From: Bacteroidales bacterium
GTDB taxonomy: Bacteria > Bacteroidota > Bacteroidia > Bacteroidales > M50B96
Direction of reading: 5' to 3'
Length of the DNA stretch: 45,820 nt
NCBI GenBank assembly: GCA_018401015.1
Contig: JAGYLP010000015.1
Coordinates: 1 to 45,820 of the forward strand
The position numbers and the translations under genes were made by a program. Below are positions 1 through 45,820 of this stretch, piece by piece (position 1 is the stretch's first letter; each line of letters begins with the position of its first letter). A model generated the notes under the pieces. That model was given only the letters and a program-made list of their open reading frames with translations. It ran no database searches and was not told the DNA's origin.

Positions 1-1
1 T

Positions 2-2338
2 GGTATTTCCGGTTTAGCGAGCTTAACCGGAACTTCTAACTCAAGCGGCGGCTCAGCCAACACCGAAGTCCTCAGTTTCACTATTTCGGAACCGGATGAA
101 ATATCGATTTTAGCCGATCTTTCCGACTACAATGGATTTAATGTCTCTGCTAATGGAGCTTCCGATGGTTCTATCTCCTTAACAATAACCGGAGGCACTT
201 CGCCATACGCTTTCGAATGGAGTAATGGAAATAATACCTCTAGTATTACTGGACTGACAGCAGGTGCTTATGCGGTTACGGTGACCGATGCGAATGGATG
301 CAGTGTGGAAGAAAACTATGAGCTCACCGAACCTCTAGGTTTGTTGCTTTCAGTTATTATTCAGGATGTTAGCTGTTTTGGAGGGAACGATGGTAGCATC
401 GACGTGACGGTATCGGGAGGTACAGCACCCTATAGTTATTCGTGGTCGAATGGTGCTACCAATGCTTCTTTGAGCGGCTTAGTGGCCGGTTTGTATCAGT
501 TAACGGTAGAAGATGCGAACGGTGGATTAGCAACTGAAATACTAATCGTCAATCAGCCTTCGTCTTTACAAATAAGTTTATCAGCAACAGGAACCGATCC
601 GGGAGCTAATAACGGTAGCATCAATAGCAATATTAGTGGAGGTACGCCGCCTTATACTTATTCATGGAATAATGGCGCTACGTCTGCCGATTTAACCAGC
701 TTGGGAGAAGGTAGTTATTGTTTGGTAGTCACGGATGCTAACGGCTGTTCAACAGAAGCTTGTGTGGATGTAAATACCATTACACCAACTTATTTCACAC
801 CCGTTTATTCTGGAAATCCGTATAATCCAATGAATATCTTTGTATTGGAAGCTTTCTTAAACGAAGATGATATGACCATTGGTTCTGAGATAGCAGTGTT
901 CGATGGATCAATCTGTGTTGGAATGGGGGTTTATAACGGAACCTGGCCACTTACTTTCCCCGCTGCCATGGACGACCCTTTAACCACGGTAGTGGATGGT
1001 TTTACACCTGGTAACGATATCATTTTTAAAGTGTTCGACGAGGCAAGTCAAACTGAATTGAGTTTTCTAACTGTAAGTTATCAGTTTGGCTCTCCTGAAA
1101 TATACACGGCTTTGGCGACATCTATTGTGATTTTAGATGCGTTCACCTATCAGAATCAATGTATTCCATTAACCGCAGGTTGGAACTTAGTTTCGTTCTA
1201 CGTCGTCCCCGACGATTTGGGTATCGACAGCATCTTCGCTCCTTTAATTAATAATGGAAGTTTGGTGAAAGTGCTCGACGAAGCAGGAAACTTCATGCAG
1301 TCTATTGGTGGAAACTGGTTTAATAATATTCCGCCTATGGCTTTAACAGAAGGTTATTACGTGAATGTAAATCAGAATGATACCCTTTGTGTGGTCGGGC
1401 AACCACAATCATTGCCTTTCACGATTCCTTTAAGTGCGAACTGGAATATCATGGGATTTCCATCTTCTGAAATACTCAATTCCTCCTGGGTGTTCGATGG
1501 GTTAATCGACGATGGTTATTTGGTGAAAGTATTGGATCAGTCGGGCCAATTTATTCAGGAAATAACGCCTGGATTCTGGTTCGATAACATCAATGCTTTA
1601 ACTCCCGGACAAGCCTACTACATCAATGTGAATACGGCAACGGATTTAACGATTGCTGCCGCATCTAAATCGACGATAATCGAAGAGGATGGCTATAAGC
1701 TTTCTCCAAGTCATTTTGATCTGGCCTATGATGGTAATCCCTATCAGTCGATGGCCGTTTTGATTCGGGATGCTAATTTATCGGTGGGCGACGAAGTAGC
1801 CATTTTCCAGGGCGATTTATGCGTTGGTGCCGCAGTCTTCACAGGTGAATTGCCATTTGCGGTGGCTTGTGCCATGGATGATCCTTTAACTGAGGTGCTC
1901 GATGGATTCTTGGAAAGTGAAGTTCCTGAGATTCGAATCTGGAAAAAAGCCTCCGAAAAGCTACTCAGCGATTCAGAGTTTTCTGCCGCTTTCGATACAC
2001 GTTTCAACCGCACGTTCTCACCAAAAGCTACTGCTGTGGTGGATATCCAAGTTAATTCTTCCTTAGAATCCAATTGGACGGTTTATCCCAATCCGGCTAA
2101 AGAACGATTGCATCTCGAATTTTCAGTCGAAGAGGAATCCTATATCCTAATTCAACTCTTCGACGCAAAAGGTTCACTCATAGAAACTCTTGTCGACGAC
2201 CATTACCCGGCTGGCGAGTTCCAATTCGATTGGAATGTGTCTTCCGCCAAACAGGGTCTTATTCCCTCGGGTGTGTACCAGCTTAAATGGATTCACAATT
2301 CCGAAAGTTTGAGTAAACGAATCGTTATAATGCCCTAA
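2..2338 (+). CDS. SprB-repeat protein with T9SS type A sorting domain (5' end missing)
   Basis: The frame is already open at base 2, so the gene starts upstream of the window; the first ATG in frame, at 281, lies inside a repeat and is not the start. In order: three or more SprB-type repeats of about 75 residues (pattern DGSI..T.SGGT.PY.Y.WSNG...L..G.Y.VTV.DANGC); a module beginning near 785 with GNPYNPM, IAVFDG, CVG and MDDPLT; a duplicated 'GWNLVSF...KVLD..G...W.N.I...GYY.NV' module (about 1170-1650); a second GNPYQSM module (about 1717-1990); and a C-terminal sorting tail starting NWTVYPNPAKERL and ending LSKRIVIMP. T9SS carries such proteins across the outer membrane, usually anchoring or releasing them after tail cleavage. 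SprB itself is a gliding adhesin, but the repeat alone does not prove motility. It is followed by a strong terminator at 2353-2390. Confidence 0.9.
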   Translation, partial: GISGLASLTGTSNSSGGSANTEVLSFTISEPDEISILADLSDYNGFNVSANGASDGSISLTITGGTSPYAFEWSNGNNTSSITGLTAGAYAVTVTDANGCSVEENYELTEPLGLLLSVIIQDVSCFGGNDGSIDVTVSGGTAPYSYSWSNGATNASLSGLVAGLYQLTVEDANGGLATEILIVNQPSSLQISLSATGTDPGANNGSINSNISGGTPPYTYSWNNGATSADLTSLGEGSYCLVVTDANGCSTEACVDVNTITPTYFTPVYSGNPYNPMNIFVLEAFLNEDDMTIGSEIAVFDGSICVGMGVYNGTWPLTFPAAMDDPLTTVVDGFTPGNDIIFKVFDEASQTELSFLTVSYQFGSPEIYTALATSIVILDAFTYQNQCIPLTAGWNLVSFYVVPDDLGIDSIFAPLINNGSLVKVLDEAGNFMQSIGGNWFNNIPPMALTEGYYVNVNQNDTLCVVGQPQSLPFTIPLSANWNIMGFPSSEILNSSWVFDGLIDDGYLVKVLDQSGQFIQEITPGFWFDNINALTPGQAYYINVNTATDLTIAAASKSTIIEEDGYKLSPSHFDLAYDGNPYQSMAVLIRDANLSVGDEVAIFQGDLCVGAAVFTGELPFAVACAMDDPLTEVLDGFLESEVPEIRIWKKASEKLLSDSEFSAAFDTRFNRTFSPKATAVVDIQVNSSLESNWTVYPNPAKERLHLEFSVEEESYILIQLFDAKGSLIETLVDDHYPAGEFQFDWNVSSAKQGLIPSGVYQLKWIHNSESLSKRIVIMP

Positions 2339-2352
2339 AAGCAATCATTTTT

Positions 2353-2390
2353 ATCGGGGATCATCGCTCTTTCGATGATCCCCGATTTTT
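2353..2390 (+). terminator. Intrinsic terminator after the first SprB-repeat gene
   Basis: A perfect 14-bp inverted repeat (ATCGGGGATCATCG / CGATGATCCCCGAT) with a 6-base loop is followed by a short T run. It starts 14 bases after the stop codon at 2336-2338. It also shows that the next gene must start downstream of it, at 2411 rather than at the in-frame ATG at 2375, which lies in the 3' arm of the stem. Confidence 0.9.
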
Positions 2391-2410
2391 CTAAATTTAT
2401 CCAAAGGCTT

Positions 2411-3922
2411 ATGAAAAAACTTAGCATTTGGGCGATTCTTTCGCTTATAATCCAATTGAATGTGGCTGCCCAATATTTTGAGCCGGCCTATTCCGGAAAT
2501 CCCTATAACCCCATGTCCTTCCTCGTATTAGGAGGTAGTATTGATGGTTTTTCTTTGCAAGCAGGCGACGAAATTGCCGTGTTCGACGGTAATATTTGCG
2601 TGGGTGCCGGGGTATTCGATGGGAATTTTCCCTTTGCATTTCCCGCAGCAACCGACGATCCGCTCACAAGTAACATCGATGGTTTTGTCAGTGGAAATAC
2701 CATTGAATACCGCTTGTATCAGTCTGTTAATCAGGTAGAAACTAATTCTTACAATCTCACCTATGTGCTCGGAAATGGTGTTTTCCAATCGCAAGGAACG
2801 GAAGCCTTCTTCATCGATGGAACGAGCATCATTCCCTTAACAGCTGACGTACAAGTATTAACGGAAATTAACTGCTATGGTGGAAACAATGGTTCATTGG
2901 AAGCGATTGCGATCAATGGCTTGCCTCCTTATAATTTTTTGTGGTCGAACGGGAATACTACTGCTACTGTTCAATATCTAACGGCAGGCACCTACTCCGT
3001 TACCGTGAGCGATGCTACCAGCAATAGTGTGGTTTTGGAATACAATCTTATCGAGCCTACCAATCTAAATGTGTCGGCTAACATCATGGATGTGATTTGT
3101 CCGGGTGGAAACGATGGTAGTATTTCAGTCGCAGTAAATGGAGCTACTCCTCCCTATAGTTTCACCTGGAGCAATCAGGAATCTTCAGCTCAAATTGATC
3201 AACTTTCCGGAGGAATCTACAGTGTTATCATCGTGGATGCCAATAACTGTAGCTGGGATTCAAGTTTCGTTGTAAATGAACCCGATTCATTGATTAATGG
3301 TCTGCCTATCTTGTATTTAGGTGCCGATACAGCTATCTGCGAAAGCGAAAGCATTGTGCTGAATCCGGGGGGCTTCGCAAGCTATTTGTGGTCGGATGGC
3401 TCGATAAACTCCAACCTGGAAATATCCGAGGCAGGTGTTTATAGCTTAACTGTACTGGATGCCTTGGGTTGCGAATTTACCGATGAATTTGCTCTTATCG
3501 TTAATCCATTGCCCGATGTACAACTCTTCCCATTCGCTTCAATATGCCAGGGTGAAAGCTTTGTTTTTACTCCACTTCCAAATCCGCAATTTTTCACTTC
3601 ATTTCAATGGTCCACTGGTGAAACAACCGAATTTATTGAGGTCAATACAACAGGGACCTACTCAGTAACGGTTAGCAATTCCTTCGGCTGCGAAAACTCC
3701 GACGAAGCCGAACTGATAGTGAACCCGCTGCCGGTGATCGATTTAGGAGCTGACCAGACCATTTGCGAAGGCGATGTAGCCAGTTTTTCTGCCGGAACCT
3801 TTGCCGCTTATGCCTGGTCGAACGGCGAAACAAATTCGAGCATCGAGGTGAGCACCGCTGGTGTTTACAGCGTCACCGTTACGGATGCGAACGGCTGCGA
3901 AAACTCCGACGAAGCCGATTAA
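2411..3922 (+). CDS. N-terminal part of a T9SS-exported SprB/Ig-like repeat protein (interrupted gene)
   Basis: Start at 2411 is chosen because MKKLSIWAILSLIIQLNVAAQ is a clear signal peptide and the upstream ATG lies in a terminator. After the signal peptide come a GNPYNPM/IAVFDG/CVGAGV module (about 2480-2760), two SprB-type repeats (about 2845-3290), then Ig-like repeats of the form 'LGAD..ICEG...SAG.F..Y.WSNGE..SSIEVS.AGVYSVTVTDANGCENSDEAELIVNPLP', of about 69 residues. From 3686 these repeats are nearly identical at DNA level with a 207-bp period. The frame ends at TAA 3920-3922 in the middle of a repeat, and the same protein resumes in another frame at about 4404. It should be read together with the C-terminal part ending at 6155. 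Whether the break is biological or an assembly error cannot be told from the sequence alone. Confidence 0.85.
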   Translation: MKKLSIWAILSLIIQLNVAAQYFEPAYSGNPYNPMSFLVLGGSIDGFSLQAGDEIAVFDGNICVGAGVFDGNFPFAFPAATDDPLTSNIDGFVSGNTIEYRLYQSVNQVETNSYNLTYVLGNGVFQSQGTEAFFIDGTSIIPLTADVQVLTEINCYGGNNGSLEAIAINGLPPYNFLWSNGNTTATVQYLTAGTYSVTVSDATSNSVVLEYNLIEPTNLNVSANIMDVICPGGNDGSISVAVNGATPPYSFTWSNQESSAQIDQLSGGIYSVIIVDANNCSWDSSFVVNEPDSLINGLPILYLGADTAICESESIVLNPGGFASYLWSDGSINSNLEISEAGVYSLTVLDALGCEFTDEFALIVNPLPDVQLFPFASICQGESFVFTPLPNPQFFTSFQWSTGETTEFIEVNTTGTYSVTVSNSFGCENSDEAELIVNPLPVIDLGADQTICEGDVASFSAGTFAAYAWSNGETNSSIEVSTAGVYSVTVTDANGCENSDEAD

Positions 3923-4457
3923 TCACTGCCGATAGTCGATTGACCGATCAGACCATTTGGCCAGTTTTCTGCGATGCTGGTCCTGGCATCGTGACGCTGG
4001 TGGCGTCCCGACGAAGCTGCTCGCCGAATCCGCTGCCGAGTCGATTTAGGTTGGTGGCCAGTTTTCTGCTTTCGAGCATCGAGGTGAGCACCGTTTTAGG
4101 TCCGGTAACGATGGCTGCGAAAACTCCGACAAGCCACTTTTAATCCCGAGTCGAGCCGATCAGACCATTTGCGAAGGCGATGTAGCCAGTTTTTCTGCCG
4201 GAAGCTTTACCGCTTATGCCTGGTCGAACGGTGAAAGCACTTCGAGCATCGAGGTGAGCAGCGCTGGTGTTTACAGCGTCACCGTTCGACGAACGGGAAA
4301 CTCCGCCGCTCCGGTGGTCGATTTGGGCCGATCAGACCATTTGCGAAGTTAGCGTTTTCTGCCGCTTTACCGTTATGCCTGGAAATCGCATCGCGCTGCG
4401 TCCGGCTGCGAAAACTCCGACGAAGCCGAACTGATTGTGAATCCGCTGCCGGTGGTC
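3686..4457 (+). repeat. 207-bp tandem repeat array with scrambled, deletion-rich copies
   Basis: Copies start with GGCTGCGAAAACTCCGAC at 3686, 3893, 4113 and 4404. The first interval is exactly 207 bp (69 codons). From about 3920 to 4404 the copies are mosaics: short runs match the repeat almost perfectly, but many pieces are missing, for example between 3920 and 4112 and again between 4290 and 4404. One copy (about 4158-4285) is almost complete but lies in the frame of the downstream part. The differences are mostly deletions rather than substitutions. Confidence 0.85.
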
Positions 4458-6155
4458 GATCTGGGTGCTGTGACTCAGTTTTCTTGTCCCGGTTCGCCGG
4501 TCGAATTAATGGCTGGTAGTTATGCATCTTACCTTTGGTCCAACGGCGAAACGTCCTCCAGCATTAGTGTCCAGGAAGGTGTTTATTCTGTTATTGTATT
4601 TTCTGCCGAAGGTTGCGAAGGAATTTCCAATGAGGTAAACGTTGTGGAGGCTCCATGGTGTGTTACTGCAACGAATAGTTCCCACGAATTAAACTTGTTG
4701 GATAGCTCTCAAGTTCTGTTCGATGGAACACCACTTCCCCTGGGTAGCTTTATTGGAGTTTTTTATGACGATAATGGCACGGCAACCTGTGCCGGTTGGC
4801 TTTATTGGGAGGGTACGAATGCTAGTTTTATCGCTTATGGTGATGATCCTCTTCAGGTAGGTAATCAGGGATTTGCATCAGGAGAACCCTTTGTTTGGAA
4901 GTATTATTTATCAACTACATCGCAGGAAGTGACGGTTAATGCCAGTTATTCTGTCGCTTTCCCCGATCTGGCTAATTTCAGCCAGGGAGGTTCAAGTGGA
5001 ATTCTATCGCTCTATCCGAATGCGGTCCAAGACGTTTCGATTGTATCAAGCTGGAGTTTTTTCTCAACCTATATCATTCCTGACAATCCTACTATGGAGG
5101 CAGTTTTTGCAGGGATGACCAATGAGTTTTACATTGTTAAGGATGATGCAGGAGGAATTTATTGGCCTTCGTTTGGAATTAATTTTATAGGTAGTTTCAT
5201 CGTGGGAGAGGCTTATCAGATTCGTGCTTTCCAGCCATTTACGCTAAGTGTAGCCGGGACCCAGGTAGTACCTGAGAACGAGGTTCTTACTTTGCCGGTC
5301 GGTTGGAGCTTTTTAGGGTATTTGCGGACAACTGCTGCAGATATTACTACCATGCTGGCTCCGGTGGTCTCGAATATTCAAATTGTAAAAGATTCCGACG
5401 GGAATGTGTATTTACCCAATTTTGGAATCAATTTTATTGGCAATATGGAACCGGGAAAAGGGTATTCAGTGCTGGTTACGAATTCGTTTAATTTCACTTA
5501 TCCTCCCAATGGATCAACCTTTTCCAAGTCTTATCCACCCTCTCTACTTCCTTATTTTGAACGAACTCCGACAACAACCGGAGAGAATATGACTCTTGTA
5601 ATCCTGAAGGATGAGCAGGAGGAAACTCAATCGATTGCGGAAATTGCCATTTACAACCAGCAAGATCAATGCGTTGGGGCGGCGCGTCGAATAGGATCGA
5701 CCATTGCATTTCCATTATGGGGTCAGGATGCTTATTCAGATATAGATTTTGGACTCAACTCAAATGAGTCGTTCCATTGGAAAGCATTCGATCAGGATGG
5801 TTTCGAAGTTCCTGTATCATTGAGGTTTACAGCAGGTAGCCATCATTATCTTAAAGATGGATTGGCTGTAGCCGAACTAACCCTCTCGGATAAAATCGTG
5901 GAAGAACAAATTATTTTTTACCCGAATCCTTCCTCCAATCAGCTTTATTTGGACCTACAAGGTGCCGAATCCTTCCAGTTTTCCCTGGAAATAGTAGATT
6001 TAACAGGGAGAAGTATTTATCGAACTTCATGTAAAAATTGGGTGTCCGGGCAACACGATTTAACAGCCGTGTGGAGTAATTTAGCGCCCGGACAGTATCT
6101 TCTGAGAGTCAGCGGAAGAGAGCAGGTGTTGACTAAGATACTGACAAAGAGGTAG
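4437..6155 (+). CDS. C-terminal part of the interrupted T9SS-exported repeat protein
   Basis: The frame is open from 4353, and the protein matches the repeat from about 4404; the GTG at 4437 is only the first possible start codon and is not a real start. Contents: the end of the last Ig-like repeat and one diverged repeat; a module with 'IGVFYDDNG..CAGWLYW' and 'GDDP' (about 4674-4960); a duplicated 'GWSF..Y...IVKD..G..Y.P.FGINFIG' module (about 5045-5490); another variant containing CVGAARR; and a T9SS type A tail (IIFYPNPSSNQLYLDL ... KILTKR). With the part starting at 2411 it forms one gene of about 3.7 kb for a cell-surface or secreted protein exported by T9SS. The duplicated module is clearly paralogous to the one at 1170-1650 in the previous gene. 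Confidence 0.85.
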   Translation: MNPLPVVDLGAVTQFSCPGSPVELMAGSYASYLWSNGETSSSISVQEGVYSVIVFSAEGCEGISNEVNVVEAPWCVTATNSSHELNLLDSSQVLFDGTPLPLGSFIGVFYDDNGTATCAGWLYWEGTNASFIAYGDDPLQVGNQGFASGEPFVWKYYLSTTSQEVTVNASYSVAFPDLANFSQGGSSGILSLYPNAVQDVSIVSSWSFFSTYIIPDNPTMEAVFAGMTNEFYIVKDDAGGIYWPSFGINFIGSFIVGEAYQIRAFQPFTLSVAGTQVVPENEVLTLPVGWSFLGYLRTTAADITTMLAPVVSNIQIVKDSDGNVYLPNFGINFIGNMEPGKGYSVLVTNSFNFTYPPNGSTFSKSYPPSLLPYFERTPTTTGENMTLVILKDEQEETQSIAEIAIYNQQDQCVGAARRIGSTIAFPLWGQDAYSDIDFGLNSNESFHWKAFDQDGFEVPVSLRFTAGSHHYLKDGLAVAELTLSDKIVEEQIIFYPNPSSNQLYLDLQGAESFQFSLEIVDLTGRSIYRTSCKNWVSGQHDLTAVWSNLAPGQYLLRVSGREQVLTKILTKR

Positions 6156-6228
6156 TTGAGGTGATTTCGGAGGCAAGCTAAATTCTTAAAATAAAAATGC
6201 ACCTTTGCCGGTTCATTAACAATTATCT

Positions 6229-7902
6229 ATGATTTCATTTTTTGAATTTGGGTTGTCTCCGGCTATCTTGGAAGCCTTGGAAAAATTAGGCTTTCAACAT
6301 CCTACACCCATTCAGGCTTTAGCCATTCCACAATTACTCGAATCGAACCAGGATTTAATAGCCCTGGCACAAACCGGAACCGGTAAAACAGCTGCTTATG
6401 GTTTGCCCATTATCCATCGAATCGATGCCTCTAAAAAATTACCCCAAGCCATTATTTTAAGCCCCACTCGTGAGCTTTGCGTTCAAATTGCGAAAGATTT
6501 AGAAAGTTATGCAGCTAACATGCCCGACTTTAAAGTAGTAGCAATTTATGGTGGTGCCAGTATGGATAATCAAATAAAAGCCCTTCAGGCAGGAGCACAA
6601 ATAATTGTGGGGACTCCCGGAAGAGTTGGCGATTTATTGAATCGTAAAAGACTCAAGTTACAAGGGATCGAAAGGATTGTCCTCGACGAAGCCGATGAAA
6701 TGCTGAGCATGGGTTTCAAAGACGATTTGGATTTTATTTTAAGTGCCATTCCAACCGAAAAACAAACACTACTTTTCTCGGCTACCATGCCGAAAGAAAT
6801 TCAGACCATTACCAAAAAATACATGAAGGCTCCCATTGAGCTTAGTGTGGGTAAAAAGAATTCAGCTACCGAACAGGTTGAACACCTTTATTATGTAGTG
6901 CATGCTAAGGACCGCTATGAAGTATTAAAACGCATTGCTGATATCAATCCTAAAATTTACGGAATTGTTTTTTGCCGCACTCGAAAAGATACCAAAGAGG
7001 TCGCGAAGAGGCTTATGGGCGATTCCTACAACGCCGATGCGCTCCACGGCGATTTAACTCAGTCGCAGCGCGACGAAGTGATGGATCGATTTCGGAAAGG
7101 TCAGATTCAGTTGTTGGTAGCAACGGATGTGGCTGCTCGCGGACTCGATGTAAATAATCTCACCCACGTGATTAATTACGATTTACCCGACGAAGCAGAG
7201 GTTTATACACATCGAAGTGGACGAACCGGCCGGGCCGGGAAGAAAGGAATTTCGATTGCCATTATTCATAGTCGTGAAACAAGTAAGCTGCGCAGGGTAG
7301 AAAAAGTATCTGGTATTACTTTCGAACGAGTAATGGTTCCCGATGGTAAAGAAATATGCACCAAACAACTGTATTCACTTGTCGATAAAGTCGAAAAAGT
7401 TGTGGTCGACGAAGCTACCATTGCTCCGTTTCTTCCTGCTATCTATCAAAAGCTTGAATGGCTCGACCGGGAACAGCTCATCAAGCATTTCGTGTCGGTC
7501 GAATTCAACCGATTCCTGGCTTATTACAAAGATTCTCGCGACGTAAATATTTACGATACGAAGAAAGAAAGTAAATCGGCGAGTGGTAAAAAAGACATGC
7601 CCATGACCCGCATTCACCTGAATGTTGGGTCGAAACGTAAATTGAACCCTCTCAAACTATTGAGTCTGGTGAATGAAGCACTCGATAATAATCAGGTTCA
7701 GGTGGGCAAAATTGAAGTACTTCGTAATTTTACTTTTTTTGAAATTGAATCCGATTTTGCGGAGGCCATGATTCGCGAAATACCACATTTTGAGATTGAT
7801 GGATTCCCTCTACATGCTCAGGTTGCCGAGCAATCAAAGCCAGGTTCTTATCAGGAGGAGGACTTTTTTAGAAAAAATCGAAATCGTAAAAAGAAATACT
7901 AA
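6229..7902 (+). CDS. deaD: DEAD-box ATP-dependent RNA helicase with DbpA-type RNA-binding tail
   Basis: This is an ATP-driven RNA unwinding protein of the DeaD/CsdA type, acting in cold adaptation, ribosome assembly and RNA turnover in the cytoplasm. Seen in order: Q motif (residues about 4-34, with FFEFGLS and HPTPIQ), Walker A AQTGTGKT (about 47-54), PTREL, GTPGR, DEAD box (153-156), SAT, then the second RecA lobe with VATDVAARGLD and HRSGRTGRAG (about 328). Residues about 480-545 (TRIHLNVGSKRKLNP...) look like a DbpA RNA-binding domain, followed by a basic tail rich in K and R. The length of 557 residues is usual for DeaD-like helicases of the phylum. The next gene starts 15 bases downstream and is probably co-transcribed. 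The exact DeaD versus CsdA/DbpA assignment is by resemblance. Confidence 0.95.
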   Translation: MISFFEFGLSPAILEALEKLGFQHPTPIQALAIPQLLESNQDLIALAQTGTGKTAAYGLPIIHRIDASKKLPQAIILSPTRELCVQIAKDLESYAANMPDFKVVAIYGGASMDNQIKALQAGAQIIVGTPGRVGDLLNRKRLKLQGIERIVLDEADEMLSMGFKDDLDFILSAIPTEKQTLLFSATMPKEIQTITKKYMKAPIELSVGKKNSATEQVEHLYYVVHAKDRYEVLKRIADINPKIYGIVFCRTRKDTKEVAKRLMGDSYNADALHGDLTQSQRDEVMDRFRKGQIQLLVATDVAARGLDVNNLTHVINYDLPDEAEVYTHRSGRTGRAGKKGISIAIIHSRETSKLRRVEKVSGITFERVMVPDGKEICTKQLYSLVDKVEKVVVDEATIAPFLPAIYQKLEWLDREQLIKHFVSVEFNRFLAYYKDSRDVNIYDTKKESKSASGKKDMPMTRIHLNVGSKRKLNPLKLLSLVNEALDNNQVQVGKIEVLRNFTFFEIESDFAEAMIREIPHFEIDGFPLHAQVAEQSKPGSYQEEDFFRKNRNRKKKY

Positions 7903-7917
7903 CCAAATTCTTTTAGC

Positions 7918-8586
7918 ATGAGGGAGATTCCGACACGCTTAAAGAATGTCGATACCATTATTTGGGATTATAATGGAACGCTGCTCAACGATGTGGCGAT
8001 TTGTGTCGATGCCATTAATTCTATGCTCGAAGAACGAGGAATTAAACCGGTTACCATTTCGGAATACCAGGAAGTGTTTGATTTTCCGGTTAAAGATTAT
8101 TACGAAAAAATTGGTTTCGATTTCTCGAAAGAGGATTTTGCAGTTGTGGGAAGGGAATTCATTCATCGTTACGATGCGCTCCGCCCTAACTCACAGCTTC
8201 AACCAGATGTAAGAAAAACCCTTTCTTGCTTTCGGAATCAGGGAGTGCGGCAGTTCGTTTTATCGGCCCGAGAGGAAGAATCCTTGAAACGAGAGATTCG
8301 CGATTTTCAATTGGAATCGTTTTTCGAGGCTATTTATGGCTTAGGCGACCATTATGCACATGGAAAGGTCGATTTAGGGCTCGAACTAATGCAGGATTTT
8401 AAGTTAAATCCGTCCAAAACCGTCATGATTGGAGATACCCTGCACGATGCCGAAGTGGCTCAGGAAATGGGAATTATGCCTATTTTGATTACACACGGCC
8501 ACCATCATGCGAATCGACTTGCCATACTGGATGTACTCCTTATCGATTCACTGGAATCGCTTTGCAAAGAATTCGCCCCAAATTAA
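7918..8586 (+). CDS. HAD-family phosphatase, phosphoglycolate phosphatase-like
   Basis: A haloacid dehalogenase superfamily hydrolase of 222 residues with an alpha-helical cap between motif I and motif II, as in phosphoglycolate phosphatase (Gph). Motif I is DYNGTLLND (residues 17-25): the nucleophile Asp17 is present, but the second Asp of the usual DxDGT is Asn19. Motif II is LSAREE, motif III a lysine in AHGKVDLG, and motif IV GDTLHDAE. The gene follows the helicase by 15 bp on the same strand. The substrate is not evident; 'phosphoglycolate phosphatase' is only the nearest family name. It converges on the antiporter gene across a 140-bp gap that shows no clear feature. Confidence 0.85.
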   Translation: MREIPTRLKNVDTIIWDYNGTLLNDVAICVDAINSMLEERGIKPVTISEYQEVFDFPVKDYYEKIGFDFSKEDFAVVGREFIHRYDALRPNSQLQPDVRKTLSCFRNQGVRQFVLSAREEESLKREIRDFQLESFFEAIYGLGDHYAHGKVDLGLELMQDFKLNPSKTVMIGDTLHDAEVAQEMGIMPILITHGHHHANRLAILDVLLIDSLESLCKEFAPN

Positions 8587-8726
8587 TTGAATGTAACATT
8601 TCTGCCAACATTGTCGGTAATTAGCAAGCAGCTCATTTTCGGTACAAACACTCTTGCTTAAAGCGATATTTAAAATGTGTAAGAAAAACTGTCCGGAGCT
8701 GACTCCATGCGAATTCCTTTCGTAGT

Positions 8727-9791
8727 TTATATAAAAACCAAAAGTACATATAGGATGTAAATCATCAGGTATATAAACCCTTCCCATCGATTCACGATTC
8801 CATTCTGAGCGGATTTCGAACTGAAAAGAAAGGTTTTGAAATTTCCGAGAAACCCAACCAAATCGAACTTTTTAGCTACAGGAACAAGCAAAAAGAGTAA
8901 GAACCCAGAAATGGCGGTCATCCAAATTAAATCGTTAATAATTTTTGGGTCTGCAAGGGGAATAGGAGTAACAAGGGCTGTAACTCCTAAAATGCCCAGA
9001 ATATTGAAGATATTGGAACCGATTAAATTACCTACCGAGATATCCATTTGTTTTTTAATGGCAGCCATGAGGGAGGTAGCTAATTCCGGAAGGGAGGTTC
9101 CTACCGCTACCACGGTTAAGCCAATTATTCTTTCGCTAATCCCTAGCTCTCTAGCTATATTGCTGGCTCCACTCACTAAAAACTCAGCGCCGTATTTTAG
9201 TCCGGCGATGGATACCACCAAAAGAACGATACTGAGCGGCAAGGGTAGGGGGGAATCGCTCTTAAGCATGCTAAGTAAACCTTTTAAAGAGTTCGGACAA
9301 CCCACTACCGCCTCATCCAGAACACTTTCTTTCTGTGCAGAACTTGTTTTACCTCGTTGGATGGACCAAATGATATACACGACCAAAAGGATCACGAAAA
9401 CCAATCCTTCATAGAAGCCAATCCCTCCATTTCGCGCCAGAACAATCCATAGCAAGGCAGAAGCAAACATCATGAAGGTCCAATCGAATCGAATACCACT
9501 TCGAAGAATTGGGATAGGAAGAATGAGTGCGGTTAGTCCAAGAACAAGGGCTAAATTGGCGATATTCGACCCGATTACATTTCCCAGAGAAATATCGCTA
9601 ACTCCCATTAAAGCTGCATCCAAGCTTACAATAAGTTCCGGAGCTGAGGTCCCCATGGAAACAACCGTAGCTCCAATAACTAATGCGGATAATTTGAAAA
9701 AACGGGCTATCCCAACAGCTGCTTTTACTAAATAATTTCCACTAATAGTGAGCAAAATGATACCCGCTATGAGATAAAGGTAATCCATCAT
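8727..9791 (-). CDS. Calcium/sodium antiporter (CaCA family, YrbG-like)
   Basis: An inner-membrane cation exchanger of 354 residues with about ten hydrophobic segments arranged as an inverted duplication. The two alpha-repeat signatures are visible: 'GATVVSMGTSAPELIVS...GNVIGSNIANLALVLG' near residues 40-85, and 'GLTVVAVGTSLPELATS...GNLIGSNIFNILGILG' near 220-270. The paired GTS-PE and GSNI motifs bind the cations in this family. It starts 2 bp after the tatA stop codon on the same strand, so the two are almost certainly co-transcribed. The true ion preference (Ca/Na, K-dependent or H) cannot be read from the sequence. Confidence 0.93.
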   Translation of the reverse strand: MMDYLYLIAGIILLTISGNYLVKAAVGIARFFKLSALVIGATVVSMGTSAPELIVSLDAALMGVSDISLGNVIGSNIANLALVLGLTALILPIPILRSGIRFDWTFMMFASALLWIVLARNGGIGFYEGLVFVILLVVYIIWSIQRGKTSSAQKESVLDEAVVGCPNSLKGLLSMLKSDSPLPLPLSIVLLVVSIAGLKYGAEFLVSGASNIARELGISERIIGLTVVAVGTSLPELATSLMAAIKKQMDISVGNLIGSNIFNILGILGVTALVTPIPLADPKIINDLIWMTAISGFLLFLLVPVAKKFDLVGFLGNFKTFLFSSKSAQNGIVNRWEGFIYLMIYILYVLLVFI

Positions 9792-9793
9792 GT

Positions 9794-10144
9794 TTATTCA
9801 GGTTTGGGTGGTTGAGAATTGGACGATTTATTAGCGGAATCGATCTTTTCTTTAAATTCAGTTGCTTGCTTTATCACTTCATTTTCATTTACCTGACTCT
9901 TAAGCTGCTCGCCAGTTTCTCGAATTTGATGCTTCACTTTTTTTACCGTTTCCTGCACTTCGTCGGCTACCTTAAATTCCCGTTGAATATCGGTGGTAGC
10001 TTTTTTAAATTCCTTTACTCCCTTACCAATTCCTCTGGCAATATCGGGTAAGGATTTCGAACCAAAGAGTAGCAAAATAATGAGTAGGATGAAGAAGATT
10101 TCCCCTCCTCCCAAACTCAAAAACAAAGCAGTAAATGCTATCAT
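9794..10144 (-). CDS. tatA: Sec-independent protein translocase subunit TatA/TatE
   Basis: A 116-residue membrane protein with one N-terminal transmembrane helix (about residues 3-24), the FGSKSLPDIARGIGKGVKEFKKA hinge and amphipathic helix typical of TatA, then a charged, partly coiled C-terminal region. TatA forms the channel of the twin-arginine pathway, which exports folded proteins. No tatC is present in this window, so TatC must be elsewhere or the gene acts apart from its usual partners. It lies directly upstream of the antiporter gene (2-bp gap) and about 56 bp downstream of the YciO-like gene. Confidence 0.92.
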   Translation of the reverse strand: MIAFTALFLSLGGGEIFFILLIILLLFGSKSLPDIARGIGKGVKEFKKATTDIQREFKVADEVQETVKKVKHQIRETGEQLKSQVNENEVIKQATEFKEKIDSANKSSNSQPPKPE

Positions 10145-10200
10145 GCGAAATGCTTAATTAGATGATGTATGGAAATCAATCAGTTGAAATCCAGCTTTTA

Positions 10201-10815
10201 TCAGAGAATCAGTTCTTTCGGGCCTTTCCGAATAATATCCCACTCTTCGTTCGTGCAATCAATGATGGCCGATGGAATGTTCTCGCCATATCCACCATCG
10301 ATGACAATATCCACCAAATCGTTGTATTTCTCGTAAATTAATTCCGGATCAGTAGTGTATTCCAGAATTTCATCTTCATCGACCACCGATGTCGATAAAA
10401 TCGGATTCCCAAGCTCGCGCACAATCTCTCGTACAATGTTATTATCGGGAACCCGAATACCTACCGTTTTACGTTTAGACTTTAAGAGTTTTGGGACATT
10501 ATTGTTCGCGTTCAAAATAAAGGTAAAGGGACCGGGAAGATTTCGTTTCATCATTTTAAAAACCGTATTGCTCAAGGGTGCTGAGAAATCGGCAATGTGC
10601 GATAAATCGTGACAAATGAACGACATCAAATTCTTTTCCGGGTTTAGTCCTTTTATTTTGGCTACTCGCTCAACTGCCTTCGGCTGGGTTATGTCGCAAC
10701 CAATCCCATAAACGGTATCGGTGGGGTAAATGATTACTCCTCCGTTCATCAAAATCTCGGTGATTTGACGAATCTTCCGTGGATCGGGGTTCTCAGGAAA
10801 TAATCGAACTAACAT
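10201..10815 (-). CDS. Sua5/YciO/YrdC family protein, YciO type
   Basis: A 204-residue YrdC-fold nucleotide- and RNA-binding protein. Often labelled L-threonylcarbamoyladenylate synthase (the t6A pathway enzyme TsaC), but the sequence resembles E. coli YciO more than TsaC as far as memory allows: 'GGVIIYPTDTVYGIGCDI' near the start, 'FKMMKRNLPGPFTFIL', 'KRKTVGIRVPDN' and 'GNPILSTSV'. The KRKT.G.RVP and LSTS segments form the ATP/threonylcarbamoyl pocket. The aldolase gene ends one base upstream on the same strand, so they are likely in one operon. Whether it is the cell's only TsaC-type enzyme depends on whether another copy exists outside the window. Confidence 0.88.
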   Translation of the reverse strand: MLVRLFPENPDPRKIRQITEILMNGGVIIYPTDTVYGIGCDITQPKAVERVAKIKGLNPEKNLMSFICHDLSHIADFSAPLSNTVFKMMKRNLPGPFTFILNANNNVPKLLKSKRKTVGIRVPDNNIVREIVRELGNPILSTSVVDEDEILEYTTDPELIYEKYNDLVDIVIDGGYGENIPSAIIDCTNEEWDIIRKGPKELIL

Positions 10816-10816
10816 C

Positions 10817-11473
10817 TTATGAATTTACTTGCTGGTGATCGCTTAAGAATTTGGCTAATCCAATATCGGTAAGCGGATGATTTAATAATCCGAGGATCGA
10901 ATCGAGCGGACAGGTAGCCACATCGGCGCCGGCTTTTACACAATCGATAATATGCTGGGTGTGACGGATAGATGCAGCCAAGACTTGGGTTTCAAACCCA
11001 TAATATTGATACATATCCACAATCTCTTGAATCAAACCAACTCCGTTTGAGCTAATATCGTCTAACCGCCCAATGAAAGGAGAAACGTAGGTCGCTCCGG
11101 CCTTGGCTGCTAATAAGGCTTGTCCGGTAGAAAAAACAAGGGTGCAATTCGTGCGTATTCCTTTATCGCTGAAATATTTAATCGCTTTGATTCCATCTTT
11201 AATCATGGGCACTTTAACGACAATTTGTGGATGCATAGCAGCCAAAGCTTCTCCTTCACGGATAATATTTTCGTAGTCGGTCGCAATTACTTCAGCACTT
11301 ACATCACCATCGACCAGCTCACAAATTGCCATATAATGCTTCATGACCGCTTCTTCTCCTTTGATGCCTTCTTTCGCCATGAGCGATGGATTCGTTGTAA
11401 CTCCATCTAGGACGCCTAAATCGTGCGCTTCTTTTATTTGAGCAAGGTTGGCAGTATCGATAAAAAATTTCAT
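10817..11473 (-). CDS. Transaldolase / fructose-6-phosphate aldolase (TalC/Fsa type)
   Basis: A short class I aldolase of 218 residues, matching the compact TalC/FSA subfamily. Start MKFFIDTANLAQI at 11473 is chosen over an upstream ATG at 11500 because this is the conserved N-terminus. Seen: GVTTNPSL (residues about 25-32), VKVPM with the Schiff-base lysine (about residues 84-88), NCTLVFS, YVSPFIGRLDD, and the C-terminal 'GADVATCPLDSILGLLNHPLTDIGLAKFLSDH'. It transfers or cleaves a three-carbon unit on fructose 6-phosphate, in the pentose phosphate pathway if a transaldolase. It is divergent from pyrB and heads the aldolase-yciO-tatA-antiporter run. A TAATTTTG -7-like box lies at 11550-11557 on this strand, without a good -33 partner. 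Confidence 0.93.
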   Translation of the reverse strand: MKFFIDTANLAQIKEAHDLGVLDGVTTNPSLMAKEGIKGEEAVMKHYMAICELVDGDVSAEVIATDYENIIREGEALAAMHPQIVVKVPMIKDGIKAIKYFSDKGIRTNCTLVFSTGQALLAAKAGATYVSPFIGRLDDISSNGVGLIQEIVDMYQYYGFETQVLAASIRHTQHIIDCVKAGADVATCPLDSILGLLNHPLTDIGLAKFLSDHQQVNS

Positions 11474-11573
11474 AATTATTTCATTTTTAATGATTAACAA
11501 ATGTGATTTGCTTCTCCATCGAATCTTTTTGAATAGGCAAAGCAGCGGTCAAAATTAGAAAAATAACCCAAGC

Positions 11574-11656
11574 ACCGATGGAAAAGTTCGGGGCTTTCGT
11601 GCGAAAGATTCCAGAAGATTATTCCTACCATCAATCTAATTGATGGATCCATCGGT
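11574..11656. promoter_or_regulatory. Inverted repeats between the divergent aldolase and pyrB genes
   Basis: Three symmetric elements cluster here: ACCGATGG (11574-11581) facing CCATCGGT (11649-11656); a perfect 8-bp inverted repeat CCATCAAT-CTA-ATTGATGG (11628-11646); and a 12-bp palindrome GATGGATCCATC (11642-11653). They could be operator sites for one or both divergent genes, but no regulator is known and chance is possible. The rest of 11474-11692 shows nothing else convincing. Confidence 0.3.
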
Positions 11657-11710
11657 TGCGTAAATCCCATCTAATCCAACTCTTGTTAATAATTGTCGAA
11701 AACTTTGGAC

Positions 11711-11739
11711 TTGGCTTCGAACGCTAATTGCTATATTTG
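11711..11739 (+). promoter_or_regulatory. Bacteroidota-type promoter for the pyrBI leader
   Basis: TTG at 11711-11713 and TATATTTG at 11732-11739 are 18 bp apart, fitting the TTTG / TAnnTTTG consensus of the primary sigma factor of Bacteroidota. Transcription would start near 11745-11747, giving a leader of about 200 nt before pyrB, with the ATG of a 53-codon frame at 11768 inside the transcript. Confidence 0.65.
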
Positions 11740-11767
11740 CCCGGTTTATAATGTGAATTTCGAGTAT

Positions 11768-11929
11768 ATGCAGCAAATTCCTGATTCGTATCAATCCTTG
11801 CTCAACCTCCATCAAGGTCAGGTGGGCCGCTTTAGTAGCTGCTCATTGGCCGAATTGCCGAAAGACGCTACTATTTTTACTACTCTATACAAGGCTTTAG
11901 ATTTTTCTAAAGCCTTTTTTATTTTTTAA
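11768..11929 (+). CDS. Putative pyrBI leader peptide (53 codons)
   Basis: An open frame starting at ATG 11768, about 22 bases after the predicted transcription start, and ending at TAA 11927-11929, sixteen bases before pyrB. Its last codons (TLYKALDFSKAFFIF) are encoded by the terminator hairpin and its U run, so a ribosome translating it would melt the hairpin. The layout resembles the E. coli pyrBI leader, whose peptide frame runs through the attenuator and stops just before pyrB. The peptide has no recognisable domain. It could be a chance frame; the evidence is positional only. An in-frame TTG at 11693 lies upstream of the promoter and is not the start. Confidence 0.45.
   Translation: MQQIPDSYQSLLNLHQGQVGRFSSCSLAELPKDATIFTTLYKALDFSKAFFIF
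11891..11927 (+). terminator. Intrinsic terminator (candidate attenuator) in the pyrBI leader
   Basis: An 11-bp perfect stem AAGGCTTTAGA / TCTAAAGCCTT (11891-11901 and 11906-11916) with a TTTT loop is followed by two T runs. It is preceded by the pyrimidine-rich stretch CTATTTTTACTACTCTATAC (11871-11890). It lies between the promoter and pyrB, so it must be read through for pyrB expression. An upstream copy of GCTTTAG (11829-11835) could pair with the 3' arm as an alternative structure. Confidence 0.8.
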
Positions 11930-11945
11930 AACTTAAGAGTCCAAG

Positions 11946-12857
11946 ATGATGAAAAACAAAAGTTTGGTTTCCATTCAGGATTATTCGAAAGAAGAAATAT
12001 TGCGAATCCTGGATTTGGCGGCGGAATTTGAAAAGAATCCGCATCAACGATTACTCGAAGGCTATGTAATCGCTAGTCTTTTCTTCGAGCCATCAACTCG
12101 AACCCGCCTGAGCTTTGAGAGTGCGGTGAACCGATTGGGAGGACGAATTATCGGTTTCTCCGAGGCAGGCACTTCCAGCGTCTCCAAAGGAGAATCGCTG
12201 AAAGACACCATTCTAACCGTCGCAAACTATAGCGACCTCATTGTTATGCGTCACCCTATTGAAGGATCGGCCCGATATGCTTCGGAGGTTTCACCGGTGC
12301 CCATCGTAAATGCCGGCGATGGAGCTAATCAGCATCCTACCCAAACCTTACTCGATTTATATTCGATTAAGAGTACTCAGGGTAAACTGGAAGACCTGAA
12401 TATTTTTCTGGTAGGCGATCTTAAATACGGAAGAACGGTTCACTCCCTCATGATGGCCATGACACATTTTAATCCGGTATTTCATTTCGTTGCTCCCGAA
12501 GAATTGAAAATGCCTGTGGAGTACAAGTCTTACCTCGATAACCTGGGAATTCAATATTACGAACACACGGATTTTACCGACTATATCGATAATGCCGACA
12601 TCGTTTATATGACGCGTGTGCAACGGGAGCGCTTCTCCGATCCAATGGAGTACGAAAAGGTGAAGAATGTTTATATTCTTAAGAATGAAATGCTTAAGAA
12701 TACTCGCGAGAACATGAGGGTATTGCATCCACTTCCTCGCGTGAACGAAATTAGCGAAGATGTCGATAATAATCCTAAGGCTTATTACTTCACTCAGGCT
12801 CTCAATGGGGTCTATACCCGAATGGCCATTATCACCTCCATTTTAGGAATTAAATAA
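11946..12857 (+). CDS. pyrB: Aspartate carbamoyltransferase catalytic subunit
   Basis: Makes N-carbamoyl-aspartate from carbamoyl phosphate and aspartate, the committed step of pyrimidine synthesis. The length of 303 residues is normal for the catalytic chain. Seen: [14 protein letters not shown] (residues about 46-59, carbamoyl phosphate site), [23 protein letters not shown], the aspartate-domain MTRVQRERF segment and HPLPR. Start may be 11946 or the next ATG at 11949. It is paired with pyrI 14 bp downstream, so the enzyme is probably the regulated PyrB-PyrI complex. Expression probably depends on the leader at 11745-11945. Confidence 0.97.
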
Positions 12858-12871
12858 TCGGATTTGTACTT

Positions 12872-13333
12872 ATGAATGCAAAAATTGAATTGAAAGTCAG
12901 CGCCATCAAGGATGGAACTGTAATCGACCATATCCCGGCAAAAGATTTATTCAAAGTGGTTGCTATTCTTGGACTCGACCACATCGATAATGCCATAACC
13001 ATAGGAAACAACCTGGAAAGCGCAAAGTTGGGTAAAAAGGCTATTATTAAAATTTCGGATAAGTTTTTCGAAACTGAAGAGATTAATAAAATTGCCTTAG
13101 TTGCTCCGGAGGCTAAACTGAATATCATCCGCGATTATCAGGTAGTGGAAAAGAAAGTTGTTGAAACGCCCAAGGAAATGGTAATCGGGATTGCAAAATG
13201 CATGAATCCCAAATGCATCACCAATAACGATAAGGTAACAACCAAATTTACGGTGTTGCACGAAGAGGAATTAGCCCTTAAATGTGTGTATTGCGAAAAA
13301 ATTACCGACCACGATCACATGGTAATTTTATAG
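12872..13333 (+). CDS. pyrI: Aspartate carbamoyltransferase regulatory subunit
   Basis: A 153-residue regulatory chain that binds nucleotide effectors in its N-terminal domain and contacts PyrB through a C-terminal zinc domain. The four zinc cysteines are present as C110-x4-C115 and C138-x2-C141. The N-terminal allosteric region includes IPAKDLFKVVAILGL and 'TIGNNL.S.KLGKK.IIKI'. It immediately follows pyrB. The stop codon at 13331-13333 abuts a run of heptamer repeats, so the operon's 3' end has no obvious hairpin terminator. Confidence 0.97.
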   Translation: MNAKIELKVSAIKDGTVIDHIPAKDLFKVVAILGLDHIDNAITIGNNLESAKLGKKAIIKISDKFFETEEINKIALVAPEAKLNIIRDYQVVEKKVVETPKEMVIGIAKCMNPKCITNNDKVTTKFTVLHEEELALKCVYCEKITDHDHMVIL

Positions 13334-13440
13334 CTGTTGGCTGTTGGCTTTTGGCTTTTAGCTATTGGCGTTTGGCGCTTGGCTGTTGGCTTTTAGCTTT
13401 TGGCGTTTGGCGTTTGGCTTTTAGCCTTTGGCTTTTGGCT
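13333..13440. repeat. Intergenic heptamer tandem repeat (GCNNTTG)
   Basis: Fifteen consecutive 7-bp units (GCTGTTG, GCTTTTG, GCTTTTA, GCGTTTG and variants) run without a break in phase from 13333 to 13437. The unit changes mainly at positions 3 and 4, while GC at the start and TTG or TTA at the end stay fixed. It begins on the last base of the pyrI stop codon. Degenerate heptamers of the GCCAAAA type are familiar between genes in several Bacteroidota, but the role is unknown. Confidence 0.85.
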
Positions 13441-13698
13441 AGTTAATTGTTGCTGGCTTTCGCCTCTTCGCCCAGTCGCTCCCTTGCTTCAAGGTCGCTA
13501 AGGTTTAAAAGAGCGCAAAGGTTCGCGCAAAGGGCGCAGAGTATCCGCAAAGGACGCAGAGGTTTTTGTTTGAACTAGAATAACAGCCACGCGCCGGGAC
13601 TCACGCGGCAGCTTGTGAATTATTAACCAAAAACGGTCAACCATATTTAGGGATTGACAACCGTTCACCGTTCACCGTTCACCGTTCACCCTAATAGG
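13441..13698. repeat. Intergenic stretch with GCGCAAAGG-type and CGTTCAC repeats
   Basis: No gene fits here. Around 13512-13562 there are approximate repeats of GCGCAAAGG / GCGCAGAG / CGCAAAGGAC, and at 13662-13690 four copies of CCGTTCA in 7-bp phase. The whole 13333-13698 interval lies between convergent genes (pyrI and the TolC-like gene) and seems to be a sink for short repeats; part of it could fold and end transcription from either side, but no classic terminator was found. Confidence 0.6.
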
Positions 13699-15192
13699 CT
13701 AATTCATCAGGGATTCATAATCGGTGTCGATGGTTTGTCTTTCGACAAAATCGTAGTGGGTTAATCGCCGAATATTATAATAATTGAGCCAGTAGTTGCG
13801 GAGTGCACTGATGTATGCTCGTCGCTTTTGATCTTTTTCTGTGAGAGCTATGTTTAGCTCAATTACATCGATTTTCCCGATAAGGAAGCGCTGCTTGGTT
13901 ACTTCGTATTTTAACAGTGCAATGGTATCGGCTTTCGTGGCAATTTTGAACTGATCTTCCTGAATATTAAACTCTCTCACTTTGAGATACACATCTTGCT
14001 CAAACTCCAATTGGTTTTGGCGAACCGAGGTTTCGACCACCTCCCGGGTCGATTCGGCTACTTTGACCAAGCCCCTACCTTTTCCCCAATCAAGGATCGG
14101 AGCGCTAACTCCTACACTAATGACCAGGCTGTTATCGAGGTCGTTATAAACTTGATTTAATACTGGCCCCCGATCGCTTAAACCATAGGACGTGAATAAA
14201 TTAGCCTGAAAACGGCTTTGAGTTCTGGCTCGTTCAATTTCACGATCTGCCTCTAATAATTGCTGTTGTTGAATGAGCATTTGCTGATTATTGAGTTTAG
14301 CATATCGCAAGGCATCTTGGTAATTAATGCTCGCTTGTGGCGTTTCGTTGGGAATAACTAATTCCAGTCGCACATTCTGATTGAACCCAAGAAAGGCTAG
14401 CATTTGTAATTCCTTGATTTCCAAATCAAGAAGAGCTTGCTTCAGTTCCGATTGGGAATTCAAATAATTCAGTTCCATTTGAAGCAGTTCGTTTTTAGCA
14501 ATCGTCCCGATGTTGAAACGTCCTTCGGCTATCTTAAATAAGGTGTCGTTATTATTGTAATTCAATTTGGCAATCTCCAAATTGATTTTAGACGATGCTA
14601 AATCGAAAAAGAAGTTCAATGCTTTAATCGATACGTTTTCGAGGTCTTCGATAAGTTGTTTCCTGGCACGCTCATACCGAACCGGTTCAATGCGCTTTTC
14701 CCATTTCAGACTATTAAAGGAGAAGAGTGGTTGCTGGTAACCGATGCTGATGGGGGTAGTGGAATAGTCGATTTGTTGACCGGGATCGGCCAGAAAGTCG
14801 TCGATTCGTTCCAGGTTCGATTGCACGAAGAAATTACCACCGGTAAGGGGCACCGATTGATTCAGGTTTAAACTAACGCCTGAGTTATTCTGATCCTGAA
14901 AAAAGAACCGGTCTCCTTCAATGGTTGGAATCTTGTTGATGGAATTTCGATAATTCAGGAGGTCGGTACTAATGCTAAGGTTAGGTCGCAAGTTGGCAAC
15001 ATAAGTGCGATATTCCCAATAGCTCCCGCGAAATCGATGCACAGCAATAAGGGCGTCGTAGGATTGTTCTCGGGCCATTTGGATGGCATCGTCGAGAGTG
15101 AGTCTAACAACCTGAGGCGATTCTTGGCTGTAGGAAGGTTGCCACAGGAGGAGGTTTAAGCCGATGATTAGAAACAAACGGATGATTATCAT
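13699..15192 (-). CDS. TolC-family outer-membrane efflux channel
   Basis: A 497-residue protein with a signal peptide (MIIIRLFLIIGLNLLLWQ.., cleaved near SYSQ) and the duplicated outer-membrane efflux protein pattern: long alpha-helical coiled-coil regions and beta segments ('LTLDDAIQMAREQSYDALIA' near the N-terminus, 'VGVSAPILDWGKGRG' in the second half). The ATG at 15192 is chosen because it starts the signal peptide; an in-frame ATG at 15312 would overlap the permease gene and add 40 unlikely residues. It lies 13 bp after the permease gene on the same strand. It probably forms the exit duct for the adaptor-permease pair upstream. Confidence 0.92.
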   Translation of the reverse strand: MIIIRLFLIIGLNLLLWQPSYSQESPQVVRLTLDDAIQMAREQSYDALIAVHRFRGSYWEYRTYVANLRPNLSISTDLLNYRNSINKIPTIEGDRFFFQDQNNSGVSLNLNQSVPLTGGNFFVQSNLERIDDFLADPGQQIDYSTTPISIGYQQPLFSFNSLKWEKRIEPVRYERARKQLIEDLENVSIKALNFFFDLASSKINLEIAKLNYNNNDTLFKIAEGRFNIGTIAKNELLQMELNYLNSQSELKQALLDLEIKELQMLAFLGFNQNVRLELVIPNETPQASINYQDALRYAKLNNQQMLIQQQQLLEADREIERARTQSRFQANLFTSYGLSDRGPVLNQVYNDLDNSLVISVGVSAPILDWGKGRGLVKVAESTREVVETSVRQNQLEFEQDVYLKVREFNIQEDQFKIATKADTIALLKYEVTKQRFLIGKIDVIELNIALTEKDQKRRAYISALRNYWLNYYNIRRLTHYDFVERQTIDTDYESLMN

Positions 15193-15205
15193 GGATTCAG
15201 TTTTT

Positions 15206-16540
15206 TTATTCGTAACGAAGTGACTCAACGGGGTCGCGTTCAGCAGCTTTTTTAGCTGGCATGTATCCGAAAATGATCCCGATTCCAGCGGATACACCAA
15301 AGGAAATGACAATGGATCCGAAAGATATGATGGTGGTTATTTCGGCGAAGCGGCTAATTAAATGGGCAAGGATACTTCCCAAAATAACGCCGATTAATCC
15401 ACCAACGATGCTGATTAGAGTCGATTCAGCGAGGAATTGAACAATAATATCTTTTCGTGTTGCACCAATGGCTTGACGGGTGCCAATTTCTCTAATTCGC
15501 TCCATAACACTTGCCAGCATGATGTTCATGATACCAATTCCACCTACAATGAGCGAGATACTGGCAATGGCGCCAAGGACCAAATTGAAGATATCTTTGG
15601 TTCGTTGCTGTTGCTTTAACAAGAGCTCAGGGACGGTTATTTCAAAATCGTCCACACCATTGTGCCTTCTGTTCAAATAGCGATGAATAATTCCGGTACT
15701 GCCGGTAAGGGTTTCAGTTTCATCCACCTGAAGAATGATTTTGTCTAACTGATTGTAGTTAACAGCTTTGCTACTCTGTCCTTCTTCCTCTTCTTCGGAG
15801 CCTCTAAGTTTACTGGCTGTTATCAAGGCCCGGTTTTGATAGCGCATGAGCATGGTTTGGATGGGGATGTAAATTTTTTGATTCGAGTTGCCGCCCATCA
15901 CCTTACCCACGGAGCTGGTTGTTACATTTCGTTTTTCTAATACACCAACAACCAATAACCATTCATTGCCACATTTAAGATACTGACCAAGGGGATTCTC
16001 TTTATTGAAAAACTGAACCGCAATGTCGGAGCCGATTACACAAACCGGACTGCCATTTTGCAGGTGGAATTGACTAAAGAGCTTTCCTTTACTGGGCAAA
16101 TAGTCGAATAGTTCGAAATAGTCGTTCGTTACTCCTTCCAGCTGAGCTGAAGTCCGTTTACCATTAAAAATAACATAGGAATTAAGGAAGATATGCGGAC
16201 TCACTCGGACAATATTAGGCATTACGTCGCGAATTTGACTAGCATCTTCCAAGCGTAATCCGGGGGAGAATTTCTTTTTGTTGCCGTTAGCCTCATCCAG
16301 ACTACCTTTTGATTCGGAACCGTTCTCCGATTCCACAATGGGAGTAATCACAATGTTGTTTACTCCAATCATTTTCATTTGTTCTAATATTTCTTGTTTC
16401 GCTCCATTACCAATAGCTAGCATGCTAATAACGGCGGCTACCCCGAAAATTATTCCTAAAGCGGTAAGAAATGATTTGAGTTGATTGGCCTGAATGGCTT
16501 CAACGGCAATGACCAAGTCGTGCCAATAGCGTTTAAACAT
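15206..16540 (-). CDS. MacB-type ABC transporter permease (no ATPase domain)
   Basis: A 444-residue FtsX/MacB-like permease: one N-terminal transmembrane helix (about residues 22-45, SFLTALGIIFGVAAVISMLAI), a large periplasmic core domain (about 50-320), and three C-terminal helices (about 330-430). The 'GGIGIMNIMLASVMERIREIGTRQAIGA' segment is the conserved FtsX coupling region that contacts an ABC ATPase. In E. coli MacB the ATPase is fused at the N-terminus; here it is missing and none is encoded next door. It lies 13 bp after the adaptor gene, with which it must be co-transcribed. Likely substrates are peptides, lipids or drugs; nothing points to one. Confidence 0.92.
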   Translation of the reverse strand: MFKRYWHDLVIAVEAIQANQLKSFLTALGIIFGVAAVISMLAIGNGAKQEILEQMKMIGVNNIVITPIVESENGSESKGSLDEANGNKKKFSPGLRLEDASQIRDVMPNIVRVSPHIFLNSYVIFNGKRTSAQLEGVTNDYFELFDYLPSKGKLFSQFHLQNGSPVCVIGSDIAVQFFNKENPLGQYLKCGNEWLLVVGVLEKRNVTTSSVGKVMGGNSNQKIYIPIQTMLMRYQNRALITASKLRGSEEEEEGQSSKAVNYNQLDKIILQVDETETLTGSTGIIHRYLNRRHNGVDDFEITVPELLLKQQQRTKDIFNLVLGAIASISLIVGGIGIMNIMLASVMERIREIGTRQAIGATRKDIIVQFLAESTLISIVGGLIGVILGSILAHLISRFAEITTIISFGSIVISFGVSAGIGIIFGYMPAKKAAERDPVESLRYE

Positions 16541-16553
16541 ACCGTCTGTTTTT

Positions 16554-17963
16554 TTAGTTGCGTCCGCGTTTGCCGCCTCGCCCCTTGAAAAGCGATGGGT
16601 CGAATCCTTCTGGCATTTTATTCAGGCTGGAGTCTTCCTCTTTGAAACGTTCTTCCTCCAATCTTTTTTGTTCTGCTTCTTGTTGTCGTTTCTCCTCGGC
16701 CTCTTGTTTCATTTTTTCGTATAGTTCGAGCCCTGCATAGGATAAGTCATTTTCATTTTCGATATCCGATAAATACACCCAATCTTCTTCCTCCAGACCT
16801 TCTAGAATCTGAATTCGATTATCGTTGGATACCCCGGCCTGAATCACTTGTTTTACCTTTGAAAACCCACTCTCTTTCACAACATAACTTAAACTGTCGT
16901 TGGTACGAATGGCCTCAAGCGGTACTTGCAGCACTTGCTTCAGTTCACTCACGGTAATAACGTTGCTGGTGGTCATGTTGGGACGCAAGATGGTGTCGGA
17001 TGCCAGGATTTTGATTAAAACCTCGAACACTTTTGCATCGGAATTAGGAAGATCTTCTCCAACATTGGCTACGCTTGTAACAATGCCTGCGTATTGTTTT
17101 CCGGGGAAAGCGTCTATCTCGATGCTGACACTCTGACCTTTCGACACCTTACTAATATCGATTTCATTCACGTAGGTTTTCGACATCATCGACGACATAT
17201 CGGGCAGTGTTGCTACAGTAGGATCCCAGCCGCCTACTTCGGAGCCTACCTTTCGTTTTTGCCCACCCCATTCTTTCTGATAAATCACCATGCCCGATTT
17301 AGGGGCTTGAATGGTCAATTCTTGCATGATTTCCTCCAGGTCTTTGTAGCGACGTTGCTGTTGAATCAAAGAGATATGAACCTGTGTCATCGATGCTTCG
17401 TTCTTAGCTACTTTTAAATCGTAACTCTCGAGTGCCTGAGAATAAGCTCGTTTAGCCTGATCAAGTTTTATATTCGCTTGTCGCTTGGTAGCAGGTGATT
17501 CATAAATGGATTCTTCTACTTCAATTTCGGCTTCTTCAACAGCATAATTCAGATTGATGAGCTGATCGCGCAGGCTACGCAAATCCAGGGCAGTGTCCAA
17601 TTGGGTTTGTTCATACTGCGATTCAGCTTTTTGAAGTTGCTCTTTCACTTCTTCTAATCGCTGATCAATTTCATTTTTGTCGAGCTGAGCCACATAATCG
17701 CCGCTGTCTACTAAGGTACCCTCCGGAACTAAATCGGTGATTTTTATTCGCCAAACTCCAATGCTTCGTAGATTTGGGGCTGAAATTAACTCTGAGTTTT
17801 CTGCCTGCAATTCCCCTGTGGTCTTAACCGTAATCAACATATCGGAAATTTCTGCCGGTACTTTTATATCGTTTTCAACGGTTGATTTATTGAGGTTCAG
17901 GTATAAAGCAACTGCTATTCCAAGTGAGGCAAGGAGGATTATAATCCAGTAGGTTTTCTTCAT
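16554..17963 (-). CDS. Periplasmic adaptor (HlyD/MacA-like) of an efflux system
   Basis: A 469-residue membrane-fusion protein with an N-terminal membrane anchor (MKKTYWIIILLASLGIAVALYL), a first beta/lipoyl half ('IRSIGVWRIKITDLVPEGTLV'-like region near residues 66-90), a long coiled-coil hairpin (about 90-215), the second lipoyl half ('IQAPKSGMVIYQKEWGGQKRK') and a beta-barrel. It links the permease and the TolC-like channel. The last about 55 residues are an unusual charged tail, rich in E, K, Q and R (EEKRQQEAEQKRLEEERFKEE) and ending GGKRGRN. It is the first gene of the three-gene operon, transcribed from an AT-rich divergent region (17964-18256). Confidence 0.92.
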   Translation of the reverse strand: MKKTYWIIILLASLGIAVALYLNLNKSTVENDIKVPAEISDMLITVKTTGELQAENSELISAPNLRSIGVWRIKITDLVPEGTLVDSGDYVAQLDKNEIDQRLEEVKEQLQKAESQYEQTQLDTALDLRSLRDQLINLNYAVEEAEIEVEESIYESPATKRQANIKLDQAKRAYSQALESYDLKVAKNEASMTQVHISLIQQQRRYKDLEEIMQELTIQAPKSGMVIYQKEWGGQKRKVGSEVGGWDPTVATLPDMSSMMSKTYVNEIDISKVSKGQSVSIEIDAFPGKQYAGIVTSVANVGEDLPNSDAKVFEVLIKILASDTILRPNMTTSNVITVSELKQVLQVPLEAIRTNDSLSYVVKESGFSKVKQVIQAGVSNDNRIQILEGLEEEDWVYLSDIENENDLSYAGLELYEKMKQEAEEKRQQEAEQKRLEEERFKEEDSSLNKMPEGFDPSLFKGRGGKRGRN

Positions 17964-18256
17964 GATTTGGTTCTAAAATCAGGATTGGATAAAAAATTTT
18001 ATCAATAAGTTCTAATAATACTAGTTTATTGTCTAGATATTTTGTGTAGTGTTATTTTAGGGCCACTAAATTAATGATATTAGTCGGCTTTTCTAGTTAT
18101 ACGCCAAATTATCCTTCAAATTTTAGCATTTTAAAAGGCTAAACGTGGTTATTTCTTTTTTAGGTATATTTTTTGGCTGTTTTTTGACATTTTTTTTCGT
18201 TTGAAAGGAAAAAATGATTAATTTCATACTGCTTAACAATTAATTTTTATACACCC

Positions 18257-19582
18257 ATGCGAAAATCATTTATTATGAGCTTATTAGTTCTGATAGTCGG
18301 AACTCTTGGCGCCCAAAGCTCAATCAACAGCAAAACCCCGATTAACCAAATTTTCCAAAGCTATAAAGTTTTTTCGCACGACTTTACTTCACCCGAAAAA
18401 GTCAATGCTTTTAATGCAAATTCACCAAAGTCCCAGCTGGACTCAGAAGCAGAGGCAATGGTTGCGATGGAGCTGCCCGGTTTCATCCGTTCTGAAATGT
18501 TTTACAACGATTTTGGGCAAAATATTTCGATTAAAGATTTTGATGTGGATGAAACTACTAGTGATTATGTGTTGTCCTTTGAATCCCAACTAAGCTATTA
18601 TCCAGAAGGTTTACTGCAAACCATGCTCACCTTTAGTGATTATGACACGATAACTTCTTTGCCAGCCTCCGTCGAGTTAACAGAATACTTCTACGATGCC
18701 AACGAATGGGTAATCTCAGAAATCCTTTCGATACCATCGGAAGAATTGACGGACTACACTCCAATCGAGAAAACTGATTACGAATACGATCAGGATGGAA
18801 ATGTTACCAGCGAACTGGTTTATTCGTACAATGCAATGGATCAAACCTGGGAACTTATCGAAGAAGCAACCCATCAATACACCTTTACTACAGAAGGGTG
18901 GGTCGAAACTAAAGTTTCCTTGTCCCAATTTCCACCCGACACGAACTGGATTATCAACGATTCTACTTTTAATTCATACACCCCAGAAGGCTGGCTAACC
19001 TTAACAGAAGTCTACTCTTGGGATATGCTCGAGAATACATGGGCTCCAACTGCTAAGAATGTCAATTCCTACGACGAACATGGAAATATGATCACTCAGG
19101 AAGCGAATCAATGGTCAGGAACTGACTGGGCACCTTTTATGCTGGTTGATATGACTTTCGATACCAATACGTTAGCTTCCGATCTTATTTTTCCTTATCC
19201 TGGATCCATGGATGGAATGTACCATAAGCCACTTTCTCAATCCATTAGTATTTGGACCGGAATGTTCTATTTCCCTTTTGGCACCCTCACCTTCGAATAT
19301 GAAATGATTATGTTGGACGTTGTTTCAGTTAACGAACAATTGGAGCTAAGTATTTATCCGAATCCAATTTCAGCAGGGCAGTTATTAAATATTCGTGGAT
19401 TGGAAAACGTTCAGGAACCAATTATGTTTACCATGTATAGTCTTAACGGTGCCTTAGTTGCACAACAACCGATTCAGGGCTCTTCCATGGTTCCCATGAG
19501 CAACTTGCCCGCAGGTTTATATACTTTCCAGATAACCGACAGGAATATTGTTTTGTCTTCGGGCAAGCTAATCGTTAAGTAA
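18257..19582 (+). CDS. T9SS type A sorting-domain protein with YD-like repeats
   Basis: A secreted protein of 441 residues. N-terminal signal peptide MRKSFIMSLLVLIVGTLGAQ. The middle (about residues 130-330) carries loosely repeated units of the type 'YDQDGNV..E..YSYN....TW' and 'NSYDEHGNM.TQEANQW', similar to YD/RHS-like beta repeats found in Bacteroidota extracellular proteins. The C-terminal tail (about 360-441: LELSIYPNPISAGQLLNI ... SSGKLIVK) is a T9SS sorting domain. Function of the middle region is unknown. A bidirectional terminator follows at 19605-19640. The 293-bp AT-rich upstream region separates it from the divergent efflux operon. Confidence 0.88.
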   Translation: MRKSFIMSLLVLIVGTLGAQSSINSKTPINQIFQSYKVFSHDFTSPEKVNAFNANSPKSQLDSEAEAMVAMELPGFIRSEMFYNDFGQNISIKDFDVDETTSDYVLSFESQLSYYPEGLLQTMLTFSDYDTITSLPASVELTEYFYDANEWVISEILSIPSEELTDYTPIEKTDYEYDQDGNVTSELVYSYNAMDQTWELIEEATHQYTFTTEGWVETKVSLSQFPPDTNWIINDSTFNSYTPEGWLTLTEVYSWDMLENTWAPTAKNVNSYDEHGNMITQEANQWSGTDWAPFMLVDMTFDTNTLASDLIFPYPGSMDGMYHKPLSQSISIWTGMFYFPFGTLTFEYEMIMLDVVSVNEQLELSIYPNPISAGQLLNIRGLENVQEPIMFTMYSLNGALVAQQPIQGSSMVPMSNLPAGLYTFQITDRNIVLSSGKLIVK

Positions 19583-19604
19583 TGATTCAGCTCTTCTAAA
19601 AGAT

Positions 19605-19640
19605 AAAAAGAGTGATGTAACCCAACATCACTCTTTTTTT
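19605..19640. terminator. Bidirectional intrinsic terminator
   Basis: Stem AGAGTGATGT / ACATCACTCT (19609-19618 and 19625-19634), extended by A4/T4, with a 6-base loop and a T run on both strands. It lies between the convergent T9SS-cargo gene and the SelD-fusion gene and can end transcription from both sides. Confidence 0.9.
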
Positions 19641-19700
19641 GTGCCTATTCGTTTTTAATCGTAAAATAGAAAGTCCTTCAGCCCTTCCTATTTATTCGTT

Positions 19701-21908
19701 CTACAGAATATGGATAATGCCTTTCCCTTTGCTACGGAATTTTCCAATTATAGCGGTAGATTCTATTCCTGCTTCCAATAATTTCTGGAGTAAGCGATCA
19801 GCTTCATCCTCCTTAATGGCAATAAGCAGTCCGCCCGAAGTTTGCGCATCGGCAAGCAGTGTTAGACTTAATTCATCGATTTGAGGAGAAGGCTGAATCC
19901 AGTCCTGAACGAAAGCTAAATTATCCTTAGTTCCTCCCGGGATTACGTTGGCCGCAATGAACTGTTTTACTTTGGGGAAAACGGGCACTTTGTCGGACCA
20001 TAGCTCAACATCGACTCCAGAACCTCCCGACATTTCTTTCAGGTGTCCGAGTAGGCCAAAACCAGTAACATCGGTGCATGCACTTACCGGAAACGATTCC
20101 ATGATTTCGGCCGGCAGCTTATTCAAGCGCGCCATGCTCTGCTGGAATTCAACGGCATCGACCTCCTGTAAAAGTCCTCTCTTTAGTGCAGTAGCTAAAA
20201 TTCCGGTACCAATGGGTTTGGTTAAAAGGATAACATCATTTGGCTTGGCTGTATTATTTCGTAAGATTTTATCCGGATGAACCCGACCATTGACCACCAT
20301 TCCATACTTCGGTTCGGTATCGTCCACCGTGTGCCCTCCCAGAATGGGAATTCCTGCTTCGGCAGCCTTGTCCTGTGCACCCGTTAAGATTTGTTTCAAT
20401 ACTTCAATGGGTAAACGGTTCGAAGGAAAACCAACAATATTTAACGCAAACATGGGCTTTGCACCCATGGCATAAATGTCGCTAAGTGCATTCGCCGCTG
20501 CAATGGCCCCAAAGAGGTAGGGGTCGTCGGCTATCGGCGTAAAAAAGTCGAGGGTCTGAACAAGAGCCATGTCTTCGCTTATTGCTACCACTGCAGCATC
20601 GTCGGAGCTTTCGGTTCCGACCAGAATAGAAGTATCGGCCAAGGGAGGCAAGTTTTGGAGCACCTCTTCGAGCACTTGTGGTCGCAATTTGCAGGCGCAA
20701 CCCAACCCGTGTGTGAAATGCGTGAGCTTAATCTCTTTCCAATCCAGGTTAATCAAACCAGGATCATTACCCGTTTTCAATTTGCTTAAGCTTTCACTTA
20801 TCTGTGAAACAGCTTCGTCAATTTCCTGAAAGCTGGAGTATTTACCAACCGAAAAGCGCACAGTTCCCATCGCATACTCGGTCGGAATTTTCATGGCTTC
20901 GATTACGGGCGACACATCCACTTGCTCGCTATGGCAAGCTGCTCCGGCCGATGCAGCCACTCCTTGCAATTCGGCCAAGAGAGTATTGGCTTCCACTCCC
21001 GGAAAACTAACATTCAGGGTGTTGGGTAAACGTATTTCCGGATGACCGTTTAGTTTCATCTCCGGATGACGTTCAAGTAGTTCTTGATATAAATAATCGC
21101 GTATGCTTTGTTGTCGGGGCATTTCGGTCTGTATCGACTCCATCGCCAATTGGGCTGCTTCTCCTAATCCAACAATTTCCAGAATATTTTCAGTTCCGGC
21201 ACGTAAGTTTCGCTCGTGATCGGCACCGTGCATGAATTTTTCCAATTGCACACCTGTACGAATGTATAAAGCACCTACACCCTTGGGAGCATATAATTTA
21301 TGTCCGGCAATACTCAGTAAATCGACCTGCATTTTCTGAACATCGACAGGTATTTTTCCGGTCGATTGAGCTGCATCGGAATGAAACAGGATTCCATTTC
21401 TTTTAGCAATAAGTCCAATCTTTTCAATGGGCTGGATGCTGCCAACTTCATTGTTAGCATGCATGATACTGATGAGAATGGTGTCGGGTCGGAGGGCTTT
21501 CTCTACATCATCTGGATTCACCATTCCGTATTCATCAACCGGAAGGTAACTCACCGAAAAACTTTGTTTTTCCAAATAGGAGCACACTTCGGTAACTGCA
21601 GGGTGTTCAACTTGGCTGGTAATGATGTGTTTCCCTTTATGTTGATTCGCAAAAGCAGCTCCTTTGATGGCCATATTATTCGATTCAGTTCCACCGGAAG
21701 TGAAGATAATTTCCCACGGTTCGCAGTGAATCAAACGTGCCAGGTGTTCCCTTGCTTCTTCTACTGCCATTCGGCTGGTTGAACCATAAGCATGTGAACT
21801 GGATGGATTTCCAAAATGCTTATCTAAAAAAGGTTTCATTGCCTCAGCTACTCGCGGATCGATGGGAGTGCTGGCGTTGTAATCGAGGTATATAACTTTT
21901 TTTTCCAT
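19701..21908 (-). CDS. Fusion protein: selenocysteine lyase-like (NifS family) + selenide water dikinase (SelD)
   Basis: A 735-residue two-enzyme fusion. Residues 1 to about 380 are a class V PLP aminotransferase: H-S-D-A-A-Q around 176-181, PLP lysine K204 in SIAGHKLY, and catalytic C325 in SAGAACHSE. That cysteine loop is closer to selenocysteine lyase than to IscS (SGSACTS). Residues from about 393 are SelD: H-x-L-G-C-A-C-K with C404, C406 and K407, then DDAAV, ALSDIYAMG, GGHTVDD and TDVTGFGLLGH. SelD makes selenophosphate from selenide and ATP. A fused lyase could hand selenium directly to SelD. It starts 34 bp after the DUF5916 gene on the same strand. No selA, selB, tRNA-Sec or mnmH (selU) is in the window. 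No internal start or stop suggests two separate genes. Confidence 0.93.
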   Translation of the reverse strand: MEKKVIYLDYNASTPIDPRVAEAMKPFLDKHFGNPSSSHAYGSTSRMAVEEAREHLARLIHCEPWEIIFTSGGTESNNMAIKGAAFANQHKGKHIITSQVEHPAVTEVCSYLEKQSFSVSYLPVDEYGMVNPDDVEKALRPDTILISIMHANNEVGSIQPIEKIGLIAKRNGILFHSDAAQSTGKIPVDVQKMQVDLLSIAGHKLYAPKGVGALYIRTGVQLEKFMHGADHERNLRAGTENILEIVGLGEAAQLAMESIQTEMPRQQSIRDYLYQELLERHPEMKLNGHPEIRLPNTLNVSFPGVEANTLLAELQGVAASAGAACHSEQVDVSPVIEAMKIPTEYAMGTVRFSVGKYSSFQEIDEAVSQISESLSKLKTGNDPGLINLDWKEIKLTHFTHGLGCACKLRPQVLEEVLQNLPPLADTSILVGTESSDDAAVVAISEDMALVQTLDFFTPIADDPYLFGAIAAANALSDIYAMGAKPMFALNIVGFPSNRLPIEVLKQILTGAQDKAAEAGIPILGGHTVDDTEPKYGMVVNGRVHPDKILRNNTAKPNDVILLTKPIGTGILATALKRGLLQEVDAVEFQQSMARLNKLPAEIMESFPVSACTDVTGFGLLGHLKEMSGGSGVDVELWSDKVPVFPKVKQFIAANVIPGGTKDNLAFVQDWIQPSPQIDELSLTLLADAQTSGGLLIAIKEDEADRLLQKLLEAGIESTAIIGKFRSKGKGIIHIL

Positions 21909-21942
21909 GTCGGATTTGCCTGCTTTTTAGTTTGTGGCTAAA

Positions 21943-24363
21943 TTACAATTGAAAAAATTGATAATCGACATAGTAAATGAGTTTAAACGATAAAGAATTG
22001 CTCTGGTCGGCCATGACGGTGTTCCTCAAGTTTGTCCAGTAGCCGGTGTTTACGGTGGGATGCGATTCGGGTAAAATGAAGTTTTTCCAGACCAAGTTAA
22101 GAAAACTTCCGGGAGCGAAATTCCATGAAAATACCCAATCGATGCTAAAGACGTTGTAATTAATATCCTGATTCTGCGTATCAAATGTTTCACTTTCGAA
22201 GGCCTCAATATCACCGTTGGGTTGCAACTCCTGAAAACTCCGGTAATCGACCAGATTATTCAAATGGCGAAAATCGATACGTATCGCAGCTTCGTTGTTA
22301 AACACATAGGAGGCACCCAGACTATTCGTAAGAGAAGAATTATTTCGAATTCCTAGGATGATTTCCTGCTCGGAGAAATGGGTTACATAACCGACTTCGC
22401 CAAAAGACCGGTTCCAATGCATCCGAGGGACAAGAAAAAGATGGTTGTTCACCCGGATTCGAGGAGAGAAACTCAGGTAATAATTGGTCGTAAAGCGAAT
22501 ATCGTCGGTGAATCCCATTTGTATGTCGATTGCCAAGGCTTTGCGATAATCGGAACTAATCCAACCGGTAAGTCGATATCGTTCCGGGTGACGGTAATAA
22601 CGATTGGCAACTCGAGGTTCAAAATAATCGTGGTAACCCAGGGGCCATAGGGAATGATTCCAGCCAAGCGATAAATAATTTTTAAAGGTAAGAACCCCCG
22701 ATTGATAAAATTCAAGCAAGGAATACTTACCCGTTGAAAAAACTTGCTGATAGCTGCCTCCTGCACTGGTATTGATACTCAATAGGTAACGTCCGGGGGT
22801 ATATTTGCGATAGTTGCCTTCCAATCCCTGCAGTATCATGTTGTTATAAGCCAGATAGGCCATGTCGTTCGGGTCGTAACGATCCGATAGAATATCCCAG
22901 TAGTAATGATAATTGTATCGTCCGTTGAATTTCCCGATTCTTCCATTCAGGTAATAACCTTTCGATGCCCTCTCAATGGCTTGTCCAGTTTTGTAGCTCA
23001 AGGCCGATTGAAACTCAATTCCCATTCGATTCGATGCGTCCATAAGCCTCAAGCCCAATCCGGTAACATTCGCAATACTATCAATTTCCGGGCGATAAAC
23101 ATTGGTGTTAATAAGGTTGATATAGGAATTGTTCCTCATGGCTTGATCCATTACCAGTATATTGAAATTCGTGAAAGGATCGGTGAGGATTTTTCGAGTT
23201 TCGTCTTGCGAGTTCCTAACAGTGGCATAGCTACGGTCCGTCATTGCATTGAAAACCCCTAGACCAAGCCCATTCGACATTCTACCGGAGAATTTGGTAG
23301 CATTCAAAAGCTTTCCTTCCGACGGATTTAGTTCAACCGTTTCCCCTTCTTCGAGGAGATTATTGACTTTTCCGGCATACATCGGACGTTTCCCTATCCT
23401 GCGACTGTAAAACAAGCCTTGCTTGTTGAATAATTCAGTTCCCTCGTTGAAGAAGGCTCGATTCTCATTGTAATAAATTTCATAAGGACTTAAGTTCAGG
23501 ACTATTTGGTCGGTAATCGTTTGACCAAAATCGGGAATAAGGGTCATATCGAGGGTGAAACTTTCGTTTACACCGTACTTAACATCCATCCCGCCAGCCA
23601 AGGTTTCATCCATTTTGGAATGTTGAGGGGTTTTTTGCAAGTAGCCCGATAGGTAAGGGAAAAACGCCAAGCGAAGAGGGTGCTTAATGTTGCTGATCCC
23701 CCGGAGAATACCTGCCTGCACGGTAACCTCTCCTGTTTCTTTATTGATTGGATTCCAGGAAGAAAATTCCCGCGTTCGCCTCACCAAGCGCCTGAAGTTG
23801 ATCCCCCATGCTTGATTAACTTGTTGGGGAATGCGCAAGGCAGAATAGGGTATAAGGATTTCGACTGTCCATCCCAGCGAATCAATTGAAGTTTCGCTCA
23901 GCCATACAGCATTCCAACTCTCGTCTTCGCTATTGCCCGATAATCGCACATCGCTTTGAACATTTGCGGCCGTAACATAGAAAAGAAAGGCGTTTTGATG
24001 ATCGTTGTAGGCATTTATTTCGACCATGAAGGCATCGGCATTCCCATTTCGGTTGTTCCGTATGGTGAGCTCCTTCAAGATTGAATCAGGAGCATGATCG
24101 TACAATCGCGCTCCTACATAAAATGCTCTGTCGGTATATAAAGTCCTCACCTCGGAACGAAATTCAGACCGTACTCCAATTTCCGGGTCGTATATGTAGA
24201 AGCTATCCGCAATGGCAGCCTCCTTCCATGCAGCTTCGTCGAGCTTACCATCTACTTTAATTTTATCAGAAGAATACTGTGTGGTTAGTTCACGCGGAAA
24301 ATCTCCGGCATGCATTCCAGACACAAATAATCCCAAGAGCAGTAAGCAGCCTTTTAGCAGCAT
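21943..24363 (-). CDS. DUF5916 outer-membrane beta-barrel protein with CBM9-like domain
   Basis: A 806-residue protein with a signal peptide (MLLKGCLLLLGLFVSGMHAGD), a carbohydrate-binding family 9-like N-terminal domain (about residues 28-215: 'IKVDGKLDEAAWKEA', 'YTDRAFYVGARLYD', 'WTVEILIPYSALRI') and a long C-terminal region of alternating beta-strands that probably forms an outer-membrane barrel. 'DFGQTITDQIVLNLSPYEIYYNENRAFFNEG' is the signature of the DUF5916 family. The family's molecular function is unknown to me; it is widespread in Bacteroidota. It is upstream of the SelD fusion with a 34-bp gap, so it may share its transcript. The 162-bp divergent region to the globin gene holds the promoters of both. 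Confidence 0.88.
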   Translation of the reverse strand: MLLKGCLLLLGLFVSGMHAGDFPRELTTQYSSDKIKVDGKLDEAAWKEAAIADSFYIYDPEIGVRSEFRSEVRTLYTDRAFYVGARLYDHAPDSILKELTIRNNRNGNADAFMVEINAYNDHQNAFLFYVTAANVQSDVRLSGNSEDESWNAVWLSETSIDSLGWTVEILIPYSALRIPQQVNQAWGINFRRLVRRTREFSSWNPINKETGEVTVQAGILRGISNIKHPLRLAFFPYLSGYLQKTPQHSKMDETLAGGMDVKYGVNESFTLDMTLIPDFGQTITDQIVLNLSPYEIYYNENRAFFNEGTELFNKQGLFYSRRIGKRPMYAGKVNNLLEEGETVELNPSEGKLLNATKFSGRMSNGLGLGVFNAMTDRSYATVRNSQDETRKILTDPFTNFNILVMDQAMRNNSYINLINTNVYRPEIDSIANVTGLGLRLMDASNRMGIEFQSALSYKTGQAIERASKGYYLNGRIGKFNGRYNYHYYWDILSDRYDPNDMAYLAYNNMILQGLEGNYRKYTPGRYLLSINTSAGGSYQQVFSTGKYSLLEFYQSGVLTFKNYLSLGWNHSLWPLGYHDYFEPRVANRYYRHPERYRLTGWISSDYRKALAIDIQMGFTDDIRFTTNYYLSFSPRIRVNNHLFLVPRMHWNRSFGEVGYVTHFSEQEIILGIRNNSSLTNSLGASYVFNNEAAIRIDFRHLNNLVDYRSFQELQPNGDIEAFESETFDTQNQDINYNVFSIDWVFSWNFAPGSFLNLVWKNFILPESHPTVNTGYWTNLRNTVMADQSNSLSFKLIYYVDYQFFQL

Positions 24364-24483
24364 AATCGGTCATTTTTTCAAGAACAAATCTAGATTTTTC
24401 GTCGAATAGAAAGGCATTCAAAAGCCAGCTATACAGCAGGCCGGTGTCGTTTACAGGTATTCGCATGTTTTAAGGCTTTTACT

Positions 24484-24491
24484 TAAATTTG
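24484..24491 (+). promoter_or_regulatory. Candidate -7 promoter element for the globin-rsmE operon
   Basis: TAAATTTG fits the TAnnTTTG -7 consensus and lies 34 bp before the globin ATG. No clear TTTG -33 box is present at the right distance, so the call is tentative. Confidence 0.4.
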
Positions 24492-24525
24492 CCTCTTTCC
24501 AAACAAACAATCTGAATCGCACTAT

Positions 24526-24903
24526 ATGAACGATAGAACTACCTATTTCGACCGAATCGGCGAAGAAAATCTGCGGAAACTAATCCATGATTTCTACGAA
24601 AATATTGCATCCGATCCGGTTATGCGCCCCATGTATCCTATGAATCTTGCGCCGGCAGAAGAACGCTTATACTTATTCATGCAACAATATTTAGGAGGAC
24701 CGCAAACCTATAACGAACTACGGGGACATCCTCGTTTGCGGCAGCGGCATTTCCCATTTTCCGTCGATTTAAATGCTCGCACCCATTGGATGGATTGTAT
24801 GATGCGTGCCATGCGAAAAAATCCGATGGATGATGAATCGAAGGCTTTCCTGGAATCGTATTTCGAGGATACGGCTACATTTTTACTCAATCGCCCAAAT
24901 TAA
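24526..24903 (+). CDS. Truncated haemoglobin, group II (GlbO type)
   Basis: A 125-residue 2-on-2 globin. Seen: Tyr24 at the B10 position (FYENIASDP), the 'YLGGPQTYNELRGHPRLRQRHFPF' block of group II globins with the proximal heme ligand His75, and Trp88 (G8) in THWMDCM. The family binds O2, NO or peroxide, and roles in NO or redox defence have been proposed. It ends 3 bp before rsmE and is co-transcribed with it. A -7-like TAAATTTG box lies upstream. Confidence 0.95.
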   Translation: MNDRTTYFDRIGEENLRKLIHDFYENIASDPVMRPMYPMNLAPAEERLYLFMQQYLGGPQTYNELRGHPRLRQRHFPFSVDLNARTHWMDCMMRAMRKNPMDDESKAFLESYFEDTATFLLNRPN

Positions 24904-24906
24904 GTC

Positions 24907-25665
24907 ATGCAATTATTCTACGCACCCGGACTGATGGGAGACCATCATCAACTTGATACTCAAGAGTCGCGACATTTGATTAAGGTTTTGCGCTATCGGC
25001 TGGGTGATCAGGTGTCACTCACCGATGGGCAAGGAAATTTATACACCGCGATTATCGACGATGCCAATCCAAACCGCTGTAGATTACGCATCGAAGGTGT
25101 CGAGTCCAATTACCAGCCGCTACCGTATTACCTGGCTATTGCAATCGCTCCGACAAAAAACATCGAGAGAATTGAATGGTTTCTGGAAAAAGCCACAGAA
25201 ATTGGGGTTTCCGAGATTTTCTTTTTCACCTCCGATAATTCCGAGCGCCACACTCTCAAGCTCGATCGCTTGCAAAAGGTCCTGATAGCTGCCATGAAAC
25301 AGTCCCTTTCGGCTTATTTACCAAAGCTGCATCATGGTCTTCAATTCCGGGAACTTGCGGGTGAATTAAGGAATTATCGGAACTACTTAGCATATTGTGG
25401 ATCGGGCGAGAAATCTTCCTTATGGCAAGCCTTTGATTCTGCCGAAAAGACCTGCATTTGGATAGGCCCGGAAGGAGATTTTAGTCCGGATGAAATACGT
25501 TGGAGTCAAGAGGCTGGCTTCGTTCCTATTAGTTTAGGCAACCGAAGGTTGAGGACTGAAACAGCGGCAGTTTTAGCCGTGAGCACCATTGCCGTGCTAC
25601 AACAAAAAAACAACACGAGTGAGTGGGGGAACTCTTTCCATGTTGTTTTAAGGGAGGGTAAGTAA
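24907..25665 (+). CDS. rsmE: 16S rRNA (uracil-1498-N3)-methyltransferase
   Basis: A 252-residue SPOUT-fold methyltransferase. Seen: N-terminal PUA-like domain with 'ESRHLIKVLRYRLGDQVSLTDGQG', then 'AIAPTKNIERIEWFLEKATEIGV', 'SERHTLKLDRLQKVLIAAMKQS' and the knotted C-terminal core 'IGPEGDFSPDE', 'SLGNRRLRTETAAV'. It uses SAM to methylate U1498 in the ribosomal decoding region. It follows the globin gene by 3 bp; no functional link between the two is evident. Confidence 0.96.
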   Translation: MQLFYAPGLMGDHHQLDTQESRHLIKVLRYRLGDQVSLTDGQGNLYTAIIDDANPNRCRLRIEGVESNYQPLPYYLAIAIAPTKNIERIEWFLEKATEIGVSEIFFFTSDNSERHTLKLDRLQKVLIAAMKQSLSAYLPKLHHGLQFRELAGELRNYRNYLAYCGSGEKSSLWQAFDSAEKTCIWIGPEGDFSPDEIRWSQEAGFVPISLGNRRLRTETAAVLAVSTIAVLQQKNNTSEWGNSFHVVLREGK

Positions 25666-25987
25666 TCCTATACTTAGCTGATAGTGGCTTCTGCTTGAAT
25701 AGGCTTGCTCATTTAAGTTGTTATTTACTCCCATTTATAACTAGACTTTGATTTTATATGCTTAGTGTTTTATAGTTAAAAAGTGAAGTATTTAGGGTCA
25801 AATGTATATGTTTTTATAGTTAGTTGTACTAAGTAGAAGTTATTTTTTTCATAAGGCTATTGGTTTTTATAGTATCCATTAATTGGAAGTGATTAAGAAA
25901 AATTGGTGTAAGTCGACTACAGGAGTATTTTCAGTAGCTTCCAACGAATATAATCTCCCTAAGGCAAGTGGTTAATATTAAATTAGG
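25666..25987. other. AT-rich intergenic region without a recognisable gene
   Basis: 322 bases without a supported gene between two genes on the same strand. The composition is much more AT-rich than the flanks. Three near copies of GTTTTTATAGT occur at about 25767, 25810 and 25863. No intrinsic terminator or tRNA was found. It may hold the promoter of the following gene or a small RNA. Confidence 0.5.
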
Positions 25988-26737
25988 ATGAATAGTAAGG
26001 AATCGAATTCGTATTTTCAATTTAGACGCTTTCGTTTAAGCCAAGCAAGGGCAGCCATGAAATTGGGTGTCGATAGCATGATTTTAGGTTCATGGGTGGA
26101 GGTTAGTAATCGAAAACGTATTTTGGACTTAGGAGCAGGAACCGGAGTGTTGAGTTTAATGATGGCTCAGCGAACCAATGCGCACATTACGGCCATAGAA
26201 CTGGATGAGCAAGCTTGCCTCGATGCCGAACTTAATTTCCAATCCGCGCCTTGGCCTGATCGCCTTGAATTAATTCAAGGCGATGCTGTAAACTATGCTT
26301 CGAGTTATACCGACGCTTTGTTCGATGCCATAATTACCAATCCACCGTATTTTGAACGTTCCTTAAAATCGACTGTAGCGCATAGGAATTTAGCTCGACA
26401 CAACGACCAATTGAGTAACGAGCAATTGCTATTTTGTGCTTCGAAGTTATTATTGCCCAATGGTCGCTTGCAGCTTATTCTGCCCACCGAGCGAGCCGAT
26501 CGATTTCTGAGCGAGGCAGCCAAGCAGAACTGGCAGCTACTTCGAATACTGAATATTCAACCTAAAACCCATAAACCCGTCAATCGTCGTGTCATGGAGC
26601 TTTCGCGGGTCCCAGGAAAATTCCAAGAAGATTCACTAGTGGTTTATCAGGGGCATTATTACAGCGAGGAGTATATTCGATTAACCAAGTCTTTTTATTT
26701 TAAAGACCTTCGGGCCAACCTTTCCCCACGATCATAA
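25988..26737 (+). CDS. tRNA1(Val) (adenine-37-N6)-methyltransferase-like protein
   Basis: A 249-residue class I SAM methyltransferase of the YfiC/TrmN6 type. Seen: 'FRLSQARAAMKLGVDSMILGSW' at the N-terminus, motif I LDLGAGTGVLSLMM (about residues 45-58), acidic IELDE (motif II), and NPPYF (motif IV, catalytic for amino-group methylation; about residue 116). The N-terminal FQFRRF... sequence is typical of TrmN6, which modifies A37 of tRNA-Val. The exact target base should be treated as inferred. Confidence 0.9.
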   Translation: MNSKESNSYFQFRRFRLSQARAAMKLGVDSMILGSWVEVSNRKRILDLGAGTGVLSLMMAQRTNAHITAIELDEQACLDAELNFQSAPWPDRLELIQGDAVNYASSYTDALFDAIITNPPYFERSLKSTVAHRNLARHNDQLSNEQLLFCASKLLLPNGRLQLILPTERADRFLSEAAKQNWQLLRILNIQPKTHKPVNRRVMELSRVPGKFQEDSLVVYQGHYYSEEYIRLTKSFYFKDLRANLSPRS

Positions 26738-26789
26738 AGGAGATGAGGATTGACTGAGGGGAAATAATTATTTGGTGGTCATTTTTTGG

Positions 26790-26797
26790 TAGCTTTG
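26790..26797 (+). promoter_or_regulatory. Candidate -7 promoter element for the thioesterase gene
   Basis: TAGCTTTG fits TAnnTTTG. A TTTG at 26771-26774 lies 15 bp upstream, which is short for a -33 box. Its position downstream of the in-frame GTG at 26786 supports the ATG at 26822 as the real start of the thioesterase. Confidence 0.4.
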
Positions 26798-26821
26798 CGG
26801 CAAATTGAAAATTTCAGATCG

Positions 26822-27229
26822 ATGTATTCCGTAGATGTTAAGTTACGTGTTCGTTACGGCGAAACCGATAAAATGGGTTATGTGTACCACGGAAACTACC
26901 CTCAGTATTACGAAGTTGCCCGAGTAGAGTGGATGAGAAGTTTGGGAATGTCGTACAAAGAAGTCGAGGACGACGGTATTATCATGCCCGTTATCGATAT
27001 GCGTTTGAAGTATCTTGCACCTGCTTTTTACGATGAAGAGTTATTGATACGAGCGAGCGTTCGCGAAATGCCTGCAACTCGAATTCTTTTTCATTATGAG
27101 GTCTTTAATCAAACAGGTAAATTAATCAATGAAGGGGAGAATACTTTAGTTTTTGTAAATGCTGAAACGCGCCGGCCGCAACGATTACCGGAAAGGATGA
27201 AATTGAAACTATTACCCTATTTTAACTAA
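26822..27229 (+). CDS. Acyl-CoA thioesterase, YbgC/FadM (4-hydroxybenzoyl-CoA thioesterase) type
   Basis: A 135-residue single hot-dog-fold thioesterase. The start at 26822 (MYSVDVKLRVRYGETD) is chosen because the earlier frame would start at or before the likely promoter. Seen: 'RYGETDKMGYVYHGNYPQYYEVARVEWM', with the catalytic Asp of ETD and the YVYHGNY segment of YbgC-like enzymes. YbgC proteins hydrolyse short or medium acyl-CoAs and are linked to envelope processes in some bacteria; the substrate here is unknown. The next gene starts 6 bp downstream on the same strand. Confidence 0.92.
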   Translation: MYSVDVKLRVRYGETDKMGYVYHGNYPQYYEVARVEWMRSLGMSYKEVEDDGIIMPVIDMRLKYLAPAFYDEELLIRASVREMPATRILFHYEVFNQTGKLINEGENTLVFVNAETRRPQRLPERMKLKLLPYFN

Positions 27230-27235
27230 CGAGCT

Positions 27236-27664
27236 ATGCCCGGAAAACGGATAAAACCACTCAAGATTGCTGTCGATTTCGATGGAACCATTGTTGAACA
27301 TAAGTATCCTGAAATAGGAGAGGAGCTCCTCTTTGCATTTGAAACGCTGAAACAATTGCAGAAAAAGGGTCACATTCTCATTTTATGGACCTATAGGGCA
27401 GGGAAAGAGCTCGACGAAGCTGTTGCTTTTTGCCGCGATCATGGAATTGAATTCTATGCGGTTAATAAAAGCTATCCCGAGGAGATAATGGACGATAGCA
27501 TTAGTCGGAAAATCGATGCTGATGTGTTCATCGACGATCGAAATGTGGGTGGCTTCCCCGGATGGAGCAAAATTTGGCAGTTGCTAAATCCGGAAGACGA
27601 TATGGAATTTACCCCTCCTTCGAAAGTGAAGAAGGGATTTCTATCGAATCTATTGGGGAAATAA
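27236..27664 (+). CDS. HAD-superfamily protein, BT0820-like
   Basis: A 142-residue compact HAD hydrolase. Motif I is DFDGTIVEH (residues about 14-22), followed by 'GHILILWTYRAGKELDEAVAFC' (motif II region), and a conserved 'DVFIDDRNVGGFPGW' (motif IV acidic pair). It resembles the family represented by Bacteroides BT0820, whose biological substrate I cannot name. It follows the thioesterase by 6 bp and converges on the small winged-helix gene with a 1-bp gap. Confidence 0.85.
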   Translation: MPGKRIKPLKIAVDFDGTIVEHKYPEIGEELLFAFETLKQLQKKGHILILWTYRAGKELDEAVAFCRDHGIEFYAVNKSYPEEIMDDSISRKIDADVFIDDRNVGGFPGWSKIWQLLNPEDDMEFTPPSKVKKGFLSNLLGK

Positions 27665-27665
27665 G

Positions 27666-27842
27666 CTATTTCGCTTCGTAAAAGCAGCGTTTAGGAGAAC
27701 TGATCAAATCTTCCGATTTGAGGGTTTTAATCCATTTATCTACTTCCTTTTTGTCGAGTCCGGTTTTTTCTGCAATATCTCCGCTTTTAAGAGGTGATTC
27801 ACTTTGTTTGAGCGTCTCGAGTACTTTTAATTTGCTATCCAT
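27666..27842 (-). CDS. Small winged-helix/HTH protein (58 residues)
   Basis: Below common length cut-offs. Translation from ATG at 27842: starts MDSKLKVLETLKQSESPLKS, continues GDIAEKTGLDKKEVDKWIKT and ends SPKRCFYEAK. This is a MarR/ArsR-like small helix-turn-helix domain with 'GDIAEKTGLDKKEVDKWI' as the recognition helices and a terminal 'ISSPKRCFYE' signature common in tiny HTH proteins of bacteria and archaea. It is 40 bp downstream of alaS on the same strand, so probably co-transcribed. The stop is 1 bp from the end of the convergent HAD gene. Target unknown. Confidence 0.8.
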   Translation of the reverse strand: MDSKLKVLETLKQSESPLKSGDIAEKTGLDKKEVDKWIKTLKSEDLISSPKRCFYEAK

Positions 27843-27882
27843 CCTGTTTATTTGTTAGTTGATTAATCTAATCCTGAATCTA

Positions 27883-30510
27883 TTAGTTGAACTGATTGGT
27901 GAGGATTTGCTGTAATTTGGCAAAGGCTTGTGCTAATCCTGCCGGGTTTTTACCTCCTGCGGTAGCAAAAAAGGCTTGTCCTCCTCCGCCACCTTGTATT
28001 TCTTTTGCTACTTCCCGAATCAAACTTCCCGCGTTTAATCCTTCCGATTTAATCACTTCTTTGCTAATAGCCAAGCTAAGCTGAGCTTTCCCATCTTGTT
28101 GATGTCCCAGCAATAAGACCAAATTACTTAATTCATCTTTTAACTGAAAAGCCAGATCCTTAGCTATCGGAATTTGTTCTCCGCTTAATTCTGCAGTTAT
28201 CAATTGCAGCTTTCCTATTTGAATGGCTTGTTGTTTCAGGTTTTGCTTGAAGTCTTTCAAATTGCTGCGCGATAGTTTTTCAATTTCTTTTTGCAGATTT
28301 TTATGTTCTTCCAGCAGTTGATGGATTTGCTTTTCCGCATTTACTCCTGGCTTCAGCAAGGATTCAATCCGTTCGAGCTTTTCAAGTTGATTTTCAATAT
28401 ACTCGCGTGCTGCCTCTCCGGTAATAGCTTCAATTCGTCGAATACCCGAGGCTACTGAACTTTCGCTCATGATTTTGAAATAAGCGATTTCGGAGGTATT
28501 GCCAACGTGAGTTCCACCGCAGAGTTCCACCGATTCCCCCATTTGAATCACGCGTACCGCTTCGCCATATTTCTCGCCAAAAAGTGCCATAGCACCCATC
28601 TCCTGAGCTTTACCGATGGGAACGTGACGCATCTCCGTGCGCTCCACATGATTCAATATTGCTTTGTTCACATGATCTTCTACTTGCTTTATTTCCTCCC
28701 GACTCATTTTCTGAAAATGAGCAAAGTCGAAACGTAAACGTTTCGGGTCAACTAGGGAGCCTTTCTGCTCTACTTGTTCGCCCAGAATTGCTCGCAAAGC
28801 ATGATGCAGCAAGTGAGTTGCAGAGTGATTGCGCTCGGTTGCTTTTCTGGCCGCCAAATCGACACGGGCTGTAAAATCCGATTCAATAGGTTGAGGAAGC
28901 TTTTCAACCAAATGGATGGTCAAAGCATTCTCTTTTACGGTATCGATAATCTCGATTTGTTCTGTATCATTGTAAAAGATGCCGGTATCGCCTACTTGTC
29001 CGCCGCTTTCGGCATAAAAAGGAGTTTGATTGAAAACCACTTGATAAAGCGCTTTCCCTTTGGTTTCGACCTTTCGGTAGCGTGTAATCACTACCGGATG
29101 TTCGGTATAATCGTAACCGACAAATTCTTCGGTTTCTTTTCGAAGAAAAACCCAGTCGCCTTTTTCAATGCCTGCATCTTGGCGCGATCGGGCTTTTTGC
29201 TCAGCCATTTCTCGATTGAAGCCTTCGAGGTCGATCCTAACTCCGGCTTCCGAGGCAATGAGTTGACTAAGATCCACCGGAAAACCATAAGTGTCGTATA
29301 GTTCGAAACAATCTTTCCCCGAGATCGTCGGTTCACTCTTGTCCTTCAACTTTAGAATAATTTGATCCAGACGCTTAATTCCTGTTTCCAAGGTTCGTAA
29401 AAAGGAACTTTCCTCTTCCCTCATAACTTGTTTGATGAGGTCTTTTTGGGCTCTCAATTCGGGAAAATGATCCCCCATGGTTTGGTCGAGGATATCGACC
29501 AGTTCATACATGAATGCTTCTTTGCGATTAAGGAAGGTGAAGCCATAGCGTACAGCTCTTCGCAGGATGCGTCGTATTACATAACCCGCTTTGTTATTGG
29601 ATGGTAGCTGTCCGTCGGCAATAGCAAAGGCAATGGCTCGAACATGGTCGGAAATAACCCGCAAAGCGATATCCGTTTTAAGGTCTTGACCATATTTTTT
29701 CCCAGATGATTGCGCCAAAAATTGAATAAGAGGTTGAAAAATATCGGTGTCGTAATTTGATGTTTTTCCTTGAACAGCCATGGTCAAGCGCTCAAAGCCC
29801 ATTCCGGTATCGACATGCTTTGCTGGTAACTGCTCCAACTGTCCGTTCGCTTTTCGGTTAAATTGAATGAAAACAAGGTTCCATATTTCGACCACTTGCG
29901 GATGATCTCGATTAACCAGTTCGCTGCCGGGAATGGCTTTTCGCTCACTATCCGAACGAAGGTCGATGTGAATCTCGGAGCAAGGTCCACAAGGACCGGA
30001 ATCGCCCATTTCCCAAAAATTATCTTTTTTACTTCCATCGAGAATCCGCTCAAGTGGCAAATATGATTCCCAGAAGTTCGAAGCTTCATCGTCGCGAGAA
30101 AGTTGTTCGCTTTCGTCGCCACCAAATACTGTAGCATAAAGGCGGTCGGGCGAAAGTTGAATTTCTTGGGTTAAAAACTCCCAGGCCCAATCGATGGCTT
30201 CTTTTTTAAAATAATCGCCAAACGACCAGTTGCCTAACATCTCGAACATTGTATGATGATAAGTGTCGTGCCCAACCTCTTCCAAGTCGTTGTGTTTTCC
30301 GCTTACTCTCAAGCACTTCTGGGTGTCGGCAACACGAGGGTAGGGCGATTCGCTATTCCCCAGAAAGTAGTCTTTGAATTGGTTCATCCCTGCATTGGTG
30401 AACAACAAGGTGGGGTCGTTTTTAATCACCATGGGTGCCGATTCAACTATTTTGTGGTTTTTACTTTGGAAGAAATCAAAGAACTTTTGACGGATTTCTT
30501 GAGAGGTCAT
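27883..30510 (-). CDS. alaS: Alanyl-tRNA synthetase
   Basis: Charges tRNA-Ala with alanine. 875 residues, normal length. Seen: class II catalytic core with 'PTLLFTNAGMNQFKDYFLG', 'GHDTYHHTMFEMLGNWSFGDYFK' and 'NLVFIQFNR'; the editing domain with zinc motifs HSATH (in ERNHSATHLLHHALR) and CGGTH (VELCGGTHVGNTSE); a coiled coil (about 700-760) and C-Ala domain with 'GGGGGQAFFATAGGKNP'. All expected motifs are present. It is divergent from the M23 peptidase gene, a gene order also seen in other Bacteroidota. Confidence 0.98.
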   Translation of the reverse strand: MTSQEIRQKFFDFFQSKNHKIVESAPMVIKNDPTLLFTNAGMNQFKDYFLGNSESPYPRVADTQKCLRVSGKHNDLEEVGHDTYHHTMFEMLGNWSFGDYFKKEAIDWAWEFLTQEIQLSPDRLYATVFGGDESEQLSRDDEASNFWESYLPLERILDGSKKDNFWEMGDSGPCGPCSEIHIDLRSDSERKAIPGSELVNRDHPQVVEIWNLVFIQFNRKANGQLEQLPAKHVDTGMGFERLTMAVQGKTSNYDTDIFQPLIQFLAQSSGKKYGQDLKTDIALRVISDHVRAIAFAIADGQLPSNNKAGYVIRRILRRAVRYGFTFLNRKEAFMYELVDILDQTMGDHFPELRAQKDLIKQVMREEESSFLRTLETGIKRLDQIILKLKDKSEPTISGKDCFELYDTYGFPVDLSQLIASEAGVRIDLEGFNREMAEQKARSRQDAGIEKGDWVFLRKETEEFVGYDYTEHPVVITRYRKVETKGKALYQVVFNQTPFYAESGGQVGDTGIFYNDTEQIEIIDTVKENALTIHLVEKLPQPIESDFTARVDLAARKATERNHSATHLLHHALRAILGEQVEQKGSLVDPKRLRFDFAHFQKMSREEIKQVEDHVNKAILNHVERTEMRHVPIGKAQEMGAMALFGEKYGEAVRVIQMGESVELCGGTHVGNTSEIAYFKIMSESSVASGIRRIEAITGEAAREYIENQLEKLERIESLLKPGVNAEKQIHQLLEEHKNLQKEIEKLSRSNLKDFKQNLKQQAIQIGKLQLITAELSGEQIPIAKDLAFQLKDELSNLVLLLGHQQDGKAQLSLAISKEVIKSEGLNAGSLIREVAKEIQGGGGGQAFFATAGGKNPAGLAQAFAKLQQILTNQFN

Positions 30511-30589
30511 ATAGCGTAACTGGTTAGTTATTAACAGGTATGTTTTGATAAGTTAAACTCTGTGGTGGACGCAAAATTAATTTAATTCT

Positions 30590-30597
30590 TATATTTG
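30590..30597 (+). promoter_or_regulatory. Candidate -7 promoter element for the M23 peptidase gene
   Basis: TATATTTG matches TAnnTTTG exactly and lies 40 bp before the ATG. The expected -33 region lacks a clean TTTG. Confidence 0.45.
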
Positions 30598-30637
30598 CCG
30601 CATTGAGAAATCAAAACTCATTCGTAAAACCAGTTGG

Positions 30638-31612
30638 ATGTTCCGAAAAGTATTTTATCAGTTTAATCCTAAAACGCTCAGTCACGAAAAAGTGGTACTG
30701 AGTTTTCGGCAGCGTATCATCCGATTTTTACCTCAGTTTAGCCTAATCATCATTTTCTCTATTCTCCTTACATGGCTCATGGGAACTGTTTTTACCTCAC
30801 CATGGGAACGGAAACTCCAGCGCGAAAATGATTTCCTGGTTCTGCAATACGAAATGATGTCGCAGGAGATGGATAAAATGAAAACGGTGCTAGCCGATAT
30901 GCAGCAACGCGACGATAATATTTATCGGGCAGTTTTTAATGCTGAACCATTACCCCGATCCAAACGGATTGCTGGATATGGAGGTGCAAACCTTTATGAG
31001 AAATTGAACGGTTACGATAATTCCGATATCGTGATCAATACCGCACAAAAGCTCGAAAGCATTAAGAAAAGCATGGTGGTTCAATCGAAATCGTACGACG
31101 AGATTGTTGAATTGTCCAAATCGAAAGAAGAGTTTTTAAAACATGTACCAGCAATTCAGCCCATTTACAACAAGCACCTTACCCGAATAGCGTCGGGCTA
31201 TGGCTGGCGAATCCATCCTATTTACAAGATTCGGAAATTCCACTACGGAATGGATTTTACAGCTCCGACCGGAACTCCTATCTACGCTACTGGCGATGGA
31301 AAAGTAGAAAAGGTTCGAAAATCATCCATTGGTTACGGTAGGCATGTGGTTATCGATCACGGATTTGGATACAGAACCCTTTATGCTCATTTGAACGATT
31401 TTAATGTAAAAGCCGGACAAACAGTTAAGCGAGGTCAAATTATCGGATATGTTGGTAATACAGGGACTTCCACTGCCCCGCACCTACACTACGAAGTGAT
31501 TCTCAACGATAAGCGCATCGATCCTAAGAATTATTTTATCCAGGATTTAACCCCAGCCGAATACCGCGAAATGATTGAAATTAGTAGTCGCATTGGTCAG
31601 AGTTTCGACTAG
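30638..31612 (+). CDS. M23-family peptidase, membrane-anchored LytM type
   Basis: A 324-residue protein with one N-terminal transmembrane helix (about residues 32-52), a coiled-coil region (about 58-95) and a C-terminal M23 domain (about 185-300). The zinc and catalytic motifs are complete: HYGMDF (H and D ligands) and HLHYE (HxH). The domain runs 'RIASGYGWRIHPI...HYGMDFTAPTGTPIYATGDG...HLHYEV'. It would cut peptide cross-links in peptidoglycan or activate amidases from the periplasmic face. It is divergent from alaS and convergent with the helix-hairpin-helix protein gene, with only a 3-bp gap. Confidence 0.94.
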   Translation: MFRKVFYQFNPKTLSHEKVVLSFRQRIIRFLPQFSLIIIFSILLTWLMGTVFTSPWERKLQRENDFLVLQYEMMSQEMDKMKTVLADMQQRDDNIYRAVFNAEPLPRSKRIAGYGGANLYEKLNGYDNSDIVINTAQKLESIKKSMVVQSKSYDEIVELSKSKEEFLKHVPAIQPIYNKHLTRIASGYGWRIHPIYKIRKFHYGMDFTAPTGTPIYATGDGKVEKVRKSSIGYGRHVVIDHGFGYRTLYAHLNDFNVKAGQTVKRGQIIGYVGNTGTSTAPHLHYEVILNDKRIDPKNYFIQDLTPAEYREMIEISSRIGQSFD

Positions 31613-31615
31613 GAC

Positions 31616-33655
31616 TCATAGCTTGATAATTAGTCTCATTCTCCATTCATAACGCTTCGAGCCAGCAATCTCTTCTCCCCCGGTACCAATTGATTCTACA
31701 TAAAAATATTCTGTTTGTGCCAATTTAATCGATACTTTACACCAATCATAAGGACTGTATTGTACCAATGCATATGTTCGAGACCCTTCCTCGTAAAGCA
31801 TCGTACTTGCAGTCACCTGAAAAGCATCATTCTCCAAGGCATAAAGCCTACTGTTAAAATCGTCGGTGTCGAACCAAACCATCCTACCATAAATACGCAG
31901 TTTGGGATGCATCTCCCACATAAAATCCTGATAAATCATCAATCCTTTCGAAGGACGATTTCCACTCTCCCCAACTTGCGTGTATTCGATGCGGTTTTGC
32001 AGTCGTATCGTTTTATTAGGATAATAACTCGCATGAAGGCGGATAAACGTTTGCTCATGGGAGACCGGAAACAGATAGGTATCGCTGACGCTTGGATTGA
32101 GTGGATATTTCTTATGCCGTACTTGCAGATAAGCCATTAACGGAAAATCGGGATTGAATTGGAGTTTAAGCGCACTTTGCTCATAGTGCGATGGTGCGTT
32201 TACTCTATAGGCTAACCAGGGATTTTTAAGCCAATCGAAATAGGCCTGGAGATTCCAATACGCGTTAAGATCCAGTCGAATGCTCCCATACCAGGCGTAC
32301 TCGTTAGTATTTCCACTAAATTGCCCTAAGGCGCTGGACGCAATTCCTACAAAATCGGGGTCATACTGTCGATAAAGGAAAGCTAAGTGCAATCGATTAA
32401 CGGGTTGAATCATGAGGCCATGAATTTGATTGAAACGCCATTGAGTATCGGCGCTGAACTCTCCAAAAAAGTGAAAACGTTTCCAGTTAAATTGATAGTC
32501 GCTCCCCAAAATCATTAGCTTTTGAGGGTTAAGTTCCGCATGATTCCAATCGGATTCAGCCTGAAATTGATGCACCCATTGATGATAACTTCGATGGGCG
32601 AAATTGATTCCAATTTGAAAGTTTCGATAGCGGTAAAATAAGTTTCCACCGGCTGTAAGCTCATCGATGTTTTTTCGACGGTTAAGTTCATTCGAAGTGC
32701 GATGTAACCCCCCGGTATAGAGCTGCTCCAGGTAAAGGGTGCTATCGGTGATGCTGAATTTGGCGTCGCGCGGAAAAAGCGAAACAAACCAGCTGGTTCC
32801 CCAATTTGAACCCTTTAAGGAATAGGCGAGCCCAAGCAAGTTATTCGTTTCGTCGTTACCTTTATAAGGTCTTACTCCTCGGTTGAATTTTTTGATTTCG
32901 TAGGCTCGGTCGATAGTAAAACCGGCTGCATAGGAATTATCGAAGCTCAGTCCTTGCCCGAATCCAGCTTTAAAATTCCCTAAAATTAAAGTCTGGGTTT
33001 TTAATTTATTCTGGAATAAAACATAACCACCCGTGAAGTCAAAACCACGCTGTTTCGCATTCCATTGCATCGATTCGCCGGGGTCTTTTTCGGCCGTAAA
33101 TCCTATACTGAGCGTTCGGCTAAGTTGCACCTTTCCGTTTATTGCAATTCCCCATTGGGAGCCAGCATAAGCCAGTGTTGAGTCTGCGTCGGGTGAATAG
33201 GCAGCTTGCTTGTTAAGCACCCGACGCATGGATACTTGTATTTCACCTCTACGGTAGGCATAGTCCAAGCTTGAATGGATAGAAGCAATAGTTTGTTTTT
33301 TAGGTTGGACAAGTACAAAAGGCAGGAGTCGCTGAACATCGGAAGCCTCAAATCCCGGGATCGTTTGAAGTTCATGAACTGATAGAATTTGTTTCATGCT
33401 CTTCCGATATCTTTCCAACGATTGTAATTGATAAGAGCTAATTAGACCATATTCCCAAAGTAGATTGATTTCGGATGAATTGAGCGAAACCGGATTTTCG
33501 GCAAGGAATTCCAGGTTGCGGCTTAAGTCATCTTTTTCATCGTCGGAGAGGAGACCTTCGCTCAATTGGTCAATCGTTTCGCTCACAGGAATCGATTGCC
33601 CTGAGGCAAGAAAAGGGAAAATTCCCAGAAATGCTGCGAGCCAAAGGATTCTCAT
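31616..33655 (-). CDS. Helix-hairpin-helix outer-membrane beta-barrel protein
   Basis: A 679-residue protein with a signal peptide (MRILWLAAFLGIFPFLASGQ), then an alpha-helical region of about residues 25-115 containing two HhH-like elements ('LLWEYGLISSYQLQSLERYRKS' and 'LSVHELQTIPGFEASDVQRLLPFV') like those of ComEA, then a long beta-rich region with alternating strands ending in a terminal R-L-I-I-K-L strand, as expected of an outer-membrane barrel. HhH domains usually bind DNA without sequence specificity, but in this Bacteroidota family the role is not established. The gene overlaps its upstream neighbour by 4 bp (start 33655, neighbour stop 33652), so they are translated together. Confidence 0.8.
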   Translation of the reverse strand: MRILWLAAFLGIFPFLASGQSIPVSETIDQLSEGLLSDDEKDDLSRNLEFLAENPVSLNSSEINLLWEYGLISSYQLQSLERYRKSMKQILSVHELQTIPGFEASDVQRLLPFVLVQPKKQTIASIHSSLDYAYRRGEIQVSMRRVLNKQAAYSPDADSTLAYAGSQWGIAINGKVQLSRTLSIGFTAEKDPGESMQWNAKQRGFDFTGGYVLFQNKLKTQTLILGNFKAGFGQGLSFDNSYAAGFTIDRAYEIKKFNRGVRPYKGNDETNNLLGLAYSLKGSNWGTSWFVSLFPRDAKFSITDSTLYLEQLYTGGLHRTSNELNRRKNIDELTAGGNLFYRYRNFQIGINFAHRSYHQWVHQFQAESDWNHAELNPQKLMILGSDYQFNWKRFHFFGEFSADTQWRFNQIHGLMIQPVNRLHLAFLYRQYDPDFVGIASSALGQFSGNTNEYAWYGSIRLDLNAYWNLQAYFDWLKNPWLAYRVNAPSHYEQSALKLQFNPDFPLMAYLQVRHKKYPLNPSVSDTYLFPVSHEQTFIRLHASYYPNKTIRLQNRIEYTQVGESGNRPSKGLMIYQDFMWEMHPKLRIYGRMVWFDTDDFNSRLYALENDAFQVTASTMLYEEGSRTYALVQYSPYDWCKVSIKLAQTEYFYVESIGTGGEEIAGSKRYEWRMRLIIKL

Positions 33656-34482
33656 GGTTTTGAATGATTAAAATGATACCAAATGCTTAACGAGGGTGTT
33701 ATTCCCAGAATCCAATGATGCTGATAAGCAAACTGTATTCGAAATGGAGCATGGTAATAATGGACGCCAAAACTGATTTGCTTGCGCGGATAAACAAAGC
33801 CGCCCATTAGGAGCCAGGATGGATCGAGACGATAATCGAGAGCAAACTTTGTTTCAAGCGGAAAGCCGGAAGTTTTTTCTAGTTCGAAGTATAAATTTGC
33901 TCGTTCCTCCCAAGGTATTTTAACCCCTATGTTGATGGTATTATACATAGGTGAAAGGGAGTTTTCCTGATTAATTTGATACGGATTTGGCGAAATAAGA
34001 ATTCCTAATTTACCGCCTTCAGTATAGTGATAAATCATCCCAAGGGTGAATTGAGCTCTCAAATGGGTATGGCTAAATCGATGATGATAGGCTCCTACTT
34101 GAACACCTATTGCCAGGTTTGGTAATAGTTTGCGACCATAAGACAAACCATAAAGATTCTCGTAATATAAACTTGAACCTGCAAGAATTGCATGAACACC
34201 GAGCTGGTCTGCAGAACGAGTATACATTGCTCCGGCGGTGCGATTGTGAGTTAGTTCCGACCTAAATGGGTTTGAATAGGCCAAGTATGCAAGTAGGCCG
34301 GGATTTAACAAAATAGTAGCTGGATTGGCCGTATATCCCGGATTCCAGTCATGGCAGCATCGGATGGAACCCATTCCGTTCGATTCCGCAAATGAAATTA
34401 AACCTTGGCTCCTGGCAGGAAGAATCAGCAGGAGGAGGGAGATTGCAAGGAGTAGTTTGTAGTATAATTTGCTGTTATACAT
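33652..34482 (-). CDS. Outer-membrane protein of PorV/PorQ-like fold
   Basis: A 276-residue protein with a signal peptide (MYNSKLYYKLLLAISLLLLILPARSQ). After it: 'GMGSIRCCHDWNPGYTANPATILLNPG', recalling the N-terminal 'NPA' segment of PorV/PorQ/FadL-like barrels, then amphipathic beta-strands to the end ('LSIWYHFNHSKP'). Two adjacent cysteines (CC) follow GSIR. No further domain recognised. The stop codon overlaps the start of the HhH barrel gene by 4 bp, so the two proteins probably work as a pair in the outer membrane. Upstream, 34483-34680 is a divergent region shared with hpt. Confidence 0.7.
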   Translation of the reverse strand: MYNSKLYYKLLLAISLLLLILPARSQGLISFAESNGMGSIRCCHDWNPGYTANPATILLNPGLLAYLAYSNPFRSELTHNRTAGAMYTRSADQLGVHAILAGSSLYYENLYGLSYGRKLLPNLAIGVQVGAYHHRFSHTHLRAQFTLGMIYHYTEGGKLGILISPNPYQINQENSLSPMYNTINIGVKIPWEERANLYFELEKTSGFPLETKFALDYRLDPSWLLMGGFVYPRKQISFGVHYYHAPFRIQFAYQHHWILGITPSLSIWYHFNHSKP

Positions 34483-34680
34483 GCCTTTGTCTATTATTTC
34501 TTCTCAAAGAAGAAGAAAGGAAACGGAAGGAGGCATGCTGAGTGTTCTTCCTGGAAAGCTAGTTTCAAATGGAAGAATATTCGTGAAAATGAAGCTTGAA
34601 AAGTGGTTAACTCATCTTGTAGAAAGCCTCATTAATTGTACTTTCGCAAAATTCTTCAATTTCGCAATTACACGCAAACC

Positions 34681-35214
34681 ATGGATAAAATAAAAGTACT
34701 CGATAAAGAATTCATTTTGTACTTAGATGAAAGTCGCATTCAAAATGCGATTAAAGATCTCGCAAACAGGCTCAATCAGGATCTCGCAGAAGAGGACCTG
34801 GTGTTTGTGGCTGTATTAAATGGTAGTTTTATGTTTGCAGCCGATTTGTTCCGACAAATTAAACTCCCGGCTCAAATTAGTTTCGTGAAACTATCCTCTT
34901 ATTCAGGAACTCAATCGACCGGAACCATGAATCGACTGATTGGATTAAACGAAGATTTACGAGGTAAAACGATTGTGTTGCTCGAAGATATCATCGACAC
35001 AGGAAATACCTTAGTAGAGCTCATCCAACAATTAGGCGACTTACACGCTAAATCCGTTAAAATTGTGAGTTTGCTCTTTAAACCCGAAGCTTATAAAAAA
35101 GAAATTCCGATTGATTATATAGGCATTGAAATTCCTAATGAGTTCATTGTAGGATATGGTCTGGATTATAATGGCTTTGGAAGAAATTTAGCGTGCATAT
35201 ACAAAATTGTTTAG
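34681..35214 (+). CDS. hpt: Hypoxanthine phosphoribosyltransferase
   Basis: Salvages hypoxanthine (and often guanine) to IMP/GMP using PRPP. 177 residues. The start at 34681 (MDKIKVLDKEFILYL) is taken because the in-frame ATG at 34636 adds residues unlike the family. Seen: 'VLNGSFMFAADLFRQI', 'FVKLSSYSGTQSTG' and the PRPP-binding motif LLEDIIDTGNTL (about residues 100-111), plus 'FIVGYGLDYNGFGRN' near the C-terminus. It lies upstream of adk and obgE, a gene order found in many Bacteroidota; the 53-bp gap allows co-transcription. Confidence 0.95.
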   Translation: MDKIKVLDKEFILYLDESRIQNAIKDLANRLNQDLAEEDLVFVAVLNGSFMFAADLFRQIKLPAQISFVKLSSYSGTQSTGTMNRLIGLNEDLRGKTIVLLEDIIDTGNTLVELIQQLGDLHAKSVKIVSLLFKPEAYKKEIPIDYIGIEIPNEFIVGYGLDYNGFGRNLACIYKIV

Positions 35215-35267
35215 TATCTTGCCTTAACTTGAAAAATTCATTTACTAATCCTCTTAATTAGCTCTTT

Positions 35268-36437
35268 ATGTTGAATGTAGCTTTGTTTGGTCCTCCCGGT
35301 GCAGGTAAAGGAACGCAGTCAAAATTATTGTTGGATAAATTTAACCTGGTATATATCTCGACAGGAGATATCCTACGGGAGGAAATAAAAGCTGGAACCG
35401 ACTTGGGAAACAAAGCTAAATCCATTATCGAAAAGGGTGGATTAGTCGAGGATGCCATCATCGTTCAGATTATTGAGCGAAAAATAAAACAACACAGCGA
35501 CGCAAACGGCTTTCTCTTCGATGGGTTTCCACGTACCCTCGTACAAGCATATATACTTGAAGGTTTACTCTTGAAACTAAATACCACCTTGCATTGTATG
35601 GTTTCGCTCGAAGTGCCTGAAGATGAGTTGCTTGCCCGTTTGTTGAATCGAGCAGGTATCGAAGGTAGAAACGACGATAACCGTGAAGTAATTGAATTTC
35701 GGCTGACAGAATACAAAACCAAAACCGTTCCGGTAGAGAATTTTTATCGCGATAAAGGAATTTTCCACCCCATCGATGGTACCGGTTCGCTCGAAGATAT
35801 TTACCAACGATTGCGCGATGCAATTGAAGTTTCGCAGGAAAAAGTATGGCGTAATTTCGTATTGTTTGGTCCTCCCGGTTCGGGAAAAGGAACCCAAGGA
35901 AAACTACTTGCCGATAAATTCAACATGGTTTACATCTCCACCGGAGGAATGTTACGCGAGGAATTAGCGAAAAATACCGAAATAGGCCGTATAGCTGCCC
36001 CTTACATGGAACGAGGGACCATTGTCCCCGATGAAATTACCATCAAACTCATCGAACGTAAAATCTTTGAAAGTAAAGAACACAGTGGTTTTATCTTCAA
36101 AGGATTTCCCCGTACCATTGTTCAGGCCTATATCCTCGATGGATTGTTGCGAAAAATGAACACGGCTGTCACCTCGGTTATCGATATCAATCTTCCTACA
36201 CTTGAATCGATTAAACGATTATCGGCCAGAAGTAAGACCGCTACTGCTCGATCGTACGATTTGAATGCGGATTTAATTGTTGCTCGCTTGGAAGAATACA
36301 ACGAAAAGACCTTGCCCGTAGCGGAATACTACCAAAAGCAAAATAAGTATCGAACCATCAATGGTATGGGCGACCGGGAAACGGTTTTCGATGCACTTTC
36401 CGAAACCATTACCAATGCATTGAAGCATGTCTGGTAG
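35268..36437 (+). CDS. adk: Tandem (double-domain) adenylate kinase
   Basis: Two adenylate kinase domains fused head to tail in 389 residues. Domain 1 (about 1-190): Walker [10 protein letters not shown] (8-16), STGD (31-34), FDGFPRT (84-90), short-LID GRNDD (133-137): complete. Domain 2 (about 195-389): Walker [10 protein letters not shown] (201-209) kept, but STGD is STGG (224-227), FDGFPRT is FKGFPRT (277-283), and the GRxDD segment is ARSYD (about 327-331). In Adk the aspartates of STGD and DGFPRT help place Mg and phosphates, so domain 2 is probably inactive or altered. Domain 1 makes ADP from ATP and AMP. The usual Bacteroidota Adk has a single domain of about 190 residues. The gene overlaps obgE by 11 bp. 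Confidence 0.93.
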
Positions 36438-37416
36438 TAATTTCGTCGATTATGTAAAAGTGTTTCTTCGTTCCGGAAAGGGAGGACCTGGTTCGGCTCA
36501 CCTTCATCGTGACGCACGAACAGCGAAAGGAGGGCCAGACGGAGGCGATGGCGGTCGCGGAGGGCACATTATTTTACGCGGTAATGAGCAACGTTGGACG
36601 CTTCTTCACTTAAAGTACCAAAAGCACATTTTTGCCGGCGATGGTGAAACCGGATCGTCCAATCATTGTAGCGGAGCCTATGGTAATGATGTCGTGCTCG
36701 AGGTTCCTCTGGGAACAATCGCACGAGATGCCGAAACCGGAGAGCATTTGCTCGAAATAACCGAACATAACCAGGAAGCATTATTGGTTCCAGGTGGGCG
36801 AGGCGGACTAGGCAATGCGCATTTTAAATCGCCTACTAACCAAACTCCTCGCTACGCACAACCTGGTGAGCCGGGGATTGAGGGTTGGTACATCCTGGAA
36901 TTGAAAATGTTGGCCGATGTCGGATTAGTCGGTTTCCCTAATGCCGGAAAATCAACGCTACTCTCGGTTGTATCGGCGGCTAAACCCAAAATAGCCGATT
37001 ATCCTTTTACCACCATGGTTCCCAATCTGGGTATCGTTTCTTATCGCGACGACCGTTCCTTTGTAATGGCCGACATACCGGGTATTATCGAAGGAGCTCA
37101 CCTGGGCAAAGGACTTGGGCTTCGGTTCCTCAGGCATATCGAACGAAATGCCGTTCTCTTGTTTATGGTTCCGGCCGATTCTCCCGACATACACGAGGAA
37201 TATCGGATCTTGCTGCATGAGCTCGAAGCATTTAATCCAGAACTACTCGATAAAAAAAGAATGCTCGCCATTACTAAGTCCGATATGCTGGACCAAGAGT
37301 TGATCGATGAAATAAAAAAAGATTTACCGGAAATTCCTTGCGCTTTTATTTCATCCATCACACAAACCGGACTTTTACTCCTGAAGGATTTGCTTTGGGA
37401 ACTCATGAACGACTAG
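36427..37416 (+). CDS. obgE: GTPase Obg/CgtA
   Basis: Ribosome-associated GTPase for large-subunit assembly and stress control. 329 residues. Seen: Gly-rich Obg fold (about 1-160: '[28 protein letters not shown]', '[26 protein letters not shown]'), then the G domain with G1 GFPNAGKST (about 170), 'DYPFTT' (G2 region), G3 [10 protein letters not shown], and G4 TKSD in place of the more usual NKxD. The C-terminal tail domain is absent, as in many Obg proteins of the phylum. The start overlaps the end of the double adk gene by 11 bp. Confidence 0.97.
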
Positions 37417-37438
37417 TCGAAAGCTCGCTTTTCAAAAC

Positions 37439-37491
37439 TGACAGAATGACAGCCCTGCTTGGGCTCATAGGGTGGTGGCAAACCATTTGAT
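37439..37491 (+). promoter_or_regulatory. Candidate regulatory region of clpB: TGACAG repeats and sigma-54-like element
   Basis: TGACAG occurs twice with a 2-bp spacer (37439-37444 and 37447-37452), followed by a small hairpin AGCCC-tgctt-GGGCT (37451-37465). At 37476-37491 there is TGGCAAACCATTTGAT, which matches the sigma-54 pattern TGGCAC-N5-TTGC except at two places (C to A after TGGCA, and TTGA for TTGC), with the GG and the -12 position ten bases apart as required. clpB starts at 37521. A heat-stress control site is a natural guess, but the pattern could be chance. Confidence 0.4.
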
Positions 37492-37520
37492 TTCAGGTGG
37501 GAAACTAAAAATTATTCCCT

Positions 37521-40106
37521 ATGAATCTAAATCAGTTTACCATCAAATCGCAAGAGGCAATTGAGAAATCGATTCAGCTGGCTATGGAGAACAAACAGCA
37601 AGCGGTTGAACCCATTCATTTGCTCAAAGCAATGCTTCATGTGGGCGACCAATTCCTCCCCTTCTTGTTTCAAAAGCTATCCGTAAACCTGCAGCTTATC
37701 ACCGAACTGGTCGACCGAAGTATAAAAAGTTTGGGAAAAACCAATGGGGGAGAACCCTATCTTTCCAATGAAACCAATCGCATTTTGATGGATGCTCTAT
37801 CCATTCGTCAAAGAATGAACGATCAGTATGCGAGTCTTGAGCATCTACTTTGGGCATTGATTCAATCGAAGAACACCGCCGGTACGATTCTCAAAGATGC
37901 AGGAATCACCGATAAAGAATTGGAGCAAGCTATTAGAGAGCTTAGAAAAGGAGGGAAAATCGATAGTCCTACCGCCGAAGATACCTATCATGCATTAAAT
38001 CGATACGCAATTAATCTGAATGAGCGCGCCCAGTCGGGTAAATTAGATCCGGTGATTGGTCGCGATGATGAAATCCGTCGTATCCTGCAAATCCTCTCTC
38101 GAAGAACGAAAAATAATCCCATCCTCATTGGTGAACCAGGTGTGGGGAAAACTGCTATTGCCGAAGGATTAGCTCATCGAATCATCAATGGCGATGTGCC
38201 GGAAAATCTAAAAAGTAAGCAAGTTTATTCGCTCGATATGGGCGCCCTGATTGCCGGAGCAAAATACAAAGGAGAATTCGAAGAAAGACTTAAATCCGTT
38301 GTAAAAGAAGTGGTCGATTCCGAAGGAGAGATTATTCTCTTTATCGATGAAATTCATACGCTGGTAGGAGCCGGTAAAAGCGACGGAGCGATGGACGCAG
38401 CCAATATTCTCAAGCCGGCTTTGGCCAAAGGCGACCTGAGAGCTATTGGTGCTACCACCTTGAATGAGTATCAAAAGTATTTCGAAAAGGATAAAGCATT
38501 GGAGCGACGGTTTCAAACGGTTTTGGTTGCCGAACCCGATTTGCCAAGTGCAGTTTCTATTTTGCGCGGGCTTAAGGAACGCTATGAGAATCACCATAAA
38601 GTGCGCATCAAGGATGATGCGATTTTGGCCGCGGTGGAATTATCCGATCGCTATATCACCGAACGACAGTTGCCCGATAAAGCGATCGATTTGATTGATG
38701 AAGCCGCTTCGAAATTGCGTTTAGAAATGAACTCCGTACCTCAGGCTATTGATGAGATTCAGCGCAAAATGAAACAGCTCGAAATAGAGCGAGAGGCTAT
38801 TAAACGGGAAAAGGATCAGGAAAAAGAAATGTTATTGACGGAGCATATAGCCAATCTGAAAGAAGAACACGATGCGGTTATGGCTAAATGGAAAATCGAG
38901 CGTGATTTGATTGAGCAAATCCAAACGAATAAACAACGCATTGAAGAGCTCAATATGCAGGCCGATAAAGCCGAACGCGAAGGCGACTACGGAACCGTGG
39001 CCGCGATTCGGTATGGAAAAGTGAAAGAAGCTGAAGCAGCGATTGATCAAGCTAAGGCCAAACTGCTGGAGAAGCAATCCGATTCGGCCATGATCAAAGA
39101 AGAAGTAGAAGCCGATGATATTGCGCATATCGTTGCTCGTTGGACCGGAATCCCAGTTGGCAAAATGCTCCAGTCGGAGAAGGAAAAATTACTGCATTTG
39201 GAAGAGGAATTGCATCGTCGGGTGGTGGGTCAGGATGAAGCAATTATGGCTGTTTCCGATGCGATTCGACGAAGCAGAGCCGGATTACAAGACCGAAATC
39301 GCCCAGTAGGATCCTTCATTTTCTTGGGATCGACCGGGGTTGGAAAAACCGAGCTGGCAAAGGCTTTAGCAAACAATTTATTCGACGATGAAAATCAAAT
39401 GACCCGTATCGATATGTCGGAGTATCAAGAGCGTCACACCGTTTCGAGGCTCATTGGAGCACCTCCCGGCTATGTTGGCTACGACGAAGGAGGTCAGCTC
39501 ACAGAGGCTATCCGACGAAAACCCTATTCGGTTGTTTTACTCGATGAGATAGAAAAAGCGCATCCCGATGTCTTCAATATTCTGCTTCAAGTCCTAGACG
39601 ATGGTCGTTTAACCGACAATAAAGGTCGTACGGTGAATTTTAAAAACAGCGTCATCATCATGACTTCCAATATTGGTTCTCATCTTATTCAGGATCGTTT
39701 TAAAGGCAAGGAAGAGATTGATCTTGATTTAATGGAGAGCACAAAGGGAGAGTTATTTGAGTTGTTGAAACAGACCATTCGCCCGGAATTTTTAAACCGC
39801 ATCGACGAACTGATCATGTTTACACCATTGAACAAGCATCAGATCCGTGAGATTGTTAAGCTTCAATTAAACCTTGTTCAACAGAAGTTAGATTCAAGTG
39901 GAATCGAGTTGAGGGTGAGCGAAAAGGCTATCGATTTCATCGCATCTGTCGGCTTCGATCCTCAGTTTGGAGCCCGACCAATTCGAAGGGTCATTCAACG
40001 CGAGTTGCTGAATGAATTATCCAAACGCATCATAGCAGGAAGTGTGGATGTGAGCAAAGCCGTTGAAATCGATACAACCGGCGAGCATTTAAGCTTCAAA
40101 AATTGA
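37521..40106 (+). CDS. clpB: Chaperone ClpB (HSP100 disaggregase)
   Basis: ATP-driven hexameric unfoldase that works with DnaK to rescue aggregates. 861 residues, normal length. Seen: Clp N-domain repeats (about 1-145), AAA-1 with GEPGVGKTAIAEGLA (Walker A) and IILFIDEIHTLVGAG (Walker B), the ClpB-specific coiled-coil M domain (about 410-525, rich in E, K, Q), AAA-2 with GSTGVGKTELAKALA and VVLLDEIEKAHPDV, then the C-terminal small domain ('FDPQFGARPIRRVIQRELLNELSKRI'). Presence of the M domain separates it from ClpA/ClpC. The rnpB promoter starts right at its stop codon. Confidence 0.98.
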   Translation: MNLNQFTIKSQEAIEKSIQLAMENKQQAVEPIHLLKAMLHVGDQFLPFLFQKLSVNLQLITELVDRSIKSLGKTNGGEPYLSNETNRILMDALSIRQRMNDQYASLEHLLWALIQSKNTAGTILKDAGITDKELEQAIRELRKGGKIDSPTAEDTYHALNRYAINLNERAQSGKLDPVIGRDDEIRRILQILSRRTKNNPILIGEPGVGKTAIAEGLAHRIINGDVPENLKSKQVYSLDMGALIAGAKYKGEFEERLKSVVKEVVDSEGEIILFIDEIHTLVGAGKSDGAMDAANILKPALAKGDLRAIGATTLNEYQKYFEKDKALERRFQTVLVAEPDLPSAVSILRGLKERYENHHKVRIKDDAILAAVELSDRYITERQLPDKAIDLIDEAASKLRLEMNSVPQAIDEIQRKMKQLEIEREAIKREKDQEKEMLLTEHIANLKEEHDAVMAKWKIERDLIEQIQTNKQRIEELNMQADKAEREGDYGTVAAIRYGKVKEAEAAIDQAKAKLLEKQSDSAMIKEEVEADDIAHIVARWTGIPVGKMLQSEKEKLLHLEEELHRRVVGQDEAIMAVSDAIRRSRAGLQDRNRPVGSFIFLGSTGVGKTELAKALANNLFDDENQMTRIDMSEYQERHTVSRLIGAPPGYVGYDEGGQLTEAIRRKPYSVVLLDEIEKAHPDVFNILLQVLDDGRLTDNKGRTVNFKNSVIIMTSNIGSHLIQDRFKGKEEIDLDLMESTKGELFELLKQTIRPEFLNRIDELIMFTPLNKHQIREIVKLQLNLVQQKLDSSGIELRVSEKAIDFIASVGFDPQFGARPIRRVIQRELLNELSKRIIAGSVDVSKAVEIDTTGEHLSFKN

Positions 40107-40114
40107 TACCTTTG
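40107..40114 (+). promoter_or_regulatory. Candidate -7 promoter element for rnpB
   Basis: TACCTTTG matches TAnnTTTG and ends 4 bases before the first base of the RNase P RNA (40119). It starts directly after the clpB stop codon (40104-40106). Confidence 0.6.
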
Positions 40115-40118
40115 CCAC

Positions 40119-40465
40119 GGAAAGTAGGTCGTTCTATCGCTGATAGTTGCTTAGGCACTATGGGAGGAAAGTCCGGACAACACAGGGCATCGCACTCCCG
40201 CAGGGGAGATATTCGTGAGGGTATAGTAGTGTGATAGAAAATAACCGTCTGTTAGCAGATAAGGGTGGAAAGGTGAGGTAAGAGCTTACCAGGGTTTCGG
40301 GCGACCGAAATTGCTGCACACCTTGCGAGTTGTAAGACCATGTAAACCGTCGCTTGAGGTCGGCCCGGCCAATGACGGAGGGTAGGTCGCTAGGGTAGCA
40401 ATACCAAGATAAATGATAGAAATCGGATTATCCGATACAGAATCCGGCTTACAGACCTACTTTCC
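40119..40465 (+). ncRNA. rnpB: RNase P RNA (class A)
   Basis: The catalytic RNA that trims tRNA 5' leaders. The P1 stem is a perfect 12-bp pair, GGAAAGTAGGTC (40119-40130) with GACCTACTTTCC (40454-40465). Conserved core blocks are present: 'GAGGAAAGTCCGGACAACACAGGGCA' with the P4 strand, 'AGGGTGGAAAGGTGAGGTAAGAGCTTACC', 'AAACCGTCGCTTGAGG', 'AGATAAATGATAGAAA', and the 3' CR-V block ACAGAATCCGGCTTACAG. A T run follows at 40466-40471 as a terminator with P1. The 3' end overlaps the convergent RlmL-like gene by 9 bp. Confidence 0.97.
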
Positions 40466-41614
40466 TTTTTTACTTCCTCGATACAGAGAGTAAGAAGCAT
40501 AAATGCAATCTAAGTCGCCATTGAGTAAGTGGAATCTTTCCGACGAGCGCAGACCAATGTGTTTCATAGCCTCTTGATTACTGCTCAGGACCCAGGCATC
40601 GAATCCATCAAACTCGTGCTTAAGCCGCTCCCCAATTTTCTGATAAAAGCCGTCGATAGCCCATTTTTGAAGCCGTTCTCCATAAGGCGGATTCATAATT
40701 ATGGTACCGGGGTCGCGGGGTGCTTTGAAATCTTCGAAAGCTTTAACAAAGAATTTGATCTTCTTACTCAAGGAAATTTTTGCTGCGTTCCCCTCGGCTA
40801 ATTGAACAAACTTCTTGTTCACGTCGGAAGCAATAATCTCGATGTCGAGATGCTCCAATTCATTTGACTCTTCGGCAATCTCGGAAAATAATTCCCGGTC
40901 GAATCCCGGCCATTTTTCGAATCCGAAAAAACTGCGAAAAATTCCCGGTGGTATTTGGTAGGCCATTAAGGCAGCTTCTATGGCAAGCGTTCCGGATCCA
41001 CACATTGGGTCGATGAAGGTCGATTGGCGATCCCAACCGCTCAGTCGAATCAAACCGGCTGCCAGGACTTCGTTGAGCTGAGCTGGATGACTTCCAGATC
41101 GGTATCCTCGTTTATACAAGGGTATTGCGCTGCTGTCCAGGGAGATGTCCACTTGGTCGTTGAAGATATGTACATTGATCTGAAAATCAGGCGATTCGAT
41201 ATCGACATAAGGACGTGCTCCCAGTTCTTTCCGAAAACGGTCGGCAATGGCATCTTTTACCCGCAAGGAAACAAATTGAGAATGAGTGAAAAGCTTCGAA
41301 TTGACGACCGATTGCACTGCAAAGGTTTTACGGGTGGTTAAAAAGTTTAGCCAATTATAGTCGAACGCTTTTTGATAAAGCTCATCGGTAGTTTTAGCCT
41401 TGAACGAAAAGAGCGGATACAAAAGGCGTAAGCTGAGTCGACTGTGCAAATTAAGTCGATACAAACCAGCTAAATCCGTCTCGACCTGAACCGCCCGATG
41501 TAATTTTTGTGTGTCGGAGAATCCCAGCTCATGCATCTCCTTCTCCAGCTCTGTTTCTAATCCTTTTAAAGTGGTTGCAACCACTAAGCGTTTTCCATCA
41601 AAAATTGAATCCAT
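40457..41614 (-). CDS. THUMP-domain RNA guanine-N2 methyltransferase (RlmL-like)
   Basis: A 385-residue class I SAM methyltransferase with an N-terminal THUMP RNA-binding domain (about 1-165: 'GLETELEKEMHELGF', 'FTHSQFVSLRVKDAIADRFR'), then a UPF0020/RlmL core: 'YKRGYRSGSHPAQLNEVLAAGLIRLSGW' and SAM motif 'FIDPMCGSGTLAIEAA' (about 205-220), and catalytic NPPYGER (about 308). It matches the N-terminal half of E. coli RlmKL, which makes m2G2445 in 23S rRNA. Target inferred. Its 3' end overlaps the rnpB 3' end by 9 bp, so its C-terminal codons also encode the P1 stem of the RNA on the other strand. Confidence 0.92.
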   Translation of the reverse strand: MDSIFDGKRLVVATTLKGLETELEKEMHELGFSDTQKLHRAVQVETDLAGLYRLNLHSRLSLRLLYPLFSFKAKTTDELYQKAFDYNWLNFLTTRKTFAVQSVVNSKLFTHSQFVSLRVKDAIADRFRKELGARPYVDIESPDFQINVHIFNDQVDISLDSSAIPLYKRGYRSGSHPAQLNEVLAAGLIRLSGWDRQSTFIDPMCGSGTLAIEAALMAYQIPPGIFRSFFGFEKWPGFDRELFSEIAEESNELEHLDIEIIASDVNKKFVQLAEGNAAKISLSKKIKFFVKAFEDFKAPRDPGTIIMNPPYGERLQKWAIDGFYQKIGERLKHEFDGFDAWVLSSNQEAMKHIGLRSSERFHLLNGDLDCIYASYSLYRGSKKGK

Positions 41615-42057
41615 ACTTCCGTTTTCCAGCCTGCGTTAACCTCCTGCTAAGGAAGTAAAACCGGATATTAATTTGTGCTGCAAAAGAAAAGAATATTTAT
41701 CAGCTATCCATCACCTTTTTTCAAGCACCAAGGTGGGGGGCTTGATGGGTTTCATCGTTAGATAAAGAGAGAGATTCTTCCTCTTATTTGTACTTTATTT
41801 GTTCTATTTCAGATTACATTCCGGTTTAGCAGTTGAGTGTTTGGAACGGCTTTTTTAAAAGTTCTTGTGTGCGAGCAATTTAAGTGAAGTGCTTCGATTC
41901 AATCATGGGGCGATTCTGTTCATTTTAGTAACAATCTTTTGTTGATTAATTATTGGTAATCCTTAAGGAAATTTAGGGTTCTCGGCAACCAGAATATTTA
42001 TCTTTGGAATCTTATAATCTTAGCAATAAAATGTTTACATAAGACTCAATAAATTAA
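41615..42057. other. 443-bp intergenic region upstream of the third SprB-repeat gene
   Basis: No gene seen. A small stem-like element CAAGC...GCTTG (41722-41744), flanked by CATCA / TGATG, lies mid-way. A TATCTTTG -7-like box is at 41999-42006, 52 bp before the ATG at 42058, without a clear -33 partner. The strip 41780-41815 has TTATTTGTACTTTATTTG, also resembling -7 elements. It therefore likely holds the promoters of the third giant gene. Confidence 0.45.
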
Positions 42058-42651
42058 ATGATGATGAGAAAAATTCAATTTAGAACAGTTTTACTGAGTT
42101 TGATGCTATTGGCCTATTTCCCCCTTATGAGCCAAAGCTTATCGGTAAGTTCCACTGTGAGTAATGCAAGTTGCGAAGGGGTATGCGATGGAGAGATATC
42201 GGTTTCCGCCAGTGGTGGCGGAGGTACCTACTCTTACTTGTGGAGTACTGGAAGCACTGGTAATTTGCTCGAAAATGCTTGCGCGGGTAACTATTCTTTA
42301 ACCGTAATTGATGGCAACGCACAACCCTTCGACTGGTCGTACAGCGTTTCCTCCGATAATATGTCCATCATTATAACAGGTGGTTCGGTTTTGGTCGATG
42401 GACAAGCTGTTTCTCCCAATGATACGATTGGTGTTTTCGCTATCAAAAACGGAAATGAATATTGTGGCCATTATCGTGCTGTTAATCCAACCCAGAATTT
42501 TAGTATGGCAGCCATGGCTTCCGATAATTTTTCACAAGTGATACAATTCGATCATGGCGATGAACTGCACTTTAAGCTCTATCGAGCTTCCGATGGGCAG
42601 GTAATCGGTTGCTCAACGTTTCTTTCCTACCATCCTGCTTGGGAACACTAA
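42058..42651 (+). CDS. N-terminal part of third T9SS/SprB-repeat giant protein (frame broken at end)
   Basis: The start (ATG 42058, with two further ATGs at 42061 and 42064) opens a signal peptide (MMMRKIQFRTVLLSLMLLAYFPLMSQ). A SprB-type repeat follows (about 42160-42310: 'CEGVCDGEISVSASGGGGTYSYLWSTG'), then a module with 'DTIGVFAIKNGNEYCGHYRAV' up to 'LSYHPAWEH'. The frame stops at TAA 42649-42651, but the next codons of frame 3 read NATFAINGMAFISS, a usual continuation of such proteins, and after about 42692 the reading returns to the original frame. The stop is therefore probably not the true end of the protein. Confidence 0.8.
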   Translation: MMMRKIQFRTVLLSLMLLAYFPLMSQSLSVSSTVSNASCEGVCDGEISVSASGGGGTYSYLWSTGSTGNLLENACAGNYSLTVIDGNAQPFDWSYSVSSDNMSIIITGGSVLVDGQAVSPNDTIGVFAIKNGNEYCGHYRAVNPTQNFSMAAMASDNFSQVIQFDHGDELHFKLYRASDGQVIGCSTFLSYHPAWEH

Positions 42652-45600
42652 ATGCCACCTTCGCCATTAATGGAATGGCGTTCATATCCTCTCCCTGATG
42701 AGGACATCGGCACCTTCAATTCGGTGCTAAGCTTTACGGTGGGTAATGATTTTTCCTTAAACCTTAGTGGAACAGTTACCGACGAAAGTGTTGCCGGCCA
42801 AGCCGACGGCTCGATTAGTACCCTGATTTCGGGAGGAACTTCGCCCTACACTTATCAGTGGAGCACGGGAGCAACCACTCCCAATATTAGTGGAATTGGA
42901 GCAGGAACATACACGGTTACCGCAGTCGACGCTAACAATTGTTCTGTTACGCAAGAATTTACGGTCACCTCGCTGGCCAACGTGCAAATCAATGGCAATG
43001 TGGTCGATGCTTATTGCGATAATTCAGCTACGGGTTCCATTTCAATCACCGTAAGCGGAGGAACAAATCCAATTAGCTATTCCTGGAGCAACGGATCTAC
43101 TCAACAAAATTTAACCGACTTACTTCCCGGTACTTATTCGGTTAGTATTCAAGACGGGGAGGGTATTACTTCCTCCAATTCCTTCACCGTTGGAACACAA
43201 TACGTAGTGAGTTTCACGAGTCAAGTTGAAGGTGTCGCTTGCGCCGCAGATAATTCAGGGTCCATTGCAATTACTGTCTCTACCGGTACCGCTCCATTTC
43301 AATATAACTGGTCAAATGGTGCAACCACTCAGTCCATTAGCGGACTAAGTGTGGGTAGCTATAGCCTAACCATGAGCGATGTGAACAATTGTTCCGCAAC
43401 CGAAAATTTTGAAATTTTGGTAAGCAATCCCCTGGAAATAAACGAAACACTTACCATGATTAGCTGTAACGGATTAAACGATGGTGAAATTTCGGTCGCT
43501 ATCAATGGGGGTACTCAGCCATATTCCGTTCAATGGAGTGGGGGACAAACCGGTCAGAATATTACGGATTTAAGTCCTGGGTCTTACACGCTTACTGTTA
43601 CCGATGCCAACAACTGCAGCACGACCGAGACCTATCAGATTACTGAAGCAGAAGAATTAGCCATTTCCGGAACGGTTAGCGATGTGGACTGCAACGGAAA
43701 TAATTCCGGAGCAATTCAAGCAGAGGTAAGCGGAGGAACAGCTCCCTTCACCTACTCATGGAGTCATGGGCCAAGCAGCTTAAACGTTTCAGGTTTAGGA
43801 GCAGGAAGCTATTCCCTTACGGTGGTTGATGCGAATGATTGCACGGGTAGCCAAACTTTTGAAGTGTCGGAACCACTCCTCTTAGAAGTTGACGACCAAG
43901 TGAATAATCTTACCTGCAACGGTTCCAACGATGGTTCCATCAACTTGACTCCTTCAGGAGGAACCTCGCCCTACACCTACAGCTGGAGCAACGGAGGAAG
44001 CTCGAACAATTTAGAAAATCTTGCCCCAGGCGTTTATCCGGTTACGGTTTCCGATGCCAATGATTGTGAGGTTTCAACTTTCTTTATCATTACCCAACCT
44101 GCTGCCCTTAGTTTGAGCGGTCAAGTGACGAATAATGATTGCTTTGGTTCTAGTGATGGCTCCATCGACTTAACGGTGAGTAATGCCGTGCTACCTGTTA
44201 GCTATGTCTGGAGCAATACTGCAACGAACGAGGATCTGGAAAATCTTAGCGCAGGAGCTTATTCGGTTAGCATTACGGATGCCAACGGTTGCGAAGGAAC
44301 AGGAAGCTACACGGTTTTTCAACCCAATGCCTTATCCATTAGCGAAACAGTAACGACACCTAGCTCTTTAGGAGCGACCGATGGCAGCATTCATGTAAGT
44401 ATTTCAGGTGGAACCAGCCCCTATACCTACAGTTGGAGCAACGGACAAAGTCAGTCAACCATTACCGGGCTAGCGAGTGGGTACTATACCCTAACACTCA
44501 CGGACTATAAGGCTTGTCTTATTTCTGAAACCTTCGAAGTAGCCGACGGTCCGGATATTCTGGTGATTAATTCCAATATTCAAGACGAAACGTGTGCTTC
44601 GGCCTGCGACGGAAGTATTGCATTGAGTGTAACCGGTGGGAACGGCGATTTCCGCTATTTGTGGAATACCGGAAGTACCGAATCTTCAATCTCAGGATTG
44701 TGTCCCGGAAACTATTCCGTTCTAGTCGAGGAAGATTACAGTAGTCCCTTCTGGTCCTATGTCCAAACAGGACTGAATATGACCATTGGTGTTACCACCG
44801 CTGGTATTTCGGTGGATGGAAATCCTATTGCAGCAGGCGATTATGTGGGTGTTTTTTATGAAACTCCCAATGGATTGGAATGCGCCGGTTACGGTAGTTT
44901 GAATTCCGGACCACAAGATTTTGCTTTTGCAGCCTGGGGGGCTAATAATCAGGGTGGCTCCTTTCCTGGTTATGCTAATGGGGAATTACTGAAGTTCAAG
45001 TTTTACCGCGCAAGCGACCAACGCGTAATCGATTTAACGCCTACCTTCGCCAATCCAGCGCTTAATTCTTTTTCACCTAATTCATTTACAATAGTATCAG
45101 CATTGGTTGGTACAAGCACCGAAGCATTGAGCCAAACCGCTAGTTATACAATCGATGGAGGAACTGAACTGACCTTGATTGCTCAAATCACTCCGGTTAG
45201 TACTTTTGGTGGAAACGATGGAGCTATCAGTATTGCTGCCGCTGGCGGTACAGAACCCTACAGCTACTCTTGGAGTAATGGATCAAGCTCATCTTCTATC
45301 TCTGCGCTTGTGGTTGGTGATTACTCCGTAAGTGTTTCAGATGCAAATAGTTGCTCCACCACTGCCACATATACGGTAAATGGTCCTGAAGGGTTTGATG
45401 CAACCGGAACGGTAACCGATGTGCTTTGTAATGGGGCAAATACCGGTGCAATCGAATTGTCCATCCAAGGAGGTGCCGTACCTCTTTCCTTTGAATGGAG
45501 TAATGGTGCAAGCACTCAGGATGTTTCAAACCTACTGGCTGGGAATTATTCCGTTACGATAATAGATGCTAGTTTATACCAGGAGGTGTTGAATTTCACA

Positions 45601-45820
45601 ATTAACGAACCCAATGCCCTTGTAGTTGAACCAATTCTTTCTCTCCCAAATTGCAACGGCGGAACAGATGGTTCGATCGATGTAAGTGTTACCGGCGGAA
45701 CAGCTCCTTACACTTTCGTTTGGTCGAATAATGAAACCAGCGAAGATTTATCCGCTTTAGTTGCCGGAACGTATGCGCTTACGGTGACCGATGCGAATAA
45801 TTGCGACTTTACAGCTAGCT
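42652..45820 (+). CDS. Main part of third SprB-repeat giant protein (runs off the window)
   Basis: Open in one frame from 42652 to the window end with no stop. The ATG at 42652 is only the first codon after the stop; real homology in this frame begins about 42693 (PDEDIGTFNSVLSF). About twelve more SprB-type repeats of about 75 codons follow: starts near 42769, 42991, 43210, 43438, 43663, 43888, 44113, 44338, 44560, then 45180, 45405 and 45625 (the last cut by the window end). Between them, about 44740-45060, is an insert with 'DYVGVFYETPNGLECAGYG' and 'NGELLKFKFYRASDQRV', paralogous to the module at 42330-42630. It belongs with the preceding piece from 42058 to form a secreted giant adhesin-like protein. 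No sorting tail is visible here; it would be past the window end. Confidence 0.85.
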   Translation, partial: MPPSPLMEWRSYPLPDEDIGTFNSVLSFTVGNDFSLNLSGTVTDESVAGQADGSISTLISGGTSPYTYQWSTGATTPNISGIGAGTYTVTAVDANNCSVTQEFTVTSLANVQINGNVVDAYCDNSATGSISITVSGGTNPISYSWSNGSTQQNLTDLLPGTYSVSIQDGEGITSSNSFTVGTQYVVSFTSQVEGVACAADNSGSIAITVSTGTAPFQYNWSNGATTQSISGLSVGSYSLTMSDVNNCSATENFEILVSNPLEINETLTMISCNGLNDGEISVAINGGTQPYSVQWSGGQTGQNITDLSPGSYTLTVTDANNCSTTETYQITEAEELAISGTVSDVDCNGNNSGAIQAEVSGGTAPFTYSWSHGPSSLNVSGLGAGSYSLTVVDANDCTGSQTFEVSEPLLLEVDDQVNNLTCNGSNDGSINLTPSGGTSPYTYSWSNGGSSNNLENLAPGVYPVTVSDANDCEVSTFFIITQPAALSLSGQVTNNDCFGSSDGSIDLTVSNAVLPVSYVWSNTATNEDLENLSAGAYSVSITDANGCEGTGSYTVFQPNALSISETVTTPSSLGATDGSIHVSISGGTSPYTYSWSNGQSQSTITGLASGYYTLTLTDYKACLISETFEVADGPDILVINSNIQDETCASACDGSIALSVTGGNGDFRYLWNTGSTESSISGLCPGNYSVLVEEDYSSPFWSYVQTGLNMTIGVTTAGISVDGNPIAAGDYVGVFYETPNGLECAGYGSLNSGPQDFAFAAWGANNQGGSFPGYANGELLKFKFYRASDQRVIDLTPTFANPALNSFSPNSFTIVSALVGTSTEALSQTASYTIDGGTELTLIAQITPVSTFGGNDGAISIAAAGGTEPYSYSWSNGSSSSSISALVVGDYSVSVSDANSCSTTATYTVNGPEGFDATGTVTDVLCNGANTGAIELSIQGGAVPLSFEWSNGASTQDVSNLLAGNYSVTIIDASLYQEVLNFTINEPNALVVEPILSLPNCNGGTDGSIDVSVTGGTAPYTFVWSNNETSEDLSALVAGTYALTVTDANNCDFTAS

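Follow-up and report, generated by a model that had tools for sequence, protein, structure and literature searches.

The protein described here, encoded on the reverse strand of a 45,820-nucleotide stretch of a Bacteroidales genome (the window), joins a NifS/IscS-type PLP desulfurase, possibly a selenocysteine (Sec) lyase, to a selenophosphate synthetase (SelD) in one chain. We read it, with a probability of about 0.78, as a bifunctional selenium-salvage enzyme in which selenium derived from Sec would pass via C325 of the first domain to C404 of the second, yielding selenophosphate for both Sec and selenouridine; the substrate, the hand-over and the arrangement of the dimer are the parts that we infer. 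The fusion is much more widespread than the published record has it, which turns a rarity into a common form in uncultured bacteria.

The features of the gene are listed in Table 1. Pfam places Aminotran_5 (275.2 bits) at the N-terminal end and AIRS (436–543) and AIRS_C (555–731) at the other, and the NCBIfam selD model exceeds its cut-off of 125 at residues 394–702. The protein shares with the published NifS-SelD fusions a NifS-like domain and SelD in one frame. The lyase–SelD fusion in one polypeptide that the earlier note had claimed is thus borne out by the domain assignments at both ends, as are the catalytic residues that it had named: K204, C325, C404, C406 and K407 stand at the positions it gave, and none of them varies among the 31 aligned fused proteins. 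K204 is presumably the Schiff-base lysine, a role taken from its family, and K407 is what we take to be the equivalent of E. coli K20. C404 occupies the Cys/Sec position of SelD. Based on the model score and the conserved Cys and Lys residues, the second domain fits the SelD family, and selenophosphate synthesis is its predicted activity. A DUF5916/CBM9-like gene on the same strand (21943–24363) ends about 35 bases upstream of the start of the fusion and is also found upstream of it in a genome of the same genus (G003, L055), so the two may be co-transcribed, though functionally unrelated. Further along the window, a truncated-globin gene (Bac_globin, 93 bits; 24526–24903, forward strand) directly precedes an RNA methyltransferase gene (Methyltrans_RNA).

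Table 1. The fused gene and its functional parts, in window coordinates.
Feature	Position	Strand	Basis or remark
Fused gene, NifS/IscS-type PLP desulfurase (possible Sec lyase) + SelD	19701..21908	−	single unbroken frame, 735 aa, start codon ATG
N-terminal desulfurase domain, residues 1–378	20775..21908	−	Aminotran_5 at 6–364; structural match
K204, presumed PLP Schiff-base lysine, AGHK motif	21297..21299	−	invariant in 31/31 and 78/78
C325, putative catalytic Cys, GAACHSE loop; followed by H326, the counterpart of human SCLY H389	20934..20936	−	invariant in 31/31 and 78/78 (for the 78, the loop itself is one of two search patterns)
Linker, residues 379–393	20730..20774	−	variable in length and sequence (alignment); pLDDT <50 at 380–387
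SelD domain, residues 394–735	19704..20729	−	TIGR00476, 388.7 bits; Z 47.2 to Aquifex SelD (2yye)
SelD active-site motif C404-A-C406-K407	20688..20699	−	C404, C406 and K407 invariant in 31/31

The fusion was found as one frame over both domains in 38 of the 198 genomes sampled from the order, and in all four genomes examined of the same family. For 35 of the 38 it is a single match of at least 638 residues; two matches are shorter (6–571 in G051 and 4–515 in G008, the latter at a contig end), and in G071 two matches lie within a single 763-aa frame. The 31 aligned proteins, which are that of the window and 30 relatives found without a pattern, consist of the 30 of these 38 frames that were fetched and that of G003. 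A junction query of 181 residues, taken from alignment A1, was then compared with one genome per species for 84,980 species and gave at least 542 confirmed stretches. The best 80 by score, which are not a random draw, were kept, and all 80 cover query positions 1–181 and have a single frame over the junction; the search patterns used (G[LM]GC[AG]CK[LI]R and AASAGAACH) favour Cys404 and His326, and the set overlaps with the order sample, at least 10 of the 80 being on contigs equal in length to contigs of that sample. According to record titles, 33 of the best 80 are Bacteroidota, while the other 47 are distributed over about 15 further groups: Zixibacteria, Calditrichota, KSB1, Latescibacterota, Cloacimonadota, deltaproteobacterial groups, Ignavibacteria, Eisenbacteria, Anaerolineae, Acidobacteriota, Methylomirabilota, Armatimonadota, Neomarinimicrobiota, Caldisericaceae and others (four of the 47 are titled "bacterium" alone, and bins may be misassigned). 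The earlier note had named a universal and already described fusion as one outcome that would refute its observation; the fusion is indeed described and widespread, and it is not universal.

The N-terminal domain has the features of a group I cysteine desulfurase (IscS/NifS), namely those of a PLP enzyme of fold type I with the lysine of the GHK motif and a loop cysteine. Among NCBIfam models, it stays under the cut-off for NifS (TIGR03402, 487.1 bits against 530.75), for the IscS equivalogs and for SclA (NF040779, 132.1 against 525), and exceeds that of the broad IscS-subfamily model (NF002806, 313 against 304). The earlier note had placed it closer to SCLY than to IscS, which holds weakly for the Cys loop and not for the domain as a whole. 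A 41-residue loop query matched SCLY alone at E ≤0.001 (22 bits), and H326 corresponds to H389 of the human enzyme (hSCL). Over the whole domain, phmmer gives 362 bits for E. coli IscS and 236 for rat SCLY, and the structural Z scores from VIA, among whose matches SelD structures also appear, are about 51–53 for IscS/NFS1 (53.2 for NFS1, otherwise 51.4–51.6) against 48–49 for SCLY (49.0 in the direct comparison). The first 50 Foldseek matches listed are desulfurases and Sec lyases only. A phylogeny of the domain, which the earlier note had proposed, grouped SCLY with the fused domains in the best tree (support 89/56), and AU tests do not reject the alternatives (p = 0.278 and 0.452); these analyses used a random 22 fused rows, with four long stand-alone rows dropped.

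Active-site residues were compared in the 31 aligned proteins and in 78 of the 80 junction loci, those with a long enough N-terminal domain. The candidate residues for Sec specificity in hSCL are reported to be D146, V256 and H389, with cysteine activity gained only in variants carrying D146K and Asp146 described as both necessary and sufficient for the specificity (PMC3266270). The position of D146 is P103 here, a proline in 31/31 and 78/78 fused domains, and the domain in this respect does not qualify as an SCLY; the hSCL rule therefore does not predict Sec specificity for the fusion. The position of H389 is H326, likewise a histidine in all 31 of the pattern-free set and in all 78. That of V256, which is Ser or Thr in non-specific enzymes, is A201: alanine in 30/31 and 77/78 and valine in the rest, thus hydrophobic and mostly not valine. 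The three positions are K, S and T in E. coli IscS. The resulting signature (P103, A201 or Val, C325-H326) occurs in every one of the 31 and of the 78 fused domains and is absent from IscS; it is shared by 6 of the 26 stand-alone domains aligned (five from the order and a Microvirga plasmid gene), the other 20 being without it. Judged by its residues, the fused active site is of a distinct type that resembles SCLY at the loop and not at the decisive position.

It is possible, at odds that we put short of even, that the domain is an ordinary NifS/IscS-type cysteine desulfurase whose C325 is loaded with sulfur or selenium indiscriminately, the fusion being a convenience of co-expression and SelD using free selenide. 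The best PDB and family matches (IscS, NifS, NFS1) and the proline in place of D146 speak for this account, as do the relatives in which the two halves are separate genes or frames (G069, G138, G168 and G171). Moreover, E. coli NifS-like proteins are reported to supply selenium to SelD in vitro (Lacourciere 2000, cited in PMC4561486 and PMC7595633). Against it stand the signature, common to all fused domains compared and missing from IscS, and the fact that the genome already has SufS.

The architecture is most naturally read as a salvage enzyme that couples selenium release to selenophosphate synthesis, and the same proposal has been printed for the fusion of Spironucleus salmonicida (PMC3916229). 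The chemistry of each half would follow from its family. Sec, and perhaps cysteine too, would bind to PLP at K204, and selenium, for which L-selenocysteine is the likeliest source, would be transferred to C325, forming a perselenide on a mobile loop; sulfur from cysteine may be taken up in the same way. The loop would pass the selenium on to C404 of the SelD domain, in its own chain or in the partner chain of a dimer, and with ATP the SelD domain would make selenophosphate for SelA and MnmH. The hand-over from C325 to C404 is suggested by a trypanosome SCLY-SEPHS2 complex that is reported to hide the PLP site (PMC7595633), and delivery by a loop from hSCL to selenophosphate synthetase (SPS) has also been proposed (PMC3266270). 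In the AlphaFold2 model, built on 28 sequences (mean pLDDT 86.2, pTM 0.59), each domain matches its family, while the catalytic loops (324–329, 402–404 and 406–408) and linker residues 380–387 have pLDDT <50. The earlier note had suggested such a model as a check on whether C325 faces the C404 loop; it confirms the two folds and gives no confident domain arrangement, so that channelling is left without structural support from this side. A pair of mobile Cys loops would be well suited to such a transfer, which the model itself cannot show.

The genome that hosts the fusion (99.05% complete) has uses for selenophosphate on both routes. It encodes SelA (499.5 bits), SelB (322.1 bits, cut-off 242.25), MnmH (333.8 bits) and a tRNA-Sec (56.2 bits, anticodon TCA) directly 5' of selA. 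The SelD model has three matches, among which only the fusion is above the cut-off of 125 (the others score 56 and 28), and a Sec-type SelD above cut-off was not found in this search. With tRNA-Sec, selA, selB and mnmH present and no second SelD above cut-off, the fusion should supply both selenocysteine and 2-selenouridine in this organism, which settles the end use that the earlier note had left between the two. The only other desulfurase-like match is SufS (563.8 bits, cut-off 475.1), a separate enzyme that can serve Fe-S assembly. In agreement with the earlier note, which saw no further selenium gene in the window, none was found among the ten neighbouring proteins scanned. A search for selenoproteins in the genome found none; one molybdopterin oxidoreductase (PF00384) was tested and has no in-frame UGA at a Sec-like site.

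Within the order, the fusion is associated with mnmH. MnmH is above cut-off in 34 of the 38 genomes with the fusion and in 44 of the 160 without it (Fisher p ~1.5e-12, with relatedness ignored), and in 17 of the 38 no more than about 520 bp separate mnmH from the fusion. It adjoins the fusion in 14 of the best 80 junction loci, all titled Bacteroidota. Clustering of the neighbours of these 80 loci recovered mnmH in 13, with no other family in more than six. This is in line with the report that selD and ybbB (mnmH) often share an operon (PMC2432076). SelA is above cut-off in 10 of the 38 fusion genomes, and five of these 10 (G000, G048, G112, G116 and G178) also have mnmH and no second SelD above cut-off, so that the host genome is not alone in having the fusion as its single SelD. 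A second, stand-alone SelD above cut-off is present in 10 of the 38 (a fragment in G051 is excluded from this count); that of G173 is of the Cys type (GGCSAK) and has selA and selB as neighbours, YedF standing between selB and selD. MnmH and SelA are both below cut-off in four of the 38 (G136, G101, G130 and G051). G130 and G051 carry mnmH fragments, while the model searches gave no credible mnmH match in G136 or G101. The fusions of these last two genomes (G136:C4, L063 and L111; G101, where the gene is at a contig end), with no credible mnmH or selA match in either genome, are possibly orphan fused SelDs without known use. The neighbours of the G136 fusion, a gyrase-B-like protein, a BNR-repeat secreted protein, Tex and an outer-membrane protein, include nothing selenium-like.

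Outside the order, the fusion accompanies the Sec pathway, often together with a stand-alone SelD of the Sec type, while within the order it mostly goes with mnmH. In the 47 fusion genomes among the best 80 that are not titled Bacteroidota, SelA is above cut-off in 41 and MnmH in only 3, and 30 have a stand-alone SelD above cut-off with one in-frame TGA (one further SelD of this type is a fragment below cut-off). Of 31 such loci fetched, 25 were read by the script and six were not, and in 25/25 readable loci the TGA falls at the C404 position, one of them offset by one in the ungapped count. Two contigs of a genome titled candidate division KSB1 (G239, C27 and C53; L181 and L163) carry two stand-alone TGA-type SelDs besides the fusion. 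Photobacterium profundum is an earlier example of the two SelD types together, with a Sec-type one by selAB and a Cys-type one by ybbB (PMC1273633).

The coincidence of the two SelD types in these genomes could mean that the fused, Cys-type SelD starts Sec synthesis so that the UGA-encoded one can be made, and no stop was found in any fused frame, a result towards which the search patterns and the requirement of one frame are biased. We nevertheless consider such a priming role improbable, in view of a control in which 118 genomes were sampled from the phylum of G199 (titled Zixiibacteriota): 105 of them have SelD and 18 a fusion-length frame (seven are known fusions, the rest being judged by frame length). 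Among the 87 SelD genomes without such a frame, 86 have a SelD with an in-frame TGA (scored for presence, not for position) and apparently manage without the fusion. TGA-type SelD is thus the default of this phylum, to which the fusion is an addition, and the co-occurrence reflects that default and is no argument for priming. The 18 carriers comprise 13 that keep the TGA-type SelD, one with a fragment lacking the N-terminus and four with the fusion only. The host genome, which has no Sec-type SelD above cut-off, also speaks against priming.

The trees of the two halves are compatible with one origin of the fusion followed by losses and transfers. In the SelD-domain tree (midpoint root; a random 35 of 108 fused rows), 33 of the 35 fused rows fall together (SH-aLRT 83) and the other two group with a split relative; a separate group (100) comprises 18 stand-alone Sec-type and five stand-alone Cys-type SelDs of the order. 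In the N-domain tree, a random 30 of 109 fused rows and five unfused relatives make up one group (92) in which the organism groups are mixed. Loss of a domain is seen directly among relatives: mnmH is followed by the desulfurase alone in G069 (L070) and by SelD alone in G121 (L068). In G138 (L067) the desulfurase and SelD halves are in different, overlapping frames (6672–7904 and 7724–8959). This frameshift-like case is the one sign pointing towards a sequencing or assembly error that joined two genes, an explanation of negligible probability that is refuted by the conservation of one frame across genomes, the 80/80 junction loci and 38/198 genomes of the order, with a conserved SelD start beyond the variable linker, which rules out both a chance read-through and a false join in the assembly. 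Close unfused relatives of the N-terminal domain (about 55% identity) include plasmid-borne desulfurases of Methylocystis rosea (L214, 2644–4125) and Microvirga (L213), the former after a DsrE gene and before a methyltransferase gene. The loop is Cys-His in Microvirga and Cys-Arg in Methylocystis, and the surroundings of these genes are possibly a selenium or sulfur island.

A stronger version of the salvage reading would hold that the fusions are one widely shared, horizontally moving family which prefers Sec by means of Pro103 and His326 in place of Asp146 and His389, transfers selenium directly from C325 to C404, and is the sole source of selenophosphate for Sec and selenouridine in some organisms, including the host. 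Taken as a whole, we regard this version as doubtful.

Both the architecture and the functional idea are already known, from very few species. A paper of 2008 gives Geobacter sp. FRC-32 as the sole carrier of a NifS-SelD fusion, the SelD there having a CxxU site (PMC2398784). The 2014 description of such a protein in the protist Spironucleus salmonicida names Caldithrix abyssi as the one bacterial case of which its authors knew; they proposed that the NifS part acts as a selenocysteine lyase and thereby makes Sec available for selenophosphate synthesis (PMC3916229). A survey of 2015 counts two bacterial instances as well as Acanthamoeba and Naegleria, and its wording makes the second bacterial instance Cys-type, so that the present protein is of that kind (PMC4561486). 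Our literature search, which had most subscription papers outside its reach, found no later survey of the fusion. The words "fusion" and "NifS" are absent from a 2016 survey (PMC5029168); in the parts considered, a 2022 review treats SelD fusions in general terms only (PMC9312934), and a 2024 review mentions NifS-like proteins and not this fusion (PMC11431864). The 2022 review also states that the specific Sec lyase has been detected mostly in animals and is lacking from bacteria and archaea (PMC9312934), against which a Sec-preferring activity here, if true, would be notable; NCBIfam nevertheless names a bacterial SclA model. What is new is the wide spread of the fusion and a case in which no other SelD was found that could serve Sec and selenouridine. 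As a natural covalent desulfurase-SelD unit, it makes the long-discussed direct hand-over of selenium testable with one gene and its split halves.

Compared with the known systems, the fusion of Spironucleus and Caldithrix is like the window protein in having both enzymes in one chain, with a proposed Sec lyase feeding selenophosphate synthesis and a part in selenoprotein salvage; it differs in being known from a protist protein and one bacterium, with no link to mnmH mentioned in the passages considered (PMC3916229). Calditrichota, the group to compare with Caldithrix abyssi, are among the junction loci found here. Compared by description, the Spironucleus text has NifS C-terminal of the selenophosphate synthetase, while the 2015 survey has such extensions at the N-terminus (PMC3916229, PMC4561486). 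In the Geobacter sp. FRC-32 protein, as here, the NifS domain precedes SelD within a single chain, and the CxxU site carries Sec where the window protein has C404-A-C406-K407 (PMC2398784, PMC4561486). The Ndh-SelD fusion also combines an N-terminal enzyme domain with a Cys-type SelD, the extension being NADH dehydrogenase-like and the SelD site CxxC (PMC2398784). On plasmids of Enterococcus faecalis and Sulfitobacter, a desulfurase or sclA gene and selD stand side by side and combine the same two functions, but as separate genes. Mammalian SCLY (PDB 3a9x, 3gzc), finally, shares the fold, the Cys-His of the loop and the proposed delivery to selenophosphate synthetase (PMC3266270), and differs in being a separate protein, in having D146 and V256 where the fused domain has P103 and A201, and in its lower match to the domain (236 bits, against 362 for IscS).
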